A stretch of DNA of 64,000 bases from Photobacterium angustum (lineage in GTDB: Bacteria; Pseudomonadota; Gammaproteobacteria; Enterobacterales; Vibrionaceae): assembly GCF_002954615.1 (NCBI RefSeq), contig NZ_MSCJ01000003.1:310001-374000 (forward strand), in the 5' to 3' direction. The notes under the pieces were generated by a model. It saw only the letters and a list, made by a program, of their open reading frames with translations, was not told the DNA's origin and ran no database searches. Within the stretch, counting starts at the first letter, position 1. Every line of letters starts with the position of its first letter. Shown one piece after another: positions 1-64,000 of the stretch. Both the position numbers and the translations under genes were made by a program.

Positions 1-517
1 CCAATTTATTAATATTTTTGTTATTTAACTTTATTTTAGCGCGGTATTCATTTCTTATTATTAACTTTATCATATCCTAAATATATTAATCATAATGATG
101 TGCAACTCAATTCACTTTTTTCTATTGCTATCCACCTCTTAAATGAATAATATAAAAACGATATTTTTCAATGTTTTATGTTTTTCATTGGTGATTTTAA
201 GCATTTTAAATAAAAACAATCATGAATAAGCTTTGTTAGCCTTCATTATTATGTTTTCAAAATTTGTGTACAGTGTGACAGCCAAAGATATTAATTGAAT
301 CAACTCATTACAGCGTACATAAAAATAAGTTATGTAACACGGTTTTAACATTTGGACGTTGCTGTTATTAAGTAATTATTTGTAAATGTATTGATAGCTA
401 GGATGAGTTTTGAATATTAAAAATTATTAGCGTCACATTAAATAGAACTGTTTGATGAGTATGCCGACTTATTTTAGCTCTGAAAGATAGATAATTCGTA
501 CTTAAAAGGAATTTATA
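1..517. other. AT-rich intergenic region upstream of chitinase
   Basis: I see no plausible gene on either strand. It is very AT-rich and should carry the chitinase promoter and regulatory sites, but no operator is clear enough to name. A ribosome binding site (AAAAGGAA) lies just before the chitinase ATG. Confidence 0.6.
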
Positions 518-2233
518 ATGGCGAAAATAAGTCAATTAGCATTACTGATTGCTGGTTTATCCGCGACAAGCAGTTATGCGATGAATCCACAGCCTGATCC
601 CGAAAATCCAGGTGGCTACATAATTGAACGAGCAGAAATAACAGCCGCGGAAGATGCAAAGACGTTAGATCCTATGTATGACGTATGGGCTAAAGCACTT
701 GAAACACGCCCAAATACAGAGGTTGAAGCGATCTACCCTGATGCTGTAACTAACCCTGATAACGTAAAACGTGTTGAGCGAGTATTTCCTGAAACAGAGT
801 GGAATTTCTTGACACAAATGGCAGCGCCTGAATATACCTATACCCGTTTTCTCCGTGCAATTGGTAAGTTTCCAGCATTCTGTGGTGACTATACCGATGG
901 ACGTAATGCTGATGAGATCTGTAAAACCTCTATCGTGACGGCATTTGCTCATTTCTCACAAGAAACGGGCGGCCATATCAGTATCGACAATTATTCAGAT
1001 AACCCGCTGGCATTAGAAGAATGGCAACAAGCCCTTGTTCATGTGCGTGAAATGGGATGGTCTGAAGGCCAAGCGGGTTATACCACGGGCTGTGGGCAAG
1101 ATGATTGGCAAAATAAACGTTGGCCATGTGCTGACGGTGAAGGGTATTTTGGGCGAGGCGCTAAACAGCTTTCTTACCATTTTAACTATGGCGCTTTCTC
1201 TGAAGTGATGTTTGATGGCGACGCAACGGTATTATTAAATGATCCAGGGCGTGTTGCTGATTCTTGGTTGAACCTTGCCTCTGCAATTTGGTTTTTCTTA
1301 ACCCCACAAGCACCTAAGCCTGCGATGCTTCATGTAATTGATCGTACATGGAAACCATCACAACGTGAAATTGATGCGGGTATTACTTATGGCTTTGGTA
1401 CCACCATTAATGTGATTAATGGCGGTATCGAATGTGGTGAGCAAAACAAAGAGAAAGGACAACCTGTTAACCGTATTCGTTACTGGGAAGGTCTTGCAGA
1501 GCATTACGAAATTGCTATTGCAGCAGATGAGAAAAACACCTGCTGGCAGCAAACACCCTATGGTAGTTTAAATCTTAATGGCGCAACTGATGTGCTTTAC
1601 ACCAACTGGGATGCAAACTGGAAATATTACTCTGATCGTCCTGGCGGTGTTTCTTTTGAATGTGAATTGGTAGGTTTCCAAACGGCGTATTCAGCGTTAG
1701 TTGAAGGCGATTACGAACAATGTGTTGCCAATGCATATGGTTCTCATGCTAACTGGCCTGCTGTTCGAATTGTCGATAAATTACCTGATACGGGTAAACC
1801 TGTTGATCCTGTCGACCCGCCAGTAGATGGTGTGGCTACATGGGAAAGCAATAAAGTTTATACTGGCGGCGATAAAGTAAGTTACCAAGGCGCAGTATAT
1901 AAAGCCAAGTGGTGGACACAAGGTGATAACCCTACAAGTGGGGGGCCTTGGGCGCTAGAAAGCGGCACACCAGTTACACCTGAGCCTATTGATCCAGTCG
2001 AACCACCTGTTGATCCGGTAGACCCTGTTACGCCAGTCGAGCCAGTCGAGCCAGTTGACCCAGTGATTCCTGTAGAACCTGTTGATCCTCCAGCGACAGA
2101 TTCACCTGTGTGGAATGTAGGAGCTGTATATGTTGGTGGTGACAAAGTTAGTTATCAAGGAAATGAGTATAAAGCGAAGTGGTGGACTCAAGGTAATAAA
2201 CCTGATGCAGGAAGCCCTTGGCAAAAGTTGTAA
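518..2233 (+). CDS. secreted GH19 chitinase with two C-terminal chitin-binding modules
   Basis: A secreted endochitinase that would hydrolyse beta-1,4-N-acetylglucosamine polymers outside the cell. A signal peptide covers about residues 1-21 (ends SSYA). The catalytic region (about 90-400) has the GH19 hallmarks FSQETGG, carrying the likely acid Glu, and GYFGRGAKQLSYHFNYG. Two CBM5/12 modules follow, each with the YTGGDKVSYQG...AKWWTQG pattern, at about 435-475 and 528-571, joined by a Pro-Asp-Val-rich linker (PVDPVDP type). AAAAGGAA supports the ATG. The gene is monocistronic and ends at a strong hairpin shared with the convergent gene. The family call is firm. The exact substrate (crystalline chitin or chitosan) is inferred. 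Confidence 0.93.
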   Translation: MAKISQLALLIAGLSATSSYAMNPQPDPENPGGYIIERAEITAAEDAKTLDPMYDVWAKALETRPNTEVEAIYPDAVTNPDNVKRVERVFPETEWNFLTQMAAPEYTYTRFLRAIGKFPAFCGDYTDGRNADEICKTSIVTAFAHFSQETGGHISIDNYSDNPLALEEWQQALVHVREMGWSEGQAGYTTGCGQDDWQNKRWPCADGEGYFGRGAKQLSYHFNYGAFSEVMFDGDATVLLNDPGRVADSWLNLASAIWFFLTPQAPKPAMLHVIDRTWKPSQREIDAGITYGFGTTINVINGGIECGEQNKEKGQPVNRIRYWEGLAEHYEIAIAADEKNTCWQQTPYGSLNLNGATDVLYTNWDANWKYYSDRPGGVSFECELVGFQTAYSALVEGDYEQCVANAYGSHANWPAVRIVDKLPDTGKPVDPVDPPVDGVATWESNKVYTGGDKVSYQGAVYKAKWWTQGDNPTSGGPWALESGTPVTPEPIDPVEPPVDPVDPVTPVEPVEPVDPVIPVEPVDPPATDSPVWNVGAVYVGGDKVSYQGNEYKAKWWTQGNKPDAGSPWQKL

Positions 2234-2252
2234 TAAAAATTAATGGTTAGAT

Positions 2253-2296
2253 AAAGCCCGAAAGGTAAACATAAAATGTCTTTCGGGCTTTTTTAT
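2253..2296. terminator. bidirectional rho-independent terminator between convergent genes
   Basis: A 12-bp stem (AAAGCCCGAAAG paired with CTTTCGGGCTTT) is followed by T-tracts on both strands. It lies between the chitinase stop and the stop of the minus-strand lipoprotein gene. Confidence 0.9.
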
Positions 2297-2841
2297 AAAT
2301 TAATACTTTCAATAGGAAATGTGATCTCTTTTTGTGTAATAATTTGATTATTATTGAGCGAAATTATTTCAATGAGTAGTTTGTTGATATCAGGCGTTAA
2401 AAATAAGTTGCCCTCATAGTCCGCTTCAATAATAGCCGTTGCAATGACTCTATCATCATGATTAACAACGTAATTATTGTTATCATCAATACTATAATTT
2501 CGATAAACATTAACATATACATCTTCAAGAATTGGATTGGTAATGTTTAAAGGAATCATAGTGATATTTCCCGAAAAATTGATATTACTCGCATCTAAAT
2601 CTGAAAAATTGTCTTTATCTAGCTCATCCAAATTTTCATTACTAATATTATCAATATCTTGATCTATATTACTTATTTCGCTATCGGTATCATTTACTGG
2701 AAAAAAGATAGGAGGCTGCACATGATTACTGGTGTCAGTTTCTGTTTCTATAGGTTGTTCGGTTTTATCGTTTGAACTTTCGCTTAAACAACCAGTAAAG
2801 GTCAAAGTGATGAGTAGTAAAAGAAATCGAGAATTTTTCAT
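2293..2841 (-). CDS. acidic lipoprotein of unknown function
   Basis: I do not recognise the family. The N-terminus is a lipoprotein signal peptide with lipobox FTGC, so the mature protein is predicted to be lipid-anchored at about residue 18. A strongly acidic, Asn/Asp/Ser-rich stretch follows (about 20-95), then a predicted beta-rich C-terminal region. The start is set at the second ATG: a GGAG lies 8 nt upstream of it but only 2 nt from the ATG that overlaps the previous stop (TAATG). It is translationally coupled to the LruC-domain gene upstream, so the two are probably one operon and may work together at the cell surface. That joint role is inference. Confidence 0.75.
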   Translation of the reverse strand: MKNSRFLLLLITLTFTGCLSESSNDKTEQPIETETDTSNHVQPPIFFPVNDTDSEISNIDQDIDNISNENLDELDKDNFSDLDASNINFSGNITMIPLNITNPILEDVYVNVYRNYSIDDNNNYVVNHDDRVIATAIIEADYEGNLFLTPDINKLLIEIISLNNNQIITQKEITFPIESINL

Positions 2842-2846
2842 CAGCA

Positions 2847-4991
2847 TTACTCCACAGCCATTGAATAAACGTTTGAGGGATCAGGGTGAGCGAACCATGT
2901 ATCATCTTTATTTTCATTACTGCTGATATAGTTTCTAATACGAGGGTAGGCATGCAAAATACTTTTACCCTCTATTGGATGCTTCCAATCTGACGGTAAT
3001 AAAATAGCAAATGGGATCCCCGTTTTATTTTTATAACTGTCACAATTATTTTCAACACCACAATTAACGCGACTATTATTTGAATTATCATGTTCACTAT
3101 TAAATAAACCTTGATCGGCCCTTACTGTGGGAGAGGCATTTTTTAAATGAATTTCTAATGCCCGTGATGGCGGTGATTCAAAACCATGGTTATCGTTGGG
3201 AGCGGCGAAAATAAATGGATTTAGATAAGGATGTAGATGGTCAGGATAAGCAATCGGAGTAGTAAAGGTAACTTTCATTGAAGCAGTAACACGTTCATTT
3301 CTATCAAGATCACACGTTGGATCAACACGTAAAAAGCCATGGTTACAGTCAGAACTAAAGTATTGTTTGAGTGCGTCTGTAAAAATTAAAACAGCGTCAT
3401 TCTGGGAATTCTCTGGTACTTCTAAAATAGTGTTATGGTACTTACCATTTATAATCATAAAGCTTTTTGAAACATCAATACTTGATGATGGAATACCGTC
3501 AAGTTTTACGGCAAAACCGTTGTTATACCCAGCACCATAGCTTTGTAATTCAATATCGATATTTAACCGAGATAACATGCCAGTAGCGGTTTCTTGCACA
3601 TGACCCACACGATAGTTAATAACGATATCATTAAAATCATAATCATCCTGAGTTGGCCAGCGATCTTCAAATGCTAAAGTCGCGAAATGGCCTTGAGAAG
3701 GGAACCAAAAATAACTCTCTTGGGTATCAAACCCTGTGATAGTTAAAGGGTAATCTTCGACTTCTCCTTCTTCCCCCTGTCCATGAGCTGCTATATTTGG
3801 ATTGGTATTGATCCTAAACCTCGACCATGTTGAATCAGTGATCACTGAATCAATAGGTACATCAATTGCCAACGTATGCTCGCCATTATCGAGTAAAATA
3901 TTGTCAATTACTTGTTCATAAGCATCATCAAAATTGCCGTTGTTATTCCAATCAATCCAAGCAGATAAGTATCCAGCAATAGAACCACCAATATGGGCAG
4001 TTATGAAGGTTGTTGAGCCTTGATTTAGTGTTGGCGTTGTAAAAATAATCCCTTGATCATCGTTCCCTAAATCGTTGTCATCATGCATTGGGAAAAATTG
4101 AGCAAATAAATCTTCATCTGGCTCTAGCCCAAGATAAAGTAGAGAAGATACTTGGTGGCGTGCACCATTAACAAGTAGCGATGTTTGGTAAGAGTTAGGC
4201 GCATCACCCATATCATATCCAAGGGTGCTTAGGGGAGCATTATTACAGCGAGCAATATCAATCGTATTATTAATATTCTCAATATTTAGCTGAGTAAGAT
4301 AGTTAAAGTTATCGTCAAAACTAAAAGGACTTAATTTATTAAATAAAAAAGTGTCGCCACTATTGGCATCGATAACGTAAAACATGCCATTGTTATCAAA
4401 AAATTGCCCACTGAAGTTCCTTACCCCTGTTAAACCAAGACTTGCTGTTAGTTCTATTTGGTTGTTTTCCAGTGATTGCGAAACGTCAAAACGATGAATG
4501 TTTTTACTGTTATCGACAGCGTAGATAATCCCACTAGGATGAACCGCTAAATCAGAAAAGGCATATACAGCATATTGTTGTTTTAAAAGTTGTGCAGCTG
4601 ATTGAGCCGCAAGATCAACGACCCATAACCCTTCATTTTGAGCATAAAGGTATAAGCTATTGTTATGCACATCACCTGCAGTGAAGTCATGTTCAGGTAA
4701 ACCATTTATAGCGAGAGTTTCAGCTGTAAAGTTATTATGAATTCGAACGACTTCTTTGTTTTTAACGCCATATATGTAGTTATCAAGATCATTAAAACCG
4801 ACAGCATCATATGTACTTACGGTGGCTCCCTGATTATTGGTTTGTCTATCTATATCAATCAAAGACACGTTATTTGATTGATGGAAAAGATAACCATTAC
4901 TGGGACAGGATGAAAAAGGGTTTGCTGATGTCGTCCCAATAAAAAAGGTAAACAATAAAGGTATTGTTAGCACAAAAAAATGATACTTCAT
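2847..4991 (-). CDS. secreted LruC/GEVED-domain surface protein
   Basis: A large exported protein with a signal peptide (about 1-23, ending TTSA). The N-terminal part (about 25-250) reads like a beta-propeller of the DUF6923 type. A GEVED segment follows (GEEGEVEDYPLTI, about 405-417). The C-terminal half is an LruC (DUF4842-like) domain, recognisable from FWFPSQGHFATLAFEDRWP and DYDFNDIVINYRV. LruC proteins are found on the surface of spirochaetes and marine gammaproteobacteria, with no established enzymatic activity. It heads a two-gene operon with the downstream lipoprotein (TAATG overlap). A calcium or carbohydrate ligand is possible from the Asp-rich loops but unproven. Confidence 0.8.
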   Translation of the reverse strand: MKYHFFVLTIPLLFTFFIGTTSANPFSSCPSNGYLFHQSNNVSLIDIDRQTNNQGATVSTYDAVGFNDLDNYIYGVKNKEVVRIHNNFTAETLAINGLPEHDFTAGDVHNNSLYLYAQNEGLWVVDLAAQSAAQLLKQQYAVYAFSDLAVHPSGIIYAVDNSKNIHRFDVSQSLENNQIELTASLGLTGVRNFSGQFFDNNGMFYVIDANSGDTFLFNKLSPFSFDDNFNYLTQLNIENINNTIDIARCNNAPLSTLGYDMGDAPNSYQTSLLVNGARHQVSSLLYLGLEPDEDLFAQFFPMHDDNDLGNDDQGIIFTTPTLNQGSTTFITAHIGGSIAGYLSAWIDWNNNGNFDDAYEQVIDNILLDNGEHTLAIDVPIDSVITDSTWSRFRINTNPNIAAHGQGEEGEVEDYPLTITGFDTQESYFWFPSQGHFATLAFEDRWPTQDDYDFNDIVINYRVGHVQETATGMLSRLNIDIELQSYGAGYNNGFAVKLDGIPSSSIDVSKSFMIINGKYHNTILEVPENSQNDAVLIFTDALKQYFSSDCNHGFLRVDPTCDLDRNERVTASMKVTFTTPIAYPDHLHPYLNPFIFAAPNDNHGFESPPSRALEIHLKNASPTVRADQGLFNSEHDNSNNSRVNCGVENNCDSYKNKTGIPFAILLPSDWKHPIEGKSILHAYPRIRNYISSNENKDDTWFAHPDPSNVYSMAVE

Positions 4992-5288
4992 TGTTACCTC
5001 ACAAATTACTGGTGCATTTAAGTAGGATAAGAAAACTAATTCAATATTAATGCCACCTTTATTTTTATATATAACAGTTAGTTAAGCTTATGAGTGTTTT
5101 AGTTTCATGGCTTTTTTGCAAAAGGCTATGGATAATAAAAAAGTACATACCTAAAAGTGAAAAAGTCATAAAAGTACATAGAACCAATTCAGGTTTAAGA
5201 TAAAAGCAATAAGATTGTTTCTTTTTTGAGTGATGGTTGCATATTTGATTGAAAAGTAACTACTTGAACGATTTTCGTTTTTTTTTCC

Positions 5289-5317
5289 TTTACAGCAGCA
5301 GCTTAGCTCGATATTAT
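5289..5317 (+). promoter_or_regulatory. sigma70 promoter of the tRNA operon
   Basis: TTTACA (5289-5294), a 17-nt spacer, then TATTAT (5312-5317) and a GC-rich stretch CACCGC just before the first tRNA. A GC-rich discriminator is typical of stringently controlled stable-RNA promoters. The rest of 4992-5330 shows no gene. Confidence 0.7.
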
Positions 5318-5330
5318 TCACCGCACTTAC

Positions 5331-5421
5331 GGAGAGATGGCTGAGTGGTTGAAAGCACCGGTCTTGAAAACCGGCATACGTTTATAGCGTATCTAGGGTT
5401 CAAATCCCTATCTCTCCGCCA
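5331..5421 (+). tRNA. tRNA-Ser(TGA)
   Basis: Class II tRNA with a long variable arm, anticodon TGA in the loop CTTGAAA, acceptor stem GGAGAGA/TCTCTCC and encoded CCA end. Confidence 0.97.
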
Positions 5422-5467
5422 TATTTAATTGTTAAGCTATGGCTTGATGATAAAACGAAATTTTAGT

Positions 5468-5543
<76 letters not shown>

Positions 5544-5552
5544 TTAAATTTC

Positions 5553-5637
5553 GGTGGGGTTCCCGAGTGGCCAAAGGGAGCAGATTGTAAATCTGCCGGC
5601 ACTGCCTTCGAAGGTTCGAATCCTTCCCCCACCACCA
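5553..5637 (+). tRNA. tRNA-Tyr(GTA)
   Basis: Class II tRNA with acceptor GGTGGGG/CCCCACC, anticodon GTA, long variable arm and CCA end. Confidence 0.97.
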
Positions 5638-5656
5638 TAATTTGCAGAGATGCTTA

Positions 5657-5731
<75 letters not shown>

Positions 5732-5737
5732 AACAAT

Positions 5738-5813
5738 TCCTCCTTAGTTCAGTTGGTAGAACGGCGGACTGTTAATCCGTATGTCGCTGGTTCAAGTCCA
5801 GCAGGAGGAGCCA
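5738..5813 (+). tRNA. tRNA-Asn(GTT)
   Basis: Acceptor TCCTCCT/AGGAGGA, anticodon GTT and encoded CCA. Last gene of the operon. A variant copy lies at 32914-32989. Confidence 0.97.
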
Positions 5814-5818
5814 AATAG

Positions 5819-5848
5819 AAAAGCCCGCAAGCAATTGCGGGCTTTTTT
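5819..5848 (+). terminator. tRNA operon terminator
   Basis: AAAAGCCCGCAA pairs with TTGCGGGCTTTT and is followed by T residues. It is duplicated with the tRNA repeat at 32995-33024. Confidence 0.92.
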
Positions 5849-6307
5849 ACGTCTGTAAAAAATCACTTAACAAATGCTCGGTGACCAAACGGTGACCACC
5901 ATTTTTTTGTAGGCTGGGGCTGTTGCAAATAATTTAACGGGTATATTGAGCCTACAATTAACTTTAAATTACGCGTAAATCGCATCAACATTAAAGAGAC
6001 GATTCATAAAGGCGGATCTATCCCGTACTTTTGTTTTAGGTTAATCATGACGTAGCCAAAAATCAAATTGCCCCTTATTTTACATTCGTTTGTTGTGCCA
6101 AGTGTCGCTAAGGTGTGTGCCGTTTCCATGTGCTTTTTGTTTTCTCCTTATTGTTCTCATCGCTTTTTCACGGGTTGTAACGTTGCACAGCAGAACCTCT
6201 AAAACAAGGGTGAAATACACGCTACGCGCCCTTGCTTTAAAGAACCTGCAGTGCCTCGAAAAAGTTAGGCGAAAACGGCGATGAGAAACCCCATAAGGAG
6301 AAAAGCG
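5849..6307. other. intergenic junction region at the island's left edge
   Basis: Holds two GGTGACC motifs (5880 and 5891) directly after the tRNA terminator, then AT-rich sequence. Short overlapping reading frames exist on both strands around 6080-6316, but neither has a convincing start or composition. I see no supportable gene. Confidence 0.5.
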
Positions 6308-6613
6308 ATGGCACATTCCAACTCACACTCACCAAGCTCTACTAAGGCACATCAACCGAGCAGCGTATCACCGCTGCACCACTCAGGCTCTACAACGATG
6401 AGTGACAGATCCCGCGATTACTTCATTGATAAGCGTCTGTACCAACTCTATACCCGACTACGTGAATGCAACCCAAGCGTATTGGATATGGTGAATGCAC
6501 TTAACTTTGTGTTGCGACAATATCCCGCATTAGGGCCGGTAATTGGTACTTGTCACGATCTGGAATGTTTTATTGAAGCGGTAGAAAGTTACGAGCAGGA
6601 GGGCGCGCTATGA
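6308..6613 (+). CDS. small hypothetical island protein, 101 aa
   Basis: Not recognised. The start is placed at the internal ATG (MAHSN) because AAGGAG lies 7 nt upstream; a further upstream ATG has no such site. The N-terminal 40 residues are Ser/His/Thr-rich and likely disordered. The rest is compact (SRDYFIDKRLYQLYTRL...) with no signal peptide or membrane segment, so it is probably cytoplasmic. It overlaps the next gene by 4 nt (ATGA), which implies translational coupling and a shared role. Position next to the tRNA hotspot suggests element-borne housekeeping or accessory genes. No function can be assigned. Confidence 0.7.
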   Translation: MAHSNSHSPSSTKAHQPSSVSPLHHSGSTTMSDRSRDYFIDKRLYQLYTRLRECNPSVLDMVNALNFVLRQYPALGPVIGTCHDLECFIEAVESYEQEGAL

Positions 6614-6936
6614 GTCAGCCGTATTATATGGAAATAGCCAAAACCATTTTAAGCCAGCTCGGTGGTAACCGTTTTATTACCATGACCGGCGCAAAACATG
6701 TTGTTGGCCTCACCGAACCTGGGCTGCAATTTGATTTACCCATTGATACGGGAGCAATCAACAAAGTGACACGGTTACGGGTAATTTTGGAACCGTGTGA
6801 TACCTACACGGTGATCAGCTTTCGTAAAAAGCGAGGCCAACTGGAATACCTTGAAGTCACACGCCAATCGGGGATTTACTGCGACATGTTAGAGGAGACT
6901 TTCACAGAAATGACGGTGTTATATACGTCGTTGTAG
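6610..6936 (+). CDS. small hypothetical island protein, 108 aa
   Basis: Not recognised. A soluble alpha/beta protein without signal peptide or membrane segments, starting MSQPYYMEIAKTILSQLGGN. The opening helix followed by a GGNRFITMTGAK segment and several beta-strand-like stretches suggests a single small domain. Start and preceding stop overlap (ATGA), so it is co-translated with the 101-aa gene before it. A hairpin terminator follows, closing a two-gene operon. Its function is unknown; DNA or partner-protein binding is possible but not shown by any motif. Confidence 0.72.
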   Translation: MSQPYYMEIAKTILSQLGGNRFITMTGAKHVVGLTEPGLQFDLPIDTGAINKVTRLRVILEPCDTYTVISFRKKRGQLEYLEVTRQSGIYCDMLEETFTEMTVLYTSL

Positions 6937-6950
6937 GGTGGTTATTGGTT

Positions 6951-6977
6951 AAAAAGCTCTGCAGTGCAGGGCTTTTT
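6951..6977 (+). terminator. rho-independent terminator of the two-gene operon
   Basis: AAAAAGCTCTGC pairs with GCAGGGCTTTTT with one mismatch, and ends in a T-run. Confidence 0.8.
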
Positions 6978-7061
6978 AAGAGTATGGGTGCTACAAGGAG
7001 TTACGCTAAATAAAAATTTAAGTTACCATACATAAAATAATAATAACCGTATGATAATAAT

Positions 7062-8381
7062 ATGAAATCTAATTTTAAAAGTTTTTACAAACCTCAGAGT
7101 GAAGAACTAACAGATCTTTGGAATAACGCGATATTTGTATTTGATACAAACATATTAACTAACTTATACCGATATCAATCAAAAACAACTGAAGATTTCT
7201 TAAAGGTGTTAAGTCAAATCCAAGATAGAATATGGATCCCTCATCACGTAGCTCTTGAATATCAAAGAAACAGGTTAGGTGTAATTGAAGAACAGCATAA
7301 TAAATTTGCTGAGACAAAATCTACCATCAACAATATGGTCGATGAGCTTCAAAAGAAATTAGATAATCTGCAGCTAAAAACTAGACATAGCTATATAGAT
7401 CCAGATCCATTAATAAATGGAATTGAAAATGTAAAAGATGAATTTTTTAAAAAGTTAGATGAGTTAGAGAAAAATAGTATCCAAATAAGCTCTCAAGATA
7501 AAATTCGTGAAAAATTAGATAATTTATTTGAAAGTAAAGTTGGTAAAGCCCCTACGCAAAATGAAATTGATGAACAAGAGAAAGATGGTGAAAATCGGTT
7601 TAGCTTAAAAATACCACCTGGCTATGAAGATCAAAAGAAAGATGGCTCATTTCTATTTAATGGAGTGAGATACCAAAATAAATTTGGCGACCTTTTAATT
7701 TGGAATCAGATTATAGAACACTCAAATGCTTCTGATATTAAGCACTTAATTTTTGTGACTGATGATACAAAGAAAGACTGGTGGGAAATAGTTAAAGGTA
7801 AAAAAATCGGCTTAAGAAATGAGTTGATTGATGAGATATACAATAAGTCAAAAGTTGAATTAGTTAATGTTTATCAGGCGCATACGTTCTTGAAATATGC
7901 ATCTGAACATCTAAAAACAAAAACATCAGTTAATTCAATTAAAGATGTGGAATTGGTCTCTGAATTCAAAATAGGCCATGAATTGTCTAATCAACCTAGA
8001 AAAAATAGAGAATTATTCAAAAACATTACTCTGCCGGAAGATTACAAAATATTTATATCAAAGTTATTAAGTGGTAAGGAAATATCTAAAAGTCATAAAG
8101 ACTATTTAGTTTCATTGGATGATATCAATCCGTCTGATAGTTATAAAAGAAATATATTAGAATTTTTAGATAATAATGAACAGCCTGAAAATAATAACGT
8201 TAATTTAATTTCAATTGATGATAATGAATTTTCGGAAGTTTATAAAAGAAATTTATTAAAGTCTATCATTGCAAATGATAGAAAGTTGTCTGAAATTTAT
8301 AAAAGTAATTTAGATTTATTGAGTGATAGTGAGCTTTCTGAAATAATTAGAAATAAGGTAAAGGATTCTTTCAATAAATAA
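7062..8381 (+). CDS. PIN-like domain protein (PIN_8/DUF4935 type), probable ribonuclease
   Basis: The N-terminal half matches large PIN-like proteins: FVFDTNILTNLYRY with acidic D28, HHVALEYQRNR with E66, then after a helical insertion FGDLLIW (D210) and HLIFVTDDTKKDWW (D234/D235). These acidic residues would hold the metal of a PIN nuclease. The middle (about 75-175) looks coiled-coil. The C-terminal region carries three copies of an S-(D/E)-x-YKxN-(I/L)-L motif (SDSYKRNIL, SEVYKRNLL, SEIYKSNLD). Relatives are often single-gene residents of defence islands, consistent with this location. RNA cleavage in phage defence is inferred. AT content is higher than in the genes just upstream, suggesting transfer. 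Confidence 0.8.
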   Translation: MKSNFKSFYKPQSEELTDLWNNAIFVFDTNILTNLYRYQSKTTEDFLKVLSQIQDRIWIPHHVALEYQRNRLGVIEEQHNKFAETKSTINNMVDELQKKLDNLQLKTRHSYIDPDPLINGIENVKDEFFKKLDELEKNSIQISSQDKIREKLDNLFESKVGKAPTQNEIDEQEKDGENRFSLKIPPGYEDQKKDGSFLFNGVRYQNKFGDLLIWNQIIEHSNASDIKHLIFVTDDTKKDWWEIVKGKKIGLRNELIDEIYNKSKVELVNVYQAHTFLKYASEHLKTKTSVNSIKDVELVSEFKIGHELSNQPRKNRELFKNITLPEDYKIFISKLLSGKEISKSHKDYLVSLDDINPSDSYKRNILEFLDNNEQPENNNVNLISIDDNEFSEVYKRNLLKSIIANDRKLSEIYKSNLDLLSDSELSEIIRNKVKDSFNK

Positions 8382-8432
8382 AAGATGATTAATAAGTGAG
8401 ACGCGTCTTTTGCTTTTGTATCTGGTTTGGTT

Positions 8433-8614
8433 TTGTCATTTGCGGTAACTCCGAGGATAAAGCCCGCCAGCGAGACGCGCCATTCATTTCAATCCACGCC
8501 TTTACACCATCACTTTAAGGCCAAGCATCGCCCATACCAAGGCAACGTCATGGTGTTGTCGAGGCGGTTTTCCATTCATTCTGCCGCTGGCTAGCTTAGG
8601 AACTTGTTTCCACC
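8433..8614. repeat. dispersed GC-rich repeat, copy A
   Basis: It begins near ACTCCGAGGATAAAGC and ends near CTGCCGCTGGCTAGCTTAGG. A second copy lies at 10300-10504 and carries about 24 extra internal bases. It is much more GC-rich than its surroundings and I see no coding potential. Confidence 0.8.
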
Positions 8615-8737
8615 TTTTTTATTATCTAATTGGATTAATATGATTGTTGCTAGAGGTGTAATCTGTTCTATCGTATAACCCATTAAAATTGAAATAATTA
8701 AAAAGATTAAAAGTAAAACCAATACTATTTTTTTCAT
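8591..8737 (-). CDS. putative 48-aa single-TM peptide
   Basis: A short frame with a good AGGAAAG ribosome binding site and ATG. It encodes a Lys-Lys start followed by a hydrophobic segment (residues 4-20, IVLVLLLIFLIISILMG), then a polar tail. The last codons run into dispersed repeat copy A. It resembles the very small inner-membrane peptides common in mobile DNA, including type I toxins, but no antitoxin RNA is visible. No assigned function. Confidence 0.4.
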   Translation of the reverse strand: MKKIVLVLLLIFLIISILMGYTIEQITPLATIILIQLDNKKGGNKFLS

Positions 8738-9346
8738 ATGCTTTCCTGAAATTTAGACATAAAAATACCGCCTCAATGGACGGTGTTTTGTGATTCATTT
8801 GGTTGTTCTATACCAGTGGTTTATTAAATAGAGTGTTATTAAAATTAGAGTGGGGGAAGTGGCGTTTTTATCTTTCCATCACTGGGGGATATTAAATAGT
8901 CTACCGTGGTAGACCATGTAACTATCTCTTCTATAGTGTCCATTAAATAGAGTGTTGCTGATTCTATGATCGGTTTGCACTGTACTTTCCCTTCTTTAAA
9001 GGGAAGAGTATATGAAAAACTAAACTCATTATTATGTAGTTTTCTTTAATATGTTACTTAACTTACTTAACTTACTTAAGTTGCATAACTTACGTAACCT
9101 TTGTCGGGTATTCACAACAAATAGTAATGAACGATGTTTTATTCGGTTTTAATGAATGGTTATTACTGGTTTTTTTATGTAACTTTTGCATTAGAAAAAC
9201 TAATTAAAAATAGTATTATTTCTCACTTTTAAAAGCCGATTAAACTCCTATAATGCCCCACATCGAAACGCGACCCACGCCTTATAAATACTGTGTTTAG
9301 GCAAGGTTGTACATCATATAAAACTTGCTTTATTAAGGAATTCACA
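8738..9346. other. intergenic region with palindrome and iteron-like repeats
   Basis: No gene is supportable here. It holds the palindrome GTCTACC-GT-GGTAGAC (8899-8914), two TTAAATAGAGTGTT motifs, and five tandem 9-bp units at 9054-9098. The last 100 bases are the conserved leader of the 25-aa gene. Confidence 0.6.
9054..9098. repeat. five tandem 9-bp iteron-like units
   Basis: TTACTTAAC, TTACTTAAC, TTACTTAAG, TTGCATAAC and TTACGTAAC follow one another with no gaps. Such iterons usually bind a dedicated protein (replication initiator, recombinase or regulator), but none can be named here. Confidence 0.75.
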
Positions 9347-9424
9347 ATGTCACGTATCATTAACAAAGTTGTTAGCTTATACACTCCAGTTTTCGCTTCT
9401 ATGTACAAAGCGCAAATCAAATAA
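9347..9424 (+). CDS. 25-aa basic/hydrophobic peptide, conserved duplicated gene
   Basis: A tiny gene with AAGGAA upstream of its ATG, encoding a peptide beginning MSRIINKVVSLYTPVF and ending YKAQIK. It has its own strong terminator. A related copy, including about 90 bp of leader (shared CCTTATAAATACTGTGTTTA), lies at 48837 but carries a one-base shift after the first 15 codons. Conservation of leader, start and terminator argues for a real transcription unit. Whether the peptide or the RNA is functional is unknown. The amphipathic composition would fit membrane association. Confidence 0.55.
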   Translation: MSRIINKVVSLYTPVFASMYKAQIK

Positions 9425-9441
9425 GCGTTTAAAGAATTTAA

Positions 9442-9475
9442 AAAAGGGCGTTGAAGGTAACTTCAACGCCCTTTT
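9442..9475 (+). terminator. terminator of the 25-aa gene
   Basis: AAAGGGCGTTGAAG, loop GTAA, CTTCAACGCCCTTT: a 14-bp perfect stem followed by T residues. Confidence 0.93.
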
Positions 9476-9511
9476 GCTATTTGGTTAATCAATAGCCATA
9501 TTGAATAGTGT

Positions 9512-10189
9512 TTATTGTTGTCGTTCTTCGTTAGCGAATATAGTTAAAAAATATTTCAACTCATATAGCTTTTCTTTTTTATTTGGTGTGAGTTTTATTA
9601 GTATATAAATAAAAATAAATAAACAAATTCCAGCAATGCCAATAAGTGCGATTATTTTAAGATCAAGACTTTTCATGGTTGCAACTAAAATTGATATTGA
9701 AAATGTTACTAATACACCAATTACTTTCTCTATCCCTAGACCGCTATTTTCATTGATGAGTATTCTAGTGTTAAGTATTTCTAATATTCCTTCAATATGA
9801 GAACTATTTATTTGATTTAAATTTAATGTTCTACGAAATTTTAGGTATCTAGCTTTTTGATCTTTATAATTTTCCGGTGGTGCTTGAGATAACTCATATT
9901 CTGAATATTCTTTTTCAGTGTAAATGCTCTGAGCTTTAATAAATAAGAAAATACTAATACACTCAGAAAAAACAGTGAAAAAGAGGTATGTATAGTAATC
10001 ATGCATATCTTCTTTGTAAGCTGAGTAAATCGCTAAAAATATAAATAGTACGAAAAGAACTATAGATAATAAAAGTGATAATTTAAATTTAAGCCCAATA
10101 GTTTTTAAGCTTTCTCTGAAGATAGCTACTCTTGTACATTCTTTAGTGTAAGCATTAAAGCATACATCCCATTTGTTCGTATTTTTCAA
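9512..10189 (-). CDS. four-TM membrane protein of unknown function
   Basis: The 225-aa protein has a short cytosolic N-terminus, a TM pair (about 36-56 and 66-88), a polar 65-residue segment with RYLKFRRTLNLNQ, then a second TM pair (about 155-172 and 176-198) and a charged tail. This layout recalls small membrane effectors of defence islands such as the SLATT group, but I see no decisive motif and do not assign the family. It stands alone between the 25-aa gene and the GC-rich repeat, with strongly AT-rich codon use. An effector role is speculation based on neighbours (PIN-like gene, reverse transcriptase). Confidence 0.7.
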   Translation of the reverse strand: MKNTNKWDVCFNAYTKECTRVAIFRESLKTIGLKFKLSLLLSIVLFVLFIFLAIYSAYKEDMHDYYTYLFFTVFSECISIFLFIKAQSIYTEKEYSEYELSQAPPENYKDQKARYLKFRRTLNLNQINSSHIEGILEILNTRILINENSGLGIEKVIGVLVTFSISILVATMKSLDLKIIALIGIAGICLFIFIYILIKLTPNKKEKLYELKYFLTIFANEERQQ

Positions 10190-10299
10190 TATTTATAACC
10201 TCAAATATACTTATTAACAGCAAGCAATAATACGCTGCTGTTTTTTTTTATCAGCTAGTTAAGATAAAACTCATCGATTACATTTTATTTATGATGGAT

Positions 10300-10504
10300 T
10301 TGTCACTTGCTGATACTCCGAGGATAAGGCTCGCCAGCGAAACGCGACATTCATTTCAAACCACGCCCTTACACCATCACGTTAAAACGCCTTCGTGTGA
10401 AAAGCCGCAATGCAAGCATCGCCACACCAAGGCAACGTCATGTTGTTGTCGGGGCGGTTTTCCATTCATTCTGCCGCTGGCTAATTTAGGAGCTTGCTTC
10501 CAAC
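10300..10504. repeat. dispersed GC-rich repeat, copy B
   Basis: Related to 8433-8614 across its full length (ACTCCGAGGATAAGGC to CTGCCGCTGGCTAATTTAGG), with extra sequence around 10383-10410 containing AAAACGCCTTCGTGTG. Confidence 0.8.
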
Positions 10505-11096
10505 CCCTATCCCCAATCTTGGGGAAGTTTACGCTTCGCGCAAACAAGAGCCCGTCGCACCGTAATGGCTCACGTTCTTAGGTTTAACGGCATAGGTTTG
10601 TAGTTCGCCATTACCGTGCGTTTGAGTATCGTGGGTGCTGGCGCTTCATAATTACGGCTACTTGGTGCCTTTTGCTGGCACAAAGCTGCCTTAACATAAT
10701 GGTTTTTATGCGAAATGTTACGTGCCTAACCCCAGCAAGCTGGCGGGCACTGGGCACAACGCATAAAACAGCAATTATGTTAAATTTTCCGCGCTCAGTT
10801 TGGCATCGGTGTTAGCTTTAGCCACAAGCCAACATCAAAAGCGGCCTGTAAGTGTGGTTACATTTGACCTCTTATTGGCGTGGTTAGGCTGTCATGTTGG
10901 CAGTTCCTGCCAATTACCTCGCGCTTCGCACATCGGCTTCCACAACCTCCCCCGCCCACCCAATGTAGCCCGCTCGGTACTAAAAATGGTGTCTACGTCT
11001 TTGGCATATCCGAATTTGGTTACAGGTTTTATTTACTGTATTTCTATGGCGGTCTACGTGGGCTGGTCGTTGCGGTAAGGCAAGATCCAAAGCAAT
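10505..11096. other. GC-rich non-coding segment
   Basis: It continues from repeat copy B to the terminator at 11097. Short reading frames on the plus strand have poor starts and odd Cys/Pro/Ser-rich composition, so I do not call them genes. The segment has higher GC than its neighbours and contains a large nested palindrome (10691-10783). A structured RNA or a recombination site fits better than a protein gene. Confidence 0.5.
10691..10783. repeat. 93-bp nested imperfect palindrome
   Basis: Outer arms TTAACATAAT / ATTATGTTAA and TTTTATGCG / CGCATAAAA enclose GTGCC/GGCAC and a CCAGC-AA-GCTGG tip. The right end GTTAAAT fits the integron core GTTRRRY, but the left end CCTTAAC misses the first base of RYYYAAC. 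It is a candidate attC-like site or RNA hairpin. Confidence 0.6.
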
Positions 11097-11123
11097 AAAA
11101 AAGCCTGCTGGCGCAGGCTTTTA
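11097..11123. terminator. bidirectional terminator downstream of XRE gene
   Basis: AAAAAGCCTGC, loop TGGC, GCAGGCTTTT. It lies next to the stop of the minus-strand XRE gene. A near-copy lies at 11532-11555 on the gene's other side. Confidence 0.88.
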
Positions 11124-11128
11124 TCGTT

Positions 11129-11434
11129 TTAATGCGGTATCGCGTCAGCAATGTTCGGTACTTTTTTTAAGTACCGTTGTTGAAGTTCTTCAAATAACTC
11201 CATGGTATCAAAATTGTCTAACGAGGGACGTTCGCCAGTAAAATACGAAATATTTTTATTAAAAAGTGTCGATAGCGTAATCAGTGTATCTAGTCGTGGT
11301 AGTGTTTTTCCGTACTCTAAATCTAAGTAGGTTTGTCTTGCTATTTTTAAGTTTTTAGCGACATCGACTTTCGTCATGCCTTGCTCTTCACGGACTTGCT
11401 TTAGCAAAAAGTGAAATGCGTTAGGGGTGTTCAT
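11129..11434 (-). CDS. XRE-family helix-turn-helix regulator
   Basis: A 101-aa DNA-binding protein with a Cro/cI-type HTH over residues 10-65: LLKQVREEQGMTKVDVAKNL, then KIARQTYLDLEYGKTLPRLDTL as the recognition region. The short C-terminal part (FDTMELFEELQQRYL) probably dimerises. It is closely related along its length to the protein at 55547-55861, so two paralogs exist in this window. Both sit next to a hairpin terminator and have no obvious partner gene. It probably represses its own promoter or nearby island genes; the target is unknown. Confidence 0.88.
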   Translation of the reverse strand: MNTPNAFHFLLKQVREEQGMTKVDVAKNLKIARQTYLDLEYGKTLPRLDTLITLSTLFNKNISYFTGERPSLDNFDTMELFEELQQRYLKKVPNIADAIPH

Positions 11435-11531
11435 TATTTTAGTTCTTCTATGTTTTTATAGGTCGGACCAAGAGATAGTATCGCTAAACGGGAAGTTGGG
11501 AAGAAACTTTATAGAGGTATATAGATGATAT

Positions 11532-11555
11532 AAAAACCTGCTGGTGCAGGCTTTT
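11532..11555. terminator. terminator downstream of the reverse transcriptase gene
   Basis: AAAACCTGC, loop TGGT, GCAGGCTTTTT. It serves the minus-strand RT gene (stop at 11574) poorly in that orientation, but it does form a symmetrical hairpin and is a variant of the 11097 terminator. Confidence 0.65.
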
Positions 11556-11573
11556 TGAAGAAATACTATATTG

Positions 11574-12884
11574 TCATTTCAATATTTCATCTTGAAGACG
11601 ATTCCATAGTGGCTTTAACTGCTTTTTTATACTCTTTGAATCCATTATCTTGGCGGCTTTATAGCCGTAAGAAAGGAAGTTTCGTTTACCACGGTATGAG
11701 TATAATTTGTGTAGTTTGCGTTTATACAATTGATCTTGTTCTTGTTCACCTTTGCTATGTCTTATTCGGTTCTCTTTATCCATCGTCTTTTTTGCTAATT
11801 TAACGCCACCTTTCATTTTTTCTGAATATCGTGCAAGTGCAGTTGAACGTAAATAAATAGAATGTCCGTCAAAAAGGAAACCTAAGTATTGTAGTGGTTT
11901 TTGCTTTCCAAATTCATCAAATGAACACAATTTCCCATGTGTTAGCTCAAAGTTTCTTATTTCTGTTTTATCTTTGTTTATATTAACTTTTAGTGCTTGT
12001 ATTTTACTGTTTGCTAATGCTTCAACTGTGTTTTTATATTCTGAAGGGACAATAAAAAGCATATCATCACAATACCTAAAATATTTACCGCCAACGCTAT
12101 TGACATAATTTAGCATGTCTCGATCGAAAGAAATCATGTAAATGTTTGATAGCAGTGCACTAATTGGTGAACCTTGCGGGATTCCTTTATTACCTTGAGG
12201 GTTCGGTTCTATTAATCCAGCCTTACGAACGTTTGTTCTAAACTCTGATGGTGAACAGATCCTGTTCCTTCCATTTGCTTTAGGGTTGTATTGTGAAATT
12301 CCAAATGTGTTAAATACCTTCTCGCGATCAACTGTTGTGAATTTAGTTAAAGACTTGAAAACATTGAAATGATCTTTTGGTAAGCGTGTCACTTCTAACA
12401 ACTTGCACCATTCATCTTTTAGTATCTCGTGGTCAAGAGTGTCAAAAAATTTAGAAAAATCTAAAGCAATAGCGGAACAAGTTTCCATCTTACGAATATC
12501 GTTAAAAGCATCGTTAGCAAAGTGAATATTACTTTTACCATCAATTTTTCTAAAAGCTAAAACAGATGTATTCAACCCTAGTAAAGATAGTTTTTTTTCA
12601 TATAGTTCTGATAGTTGATGAGCATAATACGCATAAATATGACTATCAATATGTGATGAATAGGCAACACCACGAGGTTTTGGTTTTCGGTAAAGCTTCC
12701 CTGTAGTTAGATCACGATCTAGTTTTGTTAACTGAAAATTATATGAAATAAAAGGATAAAATGCATGAGTAGCGACAATAAATGAATTAGTGGCTATTTT
12801 AGTAGCTTTAGTTGCTGAAACTGAAATATCAAAATGAAGATAGTTTCGCTTTGTATACCAAATTGGCTCAGGTGTGTTTTTCAT
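11574..12884 (-). CDS. antiviral reverse transcriptase, DRT2 (UG2)-like
   Basis: A 436-aa stand-alone reverse transcriptase. RT motifs in order: KPKPRGVAYSSHIDSHIYAYY (68-87, trimmed here to RGVAYSSHID as the key part), catalytic Asp in ALDFSKFFDTL (D142), GIPQGSPISALLSN (234-247), active-site YCDD (271-274), then LQYLGFLFDG. It has no maturase, endonuclease or integrase domain, so it is not a group II intron RT. Length, YCDD box and a structured non-coding region directly upstream fit defence-associated RT type 2, in which the RT copies an upstream ncRNA by rolling-circle synthesis into a repetitive gene (neo) during phage infection. The class is inferred from motifs and layout; other UG classes remain possible. 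Confidence 0.8.
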   Translation of the reverse strand: MKNTPEPIWYTKRNYLHFDISVSATKATKIATNSFIVATHAFYPFISYNFQLTKLDRDLTTGKLYRKPKPRGVAYSSHIDSHIYAYYAHQLSELYEKKLSLLGLNTSVLAFRKIDGKSNIHFANDAFNDIRKMETCSAIALDFSKFFDTLDHEILKDEWCKLLEVTRLPKDHFNVFKSLTKFTTVDREKVFNTFGISQYNPKANGRNRICSPSEFRTNVRKAGLIEPNPQGNKGIPQGSPISALLSNIYMISFDRDMLNYVNSVGGKYFRYCDDMLFIVPSEYKNTVEALANSKIQALKVNINKDKTEIRNFELTHGKLCSFDEFGKQKPLQYLGFLFDGHSIYLRSTALARYSEKMKGGVKLAKKTMDKENRIRHSKGEQEQDQLYKRKLHKLYSYRGKRNFLSYGYKAAKIMDSKSIKKQLKPLWNRLQDEILK

Positions 12885-12889
12885 AGGAA

Positions 12890-13155
12890 AGAGTAAATTC
12901 TAGCAAAACCCAAAAGAAGTAGAACTTGCGGCCTTTCTTTATATTCTTTTGGGCTTTAACTAACTGGCCTAACCAATCATCTGGCCTCGAAAGGCACTCA
13001 CCGCGATCTATTAGAAATGATTTATAATGTAATATTCGATGGAGACTATACGATGATAATCTTACACCTGATGACAATGTTGATTCCTTGGCGTACCAGA
13101 GAACGATGCATTGACAATCTGTCACAACCCTTTACACCTATTGTGTAAAGCAAAG
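12890..13155 (-). ncRNA. candidate DRT2 template ncRNA upstream of the RT
   Basis: The 340-nt gap before the RT is highly structured on the RT strand: CTTTACAC/GTGTAAAG (13131-13151), GCCT-TTCG-AGGC, and near the RT start CCCAAAAGAA/TTCTTTTGGG with an inner stem. A promoter-like TTGATT-17-TAAGAT precedes it. One frame is free of stops from just after TAA at 13132-13134 to the TGA ending at 12868, about 87 codons, overlapping the RT start. DRT2 ncRNAs are known to sit here and to encode a never-ending frame when concatenated. Ends are approximate. Confidence 0.5.
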
Positions 13156-13173
13156 ATATCTTATTGATATCTT
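13150..13173. promoter_or_regulatory. palindrome upstream of DRT2 ncRNA
   Basis: AAAGATATC, loop AATAA, GATATCTTT, next to the CTTTACAC/GTGTAAAG hairpin. It could be an operator or part of the ncRNA promoter. Confidence 0.5.
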
Positions 13174-13230
13174 TATATGCAATCAAGTATTGCTTTAAGT
13201 TTTAATGTAAGTTTTTATGTCTAAATATCT

Positions 13231-14175
13231 CTACTTTTTTGCATGGGTTACAGAATAAACATCATCTATAAGGTAATTGTATTTTTCAGGTAATAAGGCT
13301 AACTCTCCCCACCCTAAGTTCTCAAAACATAAACCAATTCCATTTTCAGTTACTTTGCCATAAACCAGCGCATACCTTCCCGTAGATTTATCACCAATCC
13401 CATGTTCGTGTTGTAATTTATGTTTAGTTTTAATACAGAAGTCTTTTACTGTTGGTGCACATTCGATATAAGTCATTCGAATATTATTGTCACCTGGTGT
13501 GTTTCCATGATGTACAGAGTTTTTAAGTTTCACGAAATACAGCTTAGGTTTTTTTACTATATCTGTAACTAGGCTTGCATCATTAAGCAATGATGTTAGT
13601 GCGATAGCATGTTGATTTCCCGGTAAGAAATAGTAACGGTAATAATTTTTATCAAAGTTATGACAAATACCTCGTAATGAGGTGACTGTACTTGGTACTT
13701 TAAATGTTTCCCCGTTATGTATGCTTAATGGGACCTCAGCATCAAGTCCGTCTTCATCTTCTATTTGTGCATCATCAAAAGGTTTTGATGATGGTGTTGC
13801 TTGTTCGGGTTTTTCTTTCATAAATGAAGAAACAATAACTAGCTCCTCATGGTCTATAGCTTGGGTAACAGCTTCTGCACTTGAATATTTTTTACCTTCA
13901 GCTTTCTTTGACCTTAATGCGCAAGGAACACTTTTATATTTAGGTATATGTCTAAAGTGGGCTTCTTTGTTAGAGGTTGTATGTTCTTTATGTTGTGGAA
14001 CACGGCTAAGGTTTGTAAAGCACACTGGGCAAAATAGTGTGTTTTTCATTTCGTCTTCATATTCTGACGGTTGTATCCTCTGTGCTCTTTTCAATAAGGT
14101 TGCTCTTAAACCGTCTTCGTATTTCCAGTTTTGAAGATAGAGCGCATGAGCTATTCTGCGTTGTAAGGGTTCCAT
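13231..14175 (-). CDS. unknown protein with CoiA-like CPVC...HFRH zinc motif
   Basis: About 314 aa, not recognised as a whole. The N-terminal third has LFCPVCFTNLSRVP and, about 25 residues on, EAHFRHIPKYKS, a Cys-Cys...His-His arrangement as in the zinc-binding region of CoiA-like competence proteins and some nucleases. An acidic linker follows (about 125-150), then a separate globular C-terminal region (YYRYYFLPGN to NLGWGELALLPEKYNY). No signal or membrane segment. The start at the internal ATG is preferred to GTG three codons upstream, weakly. It is transcribed towards and lies just upstream of the DRT2 unit, so it may be an accessory of that system, or an independent cargo gene. Confidence 0.65.
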   Translation of the reverse strand: MEPLQRRIAHALYLQNWKYEDGLRATLLKRAQRIQPSEYEDEMKNTLFCPVCFTNLSRVPQHKEHTTSNKEAHFRHIPKYKSVPCALRSKKAEGKKYSSAEAVTQAIDHEELVIVSSFMKEKPEQATPSSKPFDDAQIEDEDGLDAEVPLSIHNGETFKVPSTVTSLRGICHNFDKNYYRYYFLPGNQHAIALTSLLNDASLVTDIVKKPKLYFVKLKNSVHHGNTPGDNNIRMTYIECAPTVKDFCIKTKHKLQHEHGIGDKSTGRYALVYGKVTENGIGLCFENLGWGELALLPEKYNYLIDDVYSVTHAKK

Positions 14176-14345
14176 AAATACCACTTTAAATGTCTAATAA
14201 TATATATATTAACTATTTACTTTATTTTTAAGTGAAACCTGTATCACATATTTTTGCTATTATTTTTGTTTTTTATGTATACCCTAACGAAACCGCTTCC
14301 CACAGCCCCTCATCCCTTACCGCTTCATTTGTGAAACCATCTATA

Positions 14346-14387
14346 CTAAACTAATTTTAGAAACCAACTTAAATTAAACCAGTTTAG
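14346..14387. promoter_or_regulatory. inverted repeat before the serine recombinase: candidate operator or res site
   Basis: CTAAACT (14346) and AGTTTAG (14381) face each other 28 bp apart, with further AT-rich symmetry, immediately before the recombinase ATG. Serine recombinases often bind such sites next to their own gene. Confidence 0.4.
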
Positions 14388-14395
14388 GGAAAACC

Positions 14396-15001
14396 ATGCT
14401 GATCCGTGCTTACCTTCGTGCTTCAACCACCGAACAAGATGCCCAACGGGCAAAAGAAGAACTCAAAGCCTTTGGCGCCAAATTTGAAAGTCGTATTGCT
14501 GGCTACTACATCGAGAACCAATCTGGTACCAAGTTAGAGCGGCCAGAACTCAACAAGCTGATAGATGACAGCGAAGCCGGTGATGTGTTGCTGATTGAAA
14601 AGATGGATCGCCTTACTCGTTTACCTTGGCTTGAATGGAAAACCTTAAAAGCCCGCATCATGGAAAAAGGGTTGGTGATTGTGGTGGTAGATCAGCCAAT
14701 GACGCATGCGGTGTTCAGCGCGGGTGAGCAAAACAGTATTACCTTGGCCTTAACCGAGTTCATGTTGGATTTAGGCGCCGCGATGGCCCGTGATGATTAC
14801 GAAACTCGACATAAACGCCAAGCGCAAGGCATTGCGAAAGCAAAAGCAGAAGGTAAGTATCGTGGGCGCCGTGTGAATGAGTCACTGCATCAAGATATTC
14901 GGGATCAGTTAAAACTTGGGCGGAGTTATTCAGAAATACAGCAGAAGTTAGGCTGTAGCAGGGCGACAATAGCGAGGGTGGTGAAAGAGGGGGAGTTTTA
15001 G
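14396..15001 (+). CDS. serine site-specific recombinase (resolvase/invertase family)
   Basis: A 201-aa small serine recombinase. The catalytic domain begins LIRAYLRASTTEQDA with nucleophile S10. LLIEKMDRLTRLPWLEW matches the conserved active-site Arg segment. A long helix (about 105-145) and KAKAEGKYRGRRVNESL lead to a C-terminal helix-turn-helix (GRSYSEIQQKLGCSRATIARV). Length and layout fit resolvases and invertases, not large serine integrases. It would resolve cointegrates or invert or excise a segment, acting on paired sites in DNA. No transposase is next to it, so it probably belongs to the island or a former plasmid. Confidence 0.9.
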   Translation: MLIRAYLRASTTEQDAQRAKEELKAFGAKFESRIAGYYIENQSGTKLERPELNKLIDDSEAGDVLLIEKMDRLTRLPWLEWKTLKARIMEKGLVIVVVDQPMTHAVFSAGEQNSITLALTEFMLDLGAAMARDDYETRHKRQAQGIAKAKAEGKYRGRRVNESLHQDIRDQLKLGRSYSEIQQKLGCSRATIARVVKEGEF

Positions 15002-15107
15002 TGTGTTGGTAGCAATGTAGAGGACGAATTGCTTTTACTGTGATTTGTTAAGCCTTTAACAAATAATAAATGCAGTATTTTAGCCACGAGTGATGCGGAA
15101 ATGATGC

Positions 15108-15134
15108 AAAAACAGGGCTTAATGCCCTGTTTTT
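15108..15134. terminator. bidirectional terminator
   Basis: AAAAACAGGGC, loop TTAAT, GCCCTGTTTTT: an 11-bp perfect stem with A and T tracts on both sides. Probably ends the recombinase transcript. Confidence 0.9.
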
Positions 15135-15443
15135 GTGTGTAATGTGATTCTGTGGTGCGCGATAGATCAAATATGTTAAATAGGTCGTGTTTAGCGAAAA
15201 TAATGTACGGTAAGGCTTTGCCTATTTTCAAATGTTAAAAAATCAGATCGAAATAAACAGGAGGACATTTGATATTTATGTGTTTTACACTGGCTTTGTT
15301 CAGTCTCATATATGCTGAACAAAAGGTAGTTATCGTAAAGTAGAAGACGAACATAACGGTGACTTGTGATGTTCTTTTTTGTAACTAATGAGTACTAATA
15401 TACTGTATTTATTTACAATGCTTTTTGGGAAATTATAATGGTG

Positions 15444-15488
15444 AGATTCCCCAACGAACCGCCCGAAATAGGTCGGGCGGCGGGGATT
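15444..15488 (+). promoter_or_regulatory. GC-rich leader hairpin upstream of 29-aa peptide
   Basis: CCGCCCGA (15459-15466) pairs with TCGGGCGG (15473-15480), and ATTCCCC with GGGGAT extends it. It stands out in AT-rich DNA and ends about 18 nt before a strong GGAGG site, so it may control translation of the peptide. Confidence 0.6.
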
Positions 15489-15515
15489 GGGGTTATTAAG
15501 ATTGGAGGTTGTGCC

Positions 15516-15605
15516 ATGTTGCACGAACTTTATCTGCTTATAACTGCAATCACAGGCTTACTATCTGTATTGTTTGCAATTTATAAGTATTTCGATAAGA
15601 AATAA
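15516..15605 (+). CDS. 29-aa single-TM peptide, type I toxin-like
   Basis: A GGAGG ribosome binding site precedes an ATG opening a 29-codon frame. The peptide has a hydrophobic core LYLLITAITGLLSVLFAIY (residues 5-23) and a basic end YKYFDKK, the pattern of small membrane toxins. The same frame is open upstream to an ATG at 15438 through the GC-rich hairpin, but that start has a poor ribosome site. A terminator follows closely. Strong leader structure plus a tiny TM peptide fits a type I toxin, though no antisense RNA can be proven from sequence alone. Confidence 0.5.
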   Translation: MLHELYLLITAITGLLSVLFAIYKYFDKK

Positions 15606-15650
15606 ACCCAAAGGTTTTTGATGCTACCAACATCAATTAACCTTTAAATC

Positions 15651-15687
15651 AGAGGTGTTCCGTTCTAGCGGTTCACCTCTTTTTTTG
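15651..15687 (+). terminator. terminator of the 29-aa peptide gene
   Basis: AGAGGTG/CACCTCT with inner CCG/CGG pairs and a run of seven T residues. Confidence 0.88.
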
Positions 15688-16365
15688 TAAAACGATACTT
15701 TATTAAAAAACTTAGTAAAGTGTCGCTTGACTACATTACTGATTTTATATCAAGTGTAAGCTGGCTTACAACTTAAATATGAGCAAATTTGGTTCATACT
15801 TTGTCCTTTTATTCACCATTCCTTCTATAATTAAACAATATTTTCCCAGTTGTTATTGATTATTATACAGTTATATGGTTTAAGCTTGTCAGAACCACCT
15901 CTCCGTCACCACATGATACAAACGGCCCATCTAACTAATTTGCATCGTGATTTCATGGACAGTGTTCGCTGGTGTGTAAAAGATCGATTACGTTAAATAG
16001 GCTTGTTTTGAGTATTTTGTCCCTTAACGATATGAGAGTTATTCATTAAGGACGTTATGGAGATTGTAGACATGGATTTAGTCACAATAATTGAGCTTTA
16101 AGTAATCTGCCGGATGACCGTTTCTATCCAATATTAATGGTTTTCATAAAAATAAATTTGCTTTTATAAAGACCGCACATCGAGGCGGTCTTTTTTGTAT
16201 CTGGACGTTACCGTGTACCAGAACGATTTATAGCGATTAGATTAAATAGAGTCATTTTTCGTAACGTTTCGTAATGTTAAGTAAACTATTGGTTTATAAG
16301 GCTTTTATTGATTTTTGTGGTGTGTAGAATGGGAGTCCTTTAATTAATTTAATAAAGGATAATTT
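15688..16365. other. intergenic region
   Basis: I see no gene of useful length. It holds the terminator at 16168-16196 and scattered AT-rich sequence; the transcript that terminator ends is not identified. Confidence 0.5.
16168..16196 (+). terminator. rho-independent terminator
   Basis: AAAGACCGC/GCGGTCTTT stem with T-run. No obvious gene ends here, so an unannotated small RNA or lost gene may lie upstream. Confidence 0.8.
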
Positions 16366-16479
16366 ATGAAACTAATTGTTTCGATATTGATACTTTTGCT
16401 TGAACAACCAGATTCACGCTTCTACCCATTATTGATGGTCTCTGGAATATTGGGCACTGTATATTTATTAGGAAAATAG
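16366..16479 (+). CDS. putative 37-aa membrane peptide
   Basis: ATG preceded by AAAGGA; the frame encodes two short hydrophobic stretches (LIVSILILLL and LLMVSGILGTVYLL) separated by a polar turn with EQPDSRFYP. A weak GC hairpin with a T-run follows at about 16492-16520. It belongs to the group of very small island peptides with the 29-aa and 48-aa ones. No function assigned. Confidence 0.42.
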   Translation: MKLIVSILILLLEQPDSRFYPLLMVSGILGTVYLLGK

Positions 16480-16685
16480 TCTAATCGTATTTGGTCGCCC
16501 ATTGAGGCGGTTTTTTTGTCAAACAGGGATCGTATATTTTGGTATTGTGAGATAGGTGAAATGATCCCGTATTATTTTGAAAGTTCGATGTCACCATAAC
16601 AGGAGTGCCATACTGGATAGGCGTCTTATTTGAAGTGCTACGTTATAGAACGCTTTTGAATAAATACTGGTAGTGGTAAAAATCA

Positions 16686-17966
16686 CTAAACACACTTCAC
16701 CACCACAATGTCTTTAATGTCGGTGTAGTAGTTCTCTAGCTCTAACATTTCTATTTCTCCCTGCCGTTCGTGGTAGCTGCGTTGCTGGCATGCAAAACCG
16801 ATCACGCCTTTACCAAAGCGATCGCTTAATTGGTCGAGGGTGGTGTTTAAGGTGTCTTTGTTATCAAAGCGGTTAAATAACTCGAACTGTTTTACTTCGG
16901 CATCAATCAGGCTTGGGGCACCTACGCCCACTTTGTATATGGGTTGCTTGGTAAGGTTGTCGGGGATCAAATCATCGAATAAGGCGCGCAATTGTTGCAG
17001 GGCAAAACTGGTATCGGTTAGGCCGTTTTCGAGTGTCAGTTCACCACGGCGATAAAATGGTGGGCAACGGTCGTATTTTGAGGTGCTGACAAATACGGAA
17101 AGGGTCTTCATCTCGCTTTTTTGGTCGCGTATTTTTCGCATCACTTCGGCGCAGTGGTGAGCTAATTCGGCAAAAAGGTCGTCTCGGTGATGCAGGCGAT
17201 CACGGTAAGAAGCGGTAGACCATATCTGTTTTTTCTTTTCTCGCTCAACGGAAATGTCTAAACAGGCGATGCCATTAAGCTCTGAAATTACGTTAGCGAC
17301 GTTGATGGAATAACGTTTGTGATAGGTTTTGGTGTCGCACTGTTTTAGTTGGTAGGCGGTTAAAATGCCTTCTTGTGTCAGGTGTTTATTCAGTTGCCTG
17401 CCAATGTTCCAAAGTTTACCTACGGGCATTTGTTTTAAAACCGTGTCGGTTTCTTTCTCGCTTATTAATACACATTGTCCCTGGTAAGGTTGGCAGTTCT
17501 TCGCTGCCCACGAGGCGACTTTGGCCAAGGTTAGGGTTTTGCCTACACCAGCGCCTGTCGGTACACCGGTTTCTTTGTAAATGGCTTTGCGTAAGGCTTG
17601 TACGTGCTCATTCAGATCGACGTTGATTTGGTACAGGTGACTCACATCGTAAAACACTTCATCTACGCTATAGCGCATAGAGGGGGCACCTTGTATGTGC
17701 TTTTCAAGGGCTGTCATAAAGCGATCTGAATGGTGAGAAAAGGTGTTGAAGTTGGCTTTATACACAATGCCTTTGTGTACCCGCAAGCGGTCTATTTCTT
17801 CCCATATTGGGGTGAATTTTGAAATACCGATGTTTGTGCAAGCACGGTTAGCGGCAATGGAAATCCCTTGGCCTGCTGTTACTAATAACGGGGTATTTCT
17901 TAGGGCGGGCTTGTAGGTAATGCAAGATTCGGCGTAAAAACGGGTGCCATCAAGTAAGCAAATCAT
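16686..17966 (-). CDS. umuC: UmuC-like Y-family DNA polymerase, copy 1
   Basis: Catalytic subunit of an error-prone translesion polymerase. It opens CLLDGTRFYAES with metal ligand D6 in the position of the usual LVDxNSFYAS, and has YSVDEVFYDVS with D102/E103 for the second metal site. GAGVGKTLTLAKVASWAAK is the helix-hairpin region. The C-terminal little-finger and UmuC tail regions are present; 426 aa is the normal length. It is a divergent family member (RYSVDEVF instead of YSIDEAF). It overlaps the umuD-like stop by 4 nt, so the two are co-translated, and the operon has a LexA box. The protein is identical to copy 2. Confidence 0.93.
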   Translation of the reverse strand: MICLLDGTRFYAESCITYKPALRNTPLLVTAGQGISIAANRACTNIGISKFTPIWEEIDRLRVHKGIVYKANFNTFSHHSDRFMTALEKHIQGAPSMRYSVDEVFYDVSHLYQINVDLNEHVQALRKAIYKETGVPTGAGVGKTLTLAKVASWAAKNCQPYQGQCVLISEKETDTVLKQMPVGKLWNIGRQLNKHLTQEGILTAYQLKQCDTKTYHKRYSINVANVISELNGIACLDISVEREKKKQIWSTASYRDRLHHRDDLFAELAHHCAEVMRKIRDQKSEMKTLSVFVSTSKYDRCPPFYRRGELTLENGLTDTSFALQQLRALFDDLIPDNLTKQPIYKVGVGAPSLIDAEVKQFELFNRFDNKDTLNTTLDQLSDRFGKGVIGFACQQRSYHERQGEIEMLELENYYTDIKDIVVVKCV

Positions 17967-18670
17967 AAGGTAACAGGGCGGTGTAATCGTAGGCTGTAAC
18001 GCACTACGCCGTGTAAGCGGGTGTAGTCGTCTTGGTTTATTTTTTGTGGCTTAAAGCTGGGGTTATCTGAATACAGGGTTCTGCTGTGTAAGTTCACGCG
18101 CTTTACAACAAGATCGTTGTTTAATGAAAGTACGATAACGTCTTCGTTCTCAGGGTTGAGGTGGCGCTCTAATACCAGTATGTCGTGGTCCCAAATGTAC
18201 GGCAGCATGGAAAGCCCAGCTGCACGGCACAAGATGGTGGAGTGCTCTTGGGTGATCACCAGTTGGTGTAGGTCGAGTTCGGTTAAGTCATGGTGCCATG
18301 GTAATAACGGCGGTTGCCTGAAGTGATGGATGGAAAGAGTGATCACGCCTATTACGTGTAAGTCGTCCCACTCTTTGCCTGATACGGCAATGTGTTGGCA
18401 TAGCAGGCTCCAACGTGCGATGTGGTTGTCGCCGTGTTGCTCAAATACAACAAGATCGCTGCTTAGGGGCTGTAAGGCACTGTCTATGAGTAGCCAATCC
18501 CCTTTGGCGATCCCTAGCTTTTTGTAGGTGCTATCGGCGCTCATTATCCGCATAGATGAATGGCTGTGTACAAACATGGTTTGTAGATTTAGCGATTTTT
18601 TCCGAAAGCGAATAGTGGGGTTTTCAAAGCCGGTGATCCCCGCTTGTACGTAAGTGTTAAGTGTAATCAT
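17963..18670 (-). CDS. UmuD-like protein with two fused S24 domains, copy 1
   Basis: At 235 aa this is far longer than a normal UmuD (about 140). Residues 1-115 form one UmuD/LexA-like S24 domain: GFENPTIRF near a possible cleavage site, then MSADSTYKKLGIAKGDWLLID, keeping Ser47 but with Ala85 where the catalytic Lys should be (HIARW for VKR). Residues 128-235 form a second, canonical one: AAGLSMLPYIWDHDILVLE with Ser154 and LVVKRV with Lys190. A single chain may thus mimic the UmuD dimer, with one active and one degenerate half. It is SOS-controlled through the LexA box upstream. It differs from copy 2 only at residue 70 (S here, N there). Confidence 0.85.
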   Translation of the reverse strand: MITLNTYVQAGITGFENPTIRFRKKSLNLQTMFVHSHSSMRIMSADSTYKKLGIAKGDWLLIDSALQPLSSDLVVFEQHGDNHIARWSLLCQHIAVSGKEWDDLHVIGVITLSIHHFRQPPLLPWHHDLTELDLHQLVITQEHSTILCRAAGLSMLPYIWDHDILVLERHLNPENEDVIVLSLNNDLVVKRVNLHSRTLYSDNPSFKPQKINQDDYTRLHGVVRYSLRLHRPVTL

Positions 18671-18681
18671 GGCTAAAAATA

Positions 18682-18697
18682 CTGTATATATATACAG
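18682..18697. promoter_or_regulatory. LexA box of umuDC copy 1
   Basis: CTGTATATATATACAG, a perfect CTGT-N8-ACAG SOS box, about 12 bp upstream of the umuD-like start. Confidence 0.93.
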
Positions 18698-19015
18698 TTT
18701 ATTTTAGAGGTGTTTTGGGTGAGATTAGATTTTTTAGGTTAAAAATCTATTGATTGTTCTGTTATTAGTGTTTTTTATGTGTAAAAAGTACACATAAATT
18801 GGTGACCAAAACTGTGGGTATCACCTTCCTTCCAAAGTCTAATGTTCTCACAACTTTGAATGAGCATATCGAACATTAAATACTTCGTTATATTTTTGAT
18901 GCAGCCAGTAACAAGCTGAGAATTTGTACCGTCACTTATACTTGTGATCTATGTAACATTGATGCGCTAAGAGTATAAATGATGAAATGAATTTGAGTGG
19001 TGAGACTTTTAAACC

Positions 19016-19027
19016 GGACATTTGTCC
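19016..19027. promoter_or_regulatory. palindrome upstream of deoD-like gene
   Basis: GGACA-TT-TGTCC, 60 bp before the start of the nucleoside phosphorylase gene. Possible binding site for the Crp-like regulator encoded nearby; unproven. Confidence 0.4.
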
Positions 19028-19086
19028 TGAAATTCTGCTGTTCGTTCTCTTTATGATGAGCCTGTCAAAAACAAGAGGAAACCATT

Positions 19087-19794
19087 ATGACAGCTCATAT
19101 CGCAGGTACTGCAAAAGACTTTGCTTCAACTGTAATCATGCCTGGTGATCCATTACGTGCAAAATATATTGCTGAAACATACTTAGAAGATGCAAAGCTT
19201 GTTACCGATATTCGAAATATGTTGGGGTATACCGGTTATTACAAAGGTCAGCGTATTTCTGTAATGGGACATGGGATGGGTATTCCATCAATGGTTCTCT
19301 ATGGTCATGAATTAATTAATGATTTTGGAGTAAAGCGTATTATTCGTATTGGCAGTATTGGCGCGACTCAAAAAGATGTACATATGCGTGATGTCATCTT
19401 AGCGCAAGCTGCGGGTACAGATTCACCGACTAATGCCAAACGCAGCAGTGGTTATCAGATGGCTACGTCAGCGACTTTTGAGCTGTTGCATAATGCTTAT
19501 ATGTCAGCGAAAGAAAAAGGGATTGATGTCAAAGTAGGGAATATCTTTACTGGAGATTTATATTACGATCCAGATGAGGACTTAATCTCAGCGTTAGAGC
19601 GCTTTGGTGTTTTAGGTGTGGATATGGAAGTTGCAGGCTTATATGGTTTAGCTCATCAATTTGGTATTGAATCATTAGCCATTCTGACGGTATCGGATCA
19701 TTGTATTACGGGTGAGGAAACCACTGCAGAGGAGCGTCAACTTTCATTCAATAATATGATTGAAATTGCTTTAGAAACAGCCATTAAAGCTTAA
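19087..19794 (+). CDS. deoD: purine nucleoside phosphorylase, DeoD type
   Basis: Catalyses phosphorolysis of purine (deoxy)nucleosides to free base and (deoxy)ribose-1-phosphate in the cytoplasm. The 235-aa length is normal for the hexameric PNP family. Visible motifs: VIMPGDPLRAKYIAE (phosphate loop), VMGHGMGIPSM, IRIGSIGATQKDVHMRDVI, DMEVAGLYG (ribose and base site) and TVSDHC with the catalytic Asp. AAGAGGAAACC precedes the ATG. An MFS transporter lies 80 nt downstream, and a Crp-like gene converges. Together they look like a nucleoside uptake and salvage unit. It is likely a second, accessory PNP, since the main deoD normally lies in a deoCABD operon. Confidence 0.92.
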   Translation: MTAHIAGTAKDFASTVIMPGDPLRAKYIAETYLEDAKLVTDIRNMLGYTGYYKGQRISVMGHGMGIPSMVLYGHELINDFGVKRIIRIGSIGATQKDVHMRDVILAQAAGTDSPTNAKRSSGYQMATSATFELLHNAYMSAKEKGIDVKVGNIFTGDLYYDPDEDLISALERFGVLGVDMEVAGLYGLAHQFGIESLAILTVSDHCITGEETTAEERQLSFNNMIEIALETAIKA

Positions 19795-19878
19795 CGTTTC
19801 CGCGATTACTTATTGTGAGGGCTGAGTTTCAGCTCTCTATCTTTAAGAACATCCCTCTACACCCTCTTGGAGTGAATG

Positions 19879-21042
19879 ATGAAAAATAAAATAACACTCA
19901 CCGCGATAAGCTTTTTAGCCAATTTTATTATGGCTGGCTTTGCAACCCAGTTTGGTATGTTAGTCGAGCCAATAGCAAATACCTTTAATGCAAATGTAAA
20001 CGAAGTTGCATCTATTTTTTCATTACTGAATGGCGGTGCGCTTGCAGGTACGATAGCGGCATTTTTCTTAATTGAAAAAGTCGGCATAAAGCGTATGACG
20101 ATACTTTGCTACGGGGTCATTTCAGCTGCTGCATTAAGCTTATATATTGTGCCATCATTGTTTATTGTAATGGTATGCATGACGGTTATTGGCTTCTGTG
20201 GTGGTGTAGGGTTATGTATTGCTGGCACCATTGTTGTATCTGTCTGGAAAGATAAAATTCAGAGCACCATGCTGGTTGTTCAAGACGCTACATTTAATAT
20301 TGCAGGGGTCGTGTTCCCACTTATTACGACTTATGCGCTTACTCATGCAATGAATTGGAGTATCAGTTATTTAAGTGTTGGTGTCGTGGCATTGGCGACT
20401 ATGTTTGTTGCTTTGTTAACGAATTTTAAACCGTGCCATGGTGAAACGGAGTCAGAGCAAGACGTTAAGTCAGAATGGAACTTTGGCATTATTAGTGGTG
20501 GCATTGGTTTATTTCTGGGTATGTTAGCGTTATATACCTTCCTTACTTGGGCACCGATGTTTGTGAAGGAAAAGTTTGATATACCATTCGAGCAGGCTGG
20601 GCACATTATTACACAGTATTGGTCAGCAGCACTTGTTGGTGCACTAGTATCAACAGTTATTGTCTCTCGAATGAAAATTCAAACATTCTTACTCACAATT
20701 ATTACTGCTGCCATGGTGATCACCAGCGCTATTGTAACGACAGACAATTTATCATGGTTGTCATACCTAACTTACGGTTACGGTTTTGTTTGTGCCGCGC
20801 TTTATAATTCATTTATTGCTTATGGTGTATCATTTGTTCGTAATGCAAGCAGTAAAAACGTGTCTTATATCTTAATCAGCGGTAGCGCTGGTGCCATGTT
20901 TAGTCCTGCAATAAGTTCACTATTCCAAAGTGTTATTGGAACTCAATCGGTGATGTACGCGATTCCATTTATTTACGCTATCGTTGTGGTTATGCTAATA
21001 GTACTAAGAAAATTTAATGCTGTTGAACATTGTCGCGCATAA
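19879..21042 (+). CDS. MFS transporter, TsgA-like
   Basis: A major facilitator superfamily permease of about 387 aa with 12 predicted TM segments. The start is set at the second of two adjacent ATGs because GGAG is 6 nt from it and 3 nt from the first. It opens with LTAISFLANFIMAGFATQFG, has GGALAGTIAAFFLIEKVGIKRM as the A-type loop between TM2 and TM3, and a central cytosolic loop (CHGETESEQDVKSE). The sequence resembles the TsgA group. Substrate is not evident; a nucleoside or purine is likely from the deoD neighbour. A terminator follows. Confidence 0.83.
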   Translation: MKNKITLTAISFLANFIMAGFATQFGMLVEPIANTFNANVNEVASIFSLLNGGALAGTIAAFFLIEKVGIKRMTILCYGVISAAALSLYIVPSLFIVMVCMTVIGFCGGVGLCIAGTIVVSVWKDKIQSTMLVVQDATFNIAGVVFPLITTYALTHAMNWSISYLSVGVVALATMFVALLTNFKPCHGETESEQDVKSEWNFGIISGGIGLFLGMLALYTFLTWAPMFVKEKFDIPFEQAGHIITQYWSAALVGALVSTVIVSRMKIQTFLLTIITAAMVITSAIVTTDNLSWLSYLTYGYGFVCAALYNSFIAYGVSFVRNASSKNVSYILISGSAGAMFSPAISSLFQSVIGTQSVMYAIPFIYAIVVVMLIVLRKFNAVEHCRA

Positions 21043-21055
21043 TATTTGGGATAAG

Positions 21056-21085
21056 AAAAAGGTCTGTAAATACAGACCTTTTTTG
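21056..21085. terminator. bidirectional terminator between MFS and Crp-like genes
   Basis: AAAAAGGTCTGT, loop AAAT, ACAGACCTTTTT. Serves both convergent genes. Confidence 0.92.
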
Positions 21086-21108
21086 ATTTAAACAGAATGT
21101 AAAAGATA

Positions 21109-21783
21109 CTATTCTTCTATAAATACTTTTAGCCCTTCTAAATTCAGAATACGTAGGCCATTTTTTTCTTTAGCAATAAGCCCTTTACTCTCTAACTCTT
21201 TTATTGCTCGTCGATACACACGATCTGAAGTAGCAAAACGCTCGGCTTCTAAATAGTTCTTCTGAAAACCATCAACAGGGAGATCATTGAGGTATTGGTG
21301 ATAGATATCGTATGCAACGTTATAGGTAATAGGGTAGAGCAAGCGACGAGAGAGAATTTCAATTGTATCTTGGTAGTCAATAGCTATAGCACTGGCAAAA
21401 TAAAGAGAAAGGCGGGGCTGCTCTAATAAGCATCTTTGCAGCTTCTGAGTATCAATGATTGCAACTTCAATGGGTTCTACCGCAATAATATTCATTTGGC
21501 AGCGATAGCCTGTGAAAAACTCCATTTCACCGAAAATTTGCTGCTCACACTCTAAGGTACCAAGCAAGAACGTTTTGCCATTTCGGGCTGTAACGCCCAT
21601 AGATACTCGACCAGAGTCTACTAAATAGAGATTTTCAACTATTTCGCCTTGAGTTAGAAGTTTTTCATTCTCATCAAAAATACGGCGGGCAGAGATACAA
21701 TTAAGAATGGTTTGTTCGATTAATTGCTTATCTTGACTCCATTTTTCTTCAAAGCGTCCTTTGCCTAGAGTTTGAAGCTGCAT
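21109..21783 (-). CDS. Crp/Fnr-family regulator, YeiL-like
   Basis: A 224-aa transcription factor. Residues 25-145 form a cyclic-nucleotide-binding-type beta-roll (LLTQGEIVENLYLVDSGRVSM, EQQIFGEMEFFTG), and the C-terminal part is a winged HTH (ATSDRVYRRAIKELESKGLI). It lacks the cysteines expected of Fnr-type iron-sulfur sensors in the N-terminus. The size and domain layout resemble YeiL, a nucleoside-linked Crp relative. It faces the deoD-MFS pair across a shared terminator and probably controls it. The effector is unknown. Confidence 0.82.
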   Translation of the reverse strand: MQLQTLGKGRFEEKWSQDKQLIEQTILNCISARRIFDENEKLLTQGEIVENLYLVDSGRVSMGVTARNGKTFLLGTLECEQQIFGEMEFFTGYRCQMNIIAVEPIEVAIIDTQKLQRCLLEQPRLSLYFASAIAIDYQDTIEILSRRLLYPITYNVAYDIYHQYLNDLPVDGFQKNYLEAERFATSDRVYRRAIKELESKGLIAKEKNGLRILNLEGLKVFIEE

Positions 21784-22101
21784 TGATTTACCTTGAATCA
21801 GGGGCTAAACATGTTTTTATATTTAGCATTACTTGTCGTCACAAATAATATAGCTTAATTGATAATGAGTATATGAGGTTATCTTGTCGGTGTACGTTGT
21901 ATATTCATAACACTTTTAATGTTCCTTTCTAAAGATGTTCTAGCATGGCTAATCCTTAAACTTTTGCCACGATAATACTTTTATCGGGATATGTTATTCA
22001 TTCAATAAGTAGGCTAGTTATTACGTTAAGCGAAGGAGGGGAGAAGTAACAGATAGCGCCAACATTAACTATTGACGCTAAAGTCTCTTACTATATAAGT
22101 G
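21784..22101. other. intergenic region upstream of Crp-like gene
   Basis: No gene seen. It should hold the promoter of the minus-strand regulator. No clear operator matches the GGACATTTGTCC palindrome upstream of deoD. Confidence 0.5.
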
Positions 22102-22476
22102 TTAATGTATTGGCTTTACTTCAACATTGTATTTCCACATATGTGCATCTCCATCCCCAAGTTCGATGCTCGCTACTTGACCAGAGCTATCGAGAGAGAG
22201 TACTGGCATGTCCATAAAAGAGTCACCTTCCTTATAATGACAAGACATTTTCCCCTCTAATCGAATAGTCGTTTCACTTTCTTGGGTGAGCTTTCCAGAG
22301 TATGTACAATCCCCGGCATGGGATATTACTGTCTGACCGAAGAAAGGCATCTTCAATGACGGGAAAACCAACTCTTTCTCTGCATCTTTAACCATCACAG
22401 AGACTTCATAACCACCTGACGAAAGAGCGAGACAGGGAAAGCTAAACATCAATAAACCGAGTAATTTTCTTTTCAT
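22102..22476 (-). CDS. small exported protein, DUF3617-like
   Basis: A 124-aa protein with a signal peptide (about 1-18, ends LALS). The mature part is beta-rich and has a Cys pair (DCTYSG and MSCHYKEG), probably a disulfide in the periplasm. The pattern of a short helper protein reporting a G-x-Y-E start and paired cysteines resembles DUF3617 proteins, but I am not sure of the family. It is isolated, with long intergenic regions on both sides. Function unknown. Confidence 0.65.
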   Translation of the reverse strand: MKRKLLGLLMFSFPCLALSSGGYEVSVMVKDAEKELVFPSLKMPFFGQTVISHAGDCTYSGKLTQESETTIRLEGKMSCHYKEGDSFMDMPVLSLDSSGQVASIELGDGDAHMWKYNVEVKPIH

Positions 22477-23361
22477 ATCTTTTAATTTCTACTGTGAATG
22501 TTTTCTAGAAAGCGGTTAAGCGATTATTAAGGGGTAAACCATACAGTCGGTATTGTGATGAAATTGAGATTTAAAATCTATAACAGGCAACCTAAAACAT
22601 TTGATACTACTGAGTAGGTGTGTGGCTTCGACTTTAAGCGAAGTTTCATTATTTGTTATCAGCGCTCGCTTTGAATGCGGAGGAAATATTAGTCTTTTTC
22701 ACCTTTATAGCTAAGTAAAGGTATTACATGCTTATTATTGATACTTTCACTAGTTTAGTAATCTTATCTAAATCTTGGTTAATAATTTTTTATACGAAAA
22801 TTCCATTTTACCGCCTATGAAAAATCTCGCCCTGAGAGATTCATATTAGTGATTTTATTGAATTTTTATTCTTTATTTTGTGTTTTTTATTCTTATTGGG
22901 TGCGAGTGATAGTAAGTAATGTTGCTATTTACTATCTCTTTAAAAGTCTATTAGACTAAAGTCGTAAATTATCAAAAGTGATAAGTTGAGGAGATGTTAT
23001 CACCTATAAAGTATTAATTTATTCTAGAAATAAGCCTGACATTATATTTTTATTCTAGTCACTATATTATAAAAGTGATTATTAATGGTGGCGATTTTTC
23101 ATATAGTTGATTTCAAAGTTTCTGCACTTGAAATAAAAGAAAAGATAGTTCTCATTTTCATTGATAGTAAAAGTAAGCATTCTACCTAATACTTTATTTA
23201 CAACTACTTAACGGTATTTCTTTATGTGAGCTAGATCTCCTTAGATTTTTATCTAGAGGGTTGCTCTGTCACATCTCTCACTATTTTTGGTAGAGCTTAA
23301 ATAGTGAGATGTACGTTTTATTAGTTGCAAATCTATTTATAATATAAAAAAGAGAATGTAT
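22477..23361. other. long AT-rich leader region of the glucanase gene, with inverted repeats
   Basis: Almost 900 bases without a gene. It holds several inverted repeats: GATAGTAA/TTTACTATC (22908-22936), AGTCTATTAGACT (about 22945), CTAGAT/ATCTAG (23231-23256) and ACATCTCTCACTAT/ATAGTGAGATGT (23271-23312). The last two lie within 130 nt of the start and could act in the mRNA leader or as operators. Confidence 0.55.
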
Positions 23362-26300
23362 ATGATAAATAAAATATCAATTAACGAGTTACTATTACCG
23401 AGTGTATTATTTTTTTCTTTACCCACTTTTGCACAGAGTAATATTGAAAACTGTAGTGGTGGAATGGAGGTTAAATTTGATCTAAGTAAGGTGAATAATG
23501 ATTCAGTAACTTATGCAAATACGTATTTGACTGTTGTAGGTAAAAAGCAAGGTGTCGATACATCTGCTTTCGTTAAATTTTCAGTACCAACGAAAGAAGG
23601 TGAACTTGTAGAGTTATCTAAACAGAGTAATGGTAAAAACTATGCATTGTTACTCAATAAATTTGTATCAACATCAAGTAAGGTTGCACAAATATGTGTT
23701 CCACCTCTAATTTCTGGCAGGATCTATATTTCAGTTGGAAATCCACTTGATTTGCCCGTCGTTAAAGATGGAGATGGACATTATCGAGTGCAAGGCCCTG
23801 ATGTGAATAATCCTTCCACCACCACCAATGGCACTGTTTTCGATAAAGTCGAATTTACTTACACAACGGGTGGCCAAACAGTCATTAATCCGACGGGGGT
23901 AGACTTTATTTCTATTCCATACACCATTACACAAGAGAAAGATGTGTATGGACGTGATGGCAGCATAGATAGCATTATCGATAATATGAAATTTTTAGTG
24001 TGTGAAGCACATGGTTACACCATTGAGTCCCCTAATTGTGATGCGGCATGGAATAAATCTGAATGGTCAACTTTGGCACATTATGAAGACATTAATGGCA
24101 ACGTGGTTTCGGAGCATACAGAAAATGCACATTTAGTTAGAGTCGATGCTCCGGGGCGATTTGGTTCGACATTTAATAAATACTTTAATCCTTATGTTGA
24201 AAAGTTAATTAAGTATTACTCGGCAGAATCTGGTAAATCCATCAAAATGGATTTATCTGAAATAAATAAAGGTATTTGGGTCGGTCAATTTCAAGATAAA
24301 CAGTTAAAGTTTTATCAAAATGGAAACAAAGCGACTTCACCGATTATTTATAATTTCGATGGTGATTTTAGTAATTCCATTTTTCTTGCCGATCAAGGCC
24401 CATTTACCAAAGACACTCCTGAAAAAGCAACGATTTCAAGAAATCTCAGCTCTGCTATTGTGGCGGGTTTACTGATGCGTAAAGATGGGAATAGTGGTAT
24501 TGATACTCTTTTCGACAAGCAAGGTAATACTTTTTTAGCTAACAAAGTGCAATTAGAGAAGCTAATACCATTTTATTTTAATAATGGTGACAATACCTTA
24601 GATTATAACCCGAATATTTGTGGTCAATCTGGAGATGAACCATGTGTTAATATTTATCAGCAAGCGGTTCATGGACTTGTTAAAGATAATTACTACGTTA
24701 AACCAGATAAGGTGTATCTCCACTCATACGCTTTTGCCTATGACGATTTTTTGGGTATGGATGGGACAAACACTAAGACGGACTCCTATCCTGCGACGAT
24801 CACTTTAGGTGACCTGCAACACAGAGTTTTTCCTCATACAGATTCTGATGTGCCAACAATACCAGATGCGTCAACCACGCCAGATAAGTCAACTACGCCA
24901 GGTGACACAAGCGCTTCAAAGCCAGATAAGCCTATTAACGGCGAGACCAATCCTATTAAAGTAGCACAAGATGGCTCCGAGTTAACTATTTCTATTAAAG
25001 CAAATTATTGGGCTAACCTTCATTACACCATTAATGGAAGTAACCAACAAAATGTACCTATGGTTAAAGATAATTCTGGTTCAGTGAGTTATGCCGTTAA
25101 AAACCTAACGCCTGGTACGGAGATTGAGTATTGGGTTACTTATTTAATGGATAGCGGTAAAGGAGCTAAAAATAGTCAACATTCCACTTACATAGTAAAA
25201 AAAACGAGTAGCGGCAACACCGGTAGTTCAGAGGAGCAGAATTCGGGAGGCGGAACAGAAAAGGACGAGCCACAACAAGGTTCTGGCAATACAAATAATT
25301 CATCAAGTTCATTGTGTGGTTATTTGAGTGAGAATAAATATGGCTCCTGCTTTGAGACTCAATCGTTACTAAGTTCGAAAGCGGCATTTGAGACGAATTT
25401 TTATAAGCGAGATGGTACTCATGGTAATAATGAGCAGCAATGGTATAAGCCTGACCATGTTATATGGAATGAAAATAATAAATCTGTAACGTTAAAAGCG
25501 GAAGTAAAAAGTACTAATGGTAAACCCTATACCTCCGGAGAAATTAGAACCAAAGGTAGGTTTACAATAACAAAAGACACAAAAGGTCATGACATTTCTC
25601 GTGGCGGCGTAGAGGTAAAAGCGAAAGTACCGTATGGAAAAGGGCGTTGGCCTGCGATCTGGATGATGCCACAAGGCGATATGCCTTGGCCTTCAGGGAT
25701 GGAAGTCGACATTCTTGAGTTTATGCAGCCCCCTTATGCTGTTACTGGCACTGTTCATTATGGTCTAAAGCAACAAGATGGCGTTGTAACTTGGAATTAC
25801 AACAATAATATAGATATCGCGGCAGACAATGCCCCCGCTAAGGAAATCGATAATGGGTGGCATAAATATGGTTTTGAATGGAATGTTACTTCATCAGGTA
25901 CGATTTATCTAACTTGGTACTTTGATGGTCATCCATTCCACCAACTGGAAATGGGAAAAAGTGCGGCGGGTAAATACTACTCAGTGATGAGAAACCCTTC
26001 TGTCAAAAATAGAGAAACGAATCTTACATGTAGTAAATGGACAAATAGGTGCCCTGATAAATATCAATCGCTATCTGAAACCGCGTATCGTTCCTTTTTG
26101 GCTGCTTATGAATCTGGTTATTATTTAAGAATTAATATGGCTGTTGGTGGTGATGGCGTAGAGCCAAAGCCAGATACAAATAAGTTCCCTGTGACTGAAA
26201 TGCAAATCGCGAGTATTTCTCGTTATGTCATTAAAGATAGTCAGCAAGAGAATAATGATACTGGTGATGGTAATACCGATGGTAGCAATGCAGGTGGTGG

Positions 26301-28533
26301 TAATACCGATGGTAGCAATGCAGGTGGCGGTAATACCGATGGTAGCAATGCTAGTGGTGGTAATACCGATGGTAGCAATGCTAGTGGTGGTAATACCGGT
26401 GGTAGCAATGCTGGTGGTGGTAATACCGATGGTAGCAATGCTGGTGGTGGTAATACCGATGGTAGCAATGCAGGTGGTGGTAATACCGGTGGTAGTAATA
26501 CCAACAGTGGAAATACAGAAGACATTGATCATACTCAGGCCATCATCTCTTTAAACTTAAACTCTGATGGTTTCGAAAATTTATTATTGCAGCCTGAGTT
26601 ATGTGATGAAGCGAGTGATCCATGTCCTAGCGGAGCATATTTTATTAAAAGTGGTAATGGCCAAGAGTTGTACAAGCTTGGGACAACGATGGGCGGTAGC
26701 CAACTTTGGGGAGATATGGGTAAAACCGGTCAATGGAGCCATAACCGATATGCGATCCTAATTGGAGAAGGGAACTATGAAATGCCAGATCCATTTAGAT
26801 TGAATTATTACATGGAAGTAACGGGAGTGAGTGAATTTGATGCGCTAAATAAAGATCAAAAAGTCAAAGTCATGCCTGGTATCAATGCTCTAAATAGCTC
26901 TGGTAATACAGCTCCCGGTGCACTCAATAATTTTTGGCGGAGTTTAGCGAACCTTAATGTTGACTCTACAGCGCTACTGACTCCGATTAATCCAGATAAA
27001 CCTAATGATAGAAATCCAGCTGGAGTATTACGTTTCGGTGTTTCTCAGGCATCAGGAATAAGAAATGTCTATTTCAGTGGTAAAGATCTATTAATGTGTG
27101 ATTGGAACACAATTAACTGGGCTTGTGGCCAAGCGAGCGGTGGATTTATTGCGAATTCTTATATTGATGGTGAGATGAATCTTGGTTCACAGCAACAATT
27201 CTATATTGGTAATACTTATGCGAAGATGTTTGAAGGGTCGGTATGGAATTATGTTCTTCATAATGCAAAATCGGGTGATGGTATAACAAAGCATCCATAT
27301 CCTTTTACTGATGTTAATGATGGTCACAAAGTTCTGACTAAACCAAGATTGGTTGTTAACTCTAATCAGTTATGGGAAATAGATGATGGAAACCCGAGCC
27401 ATAACAACATTGATATAAATGACTTTGTTGTATTAAGTGCTGGTAATTCATCGGATGTTCTTAACGCTGACGTTGATAAGATCCAAGATGCTTTGAACTC
27501 TGGTAAAAAAGGGTTGCTTATCTTGCCTGGGGTATATGATTTTACGAAGCGACTACATGTTAAGGAAAATCAGATAGTTCTTGGTATCGGCATGCCTTCT
27601 TTAATTTGCGATGCCATTGAGGGGTGTTTACTCACAGATGACCAATCTATTCGAGTTGCTGGCGTAACATTAGAGCCTGGAATTATTGCGGATAAATCAG
27701 CAAAGAACTCTCTTTTAACCGTTGGTGACTACAAACAAGATCATCCTTCAATTCAAGACAAAAGAGACGCTGTTATTCTACAGGACGTGTATTGTCGGGT
27801 TGCAAGAACTCGTGATGTGTCTAAGTTGAGCGAAAATCACTCACCTAGTGCCTACAGTTGTATTACCGTAAACGCGAATGATGTGATTGGTGAAAACTTA
27901 TGGTTATGGCGCGCTGATCATGATGCCCAAAGTGGTCATGATAAATACTCTTATAACAATCAAGTAGACTGGGATACAGATGAAGCCCAATATGGCTTGA
28001 TTGTTAATGGTGATGATGTCGTTATGAATGGTTTAGCTGTTGAGCACTTCAAAAATTACCAAACTATTTGGAATGGTAAAAATGGTGTGATCAACTTTTA
28101 TCAATCTGAAATGCCATACACGTTACCGGAAGACGATTCTGCGAATACGCCTAAAGTTGATTGTACGGCCTCTGATGGTCAAGTAGAGCAAGAGATTAAA
28201 TCATATGCTGTGTGTCCTTCGTTGTATGTAGCCAAAACAGCGACCGGCTTTGTCGGAAATGGGATTGGTGTTTACTCATATCTGCCTAAAGAATATAACC
28301 ATGGACGCTTGCAACAAACAATCGTCGCAGAGACTGCGATATATATTGCAGCGAATCCAGAAGATGTTTCTATTAAAAATTCAGTTAATCGCTGGTTAAA
28401 TGGAGGCAAAAACAGTGGTATCAGTTACAACATCTTGGATGCGGCTGGTAACAAATACGGTAGGAGAATTTATGGGCCGGATTCAGCCAAAACAGATGAT
28501 GTTGCGAATTCCGTTGTAGCGCAATACCCGTAA
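23362..28533 (+). CDS. secreted multimodular beta-1,3-glucanase (GH64-like, CBM56, GH16, GH55-like)
   Basis: A 1723-aa exported laminarin/beta-1,3-glucan hydrolase. The signal peptide spans about 1-24. Residues about 130-490 look like a GH64/thaumatin-fold glucanase (VEFTYTTGGQTVINPTGVDF). About 530-610 resembles CBM56 (SIKANYWANLHYTING). About 650-960 is GH16, with the active-site signature GMEVDILEFM giving E781, D783 and E786. A Gly-Asn-Ser linker of 10-residue repeats covers about 974-1050. About 1060-1723 resembles a GH55-like beta-helix (KIQDALNSGKKGLLILPGVYDF). The second of two ATGs is preferred by spacing from AGAGA. Three catalytic modules in one chain is unusual. The GH16 call is firm; the other modules are less so. 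Confidence 0.85.
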   Translation: MINKISINELLLPSVLFFSLPTFAQSNIENCSGGMEVKFDLSKVNNDSVTYANTYLTVVGKKQGVDTSAFVKFSVPTKEGELVELSKQSNGKNYALLLNKFVSTSSKVAQICVPPLISGRIYISVGNPLDLPVVKDGDGHYRVQGPDVNNPSTTTNGTVFDKVEFTYTTGGQTVINPTGVDFISIPYTITQEKDVYGRDGSIDSIIDNMKFLVCEAHGYTIESPNCDAAWNKSEWSTLAHYEDINGNVVSEHTENAHLVRVDAPGRFGSTFNKYFNPYVEKLIKYYSAESGKSIKMDLSEINKGIWVGQFQDKQLKFYQNGNKATSPIIYNFDGDFSNSIFLADQGPFTKDTPEKATISRNLSSAIVAGLLMRKDGNSGIDTLFDKQGNTFLANKVQLEKLIPFYFNNGDNTLDYNPNICGQSGDEPCVNIYQQAVHGLVKDNYYVKPDKVYLHSYAFAYDDFLGMDGTNTKTDSYPATITLGDLQHRVFPHTDSDVPTIPDASTTPDKSTTPGDTSASKPDKPINGETNPIKVAQDGSELTISIKANYWANLHYTINGSNQQNVPMVKDNSGSVSYAVKNLTPGTEIEYWVTYLMDSGKGAKNSQHSTYIVKKTSSGNTGSSEEQNSGGGTEKDEPQQGSGNTNNSSSSLCGYLSENKYGSCFETQSLLSSKAAFETNFYKRDGTHGNNEQQWYKPDHVIWNENNKSVTLKAEVKSTNGKPYTSGEIRTKGRFTITKDTKGHDISRGGVEVKAKVPYGKGRWPAIWMMPQGDMPWPSGMEVDILEFMQPPYAVTGTVHYGLKQQDGVVTWNYNNNIDIAADNAPAKEIDNGWHKYGFEWNVTSSGTIYLTWYFDGHPFHQLEMGKSAAGKYYSVMRNPSVKNRETNLTCSKWTNRCPDKYQSLSETAYRSFLAAYESGYYLRINMAVGGDGVEPKPDTNKFPVTEMQIASISRYVIKDSQQENNDTGDGNTDGSNAGGGNTDGSNAGGGNTDGSNASGGNTDGSNASGGNTGGSNAGGGNTDGSNAGGGNTDGSNAGGGNTGGSNTNSGNTEDIDHTQAIISLNLNSDGFENLLLQPELCDEASDPCPSGAYFIKSGNGQELYKLGTTMGGSQLWGDMGKTGQWSHNRYAILIGEGNYEMPDPFRLNYYMEVTGVSEFDALNKDQKVKVMPGINALNSSGNTAPGALNNFWRSLANLNVDSTALLTPINPDKPNDRNPAGVLRFGVSQASGIRNVYFSGKDLLMCDWNTINWACGQASGGFIANSYIDGEMNLGSQQQFYIGNTYAKMFEGSVWNYVLHNAKSGDGITKHPYPFTDVNDGHKVLTKPRLVVNSNQLWEIDDGNPSHNNIDINDFVVLSAGNSSDVLNADVDKIQDALNSGKKGLLILPGVYDFTKRLHVKENQIVLGIGMPSLICDAIEGCLLTDDQSIRVAGVTLEPGIIADKSAKNSLLTVGDYKQDHPSIQDKRDAVILQDVYCRVARTRDVSKLSENHSPSAYSCITVNANDVIGENLWLWRADHDAQSGHDKYSYNNQVDWDTDEAQYGLIVNGDDVVMNGLAVEHFKNYQTIWNGKNGVINFYQSEMPYTLPEDDSANTPKVDCTASDGQVEQEIKSYAVCPSLYVAKTATGFVGNGIGVYSYLPKEYNHGRLQQTIVAETAIYIAANPEDVSIKNSVNRWLNGGKNSGISYNILDAAGNKYGRRIYGPDSAKTDDVANSVVAQYP
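26269..26520 (+). repeat. 30-bp tandem repeats coding the glucanase linker
   Basis: Seven near-identical units (26281-26490) each encode GSNAGGGNTD-type decapeptides, preceded by a half unit and followed by a degenerate one. Copy number is likely variable between strains. Confidence 0.95.
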
Positions 28534-28568
28534 ATCTATAATCAATATAACGTTATTATGTATCGACT

Positions 28569-28599
28569 AAAAGCCGAGTACACGAGTACTCGGCTTTAA
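28569..28599 (+). terminator. glucanase terminator
   Basis: AAAGCCGAGTAC and GTACTCGGCTTT pair around a short loop, followed by AATTTTT. Confidence 0.85.
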
Positions 28600-28669
28600 T
28601 TTTTGCGTTAAACGTCCAGCTGTAAAGGTGGCCGCTGGTCATCGTGCTATCTCACGATATGATGAGGTT

Positions 28670-29116
28670 TTAGTTTTGGCTAACGACTTCATTCTGGCTG
28701 TTTTTCGGTGTACCTATGATTGAGCCCATAATGGCGCCATACACAAGGTGTCCCATAAGAGCGATCATTGCGGCTGGAAGGCTATGAAAAAATAACCCCT
28801 TGCCCGCCATAGGAACAACAACAAGCATAGCGACTAAATAAATCGGTATTAGGTAAATTAACCCTTTTAACCAACCCGGTCCCGAAATACGATCATACCC
28901 AATTAATAAATAGCTTATTGGAAATAGAATCGTACCCATTACAAAATGAATCATAATACCGACGTTTTCAGGGCTGTGTATCATGCCGGCAATCATTTTC
29001 CCTACATTCATTGGAAAGCCAATAATATGAGGTGCGATCAATTGCCCCATAATAGTAAAGACAATGGTTCCTATGAATCCACCAAGTAACGCTTTTTGAA
29101 TGTTGTTTCTTAACAT
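28670..29116 (-). CDS. small four-TM membrane protein (DUF6789-like)
   Basis: 148 aa with four hydrophobic segments: GGFIGTIVFTIMGQLIAP, NVGIMIHFVMGTILFPISYLL, LIYLIPIYLVAMLVVV and a last one near AMIALMGHLVYGAIMGSII. The start is placed at MLRNN since GGGAG lies 7 nt before it; the longer frame has no such site. It lies just downstream of, and in the same direction as, the ECF sigma gene, 100 nt away, so they may be co-transcribed. A role as anti-sigma factor or target gene is possible, but no ZAS motif is visible. Confidence 0.7.
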   Translation of the reverse strand: MLRNNIQKALLGGFIGTIVFTIMGQLIAPHIIGFPMNVGKMIAGMIHSPENVGIMIHFVMGTILFPISYLLIGYDRISGPGWLKGLIYLIPIYLVAMLVVVPMAGKGLFFHSLPAAMIALMGHLVYGAIMGSIIGTPKNSQNEVVSQN

Positions 29117-29218
29117 AATAAGACTCCCATAAATTTTATTATCTATTGTTATTTGGCGCGATATTTTGCTTTTCGCCATATATGTAATGTGTATTCTGAG
29201 TAATAAGTACGAATGACG

Positions 29219-29731
29219 TTATTTTTCTAAGTATTCCTGAATCATTAAGCGCCCTCGGTGAATTCGACTTTTGGCAGCCATTCGAGTGATTAATAATTTA
29301 TCCGCAATTTCACCAATCGAAAGTTCCTCAAAATCTCTCAATATGATGGCGGATCTGTATTTTTCAGGTAGTGAATGAATCGCCGCAATAATATCTAACC
29401 TCAAATCTGGACTGGAGTAATAAGAAAAGAGTTCATGGTAATCTTCGGGCAATTCATCTAAATTGTGATTTGATTTCATAAGCTTTGCGCACTCTCTTTT
29501 AATTATGATTAATAACCATCCTGGAAATGCTTCAATTGTTTTCAAGGTACCAATACGTCGCCAAATAATAGCTAAAGACTCTTGAACAGCATCATCGATA
29601 TCATTAGATGTACATTGCTTAAATGCCATTTTTTTTAATGTTGGTTCCCAGTCAATTAGCAACTGTTCCGTTGCTTTTGGGTTTCCTTTTCTAGCCGCTT
29701 CAATTAATTCATTTCTGTGCATCATTGACAT
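29219..29731 (-). CDS. ECF-type RNA polymerase sigma factor
   Basis: A 170-aa sigma-70 family factor with only regions 2 and 4. Region 2: ATEQLLIDWEPTLKKMAF then DIDDAVQESLAIIWRRI, binding core polymerase and the -10 element. Region 4: LPEKYRSAIILRDFEELSIGEIADKL and RMAAKSRIHRGRLMI as the HTH for the -35 element. There is no region 1 or 3, as expected for ECF factors. The downstream small membrane protein may be its regulator or target. The trigger is unknown. Confidence 0.9.
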   Translation of the reverse strand: MSMMHRNELIEAARKGNPKATEQLLIDWEPTLKKMAFKQCTSNDIDDAVQESLAIIWRRIGTLKTIEAFPGWLLIIIKRECAKLMKSNHNLDELPEDYHELFSYYSSPDLRLDIIAAIHSLPEKYRSAIILRDFEELSIGEIADKLLITRMAAKSRIHRGRLMIQEYLEK

Positions 29732-30563
29732 TCTTTCTCATATAATAATTTAGTGAAGTAAGCGTATAAGTTAAGACGCTAAACTTAGTAAAATCGCAGG
29801 TAATATGTTGAAAACACCCTGCCAACAAAATGTGTATCTTCAAGTCGATGAAAGAATATTGCTTTTAATTACTAGTTGCTTGTAAAAGCAATATTCATCA
29901 TTTTTTGCTCTAATATCTTTCTTAGTTTTTCTAGCTTAGGTGAAATCAATTTTAACCTTACAGTAAAGACAATAAATTTTGTTCCTACTTTAAAGAGGCT
30001 GAAATATACAAAAAGGATTCAAAATAATTTAATTGTTTTTATTTTTAAATAAAATCAATGGCTTGAGTTAGGGTGTTATGAGGCGAAATAGAGGTGCCAC
30101 ACATCGATAAACCACTATAACATCAATTATTTTATCTAAAGCTAAAAACTACCTATCTCAATATCATTTACAAAACCAACCCAAAAGAATCAGTTTAGAA
30201 AGTGATTTTTACTATTAGAGTACTCACTAAAATGAAGTTTTTAATAGATAAAAATACTATGATGATAAAGTGCTTCTAACTATTTTTAGTTAAAAGTAAA
30301 TAGCTGATACGAGAAAACCCATTGCCTGTCCCTAGGCAAATGGGTTGGGAAAAGCCTTGAATGGCAGGTAAGGCTAGTTGGAAGTCAATTAAATATTAGG
30401 CTAAATACTTACCTTTTCTTAGAATAAAAATAAAAACTATTTTTACATTATTTAAGTATAAAATTTGTGGCAGTTATTATCTTTTATACTATCTGATATT
30501 TTTCAAATTAGTCCTAAGAGGTTTAAAAAATAGATGACTCGTTTTTTTTAATTGAAATTACCC
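29732..30563. other. AT-rich gene desert with two strong inverted repeats
   Basis: About 830 bases with no supportable gene, ending at umuDC copy 2. It carries a 14-bp perfect inverted repeat (GAATATTGCTTTTA / TAAAAGCAATATTC, 29854-29896) followed by a T-run, and AACCCATTGCCT / AGGCAAATGGGTT (30316-30346). These may be orphan terminators of an unannotated small RNA or relics of a lost gene. Confidence 0.55.
29854..29902 (+). terminator. orphan hairpin with T-run
   Basis: A 14-bp perfect stem, 15-nt loop, then ATCATTTTTT. No gene ends just before it. Confidence 0.5.
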
Positions 30564-30565
30564 CA

Positions 30566-31846
30566 CTAAACACACTTCACCACCACAATGTCTTTAATGT
30601 CGGTGTAGTAGTTCTCTAGCTCTAACATTTCTATTTCTCCCTGCCGTTCGTGGTAGCTGCGTTGCTGGCATGCAAAACCGATCACGCCTTTACCAAAGCG
30701 ATCGCTTAATTGGTCGAGGGTGGTGTTTAAGGTGTCTTTGTTATCAAAGCGGTTAAATAACTCGAACTGTTTTACTTCGGCATCAATCAGGCTTGGGGCA
30801 CCTACGCCCACTTTGTATATGGGTTGCTTGGTAAGGTTGTCGGGGATCAAATCATCGAATAAGGCGCGCAATTGTTGCAGGGCAAAACTGGTATCGGTTA
30901 GGCCGTTTTCGAGTGTCAGTTCACCACGGCGATAAAATGGTGGGCAACGGTCGTATTTTGAGGTGCTGACAAATACGGAAAGGGTCTTCATCTCGCTTTT
31001 TTGGTCGCGTATTTTTCGCATCACTTCGGCGCAGTGGTGAGCTAATTCGGCAAAAAGGTCGTCTCGGTGATGCAGGCGATCACGGTAAGAAGCGGTAGAC
31101 CATATCTGTTTTTTCTTTTCTCGCTCAACGGAAATGTCTAAACAGGCGATGCCATTAAGCTCTGAAATTACGTTAGCGACGTTGATGGAATAACGTTTGT
31201 GATAGGTTTTGGTGTCGCACTGTTTTAGTTGGTAGGCGGTTAAAATGCCTTCTTGTGTCAGGTGTTTATTCAGTTGCCTGCCAATGTTCCAAAGTTTACC
31301 TACGGGCATTTGTTTTAAAACCGTGTCGGTTTCTTTCTCGCTTATTAATACACATTGTCCCTGGTAAGGTTGGCAGTTCTTCGCTGCCCACGAGGCGACT
31401 TTGGCCAAGGTTAGGGTTTTGCCTACACCAGCGCCTGTCGGTACACCGGTTTCTTTGTAAATGGCTTTGCGTAAGGCTTGTACGTGCTCATTCAGATCGA
31501 CGTTGATTTGGTACAGGTGACTCACATCGTAAAACACTTCATCTACGCTATAGCGCATAGAGGGGGCACCTTGTATGTGCTTTTCAAGGGCTGTCATAAA
31601 GCGATCTGAATGGTGAGAAAAGGTGTTGAAGTTGGCTTTATACACAATGCCTTTGTGTACCCGCAAGCGGTCTATTTCTTCCCATATTGGGGTGAATTTT
31701 GAAATACCGATGTTTGTGCAAGCACGGTTAGCGGCAATGGAAATCCCTTGGCCTGCTGTTACTAATAACGGGGTATTTCTTAGGGCGGGCTTGTAGGTAA
31801 TGCAAGATTCGGCGTAAAAACGGGTGCCATCAAGTAAGCAAATCAT
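30566..31846 (-). CDS. umuC: UmuC-like Y-family DNA polymerase, copy 2
   Basis: Encodes the same 426-aa protein as copy 1 at 16686-17966, with D6 and D102/E103 intact, so both copies should be functional translesion polymerases. It overlaps the umuD-like gene by 4 nt. Identity at the DNA level points to recent duplication or ongoing gene conversion between the two cassettes. The flanks differ completely on the 3' side, so the duplicated unit ends right after the stop. Confidence 0.93.
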   Translation of the reverse strand: MICLLDGTRFYAESCITYKPALRNTPLLVTAGQGISIAANRACTNIGISKFTPIWEEIDRLRVHKGIVYKANFNTFSHHSDRFMTALEKHIQGAPSMRYSVDEVFYDVSHLYQINVDLNEHVQALRKAIYKETGVPTGAGVGKTLTLAKVASWAAKNCQPYQGQCVLISEKETDTVLKQMPVGKLWNIGRQLNKHLTQEGILTAYQLKQCDTKTYHKRYSINVANVISELNGIACLDISVEREKKKQIWSTASYRDRLHHRDDLFAELAHHCAEVMRKIRDQKSEMKTLSVFVSTSKYDRCPPFYRRGELTLENGLTDTSFALQQLRALFDDLIPDNLTKQPIYKVGVGAPSLIDAEVKQFELFNRFDNKDTLNTTLDQLSDRFGKGVIGFACQQRSYHERQGEIEMLELENYYTDIKDIVVVKCV

Positions 31847-32550
31847 AAGGTAACAGGGCGGTGTAATCGTAGGCTGTAACGCACTACGCCGTGTAAGCGG
31901 GTGTAGTCGTCTTGGTTTATTTTTTGTGGCTTAAAGCTGGGGTTATCTGAATACAGGGTTCTGCTGTGTAAGTTCACGCGCTTTACAACAAGATCGTTGT
32001 TTAATGAAAGTACGATAACGTCTTCGTTCTCAGGGTTGAGGTGGCGCTCTAATACCAGTATGTCGTGGTCCCAAATGTACGGCAGCATGGAAAGCCCAGC
32101 TGCACGGCACAAGATGGTGGAGTGCTCTTGGGTGATCACCAGTTGGTGTAGGTCGAGTTCGGTTAAGTCATGGTGCCATGGTAATAACGGCGGTTGCCTG
32201 AAGTGATGGATGGAAAGAGTGATCACGCCTATTACGTGTAAGTCGTCCCACTCTTTGCCTGATACGGCAATGTGTTGGCATAGCAGGCTCCAACGTGCGA
32301 TGTGGTTGTCGCCGTGTTGCTCAAATACAACAAGATCACTGTTTAGGGGCTGTAAGGCACTGTCTATGAGTAGCCAATCGCCTTTGGCGATCCCTAGCTT
32401 TTTGTAGGTGCTATCGGCGCTCATTATCCGCATAGATGAATGGCTGTGTACAAACATGGTTTGTAGATTTAGCGATTTTTTCCGAAAGCGAATAGTGGGG
32501 TTTTCAAAGCCGGTGATCCCCGCCTGTACGTAGGTGTTAAGTGTAATCAT
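31843..32550 (-). CDS. UmuD-like protein with two fused S24 domains, copy 2
   Basis: Same double-domain protein as copy 1 except Asn for Ser at residue 70 in the degenerate first half. The first half keeps Ser47 but lacks the catalytic Lys. The second half has Ser154 and Lys190. Conservation of this layout in both copies shows that it is not an assembly artefact of one locus. It is the first gene of an SOS operon with umuC. Confidence 0.85.
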   Translation of the reverse strand: MITLNTYVQAGITGFENPTIRFRKKSLNLQTMFVHSHSSMRIMSADSTYKKLGIAKGDWLLIDSALQPLNSDLVVFEQHGDNHIARWSLLCQHIAVSGKEWDDLHVIGVITLSIHHFRQPPLLPWHHDLTELDLHQLVITQEHSTILCRAAGLSMLPYIWDHDILVLERHLNPENEDVIVLSLNNDLVVKRVNLHSRTLYSDNPSFKPQKINQDDYTRLHGVVRYSLRLHRPVTL

Positions 32551-32561
32551 GGTTAAAAATA

Positions 32562-32577
32562 CTGTATATGTGTACAG
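32562..32577. promoter_or_regulatory. LexA box of umuDC copy 2
   Basis: CTGTATATGTGTACAG keeps CTGT-N8-ACAG; the centre differs from copy 1 by two bases. Confidence 0.92.
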
Positions 32578-32868
32578 TTATTTTAGGGGTGTTTTTGGGG
32601 GGGAGCAAGGTGCTAAAAAAGTATTTGGTTATGGATGAGATTAGATTTTTTAGGTTAAAAATCTATTGATTGTTATGTTATTAGTGTTTTTTATGTGTAA
32701 AAAGCACACATAAAGTGGTGACCAAAATGCGACTATAAGTGTTCTAATAACTTAAAAATAGTATAAACATTATACAAATTTGATGTTTATAACTTTATGA
32801 AATTAAATGTATTAATTTTTAATGGTCTATTTTTTTGTAATTAAATTACGGGTGGGTTTAAGTCTTCA

Positions 32869-32907
<39 letters not shown>

Positions 32908-32913
32908 AACAAT

Positions 32914-32989
32914 TCCTCCTTAGTTCCGTCGGTAGAACGGCGGACTGTTAATCCGTATGTCGCTGGTTCAAGTCCAGCAGGAGGAGCCA
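32914..32989 (+). tRNA. tRNA-Asn(GTT), variant second copy
   Basis: Full cloverleaf with anticodon GTT and CCA, but the D-loop reads CGTCGGTA rather than AGTTGGTA. The conserved A14 is C and position 17 also changes. Loss of the U8-A14 contact could weaken folding. It lacks the upstream operon promoter, so its expression is uncertain. Confidence 0.8.
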
Positions 32990-32994
32990 AATAG

Positions 32995-33024
32995 AAAAGC
33001 CCGCAAGCAATTGCGGGCTTTTTT
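32995..33024 (+). terminator. terminator after second tRNA-Asn
   Basis: Same hairpin as at 5819-5848. Confidence 0.9.
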
Positions 33025-33148
33025 ACGTCTGAAAAAATAACTTAAAAAATGCTCGGTGACCAAAATAGTGGCCACTTTTTTGTAGCTTTAAACCTTCATC
33101 TCATCGGTTAGCACTGTCGCCATTATCCTGTAATGCTTTAGGTGCTGA

Positions 33149-33437
33149 TGTCGAGGCAGAGGCAGAGGTAAAATTGCAATAACTGGGAAGGTTGCAGGTA
33201 GATATCAAGAATGGACTGAAAGTTTAGAAACTGGTTGTGGAAACTTTAGAGTAGCTAAGAGTAAATTGGAGCAATACGACTGTTGTGGTTAGAGGTATAG
33301 GGATAGATGATAATGCCGAAGAAAATGTTCAAATAGGCATCAAACTATCTGCAAAAACAGATACGTGTGGTGAAAGTAAGTGTGAACTAGAAGCGGTAGA
33401 GGTTACTACAAAAGCAGAGGCTTATGTATCTTTATAG
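33149..33437 (+). pseudogene. frameshifted remnant of an unknown gene
   Basis: Two coding-like stretches in different frames: the first gives GKVAGRYQEWTESLETGCG, the second AEENVQIGIKLSAKTDTCGE and ends at TAG 33435-33437. The shift falls between about 33265 and 33295. No start codon remains. It precedes the exported-protein gene at 33518 and may once have been in its operon. Family not recognised. Confidence 0.5.
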
Positions 33438-33517
33438 GTATGGTTATTGAAGTATTCCGCTACATATAAACCTAAACCTGTCGTTCTTAGTGAAGGTTAT
33501 AAAGGGAGTTGTGCTGG

Positions 33518-34684
33518 ATGAAAAAAAAAATAAAATTTTTTATATTAGTGATTATTGCTATTTACAGTTGCAAAGTTTTTGCTGCTAAATTGGAATTGCT
33601 ACCAATTACTTATGACTCCCATAATAGTAGCTTTATACTTTCTGAGTTTGCTGAGGATACGATTGATGGTAGATTGCTAAATTTAGCAGATATAAAATCA
33701 CCTAGAACAGCAGAGCAAGTATTAGCTAAATATTATTGGTTACTTAAAAATGGGAATACTGATAAAGCTTCTTCTTTGTATTATATTGATGATGATAGTC
33801 AGGAAGAATTTATTAAAGCTATCAAATCAAAAAAGTTGAAATTAGAAGGATTCAAAAATCTTTCAGAAGTAAAAATTAATCATATTCAGCGCTGGAGTTC
33901 ATTTGTTTATTTCTGGATCACTTTTATAAGTGATACTGGACAGAAATTTTCTTTGAAAGAGAAAGTTAATTGTACTTCTGAATGTAAAATTGTCTTTACA
34001 CGTTTTTTGGAAAAAAATGAAATTGACGAGTTGTTAGAACTCAATTTATTTACATACAAGATGCTGGAAGGGAAAATATATAGGAGAGTGAGCCAAAGCG
34101 ACTTAATTGACTTTACTAAAGTGACTGTAAATCATCCAAAAGATTTAGGTGGTGTTAACAAAACCTATCCCATGTCTTTTTATCTTAACTTTGATAAAAC
34201 TTATAGCAAAAAAATTATATCGAGGAAAGATGATTGCAATATTACTTATAAAAGTAATGTTGAACTAGCAATGTGTGTTTTTTTAAATAAGTTTGAATCT
34301 ATTAATGTTTTAGAACCGGAAAAACTTGCCAAATTTATCTCAGAGGTGAGAGGGATCTCATATAGAGAGGCTATAGTGGTTATGCGTTATTCTGGTAAAC
34401 ATATTGAAAAAAAATTCTATCAGCCAAAGCCCTTTATTCAATGGGTAACTAGCTGGTCTGCAGTGAAATTACTCGGAAGTCTTGAAAATGAGTCCACATA
34501 TTTTTTGTTTTTTAAGCCTAAATTTGAAAGTGGGCGTGAAGGTCCTATTCAAGTTGTAACTTTCGATAAGATAAATGATCCTAATTATTCAACTGCTATA
34601 TATGGAAACAATGGTGAAGATACGTATTTATATTTTCAGAATGAAGTTTTTCTAACTGAATTATCCAATATTATTGGTGAATGA
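33518..34684 (+). CDS. exported protein of unknown function, 388 aa
   Basis: The start is the ATG with GGAG 9 nt upstream; a TTG further upstream in frame is less likely. A Lys-rich signal peptide (MKKKIKFFILVIIAIYSC, cleavage near KVFA) suggests export. The rest is a mixed alpha/beta protein with AEQVLAKYYWLLKNGNTDKAS near the start, reminiscent of a small helical repeat, and one Cys pair (NCTSEC). Family not recognised. Very low GC and the decayed genes on both sides mark it as recent cargo of the tRNA-linked region. Confidence 0.72.
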   Translation: MKKKIKFFILVIIAIYSCKVFAAKLELLPITYDSHNSSFILSEFAEDTIDGRLLNLADIKSPRTAEQVLAKYYWLLKNGNTDKASSLYYIDDDSQEEFIKAIKSKKLKLEGFKNLSEVKINHIQRWSSFVYFWITFISDTGQKFSLKEKVNCTSECKIVFTRFLEKNEIDELLELNLFTYKMLEGKIYRRVSQSDLIDFTKVTVNHPKDLGGVNKTYPMSFYLNFDKTYSKKIISRKDDCNITYKSNVELAMCVFLNKFESINVLEPEKLAKFISEVRGISYREAIVVMRYSGKHIEKKFYQPKPFIQWVTSWSAVKLLGSLENESTYFLFFKPKFESGREGPIQVVTFDKINDPNYSTAIYGNNGEDTYLYFQNEVFLTELSNIIGE

Positions 34685-34771
34685 TGAGAAAGGTAAAACT
34701 CGCTGGCGAGTTTACACATTATTATTAACTTTAGTTGCTTTTCTTACTCTTTTTAAGTGTGAGTAAAAATT

Positions 34772-34930
34772 ACTAAACACACTTCACTACCACAATGTTT
34801 TTAATGTGGATGTAGGAGCCCTCTAGATCTAACTGTTTTACTTCGGCATCAATCAGGCTTGGGGTAACTACGCCCAATTTGTATATCGGTTAGGCCGTTT
34901 TCGAGTGTTAGTTCGCCACAGTGATAGAAA
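34772..34930 (-). pseudogene. third, degraded umuC fragment
   Basis: Three short blocks match the 3' part of the umuC copies in order: ACTAAACACACTTCACTACC, then AACTGTTTTACTTCGGCATC, then GGTTAGGCCGTTTTCGAGTG. The sequence between them is deleted and no long frame remains. It shows that a third umuC once stood here. Confidence 0.88.
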
Positions 34931-35037
34931 GGCAATAACCTGTAATCATGTTGCCATCCTTGAATACTGAATAAGCTATCAAGGATGGCATATAATAGTC
35001 GCTGATTTAAACTTTATTAAAACTAAGTATTAGCGAA

Positions 35038-36339
35038 TTAAACAATCGTCGATTGATTACGACCATTATGCTTTGATTGATATAACGCATCATCACTAAC
35101 TTTATATGCGTCACTAAATGATAATGTGTCTGACACAGTACCACCAATTGAAATAGTGACAGCAATGTTATGGATAGGGGATACCTGCACAACATGTCGA
35201 ATTTTTTCAGCTTTTAACTTCAATTGTTCTTTCGTCATTGACGTAAAGCTTAGGATAAATTCTTCTCCACCCCAACGGATAGCAATATCACTTTGACGTA
35301 TGCATCGCCCCAATCTTTCTGCTAACTTACGTATTACTTCATCGCCTACTTCATGGCCATAAGTATCATTAATTGACTTAAAGTGATCAATATCAATAAT
35401 CAGTAAGCAGAAACCTTTTTGAGCATGTAGTTTTTTCTCATAGTAATCACGTCGATAGAAGTGTGTCATGAGATCTCGTTGTAATGAGAACTTTCTCGTT
35501 TTTATTTTTGCGGTTAACCAGTAAATAAAAAAAGTTAATGATAATGCAGGTATTAGTGAGTACTTTAAAATATTAAATAAGTTAACTCCGACATAAAAAG
35601 GGTCTTGGCTTGAGCAAGGTAAGAGTTTTTTAATGGAAAAGTCATACTTTGATGGATTCGAATAAAGTACAGTTTTATACTTATTATTATAATTTTTAAG
35701 AGTATCATTGAGTATATTATTTTTAATATCAATAGCTAGTAACGCATCTAATTTACGGTTGTTATAAATTGGATAGTATAATGTTCTGATTGCTTGGTTT
35801 GATCCATCTTCTATATATTTCTCTGTCATTTTTATATTACAGCCATAAAAATAACTATAGGTTTCACCTAGGCCTTCTTTATCTATAATCCTTTTGATGA
35901 CAGAATTTTTCTCATAGTTTTTATAAGATTCTAAATATTGTCTACGTGCGGGATCAAAATGCGCATGAGTTGCTGGATTATCAAAAACAGCGATTGTCCA
36001 AATATTGTTATCTGTTAGTTGATCCAGTTGATCACGAAGAAGGTTTATCCCTTTAGATAAGTTTTTCACTTCAGATGTATGGTTTATAACTACGGAAACA
36101 CCATTGAAATACTGTTGGCCTTTTGGGATAAGTCTAGTATCTGTATTGTTGTAAAATGAACTAAAACGACGGCTTACAGAATATACTGAATTTATTGTCT
36201 TGAAGTATTGCTTATAAAATTTCTCTAAATGATAGGCATTATAAGCAAAATATCCACATGATATGATCGTAAAAAATAGCACGAATGGCTTAATAAAAGT
36301 AATTAACGTTTTGTTTTTATGTGTTATTTTATCGATCAT
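35038..36339 (-). CDS. membrane diguanylate cyclase (GGDEF)
   Basis: Makes the second messenger c-di-GMP from two GTP. It has an N-terminal TM helix (about 12-32), a periplasmic sensory region of about 220 residues, a second TM helix (LKYSLIPALSLTFFIYWL), then a GGDEF domain. The active-site loop is RWGGEEFI (near residue 356), an active variant of the motif. Five residues upstream lies RQSD, an intact RxxD inhibitory site, so product feedback is expected. There is no EAL domain. The ligand of the periplasmic part is unknown. It stands alone, minus strand, and likely controls the biofilm/motility switch. Confidence 0.92.
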   Translation of the reverse strand: MIDKITHKNKTLITFIKPFVLFFTIISCGYFAYNAYHLEKFYKQYFKTINSVYSVSRRFSSFYNNTDTRLIPKGQQYFNGVSVVINHTSEVKNLSKGINLLRDQLDQLTDNNIWTIAVFDNPATHAHFDPARRQYLESYKNYEKNSVIKRIIDKEGLGETYSYFYGCNIKMTEKYIEDGSNQAIRTLYYPIYNNRKLDALLAIDIKNNILNDTLKNYNNKYKTVLYSNPSKYDFSIKKLLPCSSQDPFYVGVNLFNILKYSLIPALSLTFFIYWLTAKIKTRKFSLQRDLMTHFYRRDYYEKKLHAQKGFCLLIIDIDHFKSINDTYGHEVGDEVIRKLAERLGRCIRQSDIAIRWGGEEFILSFTSMTKEQLKLKAEKIRHVVQVSPIHNIAVTISIGGTVSDTLSFSDAYKVSDDALYQSKHNGRNQSTIV

Positions 36340-36859
36340 TGCAATGTGAATACTGGTATGTAAGGGTTATATTTTCACATTCTAAATATATAAAGTAAAT
36401 TTTATTTCTCATATCTTTAATGAATATATTTCATGAAAATGACAAATTAGTTTTTCGTCGTTGTTGGTAAATATTAACAAGAGGAATTAAATGAGATTAA
36501 TGTTTTTTGTCTGCAAGAAGATAAATATAAAAGGACTTAGTGCAAAAAATCAACATGAAATTTTAATTATATTTTTCTATATTTAATTAAGCTATTCAAT
36601 GACCTATTTTTAATTCAAATAGAAACACTTTACTCCTGAATAAGCAGCGACAGCGACCAGTGAAGTATCTCAACAATAGGATAGAGTCCGATCATTTACC
36701 TATTAAGGTTATTTGCAATAACCTCTGATTACTCTAAACATTCTTTTACCTTGTGTTCGATGCTATTGCGAACCTTACAAAAATGTAAAGTTCATGACAG
36801 GTTGGTGTATAGAACCTTATGTATTCTTTCAGCATCAAAACAAACATAAGGTTTTCAAC
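36340..36859. other. intergenic region between divergent genes
   Basis: Must contain the promoters of the diguanylate cyclase and of the ygiW-like operon. A 31-codon frame at 36491-36586 has a passable AAGAGGAA site but no other support. No operator recognised. Confidence 0.5.
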
Positions 36860-37267
36860 ATGTCTATTAAACGTATTTCTTTATTCCTTCTACCAGCAGC
36901 ATTGTTATCAACATCAGCTTTAGCTGAAATGCCAACTCAAGGTTTTACACCGTCAATGGCAGTACAAACTCAACAACAAGGATTTACTGGACCAAGTTAC
37001 GGATTAAACACAGTGAAGTCTGTGCTTGATGCAGGTATGTTCAGTGATGATACGCCTGTGGCACTGACAGGAAATATTACCCGCTCTTTAGGTGGTGAGC
37101 ATTACACATTTACTGATGGTACTGGCTCTGTCACGATTGAGATTGATCATGACAAATGGTTCGGCATCCAAGTTACACCGGAAACGAAAATAACGATCTC
37201 TGGCGAAATTGATAAAGAGTTTAATCATACAGCTATTGATGTGGATTATATTCGAATTGCGAGCTAA
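36860..37267 (+). CDS. ygiW: YgiW/YdeI-family periplasmic OB-fold protein
   Basis: A 135-aa exported protein. The start is the ATG after AAGG (MSIKR); a longer frame begins before the signal peptide. The signal peptide ends SALA at about residue 22. The mature part is an OB-fold of the YgiW/YdeI/VisP type, recognisable in GFTGPSYGLNTVKSVLDAG, then VALTGNITRSLGGEHYTF and ITISGEIDKEF. Family members bind at the envelope and confer tolerance to antimicrobial peptides and oxidants. It heads a cluster with an outer membrane barrel and a two-component system, matching the ygiW-qseBC arrangement. Confidence 0.88.
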   Translation: MSIKRISLFLLPAALLSTSALAEMPTQGFTPSMAVQTQQQGFTGPSYGLNTVKSVLDAGMFSDDTPVALTGNITRSLGGEHYTFTDGTGSVTIEIDHDKWFGIQVTPETKITISGEIDKEFNHTAIDVDYIRIAS

Positions 37268-37341
37268 TACGTTCTTAATATCACGATAATTTCACAGTTG
37301 CTGAAATAGTATAATCTCCTCATTAGTAACAGATAGATAAA

Positions 37342-37983
37342 ATGAAAAAGTCAGTATTGCTTTCGTTAGCCTTCCTCAGTGGTAGTGCAGTGGCTACGCC
37401 TTATATGGGCTTGGAATATGGTTCAGCATCAGTAAAGCACGATTACCAAACACATTTTCTCGCTGATAATAAAACGGTTGTAGCAAGTGATTCTAGCTCT
37501 GTGTTTGGTGGTTTTATCGGTTATAAAACAGAAAACAATTATGGCTTTGAAGTTAGCTATAAGCAGTTTGATTTAGACGGTGAAAGTAGTCAGTTACTTC
37601 TGTCTGATAAACCTGGGTTTATTTTAGAGCGCGAGTGGGAGTCGGATTTATCGGTTAAACAAATTAGCCTAAAGCCTGTGGTGTTTTACTCATTATCTGA
37701 AAACATACAGCTTAAAAGTGGTCTTGGTTTAACCTATAGCCATTATAAATACACCTCATCATCTCATGATGAATACGAGCATGTATTAAATGATGACATT
37801 GAGATAAATCTACCTCGCTCTGGTGGCGAGAGTAAAAAAGACAGTGCATTAGGTATCGTTGCAAGTATTGGCGTTGATTATAACCTTTACCGAAATATTC
37901 ACATTGGTGCGGCAATGGAATACTACGTAGATAACATCGCTAATGGTGGCAATATTACGGTAAATACATCGTACTTTTTCTGA
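37342..37983 (+). CDS. outer membrane beta-barrel protein
   Basis: 213 aa with signal peptide (about 1-18, ends AVA). The mature part has alternating amphipathic strands (YMGLEYGSASVKH, VFGGFIGYKTENNYGFEVSY) and ends in the aromatic pattern VNTSYFF, typical of barrels inserted by the BAM complex. The size fits an eight-stranded OmpA/OmpW-like barrel without a periplasmic domain. It lies between ygiW and the regulator genes and is probably co-regulated with them as an envelope-stress component. Its ligand is unknown. Confidence 0.82.
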   Translation: MKKSVLLSLAFLSGSAVATPYMGLEYGSASVKHDYQTHFLADNKTVVASDSSSVFGGFIGYKTENNYGFEVSYKQFDLDGESSQLLLSDKPGFILEREWESDLSVKQISLKPVVFYSLSENIQLKSGLGLTYSHYKYTSSSHDEYEHVLNDDIEINLPRSGGESKKDSALGIVASIGVDYNLYRNIHIGAAMEYYVDNIANGGNITVNTSYFF

Positions 37984-38119
37984 GTATAAGCCTACCTCTA
38001 AAATGATTGCAGTGAGCGATGTTGTTAAAGCGCTCACTGCTTTTCTGTATTTATCTATTTCATTTATTTTTATTGGTCAGCACTTTTAGTGAGTCTGATT
38101 ATATTACCGAGCGATTATT

Positions 38120-38803
38120 ATGCGTATTTTGCTTGTTGAAGACGATATCAGTTTAAGCCGTTATGTAGAGAAAGGCCTCCAAGAAGCCGGACATAATATT
38201 TTATGTGTTGATGATGGGAAACATGCATTATCGATATGCCTCACTGAACAATTTGATATCGCGATTGTAGATCGGATGCTACCTGGCTTAGACGGACTTG
38301 CGCTTGTTAAGGCATTACGTGCATCAAAAATAACCATGCCCGTATTATTTTTAACCTCGCTAGGGGGGATAGATGATCGCGTTGATGGATTAGAGGCAGG
38401 AGGCGATGATTATTTAACTAAGCCATTTGCCTTTTCAGAGTTATTGGCACGCTTGTCTGCGTTATCTCGTCGTTCACATCAGTTGTTAGAAAAAGCCACC
38501 AACGAACTACATTATGCTGATGTATCACTAAATTTATTTGATCATACTGCATGTCGCCAAGGACAAAACTTACAGTTACAGCAGAAAGAGTTTCGTATCT
38601 TGGAGCTTTTCCTTCGTCATCCAGGTCGCGTGATCACACGAACCATGTTACTTGAGCATGTATGGGGACTGTATTTTGAGCCTCAGACTAGTGTGGTAGA
38701 AACGCATATCAGTCGCTTGCGTAATAAATTAGAAAAACCGTTTGGCGATCAGTTGATCCATACCGTACGTGGGGCGGGATACAAATTAGAGTGTAAAAGA
38801 TGA
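38120..38803 (+). CDS. OmpR-family response regulator (QseB/CarR-like)
   Basis: 227 aa. The receiver domain has the acidic pocket in LLVEDD, phospho-acceptor D51 in IVDRMLPGLDG, and the conserved Thr/Lys region (FLTSLGG, YLTKPF). The C-terminal winged helix (about 130-227) has RTMLLEHVWGLYFEPQTSVV and VRGAGYKLE. It overlaps the sensor kinase start by 4 nt, so the pair is co-translated. With ygiW upstream the set resembles qseBC and the Vibrio CarRS system that controls lipid A modification. Target genes here are not visible. Confidence 0.92.
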   Translation: MRILLVEDDISLSRYVEKGLQEAGHNILCVDDGKHALSICLTEQFDIAIVDRMLPGLDGLALVKALRASKITMPVLFLTSLGGIDDRVDGLEAGGDDYLTKPFAFSELLARLSALSRRSHQLLEKATNELHYADVSLNLFDHTACRQGQNLQLQQKEFRILELFLRHPGRVITRTMLLEHVWGLYFEPQTSVVETHISRLRNKLEKPFGDQLIHTVRGAGYKLECKR

Positions 38804-39990
38804 GAAGCGCAATGCTGCCGTTAATGATCGAACGCATAAAGACATTTTGCGCTTCGCATCCTTGGTTACGTCATTCTGCGATCCAACAAGGGGTGATGTT
38901 TGTTACCGTCTCTATAGTGAGTTTGTTATTGATATCAAGCATCACAATTTCGTATGTAGATTATCATTTAGATGAATTAAACGACGAGATCGAGCAGAAC
39001 ATTGAAGCCTTTATGTATGGCATGACAACAGAAATAGACAAAGAACCTATTGATGAAGATGATGTTATCGATGTTTTAGTCACAGGCTTTACCTTATCTG
39101 GGGTACTCGTTGTGCTACTGAGTGGTGCAATCGTTGCTTACATGAGTAAACGTAACCAAGAAAAAATTGATCGTATTGAACAAGTGTTAAAAATGGCATC
39201 AGAAGGCAATTTATCGGTAAGAACCTCGGTTTCTCGGCAAGATAATGACCTTGATCGTATCGGCTATTCGGTGGATGAAATGCTCTCTCACTTACAAAGT
39301 GTTGTGGCGGCAATGAGCGATATTTCTGCCAATATTGCTCATGAATTGAAAACACCCATCACACGTTTGCAGTATCATTTACTGACTCTTGATGAAATGC
39401 TGGTTCAACAAAATACAGTTGATAGTGATCATTTATCTGAACAGCTAGCATTAGCTGTCAAAGAATCCACTCGTTTGGCTGATATTTTTGATGCGCTATT
39501 GCGGATTTCACAAATTGAGTCAGGTCAGCGGCGTCAACGATTTGAAGCTGTAGATATTGTTGATGTAGTCAATATTATCGCGGATATCTATGTCGATGTA
39601 GCAGATGATGCAGGGATGGTCTTAAACGTCCATATGCCAAAGTCGCCGCTTGTTATTCAAGGTGATCGTGAATTGTTAATTCAGCAATTAGCTAATTTGG
39701 TGGAAAACGCATTGCGTTATTGTACTAAAGGAAGTGAGCTTTCTCTGATTTGCCGACAAGATAATGAAGGCGTGTTGATCGCGATGAAAGATAATGGGCC
39801 AGGTATTCCTGAGCAGGAAAAAGAGCGAGTGTTTGAACGATTATATCGTATCAATAAAGCACGTAATGATGGTGGTTTAGGCATAGGGTTATCTTTAGTT
39901 AAAGCGGTAGCTGAATTGCATAAAGGTGATGTGAAACTTTATGACTGTCATCCTGGGCTCGGTGTTGATATTCATTACCCTAAAGAGTAG
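38800..39990 (+). CDS. membrane sensor histidine kinase (QseC/CarS-like)
   Basis: 396 aa with two TM segments (about 30-52 and 92-112) around a short periplasmic loop rich in acidic residues (DELNDEIEQNI, DKEPIDEDDV). A HAMP-like linker follows, then the dimerisation helix with H181 in NIAHELKTPITRL. The ATPase part has the N box (LVENALRYC), the G1 box (DNGPGIPEQ) and G2 (GGLGIGLSLV). The acidic periplasmic loop suggests sensing of divalent cations or cationic peptides, as in PhoQ-like sensors; that is inference. A terminator follows. Confidence 0.92.
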   Translation: MRSAMLPLMIERIKTFCASHPWLRHSAIQQGVMFVTVSIVSLLLISSITISYVDYHLDELNDEIEQNIEAFMYGMTTEIDKEPIDEDDVIDVLVTGFTLSGVLVVLLSGAIVAYMSKRNQEKIDRIEQVLKMASEGNLSVRTSVSRQDNDLDRIGYSVDEMLSHLQSVVAAMSDISANIAHELKTPITRLQYHLLTLDEMLVQQNTVDSDHLSEQLALAVKESTRLADIFDALLRISQIESGQRRQRFEAVDIVDVVNIIADIYVDVADDAGMVLNVHMPKSPLVIQGDRELLIQQLANLVENALRYCTKGSELSLICRQDNEGVLIAMKDNGPGIPEQEKERVFERLYRINKARNDGGLGIGLSLVKAVAELHKGDVKLYDCHPGLGVDIHYPKE

Positions 39991-40018
39991 CTGTTTCTAT
40001 TCTCTATATGAAACTCAT

Positions 40019-40046
40019 AAAAAGACCGATCTGCGTCGGTCTTTTT
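40019..40046 (+). terminator. terminator of the two-component operon
   Basis: AAAAAGACCGA/TCGGTCTTTTT with a 6-nt loop. Confidence 0.93.
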
Positions 40047-40360
40047 AGCATCGAACATTTAGGTTGGTATATAAAGATGGCTAAGAATCAACAATGATGA
40101 GGTAATTTTTAGCTTCATTTTAATTACTTTATCGAACAATAAAATCATACGCTAAATAAAAATAAGTTCAGCTTCTTATTTTTCCGAACAATAACGCCAA
40201 TATGGAATTTTAACGTTAAATATCAGTTGCTTGTTGATGGTTTCCTCTGCTGTTAGTTAGAAGCATGATTAAAATCAATCATAAAGGAAAATGTATTTCA
40301 TTAAGTGTTAAAACCCCCTTTCTTTATAATGTCTCTTTCCACATCATTAATTAAATTCTT
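40047..40360. other. intergenic region upstream of metalloprotease
   Basis: No gene seen. AT-rich, presumably with the promoter of the following lipoprotein gene. No clear ribosome binding site lies before its ATG. Confidence 0.5.
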
Positions 40361-42958
40361 ATGAAAAGATTTTTATTGCCATTATGTTTATCGATAGTGG
40401 GTTGTAATGAAAATAAACACGTTTCTGGTGAAGTTAACCATGCACCAACGATTAAAGCTTTGTCGACAATTAACATTGCAGCTGGGAAATCGACAACTAT
40501 CGATGTAATAGCATCTGATAAAGATGGCGATAGGTTAACTTATTCGTTAGTGAACAATCCCGATTGGGCCTCTATTCAAGATAACATTATCTCGATCGCG
40601 CCATCACATGCTGATATCGGTCAGTATGTTTTAACTGTAAAGGTTTCTGATGGTTCATTATCAGCAGAAATGAATACGGCATTGAATGTCAATTTACCGA
40701 TGACGCCAGTTAATCCCGATGACGTTAACCATGCACCGACGATTGAAGCTTTGCCGACAATTAATATTGCTGCTGGGAAATCGACAACTGTCGATGTAGT
40801 AGCATCCGATAAAGATGGCGATATGTTAACTTATTCGTTAGTGAACAATCCTGACTGGGTCTCTATTCAAGATAACATTATCTCGATAGCGCCATCACAT
40901 GTTGATATCGGTCAGTATGTTTTAAAAGTGAAGGTTTCTGATGGTTCATTATCAGCCGAAATGAATACGGCACTGAATGTTAATTTACCGATGACGCCAG
41001 TTAATCCTGATGTGGTGAACCATGCACCGACGATTGCTGCCTTGCCGACAATTAAAATAGCGGCTGGGAAATCGACAACTGTCGATGTGGTAGCATCTGA
41101 TAAAGATGGCGATACGTTAACTTATTCGTTAGTGAACAACCCCGATTGGGTGACTATTCAAGATAACACTATCTCGATAGCACCATCACATTCTGATGCT
41201 GGTCAGCATGTTTTAAAAGTGAAGGTTTCTGATGGTATTTTTGATACAGAAACCGAACTGAATATCATCGGATTAGGGGTAGAACTTGATTCACCTGCTT
41301 TAACTGAAACTAATTTTAGAACGGCTGATTATATTTTATTGGGCGAAGATATTCCTGTTATTACTGTAGGGTTGGATAATGTTAAAACATTAGGCTTTAA
41401 CCATTCGTTTAGCTTTAATAATATTTCATTTTTTAATAATAATGGTTTAATTACCATTGAAAATAATACGCCAACAAATATCAGTAAAATGATTATTAAG
41501 TATGGCGAAAATGAAATAGCGTTACTTGAAATGCCTTATCCATTAAATGCGATGAGTTCTGCTGAGTTATATTTACCTGCCGAGATAGTCGATGCTGGCA
41601 ATATTAGAGCGTCCTATCAAACACGAGCATATCTGCCTAATGTATCGGTAGGGTTAACGTCAACGGATGACGAGAGTGAAGCATTTAATCCAGCTCATGT
41701 AACTTGTGGCAGTGACGGTAGAGTGTGTCATCGGCCAGCCTTTGGCTTGGAGAGAGAAATATTGACAACGATGGCAATTAATATACATAACTTAATGAAT
41801 ACGCGTGATGTTATTTTTCGGCAGCGAAACTTTATAAATAGTAAATGCGACGATTATGATGAATGTGTTGCTTATGATAATACGAGACATTTACCTTATT
41901 CAGAGTTTGTGCGAAATATGAATGGTTATGAGGGACATTCAATGTATCTTCAACTTCATACAAAGAATAAAAGCGGCATTCATACGAGTGAAGGGTATGG
42001 AAGCGGTAGCTTCGGTAATCTTAATAACTTCTATAGTGAAGAAGATGGATGGGCCTCTGTAAAAGATGTATATGTGAATAAGGATTCTGAACAGTATCGT
42101 CCTTATTCCGCCAGTTTATATAACACTTTTTTTCATGAAGGGGCTCATGCTTCAGGCCTTAGTCATGAGAGTGGAATGTCATACGGTTTTGCTGATGATC
42201 TCATGGTGTATATGATCGAAAAAGACCTTGTTTTACCAGAACATACTGTTGAAAATATCAATATGTGGGCTGGAACAAGAAAAGAATATATTGTCCCTGA
42301 CATTTATCTTGATGTGGCTGTTAACGATAGTTTTGGTGCAGTAATTAAGGTAATGAAAACGAATGATATAGAAATTGGAGACTTGACGTTTGAATTATCA
42401 TCTCATACTCCTGTTTCTTATGTTTTTAATCAGATTGATAGCAATACGTTCTTTATTCAATTTGATGAGACTTTTCCTGATATTGCAGCCGATAATAAGG
42501 ATGATTTTGCATCGCGAGGCACTACTTTTTTTATTCAGGCCTATCGAAAAAATGCGCCTGACGCAAAAGTAGTGAGTTATAAAATAGATCGTAGAATGTT
42601 AATTGAGCAAAGAGAACGCTCATCGAAAATCACTTATAATTCAATGTATGAATATTTTGTTCTAGAAAATGATGAGTTTTCCTCTAGCGATACACCATTT
42701 GATATGAGGATGCGTTGCTTTAACTTATATGGAAAACTAGCGTCACCAGAGCAATATAGTAAGATATATGATTATTTGAAGAAAAATAATGCGTTATCAA
42801 CACTAGAATATCGTTCATTTATCTCAAATGCAGAAGATAACGGTTATATAGTTTCAGATTTTCTTGATGATGAACATAAAGATGATCGAAGAGTTATATA
42901 TTGGAAGCTAATTGGTGAAGACATGAGTGGTATTTGTGTCTTGCCAAGGCAACAGTAA
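40361..42958 (+). CDS. lipoprotein zinc metalloprotease with three Ig-like repeats
   Basis: 865 aa. The lipobox SIVGC puts the lipidated Cys at about residue 15, so it is a surface or periplasmic lipoprotein. Three near-identical cadherin/Ig-like domains of about 97 residues follow (about 24-305), each with NHAPTI, AAGKSTT, DKDGD and LTYSLVNNPDW. The catalytic part has HEGAHASGLSH, an HExxHxxGxxH zinc site (H592, H596, H602; E593 as base) followed by a Met (SGMSYG) as in metzincins. It resembles the M66/TagA-like secreted proteases of vibrios in layout, but the exact family is uncertain. The substrate is unknown; a surface glycoprotein or mucin is one possibility. Confidence 0.82.
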   Translation: MKRFLLPLCLSIVGCNENKHVSGEVNHAPTIKALSTINIAAGKSTTIDVIASDKDGDRLTYSLVNNPDWASIQDNIISIAPSHADIGQYVLTVKVSDGSLSAEMNTALNVNLPMTPVNPDDVNHAPTIEALPTINIAAGKSTTVDVVASDKDGDMLTYSLVNNPDWVSIQDNIISIAPSHVDIGQYVLKVKVSDGSLSAEMNTALNVNLPMTPVNPDVVNHAPTIAALPTIKIAAGKSTTVDVVASDKDGDTLTYSLVNNPDWVTIQDNTISIAPSHSDAGQHVLKVKVSDGIFDTETELNIIGLGVELDSPALTETNFRTADYILLGEDIPVITVGLDNVKTLGFNHSFSFNNISFFNNNGLITIENNTPTNISKMIIKYGENEIALLEMPYPLNAMSSAELYLPAEIVDAGNIRASYQTRAYLPNVSVGLTSTDDESEAFNPAHVTCGSDGRVCHRPAFGLEREILTTMAINIHNLMNTRDVIFRQRNFINSKCDDYDECVAYDNTRHLPYSEFVRNMNGYEGHSMYLQLHTKNKSGIHTSEGYGSGSFGNLNNFYSEEDGWASVKDVYVNKDSEQYRPYSASLYNTFFHEGAHASGLSHESGMSYGFADDLMVYMIEKDLVLPEHTVENINMWAGTRKEYIVPDIYLDVAVNDSFGAVIKVMKTNDIEIGDLTFELSSHTPVSYVFNQIDSNTFFIQFDETFPDIAADNKDDFASRGTTFFIQAYRKNAPDAKVVSYKIDRRMLIEQRERSSKITYNSMYEYFVLENDEFSSSDTPFDMRMRCFNLYGKLASPEQYSKIYDYLKKNNALSTLEYRSFISNAEDNGYIVSDFLDDEHKDDRRVIYWKLIGEDMSGICVLPRQQ
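40433..41250 (+). repeat. three tandem repeats of about 291 bp coding Ig-like domains
   Basis: Units start at GTTAACCATGCACC (40433), again at 40724, and at GTGAACCATGCACC (41015). They are nearly identical in DNA, suggesting recent internal duplication. Confidence 0.9.
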
Positions 42959-43020
42959 CTCAGGTTTTATCAATAATTTATCATCGTAAGCGACTTATTA
43001 TTTCAAGTTATTATTTGGCT

Positions 43021-43041
43021 ACGAGAGCGTAAGGCTCTCGT
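43021..43041. terminator. possible terminator hairpin after metalloprotease
   Basis: ACGAGAGC, loop GTAAG, GCTCTCGT. The T-run is weak. Confidence 0.5.
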
Positions 43042-43172
43042 AAGCTGTTTCTTCCTTCTTGTTCTTTCCTTATATTATGCGTCCCATTCTAATTATTACT
43101 AAATGGTAATAATATTTTGTATATATATTGGATTGTTGTTTTAAAGGTAATTGTTAATAATACACCCAACGA

Positions 43173-43187
43173 AACGCCTAAGGCGTT
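43173..43187 (+). promoter_or_regulatory. leader hairpin of 80-aa gene, copy 1
   Basis: AACGCCT-A-AGGCGTT in the untranslated leader. The leader of copy 2 keeps an AACGC...GCGTT hairpin near 53819-53832. Confidence 0.55.
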
Positions 43188-43220
43188 CATAAATATAAAA
43201 GCACAAAGGTTTTATTACTC

Positions 43221-43463
43221 ATGAAAACAGTTATTAAAGCAACTATCGCAGCCGCTATCATCGCTATGTCTTACAATGCTTCAGCAAAAGATGGGGCGTT
43301 TACAGGTAATGTTCAATTTCAAAAAGCAGCAGCTAGCACAATGAATGCCGCGCACTACCAGAAACAAGGTACCGCAGAGCGTTCACACTCAGGTGTTGTT
43401 TTCACACAATCAGCATCACAACTTACCTTTGCTGAAAAGCTATTGTCTGCTGCTGATAAATAA
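43221..43463 (+). CDS. small secreted protein, 80 aa, copy 1
   Basis: Not recognised. The signal peptide is about 1-22 (ends NASA). The mature part is about 58 residues (begins KDGAFTGNVQFQ), without Cys, rich in Ala, Ser and Gln. An identical protein is encoded at 53866-54108, although the DNA has several silent changes, which points to selection on the protein. The leader and about 140 bp downstream are also shared, so the whole transcription unit was duplicated. A periplasmic or secreted role is implied; no domain can be named. Confidence 0.82.
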   Translation: MKTVIKATIAAAIIAMSYNASAKDGAFTGNVQFQKAAASTMNAAHYQKQGTAERSHSGVVFTQSASQLTFAEKLLSAADK

Positions 43464-43717
43464 GCTGCAGATATCGGCAATAAATACCCATTTTAATTAT
43501 TACGTTAATGTAATAGTGGTTAACTTTTTATTTTATTGGTTATATCTAGCAAGTGAGATGCTGTTAGCATCAACAATAACAACAACGATAAAGATTCGGT
43601 GCTGAAGTAGACGACGTTATTCAGATTTTACTGGCGTTAAAGTTATCTATACAGCGCACCGCTAAGTTGCTGAAGATTTTGCTCGTACAAAATAATTTAA
43701 TTACCAAATGAGTCCTT

Positions 43718-43746
43718 AAAGCCTTGAACTTTGTTTAAGGCTTTTT
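43718..43746 (+). terminator. rho-independent terminator
   Basis: AAAGCCTT/AAGGCTTT with an 11-nt loop and T-run. Confidence 0.75.
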
Positions 43747-43775
43747 GTTATCTAATTCTATTTCGAGAGTAACAA

Positions 43776-44039
43776 ATGACAGAAAATATCATTGTTGAGG
43801 TTAGTAATTACAGAAGTTCGCCAAAGAAAGTCTCAATAAAAGCGTATTGCAATGAAAAAAAGACACTACCAAGTTCGGTGATTATTTCATTAGAACAATA
43901 TGAATCTGCTGGATTAACTCAATCTTTAACTCAACTTATTAATAACAGCAGCAACCAAATTTTGATTGATAAGTGTAAATTATTACTTAACTACATAGCC
44001 TCTGGTGCAACAATTCGAATGAATTGCTATAGTAAATAA
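43776..44039 (+). CDS. hypothetical protein, 87 aa
   Basis: Not recognised. A small soluble protein starting MTENIIVEVSNYRSSPKK, with a helical middle (SLEQYESAGLTQSLTQLIN) and two Cys near each end. No signal peptide or TM segment. The start is supported by GAGAG 8 nt upstream. It has its own terminator, so it is a single-gene unit between the 80-aa gene and the seven-gene array. Function unknown. Confidence 0.65.
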   Translation: MTENIIVEVSNYRSSPKKVSIKAYCNEKKTLPSSVIISLEQYESAGLTQSLTQLINNSSNQILIDKCKLLLNYIASGATIRMNCYSK

Positions 44040-44066
44040 AAAGACCGCCTAGATGGGCGGTCTTTT
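44038..44066 (+). terminator. terminator of the 87-aa gene
   Basis: AAAAGACCGCC/GGCGGTCTTTT stem, overlapping the stop codon. Confidence 0.92.
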
Positions 44067-44215
44067 AATATCAAGAAAATAAACGACTTATGGATAATAT
44101 AGTAATCTACTAACGTTTTTGCACATATTGTTTATCACTAAGTATAAACAGCCGTATTTTATGTATCATAGTAATAATTTTAAACTTGTTTAAATTTGTA
44201 TTTGCCATTATTCAG

Positions 44216-44623
44216 TTATTGATGATCTGCATCACCAGGTACGTAAGGCTCTTGATAGTCTCCCCTAATATCGGCAGACACTATTTTAGCGCTCCACTTA
44301 TTGTTAATCTGCTTTGCTATAATAGCGAATTGAGCATATGTGGTACCGAATGAATTGTACTCTAGGGGGATATCAATGCCGTCGATATGAAGTGTTCCTC
44401 TGATATACCTTAGCAGGCAATCTCCTCTGTCATAAGGGTACTCCTCCTGCTTTAGCGACTGAGGACCTAGATTATTAATATAATTAGGTCTACATACAAC
44501 TTGATAAAAAGTAAGTTCATCAATAGTACCTCGTGTACTGTTTAAAACTATATATTTTGGATAGGCGAAGGATGGCGCTGAAAATAGTAAAAAAGGAAGT
44601 ATAGCTAAAAGAAGTTTTTTCAT
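44216..44623 (-). CDS. tandem secreted family, member 7 (last)
   Basis: 135 aa; family not recognised. Signal peptide KKLLLAILPFLLFSAPSFA, then the shared core: YPKYIVLNSTRGTIDELTF, a Cys in VVCRPNYI, a second in GDCLLRYIRGTLHIDG, IPLEYNSFGTTYAQFAI and NNKWSAKIVSADIRGDY. The two cysteines probably form a disulfide in the periplasm or outside. The start is placed at ATG; the preceding GTG is not conserved in all members (TTG in the first). The C-terminal tail (EPYVPGDADHQ) differs from other members. Confidence 0.78.
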   Translation of the reverse strand: MKKLLLAILPFLLFSAPSFAYPKYIVLNSTRGTIDELTFYQVVCRPNYINNLGPQSLKQEEYPYDRGDCLLRYIRGTLHIDGIDIPLEYNSFGTTYAQFAIIAKQINNKWSAKIVSADIRGDYQEPYVPGDADHQ

Positions 44624-44693
44624 CACGTAGCATCCTTAACATCGATTATAGAATAAGTGATCTGAGTGCCAAGTAGTTTATAAGTACATATAT

Positions 44694-44714
44694 AAAAGCC
44701 GCGAAAGAGCGGCT
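44694..44714 (-). terminator. terminator of family member 6
   Basis: AGCCGC-TCTTTC-GCGGCTTTT on the minus strand. Confidence 0.85.
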
Positions 44715-44735
44715 GTTATTTACCCTTATATTTAG

Positions 44736-45149
44736 TTATTGAATATCTGCATATTCAGAATCCCCTGTTTTTGGATAGTCTCCCCTAATATCGGCAGACA
44801 CTATTTTAGCGCTCCACTTATTATTAATCTGCTTTGCTACAATAGCGAATTGACCATATGTGGTACCGAATGAATGGTACTCTAGAGGGATATCCATACC
44901 GTCTATATGAAGTGTTCCTTTGATGTCCGTTAGCAGGCAATTACTCCTGTCATAAGGGGGCAGTTCCTGCTTTAACGATTGGGGACCTATATTATAAATA
45001 TAATTAGGACTACATTCTGAAATTATTTGATAAAAAGTAAGTTTATTAATCGTGCCTAGTGTACTGTTTAAAACCGTATATTTTGGATAGGCGAAGGATG
45101 GAGCTGAAAATAGTAAAAAAGGGAGTATTGCTAAAAGAATTTTTTTCAT
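44736..45149 (-). CDS. tandem secreted family, member 6
   Basis: 137 aa, closest to member 7 (both start the mature part YPKY). It has the same signal peptide, one Cys in SECSPNYIYNIG and one in NCLLTDIKGTLHIDG, then IPLEYHSFGTTYGQFAIV and KWSAKIVSADIRGDY. The tail is short and acidic. The core is conserved while the loop before the first Cys and the tail vary, as in families under diversifying selection. Confidence 0.78.
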   Translation of the reverse strand: MKKILLAILPFLLFSAPSFAYPKYTVLNSTLGTINKLTFYQIISECSPNYIYNIGPQSLKQELPPYDRSNCLLTDIKGTLHIDGMDIPLEYHSFGTTYGQFAIVAKQINNKWSAKIVSADIRGDYPKTGDSEYADIQ

Positions 45150-45252
45150 CACGTAGTATCCTTAACATCGATTATAGAATAAGTGACACGCGCTATGTAT
45201 TTGTAAAAAAGTATATCTTTCAAGTGATCTGGTAGCTTATAAGTACATATAT

Positions 45253-45275
45253 AAAGCCGCCAAAGAGCGGCTTTT
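45253..45275 (-). terminator. terminator of family member 5
   Basis: AGCCGC-TCTTTG-GCGGCTTT on the minus strand. Confidence 0.85.
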
Positions 45276-45315
45276 GATTTTCTATTTGTCGTTATTTAGT
45301 TATTGAGGATTACCC

Positions 45316-45807
45316 TTACACCGAGGGAGTATCATCATATTTCGGGGTATCATCATATTTCGGGTTATCATCATATTGAGGGTTATCATCATATTGAGGA
45401 TTACCATTATATTGAGGGGTATCATCACTATTGTTATAGTTACCCAAAATATCGGCGGATACTATTTTTGCTGTTATCTTATTATCAACACGCTTCGATA
45501 CAATAACGAATTGGCCATATGACGTACCTGATGAATGATATTCCAATGGTATATCTTCGCCATCAATGTGAAGTATTCCTTGGATACTCTTAAGCAGGCA
45601 AGCTCCCCTGCCAGCAGAATCAGGCGTTATTGACCAGGGTGTTAGATTATCAATATAGTGCTCACCACAAAAAAGTTCGCTCATTTGTTTAAAGATAAGG
45701 TAGTCAACAGTACCTGAAGTACTGTTCAAAACCGTATATTTTGTATAGGCGAAAGATGGAGCTGAAAATAGTAAAAAAGGAAGTATAGCTAAAAGGAGTT
45801 TTTTCAT
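45316..45807 (-). CDS. tandem secreted family, member 5, with repeat tail
   Basis: 163 aa, the longest member. Signal peptide and core as in the others (YTKYTVLNSTSGTVDYLIF, Cys in LFCGEHYI and GACLLKSIQGILHIDG, IPLEYHSSGTSYGQFVIV). After the core there is a C-terminal tail of hexapeptide repeats (QYDDNP, KYDDTP), coded by 18-bp tandem repeats. The tail is acidic and Tyr-rich, possibly flexible or metal-binding. Tail length is likely to vary between strains. Confidence 0.78.
   Translation of the reverse strand: MKKLLLAILPFLLFSAPSFAYTKYTVLNSTSGTVDYLIFKQMSELFCGEHYIDNLTPWSITPDSAGRGACLLKSIQGILHIDGEDIPLEYHSSGTSYGQFVIVSKRVDNKITAKIVSADILGNYNNSDDTPQYNGNPQYDDNPQYDDNPKYDDTPKYDDTPSV
45325..45430. repeat. 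18-bp minisatellite in member 5
   Basis: About five units of the GGGTATCATCATATTTC type, in frame (6 codons each). Confidence 0.88.
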
Positions 45808-46028
45808 CACGTAATATCCTTAATATCAATTCTAGAATAAGTGACACGCGCTATATATGCGCAAAAGACATATTATGTGATCAGTAAATAGGTGGCCGAA
45901 CAAAATGACTCATTGTTGCGAATGTGAGACACCCAATATTAGGTTTTTGAACCAATCTATGATTTTTGATCCCTTCATGACATGATATTAATCATTAAGG
46001 GCAGTGTCATGCTGCTAATCTGGCTTAT

Positions 46029-46057
46029 AAAAAAAGCCACTTCAAAGAGCGGCTTTT
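46029..46057 (-). terminator. terminator of family member 4
   Basis: AAAAGCCGCTCTTTGAAGTGGCTTTTTT on the minus strand (stem AAAAGCC/GGCTTTT). Confidence 0.85.
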
Positions 46058-46091
46058 GATTTTCTATTCGTTATTATTTAGTTATTGAGGA

Positions 46092-46490
46092 TTACCCATA
46101 ATGAGGGGTATCAGCATCGCTATAGTTACCCAAAATATCGGCGTATACTATTTTTGCTGCCATCTTGTGATCAACACACTTCGATACAATGACGAATTGG
46201 CCATATGATGTACCTGATGAGTGATACTCTAATGGTATATCTTCGCCATCAATATGAAGTGTTCCTTTGATATCTGTAAGCAGGCAAGCTCCCCTGCTAT
46301 TAGTATCAGACGTTAATGACAAGGGAGTTAGATTATCAAGATAGTGAGTACCACAAAGTGAAGTCATTTGACTAAAGACAAGGCTGTCAACAGTACCTGA
46401 AGTACTGTTTAAAACCGTATATTTTGTATAGGCGAAAGATGGAGCTGAAAATAGTAAAAAAGGAAATATAGCTAAAAGAAGTTTTTTCAT
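46092..46490 (-). CDS. tandem secreted family, member 4
   Basis: 132 aa, close to member 5 in the core (YTKYTVLNSTSGTVDSLVF, SLCGTHYLDNLTPLSL, GACLLTDIKGTLHIDG, IPLEYHSSGTSYGQFVIV) but with only a stub of the tail (DADTPHYG). Comparison with member 5 shows that the repeat tail expanded, or was lost, independently of the core. Two Cys are conserved. Confidence 0.78.
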   Translation of the reverse strand: MKKLLLAIFPFLLFSAPSFAYTKYTVLNSTSGTVDSLVFSQMTSLCGTHYLDNLTPLSLTSDTNSRGACLLTDIKGTLHIDGEDIPLEYHSSGTSYGQFVIVSKCVDHKMAAKIVYADILGNYSDADTPHYG

Positions 46491-46710
46491 CACGTAGTGT
46501 ATCCTTAATGTCGATTATGAAATAAGTGACACGCGCCATGTATGCGCTAAAAGTATACTATGTGATCGATTAATAAGCGATCGCTCAAAATGAGCCTTTG
46601 TTGCGAATGTGAGACACCCAATATTAGGTTTTTGAAGCAATCTATGATTTTTGACCTTTTATGACATTAACCATTAAGGGCAGTGCCTAGCTGCTAATCT
46701 GGACTTATAT

Positions 46711-46738
46711 AAAAAAGCCACTTCAAAGAGCGGCTTTT
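46711..46738 (-). terminator. terminator of family member 3
   Basis: AAAAGCCGCTCTTTGAAGTGGCTTTTTT type hairpin on the minus strand. Confidence 0.85.
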
Positions 46739-46808
46739 GATTTTCTACTCGTCATTATTTAGTTATTGAGGATCACCCTCATATCAAGGGATGTCACTAT
46801 CTTTATAG

Positions 46809-47177
46809 TTACCCAAAAACATCGCCTGGTGTTATTTTTGCAAACCACTTATTATTAACACGCGTTGCAATAATGATGTATTGAGCATACGATGTACCTA
46901 CTGACTTATAGCTTAAAGGTATGGTTGTACCATCATCCATACGAAGAGTTCCAGTGATCTTATCAACTAAGCAAACTCCCCTTCGAGAAGGATCTATCCC
47001 TGACGACCAAGGACCTATATGAATAATATGGTGAGGATGACAAAACGGAGAATCTTCCATAAAAGTTAGGTTTTGAATAGTTCCTGGCGTGCTATTTAAA
47101 ACAGCATATTTTGTATAGGCGAATGATGGCGTTGAAAATAGTAAAAAAGGAAATATAGCTAAAAGAAGTTTTTTCAT
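46809..47177 (-). CDS. tandem secreted family, member 3
   Basis: 122 aa. It belongs to the second subgroup (members 1-3): YTKYAVLNSTPGTIQNLTF, Cys in SPFCHPHHIIHIGPWS, SRRGVCLVDKITGTLRMDDG, IPLSYKSVGTSYAQYIII and NNKWFAKITPGDVFG. There is no tail after the core. Signal peptide as in the others. Confidence 0.78.
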   Translation of the reverse strand: MKKLLLAIFPFLLFSTPSFAYTKYAVLNSTPGTIQNLTFMEDSPFCHPHHIIHIGPWSSGIDPSRRGVCLVDKITGTLRMDDGTTIPLSYKSVGTSYAQYIIIATRVNNKWFAKITPGDVFG

Positions 47178-47401
47178 CACGTAGTGTATCCTTAATATCG
47201 ATTATGGAATAAGTGACACGCGCTATATATGCGCAAAAGAGATACTATGTGGTCGATTAATGAGCGAGTGATCAAAATGAACCTTTGTTGCGAATGTGAG
47301 ACACCCAATATTAGGTTTTTGAACCAACCTATGATTTTTGACCCATTTATGACATGACATTAACCATTAAGGGCAGTGCCTAGCTGCTAATCTAAACTTA
47401 T

Positions 47402-47429
47402 AAAAAAGCCACTTCAAAGAGCGGCTTTT
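47402..47429 (-). terminator. terminator of family member 2
   Basis: AAAAGCCGCTCTTTGAAGTGGCTTTTTT type hairpin on the minus strand. Confidence 0.85.
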
Positions 47430-47504
47430 GATTTTCTATTCGTCATTATTTAGCTATTGAGGATCACCCTCATATAAAGGGATGTCACTATCTTTATAGT
47501 TACC

Positions 47505-47867
47505 CTAAACATCGCCTGGTGTTATTTTTGCATACCACTTATTATTAACACGCGTTGCAATAATGATGTATTGACCATACGATGCACCTACTGACTTATA
47601 GTTTAAAGGTATGGTTGTACCATCATCCATACGAAGAGTTCCAGTGATCTTTTTAACTAAGCAAACTCCCCTTCGAGAAGGATCTATCTTTAACGACCAA
47701 GGACCTATATGAGTAAGAAGGTGAGGATTACAAAACGAAGACTTTTCCCTAAAAGTTAGGCTTTGAATAGTTCCTGGCGTGCTATTTAAAACAGCATATC
47801 TTGTATAGGCGAATGATGGAGCTGAAAATAGTAAAAAAGGAAATATAGCTAAAAGAAGTTTTTTCAT
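47505..47867 (-). CDS. tandem secreted family, member 2
   Basis: 120 aa, nearly the same as members 1 and 3 (YTRYAVLNSTPGTIQSLTF, SSFCNPHLLTHIGPWSL, SRRGVCLVKKITGTLRMDDG, IPLNYKSVGASYGQYIII, NNKWYAKITPGDV). A stop two codons earlier than in its neighbours removes the last Leu-Gly or Phe-Gly. Confidence 0.78.
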   Translation of the reverse strand: MKKLLLAIFPFLLFSAPSFAYTRYAVLNSTPGTIQSLTFREKSSFCNPHLLTHIGPWSLKIDPSRRGVCLVKKITGTLRMDDGTTIPLNYKSVGASYGQYIIIATRVNNKWYAKITPGDV

Positions 47868-48092
47868 CACGCAGTGTATCCTTAATATCGATTATGGAAT
47901 AAGTGATACGCGCTATATATGCGCAAAAGACATGCTATGTGATCGATTAATAAGCGAACGTTCAAAATGAGCCTTTGTTGCGAATGTGAGACATCCAATA
48001 TTAGGTTTTTGAACCAACCTATGATTTTTGACCCCTTTATGACATGACATTAATCATTAAGTCAGTGCTTGGCTGCTAATCTGAACTTATAT

Positions 48093-48120
48093 AAAAAAGC
48101 CACTTCAAAGAGCGGCTTTT
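48093..48120 (-). terminator. terminator of family member 1
   Basis: AAAAGCCGCTCTTTGAAGTGGCTTTTTT type hairpin on the minus strand. Confidence 0.85.
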
Positions 48121-48190
48121 GATTTTCTATTCGTCATTATTTATCTATTGAGGATCACCCTCATATCAAGGGATGTCACTATCTTTATAG

Positions 48191-48559
48191 TTACCCCAAA
48201 ACATCACCTGGTGTTATTTTTGCATACCACTTATTATTAGCACGCTTTGCAATAATGATGTATTGACCATACGATGTACCTACTGACTTATAGCTTAAAG
48301 GTATGGTTGTGCCATCATCCATACGAAGAGTTCCAGTGATCTTATCAACTAAGCAAATTCCCCTTCGAGAAAGATCTATCCTTAACGACCAAGGACCTAT
48401 ATGAGTAAGATGGTGAGGATGACAGAACGAAGACTCTTCCCTAAAAGTTAGGCTGTCAATAGTTCCTGGCGTGCTATTTAAAACAGCATATTTTGTATAG
48501 GCGAATGATGGCGTTGAAAATAGTAAAAGAGGGAGTACTGCTAAAAGAAGTTTTTTCAT
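48191..48559 (-). CDS. tandem secreted family, member 1 (first)
   Basis: 122 aa, first gene of the array on the minus strand. Signal peptide KKLLLAVLPLLLFSTPSFA, then YTKYAVLNSTPGTIDSLTF, Cys in SSFCHPHHLTHIGPWSL and SRRGICLVDKITGTLRMDDG, and IPLSYKSVGTSYGQYIII. The codon before its ATG is TTG instead of GTG, which is why ATG is taken as the family start. Its upstream region partly matches the intergenic repeats (GAGACACTCAATCTTAG), suggesting a shared promoter type. Confidence 0.78.
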   Translation of the reverse strand: MKKLLLAVLPLLLFSTPSFAYTKYAVLNSTPGTIDSLTFREESSFCHPHHLTHIGPWSLRIDLSRRGICLVDKITGTLRMDDGTTIPLSYKSVGTSYGQYIIIAKRANNKWYAKITPGDVLG

Positions 48560-48836
48560 CAAATAGTGTCCTTAATATCGATAACAAAATTAGCGATATA
48601 CTTAATGTATGTGTAAAAGGAATACTATTGAGGTAGTTAAAAAATAACTGTTTAAAATTAATTCCTGTATCGAGCTTGAGACACTCAATCTTAGATTTTT
48701 GAACCAATCTACGCTTTTTGTTGGTATTTTTTAATTCCAACAATGCCCGCATTGAACGCGCCCAATACCTTATAAATACTGTGTTTAAGCAAGGTTGCAC
48801 ATTATGAGAAACTTGTACTACTGAGGGGGATAGAGG

Positions 48837-48914
48837 ATGTCACGTATCATTAATAAATTTGCTTGTTTATATATTCCTGTTTCGCTTTTAGGTACAAAGC
48901 GTAAATCCAATTAA
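48837..48914 (+). pseudogene. frameshifted second copy of the 25-aa gene
   Basis: It shares leader (CCTTATAAATACTGTGTTTA), start (MSRIINK) and terminator with 9347-9424, but one T is missing after codon 15. The peptide then reads SLLGTKRKSN instead of FASMYKAQIK, by chance also 25 codons. Either a decayed copy or a diverged peptide. Confidence 0.6.
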
Positions 48915-48937
48915 ATGTGTAAAGAATTTAAAAAGGA

Positions 48938-48972
48938 AAAAGGGCGTTGAAGCTGATTTCAACGCCCTTTTA
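48938..48972 (+). terminator. terminator after second 25-aa copy
   Basis: AAAAGGGCGTTGA/TCAACGCCCTTTT with an 8-nt loop. Confidence 0.92.
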
Positions 48973-49047
48973 CTATTTGATAAAGCACATTTTATGTGGT
49001 TCTCTCTGAGCTTTGGTTTGACAATATGTTTAATTGATTACCAACTA

Positions 49048-50736
49048 TTAATCTTCTTCTATTAATAAAATACGTGTTTCGTATGGACGCAAGGTTTGTT
49101 TATACCCTAAAAAACTCGAATCTGATTGTGGATAATTAGAGAGTAAACATTGAGATTTAATTATTTGAAAGCGCTCAGGTAAATTACATTCAATCTCTTC
49201 ATCGTAGTAGTTGTTAATACACAGCAAAGTTTGGCTATCGTTTTGACGTGCAATAGCGAAAATACGATCATGCTCTGGTAGCAAATCTTCATATGTCCCG
49301 TCAGTAATTACTGAAATCTGTTTTCGCAGTTCAATTAAACGCTTATAGAAATAAAATACGGAGTTTAAGTCTTTTATCGCAGCTTCAGCGTTGATGTCTG
49401 GATAATTTTTAGCAATTTCTAACCAAGGTGTTCCATTGGTAAATCCAGCATGTTGTTGATTATTCCACTGCATTGGTGTGCGTGAGTTATCTCGTGATTT
49501 TTGAGCTAAAATAGCCATCATATCTTCATGGGGTATACCTTTTTGGTTAACCATGAGATCGTACATAGTAATACTCTCGATATCGCGATATTGACTGATT
49601 TCTGTGTAGGCTGGGTTTGTCATCCCTAGCTCTTCACCTTGATAGATATAAGGTGTGCCTTGCATCATATGTATTGATGCCGCTAACATTTTTGCAGATT
49701 CAATGCGATATTTTTCGTCATTACCTAAACGGCTTACAATGCGAGGTTGATCATGATTACACCAAAACAGTGCTCCCCAACCTTTGCCGTTTAATCCTGT
49801 TTGCCAGTGGTGGAAGATTTGCTTTAACTGAATGAAATCAAATGCGGTTTTAGTCCATTTATCACCATTTACATAGTCTACTTTTAAATGATGGAAATTA
49901 AAGACCATAGAGAGTTCTTTGCCATTAAGTGCTGAGTACTGCTGACAATGTTCAAGTGAAGTAGAGGACATTTCGCCTACGGTTACACTGCCATACTTTT
50001 GGAATACGGCCTGACTTATTTCTTGCAAATATTCATGTACGCGCGGTCCATCAGTATAAAATCTGCGACCATCACCTTTATCATCATTTGGGAAGTTTTG
50101 CTCTTTGGAGATTAAATTAATCACATCTAAACGAAATCCATCGACACCTTTTTCGGCCCAAAAGCTAATAATGTCTTTGACTTCTTGGCGTACTTTGGGA
50201 TTTTCCCAGTTTAAATCAGCTTGCTCTTTAGCAAAAAGGTGCAAGTAATACTGGTTTGTTAAGGGATCTAATTCCCAAGCGTTACCACCAAATTTTGATA
50301 GCCAGTTATTAGGTTCTTTACCATCGATAGGATCTTTCCAAATGTAATAATCGCGATATGGACTTTTCATGTCTCCCAATGCTGACTGGAACCATTTATG
50401 TTCAGTTGATGTGTGATTCACTACAATATCCATTATAATACGAATACCAAGTTGGTGAGCCAGCTCTAACAAAATACTGAAGTCTTCCATGCTACCAAAG
50501 TCAGGGTTGACTGCGTAGTAATCTGAAATATCGTAGCCATTATCGATCATGGGTGATTGATAAATTGGGGTTAACCAAATAGCATCAACCCCCAAATGTT
50601 TTAAATAATCCAGTTTAGAAATGATCCCTTGGATGTCCCCAGTGCCTTTGCTTTCACTGTCACAAAAACTTTTGGGATATATTTGATAGATAGTCGCGGT
50701 TTTCCACCAGTTTTCATCATATTTGCTTAATGTCAT
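49048..50736 (-). CDS. treC: trehalose-6-phosphate hydrolase (GH13)
   Basis: Cleaves imported trehalose-6-phosphate to glucose and glucose-6-phosphate in the cytoplasm. 562 aa, normal for TreC. GH13 motifs: IVVNHTS (region I), GFRLDVINL with nucleophile D204, VTVGEMSS with acid/base E255, and FWCNHDQPR with D329. The N-terminus WWKTATIYQIYPKSF is typical of the oligo-1,6-glucosidase/TreC subgroup. It is last gene of treR-treB-treC, and the neighbouring trehalose PTS permease makes TreC much more likely than an oligo-1,6-glucosidase. Confidence 0.94.
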   Translation of the reverse strand: MTLSKYDENWWKTATIYQIYPKSFCDSESKGTGDIQGIISKLDYLKHLGVDAIWLTPIYQSPMIDNGYDISDYYAVNPDFGSMEDFSILLELAHQLGIRIIMDIVVNHTSTEHKWFQSALGDMKSPYRDYYIWKDPIDGKEPNNWLSKFGGNAWELDPLTNQYYLHLFAKEQADLNWENPKVRQEVKDIISFWAEKGVDGFRLDVINLISKEQNFPNDDKGDGRRFYTDGPRVHEYLQEISQAVFQKYGSVTVGEMSSTSLEHCQQYSALNGKELSMVFNFHHLKVDYVNGDKWTKTAFDFIQLKQIFHHWQTGLNGKGWGALFWCNHDQPRIVSRLGNDEKYRIESAKMLAASIHMMQGTPYIYQGEELGMTNPAYTEISQYRDIESITMYDLMVNQKGIPHEDMMAILAQKSRDNSRTPMQWNNQQHAGFTNGTPWLEIAKNYPDINAEAAIKDLNSVFYFYKRLIELRKQISVITDGTYEDLLPEHDRIFAIARQNDSQTLLCINNYYDEEIECNLPERFQIIKSQCLLSNYPQSDSSFLGYKQTLRPYETRILLIEED

Positions 50737-50924
50737 TTCTAAAGCTCACTTATTCGTAAATAAATTTTAAAAATAGCCACCATTACTCGATGGCTAACAG
50801 CTTTCATTGCAATCAAAGGTGAGAGGGGAGCAATGGCTCCTATCGTCTATTGCTGAAGCTTGGGCCCCTTTAACTAGAGATGTTGTGTGTTGCTAAGGGA
50901 ATCAAACGATATATGATGAAAGAG

Positions 50925-52349
50925 TTATGTTGTTACTGGCTCTAGTGTTTCTTTCATTTGTGCGCGCTTATATAAAAGTAGTGTGAGTACTATTGGTACA
51001 ATAATCGCGACTACCATGGCTAATGTGAATATTCCCCAATATTGAGGTTGGATAGATAATATACCTGGTAAACCTCCGACACCGATCCCGTTTGCCATCA
51101 CTCCAGCACTCCCACAGATCGCAGCAGCTATTGCACTGCCTATCATCGCGCTTAGCATAGGGAATTTGTATTTTAAGTTGATACCGTACATTGCAGGCTC
51201 TGTGACACCAAGATAGGCAGAGATCGCCGCAGGTACTGATATGTCACGCTCTCCATGTTTTTTACTGATGATAATGATACCAACAACGGCAGATGCTTGA
51301 GCAATATTAGAAAGAGCGATTAATGGCCAGATTGGTGTTCCACCAAGCTGTTGCATGAGTTGAAGGTCAACAGCGTTGGTTGTGTGGTGGATACCTGTAA
51401 TCACCAATGGGGCGTAGAGGAAACCAAAGATAGTTGACCCAATAACGGCAAAGTCGCCGGTCATGGCTGCTTTTGCTGCAAAAGCAACACCATCACCCAA
51501 CATGCGACCAAATGGACCAATGATGGCGTGGGCAAGGAATACCGAAACAATGATAGATATGAAAGGCACAACTACTAAATAGAGATAAGCGGGAATGATA
51601 CGTTTTAAGTTTGTTTCAATAAGCGCCAGAGCGACACCGGCTAACATGGCTGGAATAACTTGAGCTTGGTATCCTACTTTATCAACAGTAAATAAACCGA
51701 AATCCCAAAACTCGGGGACTTGCTGGCCGATTAAATACGCGTTCATTAACTGTGGTGATACTAAGGTAATACCCAGCGTAATACCTAAAATTGGTGTTCC
51801 CCCCAATTTTTTCACCGTAGACCAACAAACACCAACGGGTAAGAAGAGGAAGATAGCTTCGCCAATTAACCATAGGAAGGAGTAGACTGATGCCCAGAAT
51901 TGGCTTATTTCTGTGAGTGTGTGGCCATCAAACATTTTGATGTCGCCAATAACGTTGCGAAAACCTAGAATCAGGCCACCGGTAATAATTGCAGGAAGTA
52001 GTGGAACAAAGATTTCAGCAAGATGGGAGATTCCACGTTCAAGAATATTCATGTTTTGACGAGCAGCATTTTTTGTTGTTTCTTTGCTTGCTTCACTCTT
52101 ACCCGTTAGATCCACTAATACTTTATATACGTCATCGACTTCTGTACCGATAACCACTTGGAATTGACCAGCGTTAGTAAAACAGCCTTTTACTATTAGT
52201 AGTTTATCTAACTCTTTAGTATTCGCTTTATTCGTATCGTTAAGCACGAAGCGTAATCGAGTTAAACAGTGACTAACACTGGCAATATTGTCTGAACCTC
52301 CAACCAGTTCAATAAGACGCTTTACCTCTTTTTGTGCAATCTTACTCAT
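50925..52349 (-). CDS. treB: trehalose PTS permease, EIIBC
   Basis: Imports trehalose across the inner membrane with phosphorylation to trehalose-6-phosphate. Residues 1-85 are the EIIB domain with phosphorylated C28 in SHCLTRLRFVL. About 110-465 is the EIIC membrane channel with about 10 TM segments (ITGGLILGFRNVIGDIKMF, GVTEPAMYGINLKYKFP with the substrate-site Glu). There is no EIIA domain, so it depends on a separate EIIA-Glc. Two TreR operators lie directly upstream. A gap of about 190 nt separates it from treC. Confidence 0.95.
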   Translation of the reverse strand: MSKIAQKEVKRLIELVGGSDNIASVSHCLTRLRFVLNDTNKANTKELDKLLIVKGCFTNAGQFQVVIGTEVDDVYKVLVDLTGKSEASKETTKNAARQNMNILERGISHLAEIFVPLLPAIITGGLILGFRNVIGDIKMFDGHTLTEISQFWASVYSFLWLIGEAIFLFLPVGVCWSTVKKLGGTPILGITLGITLVSPQLMNAYLIGQQVPEFWDFGLFTVDKVGYQAQVIPAMLAGVALALIETNLKRIIPAYLYLVVVPFISIIVSVFLAHAIIGPFGRMLGDGVAFAAKAAMTGDFAVIGSTIFGFLYAPLVITGIHHTTNAVDLQLMQQLGGTPIWPLIALSNIAQASAVVGIIIISKKHGERDISVPAAISAYLGVTEPAMYGINLKYKFPMLSAMIGSAIAAAICGSAGVMANGIGVGGLPGILSIQPQYWGIFTLAMVVAIIVPIVLTLLLYKRAQMKETLEPVTT

Positions 52350-52396
52350 AATTTGTCCACCTATTGAATACTTTTAAATTATTATTTTTTTATTAA

Positions 52397-52410
52397 TGGG
52401 AATGTTCCCA
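52397..52410. promoter_or_regulatory. TreR operator 1
   Basis: TGGGAATGTTCCCA, a palindrome like the known TreR site GGGAACGTTCCC, between treR and treB. Confidence 0.85.
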
Positions 52411-52455
52411 TTTTATTGGTGGTTGGATGGTGACATATTGTATTTGAGATGAAAA

Positions 52456-52469
52456 TGGGAACAGTCCCA
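52456..52469. promoter_or_regulatory. TreR operator 2
   Basis: TGGGAACAGTCCCA, 59 bp from operator 1 centre to centre, so the pair could support cooperative binding or looping. Confidence 0.85.
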
Positions 52470-52520
52470 TAAGTGGGCTGTGATCACAGTATAAATTTAA
52501 AGCAGATCGTTTAAGGAAGG

Positions 52521-53468
52521 TTAATGGGGAATGGGCTGTTGGGTATAGTGCACAATCTGTTCGTTGCCATTTAATTGATTGATCAAAATATCTGCGGCTT
52601 TTTTACCGGCACAGGCATAACCGGGATCTACGCTGAATATCTTAGGAAAAAGAAAAGAAAGTAATTCATTACCGCCAACACCTGTTACGACGACATCTTC
52701 CCGTGCGATTTCTTGTAATCTTTTAGCTACACCAAGAGCAATCGTATCGCTGGCGCATATAATGGCCTGTGTATCAGGTTTTAGTACTTCATCAACTAAT
52801 TGGTAAGCACTTTCGTGGCTTAATTTACCTGTTTTGTAGCAAGGTGTTACGCCTTGGTTTTTACACCATTTTTTATAAGCAGTAAGGCGTGCCAGACCTG
52901 TCGTCTTATCTTCAGGGTCTACTCCGATATAACTGATACGAGATATCGATTGATGGTGAACATGTGCGAGCGCGTGCTCTATAACACCTTGATTATCATA
53001 GTTGATTGAGGATATTAGTTGCGTATCCATTGCTATTGCAACAACACGATTACCCCATTGGGCTAATGCATTTTCGTCGCAACCGGTAAAGCCAAAAACA
53101 ATAACACCATCAACATTACGCTTTTTGAGCACTGATAAATGTTCATTGGTTTTGTTGCGATCAAATTGGCTTTCCATAATCACCACGTCATAACCTGCGG
53201 CATACAGTGTGCTTAACATGGTCGCGACAACACGGTTCTCTGAGGGGGAATCGAGGCGAGAGATGATAATCCCCACCACTTTTTGACTGCCGCCCCGCAT
53301 TGATTGAGCTGATTTTGAAGGTGTATATCCAGACTCACGAATGATTTTTTCCACCTTCTCACGTGTTTGTGCTTTTACCTTAGGGTCGTTGGTTAACACA
53401 CGGCTTACTGTTGACTTGCCAACATCAGCTAACTTTGCGATATCAAGAATGGTGAGTTTTTTGTTCAT
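52521..53468 (-). CDS. treR: trehalose operon repressor, LacI family
   Basis: 315 aa. N-terminal LacI-type HTH and hinge helix: LTILDIAKLADVGKSTVSRVL and YTPSKSAQSMRGG. The ligand-binding domain follows (VVGIIISRLDSPSENRVVATM). It lies first in treR-treB-treC. In enterobacteria TreR is induced by trehalose-6-phosphate. Two palindromic operators lie between it and treB, so it controls treBC while its own promoter is upstream. Confidence 0.93.
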   Translation of the reverse strand: MNKKLTILDIAKLADVGKSTVSRVLTNDPKVKAQTREKVEKIIRESGYTPSKSAQSMRGGSQKVVGIIISRLDSPSENRVVATMLSTLYAAGYDVVIMESQFDRNKTNEHLSVLKKRNVDGVIVFGFTGCDENALAQWGNRVVAIAMDTQLISSINYDNQGVIEHALAHVHHQSISRISYIGVDPEDKTTGLARLTAYKKWCKNQGVTPCYKTGKLSHESAYQLVDEVLKPDTQAIICASDTIALGVAKRLQEIAREDVVVTGVGGNELLSFLFPKIFSVDPGYACAGKKAADILINQLNGNEQIVHYTQQPIPH

Positions 53469-53865
53469 AAGTCGTCAAATTAAAGGTGGATTGAGCAAAA
53501 GGAAATTATCGCGCTCTTATCTTCATCTAGAACTGACTATCTATCGTTAGAGGCGTAATTTATTTTGTAATACTATCAAGTACTCGTGGTTAGAGTATAT
53601 ATAAATTCCGAAGCGTGGTTTGCTCTGGATCCCTTGGTGTGGTGAGGCGATCTATTTTCCAATCAGCAATACGCCATCTACTTCGCTTTCTGCCATTTTC
53701 TCTTCTTTTTTGCCTTTATCTTATGCCTACCGACCCAACCATTACCATATGGTAATAATCTTTTGTTTTTTTGTTGTATTGTTGTTTTTAGTGTAATTAT
53801 TAATAATACATCCATCGAAACGCACAAGGCGTTCACAAACATAAATACACAAGGTTTTATTACTC
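53469..53865. other. intergenic region upstream of 80-aa gene copy 2
   Basis: No gene. The last 90 bases are the duplicated leader (AATACATCCATCGAAACGC...) shared with 43160-43220. The treR promoter should lie at the other end. Confidence 0.55.
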
Positions 53866-54108
53866 ATGAAAACAGTTATTAAAGCAACTATCGCAGCCGC
53901 TATCATCGCTATGTCTTACAACGCTTCAGCTAAAGATGGTGCGTTCACAGGTAATGTTCAATTTCAAAAAGCAGCAGCTAGCACTATGAATGCAGCTCAC
54001 TACCAAAAACAAGGTACTGCAGAGCGTTCACACTCAGGTGTGGTATTCACACAATCAGCATCACAACTTACTTTTGCTGAAAAGCTACTGTCTGCTGCTG
54101 ATAAATAA
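53866..54108 (+). CDS. small secreted protein, 80 aa, copy 2
   Basis: Encodes exactly the same 80 residues as 43221-43463, with silent codon differences scattered through it. Signal peptide ends NASA, then a mature part beginning KDGAFTGNVQFQ. The downstream region also matches copy 1 (TTAATTATTACG...TAATAGTGGTTAAC). Protein identity with diverged synonymous sites and flanks indicates constraint or conversion acting on the coding part. Confidence 0.82.
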   Translation: MKTVIKATIAAAIIAMSYNASAKDGAFTGNVQFQKAAASTMNAAHYQKQGTAERSHSGVVFTQSASQLTFAEKLLSAADK

Positions 54109-54348
54109 GCCGCTGATATCGGCAAGTAACATCCCATTTTAATTATTACGTTTACGTAATAGTGGTTAACTTTTCATTTTATTGTTTATTTCCGGTAAGT
54201 GAGCTGTTGTTAGCATCAACACCAACAACAACCATAAAGATTTGACGCCGATAACACTCACTTTGCTATTCACACTCTGTAAAAAATTCCGGCTTATGGC
54301 ACATGCGGTAAACCAACATAAATTACTTAATATTATCGGAGCTTTATT

Positions 54349-55499
54349 ATGAGCAATGTCTTCTACATGCCACCTGTAACACTAATGGGTCCTAATGCTA
54401 TTCAATCTTTAGGTGCTGAACTTGCCTCAAAAGAGCTGAAAAAAGCGCTAATCGTGACAGACAGTGTATTAGTTGAAGTGGGTTTAGTGAGCAAGCTAAA
54501 TACGAGCTTACTGCGCACGGCCTTGATTACACTATTTACGATGGTGTGCAACCTAACCCAACAGAGAAAAACATTGAAGATGGCCTAGCGTTACTTGCAA
54601 GCAGCCATTCTGATTTTGTGATTTCATTCGGTGGTGGTTCTTCACACGATACTGCTAAAGGTATCGCACTTGTGGCAGCGAACGGTGGTCACATTCGTGA
54701 TTACTCGAAAGGTGTACACCTTTCTAAAAAGCCACAACTTCCATTGGTAACCGTGAACACAACAGCAGGTACCGCTTCAGAAATGACCGTATTTGCAATC
54801 ATCACTAACCAAGAAGATGAAACCAAATACCCAGTAGTTGATAAGCACTTCACGCCGATTATTGCAGTGAACGATTCAGAGCTAATGGTCGCAATGCCTA
54901 AGTTCCTAACTGCTGCAACCGGTATGGATGCATTAACGCACGCTGTTGAAGCGTATGTTTCAACTGCAGCGACACCAATCACTGATGCCTCTGCCATTAA
55001 AGCGATTGAGCTGATTGTAAACAACCTAGAAACCGCTGTGAACGACGGTCAAAACCGCGAAGCACGTGATGCAATGCAGTACGGCGAGTACCTTGCTGGT
55101 ATGGCATTCTCTAATGCATCTTTAGGTTACGTTCACTCAATGGCGCACCAATTAGGTGGTGTTTACGACCTGGCTCACGGCCTATGTAACGCGATTCTAT
55201 TGGCAGAAGTTTCACGTTTTAACGCCAAACAAGTACCAGAGCGTTTTGTTGATATTGCCAAAGCAATGGGTATCGACACAGCAGCAATGACCCAAGAGCA
55301 AGCAGTAAATGCAGCCCTTGAAGCGATTGATGCACTTTCTGAAAAAGTGGGTACTAAGCAACGCCTAGCTGATTTAGGTGTGACTGAAGACAAGCTAGCG
55401 TTCATGGCGCAAAACGCTCTAAACGATGCGTGTTCTTTAACTAACCCACGCAAAGCGAGCCTAGAAGAAATCGTAGAGATCTTTAAAGCACGCATGTAA
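54349..55499 (+). pseudogene. iron-containing alcohol dehydrogenase, frameshifted
   Basis: The first part (54349-about 54500) encodes VFYMPPVTLMGPNAIQSLGA...VTDSVLVEVGLVSKL, then the frame shifts. The correct continuation AHGLDYTIYDGVQPNPTEKN is in another frame from about 54513. From 54546 a 317-aa open frame holds the rest, including FGGGSSHDTAKGIA (NAD site), TGMDALTHAVEAY and MAHQLGGVYDLAHG with iron ligands. A single-base indel near 54497-54517 explains it. The rest is undamaged, so the mutation is recent, or it is a sequencing error. Family: Fe-ADH/YiaY-like. Confidence 0.85.
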
Positions 55500-55513
55500 T
55501 TAGCAACGCTTTT

Positions 55514-55547
55514 AAAAAAGGCCACTGTTTATTCAGTGGCCTTTTTT
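55514..55547. terminator. bidirectional terminator
   Basis: AAAAAAGGCCACTG/CAGTGGCCTTTTTT, loop TTTATT. Shared by the dehydrogenase and the convergent XRE gene. Confidence 0.95.
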
Positions 55548-55861
55548 TATTCGGGTTGAGCAGTCGCTGCGTCAGTCTTGTTAGCGGAAAGCGTCACATA
55601 GCGTTGTTGCAGCTCTGCCAATAACTCTAGGGTGTCAAACTCGTCTAAAGAAGGGCGATCACCAGCAAAGAACATGATGCTTTTATTAAACATCTTTGAT
55701 AATTCTAAAAGTGTATCTAAGCGTGGTTGAGTTCGACCATTCTCTAAGTCTAAGTAGGTTTGTCTTGCTATCTTAAGGTGTTTTGCGGCATCGACTTGTG
55801 TCATGCCATGCTCTTCACGGGCTTGCTTAAGCCGGTGGTAAAAGGCTTGGGGGTTATTCAT
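55547..55861 (-). CDS. XRE-family regulator, paralog of 11129-11434
   Basis: 104 aa, cI/Cro-type HTH over residues 10-65 (LKQAREEHGMTQVDAAKHL, KIARQTYLDLENGRTQPRLD). Very similar over most of its length to the island XRE protein at 11129-11434. The C-terminal tail differs (VTLSANKTDAATAQPE). It has no partner gene, so the target is unknown. Presence of two relatives suggests one is chromosomal and the other travelled with the island. Confidence 0.88.
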   Translation of the reverse strand: MNNPQAFYHRLKQAREEHGMTQVDAAKHLKIARQTYLDLENGRTQPRLDTLLELSKMFNKSIMFFAGDRPSLDEFDTLELLAELQQRYVTLSANKTDAATAQPE

Positions 55862-56172
55862 TATTTTATTCTTCTACATGTCGGACGCCAAGATTGTATA
55901 GATAAACGACAAGCTGAAAAATAGGTGAAAGTAATTTTTATGTCAGTAAAAGTGAATGGGGAAGGGGGCAATAATCAGACAATAAAAGCTTCGTGTTTAA
56001 TCGACTGATTATGCTTTTTCGTTGTAATTATTTATCGTTATTTGATTTTGACTCGTTTTTGAGGAGTCGTGTAGCCTAGCGTTAACTCAATACTTTCGTG
56101 AAGACGATTATAAGAAAACATAACGACTTGTATTAACGTTAGTGGTTTTCTGTAATTTAACGCTTTTATCTT
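55862..56172. other. intergenic region
   Basis: No supportable gene; contains the promoter of the XRE gene. AT-rich. Confidence 0.5.
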
Positions 56173-56370
56173 TTATCTTTTATCTTTATTCCTTTCTTCA
56201 AAAAATGTTCTAAAGTCGAATTTAGTACAATTTCCATTATCATTACTCATTAGTGCTGGGTTACTAACGAGAACACAATGCTTTTCATTGCTTGCTGAGT
56301 CTTTTTCATTATGGCTACTACAACCCATTAATACGAATATTAATGCAGTTAGTGTTATTATTTTTTTCAA
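56173..56370 (-). CDS. small lipoprotein, 65 aa
   Basis: Lipobox FVLMGCSS gives a lipidated Cys at about residue 17. The mature part is about 49 residues, charged, with two more Cys (EKHCVLV and GNCTKF) that may form a disulfide, and a basic end. AAGGAG lies upstream of the ATG. Family not recognised. It stands alone before the phosphonate operon, opposite strand, with no functional link visible. Confidence 0.65.
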   Translation of the reverse strand: MKKIITLTALIFVLMGCSSHNEKDSASNEKHCVLVSNPALMSNDNGNCTKFDFRTFFEERNKDKR

Positions 56371-56786
56371 TTAAGACTCCTTACTTAATATTGCTTCTTA
56401 TAATAGAAATACGATTAACTTTATGATTCTATAGGATTTAAAATTCATATAAATACCTTTCGAGTATATATTGTTTGTAAATTAAGTGCTATGAGATCTA
56501 AAGGCTATTTTCAATTTATAAAGCGTTTTAAAAATCTATCGTTTTTTAATTTTCTATCATATGTAGCCGCTCTATTGATTCATTTATTAACTTTTCATTA
56601 AGGCGTTATCTAGACAAGTTAGTGCTCTCGTCTAGATAATCTCTCTGCTCCTTTATTCTGCTTGAATCTTACCTGCTATACCTTTTTTGAATGCGCTTTT
56701 CTGCCACATTCCTGAAATGTTTTTTTTATAAAAGCGACACAAAAAATTGCCACGCTATGAGCATTATTTAACTAGGGCTCAATAGC
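56371..56786. other. intergenic regulatory region upstream of phnC
   Basis: Contains two motifs related to the site upstream of phnF (56606-56640). No full Pho box could be recognised by eye. No gene seen. Confidence 0.55.
56606..56640. promoter_or_regulatory. candidate PhnF operators upstream of phnC
   Basis: TTATCTAGACAAGTT (56606-56620) and CTCGTCTAGATAAT (56627-56640) are inverted copies of the half-sites in the palindrome at 59504-59519 before phnF. They are probably bound by the GntR-type PhnF. Confidence 0.65.
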
Positions 56787-57620
56787 ATGGATAACATTAT
56801 TGAAGTCAAAGATCTGACAAAAACGTTTGGAAATAAAAAAGCTTTAAATGCAATCGATTTCAGTATTCAGCATAAAGAAATGACGGCGCTCTTAGGCCCT
56901 TCGGGATCAGGTAAATCGACATTAATGCGCCATTTAAGTGGCTTAGTTTATGGCGATAAAGATCAAAATAGTGAGATCCGTGTTTTAGGTGAAGTGGTCC
57001 AAGCGAATGGTCGTGCAACGGTAGATATTCGACAAAGACGCGCCCAAGCGGGGTATATTTTTCAACAATTCAATCTTGTTAATCGTCTCACTGTTCTAAC
57101 TAACGTATTAATTGGTGCCATGAGTCATACACCGTTGTGGCGTACTTTAAGTGGTCGATTCAGTGTAGAGCAAAAACAGCAAGCGTTAGCTGCTTTAGAG
57201 CGAGTTGGGATGAGTGATTTTGCCCATCAACGTGTTTCGACTCTTTCTGGTGGGCAGCAACAACGTGTAGCAATCGCTCGTGCCTTGATGCAAAAAGCGA
57301 AGATCATTTTCGCAGATGAGCCCATCGCTTCATTAGATCCAGAGTCTTCTCGTATTGTGATGGAATTACTGACAGACATTAACCAGAGGGAAGGTATTCC
57401 TGTGGTTGTTACTTTGCACCAAGTCGAGCATGCCCTTAAATATTGTAAACATGTCATCGCATTAAAAGAAGGCAAAGTCTTTTATCAAGGTGAAAGCGCA
57501 AGCATCTGCCAACAAGAGCTTGAACAGCTCTATAGCTATCAACCCAAAGTCAATATTGATGAGAGTGAACCTCTACCACTAGCGTCAATAGAAAACCATT
57601 CCACCCCTTTACTACGTTAA
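56787..57620 (+). CDS. phnC: phosphonate ABC transporter ATP-binding protein
   Basis: 277 aa. Powers phosphonate import across the inner membrane. Walker A GPSGSGKST (37-45), Q-loop in FQQFNLVNRLTVLTNV, signature LSGGQQQR, Walker B IIFADEPIASLD, and switch His in VVTLHQ. First gene of the operon phnC-D-E-F-G-H-I-J-K. 13 nt separate it from the phnD frame. Works with PhnD and PhnE. Confidence 0.95.
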   Translation: MDNIIEVKDLTKTFGNKKALNAIDFSIQHKEMTALLGPSGSGKSTLMRHLSGLVYGDKDQNSEIRVLGEVVQANGRATVDIRQRRAQAGYIFQQFNLVNRLTVLTNVLIGAMSHTPLWRTLSGRFSVEQKQQALAALERVGMSDFAHQRVSTLSGGQQQRVAIARALMQKAKIIFADEPIASLDPESSRIVMELLTDINQREGIPVVVTLHQVEHALKYCKHVIALKEGKVFYQGESASICQQELEQLYSYQPKVNIDESEPLPLASIENHSTPLLR

Positions 57621-57639
57621 CACACAAAGGATATTGAAG

Positions 57640-58635
57640 ATGTTACGAGCACTAAAGACGATGGTTTGTAGTCTTGGACTACTTACAGCTGCAACAGCGA
57701 TCCCCGTTTCTGCTGAAGAGAAATTGGAATCGCTTAATTTCGGTATTATTTCGACTGAATCACAGCAAAATCTTAAAACAGTGTGGGACCCGTTCCTAAA
57801 AGATATGAGTGATAAACTGGGCATGGAAGTGAAAGCCTATTTTGCGCCAGATTATGCGGGCATTATTCAAGGTATGCGTTTCGATAAAGTTGATGTCGCT
57901 TGGTTTGGTAATAAATCAGCGATGGAAGCGGTTGACCGAGCAGGGGGAGAGGTTTTCGCGCAAACGGTAGATTCCGAAGGAAATCCTGGTTACTGGAGTT
58001 TATTGATCACCCATAAAGACAGCCCAATTAACAGTGTTGAAGACATGATTTCCCAGCGTTCGAAGCTCGCGTTTGGTAATGGCGATCCAAATTCAACATC
58101 AGGTTTTCTTGTACCGTCATACTATGTCTTTGCAAAGAATAACATTCAACCGTCAGAGTTTAAGCGCACGTTGAATGCTAGTCATGAAGTGAATCTCTTT
58201 GCTGTTGCAAATCAACAAGTGGATGTAGCGACGAATAATACGGAAAGTATGCGTCGTTTCGAGCTTACCAATCCAGAAAAGTTTGCCAATATTAAAGTAA
58301 TTTGGCAGTCACCACTTATTCCATCCGATCCTATTGTGTGGCGTAAAAATCTCCCTGATTCAGCAAAAAATGAAATTTACAGTTTTTTCATGGAGTACGG
58401 TACTTCTGGTGATGAGAAAGAGCTAGCCGTTCTAAAAGAACTCGGTTGGGCTCCTTTTAAACCATCGAGTGATTTACAGCTGCTACCAATTCGCCAGCTA
58501 GCGCTCTTTAAACAGCTAAATAGCTTGAATAAACAAACAAGTTTAACCAAAGAGCAAGCGTCAAAATTACAATCAGCAAAGAGTAAGCTTGCTGTTCTAA
58601 ACCGCCAAATGAGTGCTCTTGAAGCAATGGAATAG
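57640..58635 (+). CDS. phnD: phosphonate ABC transporter substrate-binding protein
   Basis: 331 aa, periplasmic. The start is placed at the ATG preceded by AGGA 8 nt upstream; a TTG codon two codons earlier also opens the frame. Signal peptide about 1-26 (ends VSA). Mature part: LNFGIISTESQQNL, YFAPDYAGIIQGMRF, FGNGDPNSTSGFLVP and NNTESMRRF, typical of PhnD ligand pockets. Binds alkylphosphonates. A hairpin follows before phnE. Confidence 0.95.
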   Translation: MLRALKTMVCSLGLLTAATAIPVSAEEKLESLNFGIISTESQQNLKTVWDPFLKDMSDKLGMEVKAYFAPDYAGIIQGMRFDKVDVAWFGNKSAMEAVDRAGGEVFAQTVDSEGNPGYWSLLITHKDSPINSVEDMISQRSKLAFGNGDPNSTSGFLVPSYYVFAKNNIQPSEFKRTLNASHEVNLFAVANQQVDVATNNTESMRRFELTNPEKFANIKVIWQSPLIPSDPIVWRKNLPDSAKNEIYSFFMEYGTSGDEKELAVLKELGWAPFKPSSDLQLLPIRQLALFKQLNSLNKQTSLTKEQASKLQSAKSKLAVLNRQMSALEAME

Positions 58636-58643
58636 CGTCGCAT

Positions 58644-58669
58644 GGGCTGGAGGAACGATTTTCCAGCCC
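58644..58669 (+). terminator. intercistronic hairpin between phnD and phnE
   Basis: GGGCTGGA/TCCAGCCC with a 10-nt loop, followed by only a short T-run. Likely an attenuator or 3' stabiliser raising PhnD over the membrane subunit. Confidence 0.6.
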
Positions 58670-58703
58670 TTTGCTGCCACACAGTATTTAATGGATAGAT
58701 GCA

Positions 58704-59492
58704 ATGAGCAGTTCAACTCAAAATATCTCAATGGGTCCCACTTCTCAATGGAAGCGCTTTGCAATCATGTTACTGGTTGCGTTTGTTCTTGCTTGGTCTT
58801 GGCAAGGTGCAGAAATGAATCCAGTTCAATTAATAAAAGATTCTGGAAACATGATTGAGCTGGGTGCGGACTTTTTCCCGCCAGACTTTACTTACTGGAA
58901 ACTTTACCTCGAAGAGACCTTGATAACGATACAAATTGCATTGTGGGGGACGATATTAGCCGTCGTTATTTCCATCCCATTTGGATTGATGTGCTCAGAA
59001 AATATAGCCCCTTGGTGGATATATCAGCCAATGCGTCGCTTGATGGATTCTGCTCGAGCAATCAATGAAATGGTATTTGCAATGCTATTTGTTGTTGCTG
59101 TTGGGTTAGGGCCTTTTGCTGGCGTACTTGCGTTATTTGTACATACCACAGGCGTACTTGCAAAACTGTTTTCTGAAGCGGTCGAAGCTATTGATATTGG
59201 CCCAGTAGAAGGCGTTCGTGCGACAGGAGCCAATAAAATTGAAGAGATTTTATATGGCGTTCTTCCTCAAGTATTACCGCTTTGGATCTCTTTTACTTTA
59301 TATCGACTTGAGTCGAACGTTCGTTCGGCCACTGTGGTAGGCATGGTGGGTGCTGGTGGTATAGGGGTTCTGTTATGGGAAGCGATAAGAGGTTTTCAGT
59401 TCCAACAGACCGCTTGCATTATGTTGATCGTCATTGTCACTGTGAGTTTGATTGATTTTGCCTCACAACATATCCGAAAAATGTTTATTTAA
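58704..59492 (+). CDS. phnE: phosphonate ABC transporter permease
   Basis: 262 aa inner-membrane channel. About six TM segments beginning [15 protein letters not shown]. The ABC-permease EAA loop is seen at [20 protein letters not shown], near the C-terminal third. [20 protein letters not shown] is typical of PhnE. Partner of PhnC and PhnD. Start ATG with GGATAGATGCA upstream. Confidence 0.94.
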
Positions 59493-59503
59493 TATTTTTC
59501 ATA

Positions 59504-59519
59504 ACTTGTCTAGATAAGT
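59504..59519. promoter_or_regulatory. candidate PhnF operator upstream of phnF
   Basis: ACTTGTCTAGATAAGT, near-perfect palindrome between phnE and phnF, also present as half-sites before phnC. Suggests autoregulation and a second promoter. Confidence 0.7.
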
Positions 59520-59544
59520 CACCCGTGATGCTGAGAGATTGACG

Positions 59545-60240
59545 ATGAGAGTGTATTTGAATATTGCGAAACACTTAGAAGAGGATGTTCGCCGCTACTT
59601 TCAAGCCGGTGACTATTTACCATCAGAATCAGAACTTGCTAAACGGTTTAATGTAAATCGTCATACCGTGCGTCGTGCGATAGATGAGCTGGTGTTTAAT
59701 GGGATGATCGAACGCCAACAAGGACGAGGCAATATGGTTGTTAGCCAACCATTCGAGTACCCATTACATGCTGGGGCGCATTTTACTGATAATTTGTTGG
59801 AGCAGGGCAGTTTACCGACGAGTCGAGTGATCGAACGAGGTTTAACTCGCGCAAACGACAAGGTGGCTGCTCTCTTTGGTGTATTACCTGAGTCATCGAT
59901 TATTAAACTCACCACATTAAGAAAAATTGATGGTGTACCTGCAAGTGTGATTGACCATTACCTCTCAGATGTGAACTGGTGGCCTGCTGTAAAACATTTT
60001 GAAGTGGGATCACTTCATCACTATTTGAGAGACAAACTAGACGTTCAACTGACTAGACGTTCGACGCGGTTGAGAGCTGTTATGCCCACCAAAACGGATT
60101 GTCGTCTACTACAACTTCCTAGCAAAACGCCAGTTATGGCATTTAAAACCACCAATGTCTTAAAGGGCACTGATCGGATCGTGGAGTTTTCATCTTCACA
60201 TACACGATCGGATTTGGTTGAAATTGTTTTGGAGCACTAA
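59545..60240 (+). CDS. phnF: GntR/HutC-family regulator of phosphonate use
   Basis: 231 aa. N-terminal winged HTH (YLPSESELAKRFNVNRHTVRRAIDEL), C-terminal UTRA effector domain (LTTLRKIDGVPASVIDHYL, TRSDLVEIVLEH). ATG is preferred to TTG two codons earlier. In many operons PhnF represses phn genes in the absence of phosphate starvation or ligand. Palindromes upstream of phnC and phnF fit this. Its stop touches the phnG ATG (TAAATG). Confidence 0.92.
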   Translation: MRVYLNIAKHLEEDVRRYFQAGDYLPSESELAKRFNVNRHTVRRAIDELVFNGMIERQQGRGNMVVSQPFEYPLHAGAHFTDNLLEQGSLPTSRVIERGLTRANDKVAALFGVLPESSIIKLTTLRKIDGVPASVIDHYLSDVNWWPAVKHFEVGSLHHYLRDKLDVQLTRRSTRLRAVMPTKTDCRLLQLPSKTPVMAFKTTNVLKGTDRIVEFSSSHTRSDLVEIVLEH

Positions 60241-60693
60241 ATGGAAACGGAACAAAGAACACAACGACAAAAGTGGATGGCTGTGTTAGCTCGATGCGAT
60301 CATCGTTCCTTAGCTAACGGTTGGCAACAACTTGGCTTAGAGCCTAGTTATCACTTTGTTCGAGAGCCTGAGATTGGTCTTGCCCAAGTTCGCGCAAGAA
60401 TGGGTTCAACAGGGAGCCAGTTTAATATCGGTGACGTTACGATGACGCGAACAGTGATCCAACTTGATAGTGGAGAGCTAGGGTATAGCTACATCACTGG
60501 TCGTGATAAATATCACTCTGAGATAGCGGCTGTGATTGATGCCCTAATGCAAACATCGATGCAAAGCGATCTCCATCATCGTCTTATTAATCCGTTAAAT
60601 GCCGACATTGCGAAGCAAGAACAGTCTCGGGCTAAACAGGTTTCCGCAAGCAAGGTGGACTTTTTCACCATGGTTAGAGGAGAAGATGAATGA
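60241..60693 (+). CDS. phnG: C-P lyase core subunit PhnG
   Basis: 150 aa. Part of the PhnGHIJ complex that makes alpha-D-ribose-1-methylphosphonate-5-triphosphate and processes it. Characteristic stretches: WMAVLARCDHRSLANGW, VREPEIGLAQVRARMGSTGSQFNIGDVTMTR (shown in part as GLAQVRARMG), and GYSYITGRDKYHSEIAAV. Starts directly at the phnF stop and overlaps phnH by 4 nt (ATGA). Confidence 0.94.
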   Translation: METEQRTQRQKWMAVLARCDHRSLANGWQQLGLEPSYHFVREPEIGLAQVRARMGSTGSQFNIGDVTMTRTVIQLDSGELGYSYITGRDKYHSEIAAVIDALMQTSMQSDLHHRLINPLNADIAKQEQSRAKQVSASKVDFFTMVRGEDE

Positions 60694-61307
60694 GCCAGTT
60701 AGTAAAAGGATTTGATTGTCCAGTTCATGACGCTCAGCAGACTTTTCGTTTATTAATGGACGCAATGGCTAAACCTGGTCTCGTGGTTGAATTACCAAGT
60801 GATGTTCGCTTTGGTGGTGTTAGCAAAGCCGCAACACAGTTAATGCTTACTCTGGTGGATAACTCGACGCAAGTATTTATGTCTTCGCACTATTTAAATG
60901 ATCCTTCTTTCATTGAGAATGTCCGTTTTCATTGCGCCGCTTCTTTAACACAAATAAGAGAGCATGCTGATTTCGGGTTGTTAGCAGGTAACGAAATAAC
61001 AACGTTAAACGGTTTTTCTAAAGGCGAAGAAAGTTATCCAGACAAAAGTGCCTCCCTCATTATAGAAGTGGACTCGTTACAATCAGGTGTTGAGCTGTCA
61101 CTGACAGGCCCCGGTATTCAAGAAAAGACCACAGCTTATATCAATGGATTATCAAGCGAATTACTTGTAGCGGTATTGAACGGGCGAGGAGTATTTCCGC
61201 ATGGCGTGGATCTTTATTTCACAAGTGGTCGCCAAGTTATGGCGCTACCTAGAACAACGCAAGTTCAATTAAATAATAAAGAGGATGCGATATGTACGTT
61301 GCTGTAA
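60690..61307 (+). CDS. phnH: C-P lyase core subunit PhnH
   Basis: 205 aa. Starts with GFDCPVHDAQQTFRLLMDAM, followed by MAKPGLVVELP; FPHGVDLYFTSGRQVMALPR near the end is typical. PhnH supports assembly of the core complex. Overlaps phnG by 4 nt and phnI by 16 nt, so translation is tightly coupled. Confidence 0.94.
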   Translation: MSQLVKGFDCPVHDAQQTFRLLMDAMAKPGLVVELPSDVRFGGVSKAATQLMLTLVDNSTQVFMSSHYLNDPSFIENVRFHCAASLTQIREHADFGLLAGNEITTLNGFSKGEESYPDKSASLIIEVDSLQSGVELSLTGPGIQEKTTAYINGLSSELLVAVLNGRGVFPHGVDLYFTSGRQVMALPRTTQVQLNNKEDAICTLL

Positions 61308-62425
61308 AAGGTGGAGAAAAAGCCATTGCCGCCGCGCATCGGCTTCAAGATCAAAAACGTCGCGGTCCAACCTCTCAACAACCTCTTGAGGTCGCTCAGA
61401 TAGCTGAACAGCTCGCTGGCGCAACAGACAGGGTGATGACAGAAGGCAGTGTTTACGATAAAGAGTTGGCAGCCCTTGCCATTAAACAGGCCGGAGGTGA
61501 TTTAATTGAGGCGATATTTTTACTTCGAGCTTATCGCACAACACTGCCAAGATTTGCTGTTACTGAGCCGTTACAAACTGAAAGTATGCGTATTGAGCGT
61601 CGAATTTCAGCGGCATATAAAGATCTCCCTGGGGGGCAGATACTGGGGCCTACTTACGATTATACCCACCGTTTACTTGATTTCACGCTACTGGCAGAAG
61701 GTGGTGAACAGGCGCATATCTGTAGCGAAATTGATGATAGAGAGCAATCACTGCATAACACTGAAATACCAGAGTTAAGCCCACAAGTCCTGCAGATTTT
61801 AGAGAAACTAGAGCTGGCAGTACAAGAGTCAGATAACGGGGAATTACCGGAAGATATAACCGTAACTCCACCTGCTTATCCTGCTAATCGAAGCGCAAGA
61901 TTACAACAACTATCACGATGTGATGAAGGGTTTTTACTTGCGCTTGGGTATTCGACACAACGCGGTTATGGACGCAATCATCCTTTCGCAGGTGAGATCC
62001 GGTCAGGCCAAGTGACATTAGAAATTATTCCTGAAGAATTAGGCTTTGCTATCGAAATTGGCGACATCGAATTGACAGAGTGTCAAATGATAAACGCATT
62101 TACAGGGAGTAAGACTGAAAAAGCCAAATTTACCCGAGGGTATGGAATTAGCTTTGGCTTTTCAGAACGCAAAGCGATGTCGATGGCACTGGTTGATCGT
62201 TCACTACAACATAAAGAGTACGATGAAGAGCCACAAGGTCCTGCTCAGGACGAAGAATTTGTTCTGTCACATGGCGATAATGTTGAAGCCTCCGGCTTTG
62301 TTAGCCATTTGAAACTTCCTCACTATGTTGATTTTCAATCTGAACTTGAATTGATTCGAAAATTACAAAAAGAGTATGACGAACAACAGAGTGAAATCAT
62401 CAAAGAGGGCCTTCATGATGTTTGA
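61292..62425 (+). CDS. phnI: C-P lyase core subunit PhnI (nucleosidase)
   Basis: 377 aa. PhnI exchanges the purine base of ATP for phosphonate with PhnG, H and L to form ribose-1-phosphonate-5-triphosphate. Recognisable: MYVAVKGGEKAIAAAHRL, RISAAYKDLPGGQILGPTYD, FLLALGYSTQRGYGRNHPF and GYGISFGFSERKAMSMAL. Overlaps both phnH and phnJ. Confidence 0.95.
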   Translation: MYVAVKGGEKAIAAAHRLQDQKRRGPTSQQPLEVAQIAEQLAGATDRVMTEGSVYDKELAALAIKQAGGDLIEAIFLLRAYRTTLPRFAVTEPLQTESMRIERRISAAYKDLPGGQILGPTYDYTHRLLDFTLLAEGGEQAHICSEIDDREQSLHNTEIPELSPQVLQILEKLELAVQESDNGELPEDITVTPPAYPANRSARLQQLSRCDEGFLLALGYSTQRGYGRNHPFAGEIRSGQVTLEIIPEELGFAIEIGDIELTECQMINAFTGSKTEKAKFTRGYGISFGFSERKAMSMALVDRSLQHKEYDEEPQGPAQDEEFVLSHGDNVEASGFVSHLKLPHYVDFQSELELIRKLQKEYDEQQSEIIKEGLHDV

Positions 62426-63293
62426 TTCAAACCAAACCGGTGGCTACAACTATGGCTACTTAGATGAGCAGACGAAAAGGATGATACGTCGAGCACTGCT
62501 AAAAGCGATTGCGATACCGGGTTATCAAGTGCCGTTTGGTGGGCGAGAAATGCCGATGCCTTATGGCTGGGGTACGGGAGGTATTCAAATCACAGCGGCA
62601 ATAATCGGACAGCAAGATGTGCTTAAAGTGATTGATCAGGGCGCTGACGATACGACCAATGCTGTTTCTATTCGCCAGTTCTTTAAAAAAGTGGCGGCGG
62701 TTAAAACGACCGAAAAAACCAGTTATGCGAGCTTAATTCAAACACGTCATCGCATTCCTGAGAAACCGTTGAATGAAGGGCAGATATTGATATATCAAGT
62801 TCCGATTCCTGAGCCATTACGTTTTATCGAGCCACGTGAAACAGAAACACGGAAAATGCATGAACTGGAAGAATATGGTGTGATGCATGTAAAACTGTAT
62901 GAAGACATTGCACGATATGGCCATATTTCAACGTCTTACGCTTACCCTGTTGAAGTGAATGGTCGATATATTACTGATCCTTCTCCGATCCCCAAGTTCG
63001 ATAATCCTAAAATGCATCAAATGCCAGCTCTACAACTGTTTGGGGCTGGCCGAGAAAAGCGGATTTATGCCATTCCGCCTTATACCGATGTGAAAAGCCT
63101 CGATTTTGATGATTACCCTTTTGAAATTCAGCAGTGGGATGAACCATGCAGTATTTGTGGCTCGACGGATAGCTTCTTAGACGAAGTCGTAACCGACGAT
63201 CAAGGAGGGAGAATGTTTGTCTGTTCAGATACGGATTATTGCCGTGAACAACAAGCGCTGCAAAAGAGTAAGGAGACGACATTGTGTCTTTAA
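62415..63293 (+). CDS. phnJ: C-P lyase, radical SAM subunit PhnJ
   Basis: Cleaves the carbon-phosphorus bond by a radical SAM mechanism, releasing the alkane and the cyclic phosphate. 292 aa from the ATG with GAGG 6 nt upstream; an adjacent ATG three bases on is also possible. Cys ligands C245, C248, C270 and C276 (CSIC...FVCSDTDYC) have the unusual PhnJ spacing, not CxxxCxxC. Overlaps the end of phnI. Confidence 0.95.
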   Translation: MMFDSNQTGGYNYGYLDEQTKRMIRRALLKAIAIPGYQVPFGGREMPMPYGWGTGGIQITAAIIGQQDVLKVIDQGADDTTNAVSIRQFFKKVAAVKTTEKTSYASLIQTRHRIPEKPLNEGQILIYQVPIPEPLRFIEPRETETRKMHELEEYGVMHVKLYEDIARYGHISTSYAYPVEVNGRYITDPSPIPKFDNPKMHQMPALQLFGAGREKRIYAIPPYTDVKSLDFDDYPFEIQQWDEPCSICGSTDSFLDEVVTDDQGGRMFVCSDTDYCREQQALQKSKETTLCL

Positions 63294-64000
63294 TGGATGT
63301 TGAAAATAGTCGGAATGAGGCGGTTGTTAATCAAACCAGTGAGGAATTACAACCTCTGCTTAAAGTGACGCAGCTGACGAAATTGTATCAAGCTGAGAAA
63401 GGCTGCCAAGAGATCGATTTTGAACTTTGGCCAGGTGAAGTATTGGGGATCGTTGGGGAATCAGGCTCGGGGAAAAGTACCTTACTCCGGGTTCTATCAG
63501 GCCGTGAAGTACCTGATAGTGGCGATGTTCAGTATCAAATTGACGCCAATCATAGTGTTAGCTTGTTTGGTTTGTCTGAAAGTGAACGTCGTCGTTTGTT
63601 GCGTACAGAGTGGGGAGTGGTACATCAGCATCCTATGGACGGTCTTCGTTCTAGAGTGTCTGCTGGTGGCAATATTGGCGAACGTTTAATGGCTGTTGGT
63701 AACAGACATTACGGTGATATTAGAGCACAAGCGATTGATTGGCTTGGGCAAGTTGAAATCCCCTTAGACCGAATTGATGATATGCCTATTACGTTCTCTG
63801 GCGGTATGCAACAACGCTTACAAATAGCACGAAATTTAGTGACTCATCCAAAGTTGGTATTTATGGATGAACCAACAGGTGGACTAGATGTATCTGTGCA
63901 AGCCCGACTCCTTGATTTGATTAGAAATTTAGTTGTTGATTTAGGGTTGTCTGTCGTCATTGTAACGCATGATCTTGCCGTTGCTCGTTTGCTTGCTCAT
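63284..64000 (+). CDS. phnK: C-P lyase ABC-type subunit PhnK (cut by window end)
   Basis: Incomplete: the frame runs off the window. A GTG at 63284 with GGAG 8 nt upstream is preferred; an in-frame ATG at 63293 overlaps the phnJ stop (TAATG). Walker A GIVGESGSGKST, RTEWGVVHQHPMDGLR, SAGGNIGERLMA, signature FSGGMQQRLQIARN, Walker B LVFMDEPTGGLD and VTHDLAVARLLAH are seen. PhnK binds the PhnGHIJ core. phnL and later genes are expected beyond the window. Confidence 0.94.
   Translation, partial: MSLMDVENSRNEAVVNQTSEELQPLLKVTQLTKLYQAEKGCQEIDFELWPGEVLGIVGESGSGKSTLLRVLSGREVPDSGDVQYQIDANHSVSLFGLSESERRRLLRTEWGVVHQHPMDGLRSRVSAGGNIGERLMAVGNRHYGDIRAQAIDWLGQVEIPLDRIDDMPITFSGGMQQRLQIARNLVTHPKLVFMDEPTGGLDVSVQARLLDLIRNLVVDLGLSVVIVTHDLAVARLLAH

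Follow-up and report, generated by a model that had tools for sequence, protein, structure and literature searches.

A DRT2 locus of Photobacterium angustum with a predicted antisense neo gene and AUA in place of its second ACA motif

Results

The window, a 64,000-nucleotide stretch of Photobacterium angustum DNA, carries on its minus strand a reverse transcriptase (RT) gene at 11574..12884, with a predicted noncoding RNA (ncRNA) of about 250 nt upstream at 12901..13150 of the same strand. As the initial annotation had described, the RT is 436 aa long with D142, GIPQGSPIS, and YCDD intact, and its freedom from intron or integrase domains is borne out by RVT_1 being the sole Pfam domain. The proposed membership in DRT2 (UG2) was evaluated by profile scores, in place of a UG1–UG28 tree, and the best matches were DRT2 throughout: PADLOC Drt2 at 660 bits (next UG family, 78 bits), NCBIfam Drt2 at 566 bits (cut-off 390), and, by sequence comparison with solved structures, DRT2 chains (9c0i and relatives) at 462 bits over residues 5-435. 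NCBIfam gave no support for a group II intron RT (maturase model, 70 bits, under the cut-off of 300) or a retron RT (best retron model, 50 bits, under the cut-off of 235), and no Rfam intron reached its gathering score in the window. Several RT relatives, among the best 120 of 2997, already carry the name Drt2 at source, so the RT in itself is no news; Morganella and Shewanella relatives, known from their proteins, were also among those matches. The description of the system as marine applies loosely, as the nearest relatives come from Photobacterium and Vibrio but the clade also has a Proteus member.

The locus is flanked by an HTH gene (11129-11434) and a serine recombinase gene (14396-15001), both of which have copies elsewhere in the genome, on contig C4 (94.0% and 92.6%), with other cargo between them. 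The flank copies span 10284-11503 and 14249-15002 in the window and 8523-9742 and 5409-6163 in L184; the C4 cargo was named by eye as RidA-like, hydrolase-like, and Crp-like genes. Photobacterium aquimaris shares window positions 11574-14986 at 87% (DNA), while the other five relatives compared have only the RT and ncRNA in common with the window by DNA. The HTH and serine recombinase flanks suggest a cassette with changing cargo. A 317-aa upstream ORF was considered as a second component of the system and rejected, being found with the RT, by DNA comparison, in one of six relatives (P. aquimaris) and belonging to no family that we found. Elsewhere in the window, a umuD/umuC-like pair (235 + 426 aa) occurs twice in the same orientation, at 16684-18811 and 30564-32727; the copies are 97.6% identical over 2165 aligned bases, and part of the pair is also present on contig C4 (96.9%). 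A 439-aa PIN_8 domain protein is encoded at 7062-8381, with a tRNA cluster nearby at 5331-5813.

The ends of the predicted ncRNA were placed by analogy with the Klebsiella pneumoniae ncRNA, that is, 28 nt ahead of the template and at a 3′-terminal GCUA. The 3′ scaffold of the RNA matches Rfam RT-12 (RF03016) at 12900..13013 (minus strand) with 66.4 bits, above the gathering score of 44.2, which answers the suggested covariance check for a DRT2 RNA upstream of the RT on its own strand. This region contains a scaffold hairpin at 12984-12995 and a tower hairpin at 12909-12953. The 5′ handle hairpin (13130..13150, minus strand) is supported by kept two-sided changes and a weak match to Rfam RT-6 that covers it (13096-13152; 22.4 bits, under the gathering score of 46.7). 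All three stems named in the initial annotation were located on the minus strand, with CTTTACAC/GTGTAAAG within 13150-13130 (the handle region), GCCTTTCGAGGC at 12995-12984, and CCCAAAAGAA/TTCTTTTGGG within 12953-12909. That the upstream RNA is structured is thus upheld by the RT-12 match but not by energy alone, as the folding energy of the 252-nt RNA is ordinary (z −1.35; equalled by 20 of 200 shuffles). Two-sided changes were kept in 15 of 66 predicted pairs (7 sequences, no shuffled control) and fit the handle and tower. The RT-12 model begins with UAACA where the window has UAAUA, and the handle and template are outside the model; our paper search found no literature link of RT-12 to UG2.

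Promoter geometry and flanking triplets place a predicted template of 111 nt (37 codons) at 13012..13122 on the minus strand. Its first three bases are motif 1 (ACA-1, 13120..13122, minus strand), and its last base, 13012, immediately precedes motif 2 (13009..13011, minus strand), where AUA stands in the position expected for ACA-2. The RT-12 match begins at 13013, within the final two template bases. From its position relative to K. pneumoniae, the primer-binding site is predicted to be AUUUC (13014..13018, minus strand; primer GAAAT). On the plus strand, a −35 TTGACA (13111..13116) and a −10 TATAAT (13023..13028) are brought into place only in a concatemer of the template, with the −10 located 17 bp past the −35 across the repeat junction. 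The resulting antisense junction promoter has 12 of 12 sigma-70 consensus bases, and in its native, unrepeated form the 64-kb window has no perfect TTGACA-N17-TATAAT on either strand. A predicted ribosome-binding site, GGAG (13041..13044, plus strand), and a predicted neo start, ATG (13053..13055, plus strand), follow; from the ATG, the frame reads through to 13122 and on into the next repeat at 13012 with no stop. Antisense frame 2 of the repeated 111-nt unit is therefore endless and reads EMIYNVIFDGDYTMIILHLMTMLIPWRTRERCIDNLL per repeat.

The best template candidate in the 400 nt upstream scored 16 (points for the promoter and the triplets, plus a bonus if the frame is open), a value reached by 0 of 200 dinucleotide shuffles. 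When templates were shuffled with their ends fixed, 6.2% were open, 0.18% had TTGACA in place, and 0.10% had TATAAT in place. Dinucleotide models of the template were open in 6-8% of cases. Frame openness alone is weak evidence, because half of random 111-mers drawn from the window (9148/18254) are open in some frame.

The initial annotation had assigned neo to the sense strand, based on a stop-free run of about 87 codons that overlaps the RT start. This run is present (85 aa when started from GTG, 12868..13125, minus strand) and stays open over the concatemer as well. Its 82-codon portion within the 347-nt upstream region is uncommon by chance, being reached by 38 of 2000 shuffles. Conservation in close relatives was not found, as two of eight clade systems, the window and Moritella, have an open sense frame across the repeat, and the frame in Moritella is a different one. 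The sense strand is closed in the other six, including P. aquimaris, and in 38 of 52 systems overall. Moreover, the main texts of PMC12039810 and PMC11100668 describe Neo as coded antisense to the DRT2 ncRNA, in a single frame that never closes, with a promoter created where the cDNA repeats join. We accordingly reject the sense frame as the encoded product, a reading to which we assign almost no weight. The anticipation of a novel, divergent neo was correct insofar as the Neo repeat differs from that of Escherichia coli N921, but the coding strand was wrong. The repeat unit, at 111 nt, was rightly expected to be a multiple of three.

For a broader view, we sampled 68 loci whose RTs were 40% or more identical across 370 or more aligned residues; 55 of them were distinct systems. 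More distant RTs and a partial locus (L005) were left out, and five loci from the phylum and class Drt2 draws (L186-L190) are outside all counts. Templates were called frame-blind, using promoter geometry and triplet similarity only. A template was called in 52 of the 55 systems, with a single best candidate in 49. The template length was divisible by three in 50 of these 52, and it is these 50 that share one open antisense frame. An open sense strand over the repeat was seen in 14 of the 52. Since the geometry was taken from the window and the published K. pneumoniae system, the promoter cannot count as independent evidence locus by locus; length and frame can. Within this sample of 55 systems, the frame-blind calls lend support to the published rule that neo is antisense.

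The two exceptions to divisibility by three were L083, where three candidates tied, and L053. Applying the frame bonus to L083 selects a 129-nt ACA/ACA template. L053, a DRT2 system on a Nitratidesulfovibrio plasmid, has a perfect junction promoter and a 145-nt repeat bounded by ACTG/ACTG; from its ATG, 97 codons would be read across three frames to a stop (counted by eye). Three systems lacked a frame-blind call (L073, L054, and L084). Inspected by hand, L084 has a 120-nt ACA/ACA template with frame 2 open and a poor −10. L073, from Marinomonas fungiae, retains the RT and a recognizable scaffold, but by eye the stretch from handle to scaffold appears to have lost the template.

Within the clade of the window, template indels are +12, +3, and −3 nt, and those in the handle and scaffold are 1-2 nt. 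No synonymous excess was detected in the antisense frame, with 15 synonymous versus 65 non-synonymous changes among the 111-nt relatives (8 overlapping pairs summed), compared with 5-18 versus 65-74 in the other five frames. Protein-level selection on Neo is hence visible only as stop avoidance, in-frame indels, and length. The missing synonymous excess would also suit an effector consisting of the cDNA or promoter array rather than the Neo protein in the ACA/AUA lineage, but 50 of 52 systems have a repeat length divisible by three and share the open frame, which makes this quite improbable.

The nearest named relative is P. aquimaris (RT identity, 91%); another genome of the same genus (G042) is identical to it in RT and upstream region over the stretches compared. 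Counting the window's own genome, RF03016 was detected in 10 of 329 family, 6 of 394 order, and 2 of 369 class genomes, and Drt2 (E 1e-60) in three of the 398 genomes drawn from the phylum and three of the 369 from the class. The AUA scaffold pattern matched viral contigs five times; no match was accompanied by a Drt2 RT (E 1e-10), and by eye the contexts appeared to be unlike DRT2 RNA.

Motif 2 is AUA in the window, while RT-12 and published DRT2 systems have ACA. The two identical ACA motifs expected around the template are consequently absent from the window, and they are also missing in Moritella (AUA/AUA) and in L091 (AUU/AUU), a DRT2 system with an open 111-nt repeat from a Sulfurovum metagenome-assembled genome. 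We treat ACA/ACA identity as a common DRT2 feature that is not decisive for membership. Motifs were tallied for 53 systems (the 52 called frame-blind plus L084, with L083 corrected by hand), giving 44 fully pairing triplet pairs (Moritella included), 7 ACA/AUA, and 2 ACA/GCA. A rapid RT tree, built without bootstrapping, unites Moritella with the ACA/AUA systems in a single group of eight (SH-aLRT 99); the seven ACA/AUA systems alone have a support of 63. The two ACA/GCA systems represent two changes on the tree, and a single origin is still compatible with its well-supported branches; the long branch that leads to one of the two, L123, is marked as uncertain. We considered whether the AUA reflects a decaying, inactive DRT2 with a drifted motif 2, as the departure from ACA might imply. 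Given that the RT is intact, the junction promoter is perfect, and seven distinct systems of one clade share the AUA, we regard such decay as very improbable.

Discussion

Taken together, the locus is very probably an abortive-infection system of the DRT2 (UG2) kind. The antisense neo predicted for it is complete, and we propose its mechanism by analogy with K. pneumoniae. Upon phage infection, the RT would copy 13122-13012 over and over, returning by a jump from motif 1 to motif 2 in each round. The cDNA would then be made double-stranded and transcribed, and the repetitive Neo would arrest the cell. By this analogy, the ncRNA is predicted to encode, on its antisense strand, a self-toxic repeat protein, such that DRT2 writes a gene absent from the genome. 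At the jump in the window, the nascent cDNA 3′ end ATCTGT may re-anneal to AUAGAU through a G-U wobble and extra pairs, giving a predicted concatemer, antisense to the ncRNA, that reads ...CTGT up to the junction and TAGAAATG after it.

How the RT finds the correct base at each jump and passes over further ACA triplets within the template was left to be determined in the main text of PMC12039810, and the variant motifs bear on this question. In all nine unequal triplet pairs, which come from about three lineages, the mismatch with the nascent cDNA is a G-U or G-T wobble. The fourth position is paired in all nine, compared with 7 of the 44 equal pairs (Fisher p 2.6e-6, a value that takes no account of relatedness among the systems); counting distinct hexamer pairs, a crude handling of relatedness, gives 4/4 versus 7/23 (p 0.019). 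Six-base pairing between ACAGAU and AUAGAU is found in six of the seven ACA/AUA systems, and neither ACAGA nor AUAGA occurs elsewhere in the window's template besides motif 1. These patterns suggest base pairing as the determinant of the template jump.

Alternatively, the handle and pseudoknot scaffold could stall and reposition the RT and thereby set the register, with AUA being tolerated drift. Stalling at tightly bound RNA elements is raised as a possibility in the main text of PMC12039810, and the observed mismatches, while wobble-compatible, are transitions as well. Nonetheless, fourth-position pairing accompanies the wobble triplets, and disrupting the ACA homology reportedly abolishes DRT2 defense (main text of PMC11100668); we therefore consider a scaffold-set register somewhat doubtful. 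A second alternative is that the RT jumps early, re-annealing over GAU and copying AUA, which would give a CTA rather than a CTG junction. GAU is common to both motifs in six of the seven ACA/AUA systems, and the Neo repeat is unchanged when motif 2 is copied for motif 1 in all nine mismatched systems. Conversely, the Proteus member shares only G after the triplet, and the K. pneumoniae jump has been located at ACA (main text of PMC11100668), leaving an early jump unlikely.

A more novel reading is that the DRT2 jump follows a minimal pairing rule rather than ACA/ACA identity. The ACA/AUA lineage, which includes the AUA/AUA Moritella, and the two ACA/GCA systems would swap a Watson–Crick pair for a wobble plus a fourth pair, with the Neo junction remaining silent (Leu-Leu) whichever motif is copied. 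We hold this tentatively, with a probability a little short of even (roughly 0.45). The ACA/AUA variant was not found in the main-text passages on DRT2 that were consulted (PMC12039810, PMC11100668, and PMC12596737), and it may be known. With a complete predicted neo, the ACA/AUA lineage offers ready-made variants to tell pairing from scaffold as the register-setter.

Among characterized systems, K. pneumoniae DRT2 (PDB 9c0i; main texts of PMC12039810 and PMC11100668) is the closest point of reference, with an RT similar over residues 5-435 of that in the window. By published description, the two have in common the handle, template, scaffold, 17-bp junction promoter, and endless antisense frame. 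They differ in repeat length (111 nt in the window versus 120 nt), motif pair (ACA/AUA versus ACA/ACA), and predicted primer site (AUUUC versus AUAUC). E. coli N921 DRT2 (L064) displays the same anatomy, with an RT 53% identical to the window's and matching 9c0i at 572 bits, but has a 117-nt repeat, ACA/ACA motifs, and an unpaired position 4. The P. aquimaris system (L066) has the 111-nt repeat and ACA/AUA motifs of the window and differs from it in its closed sense frame.
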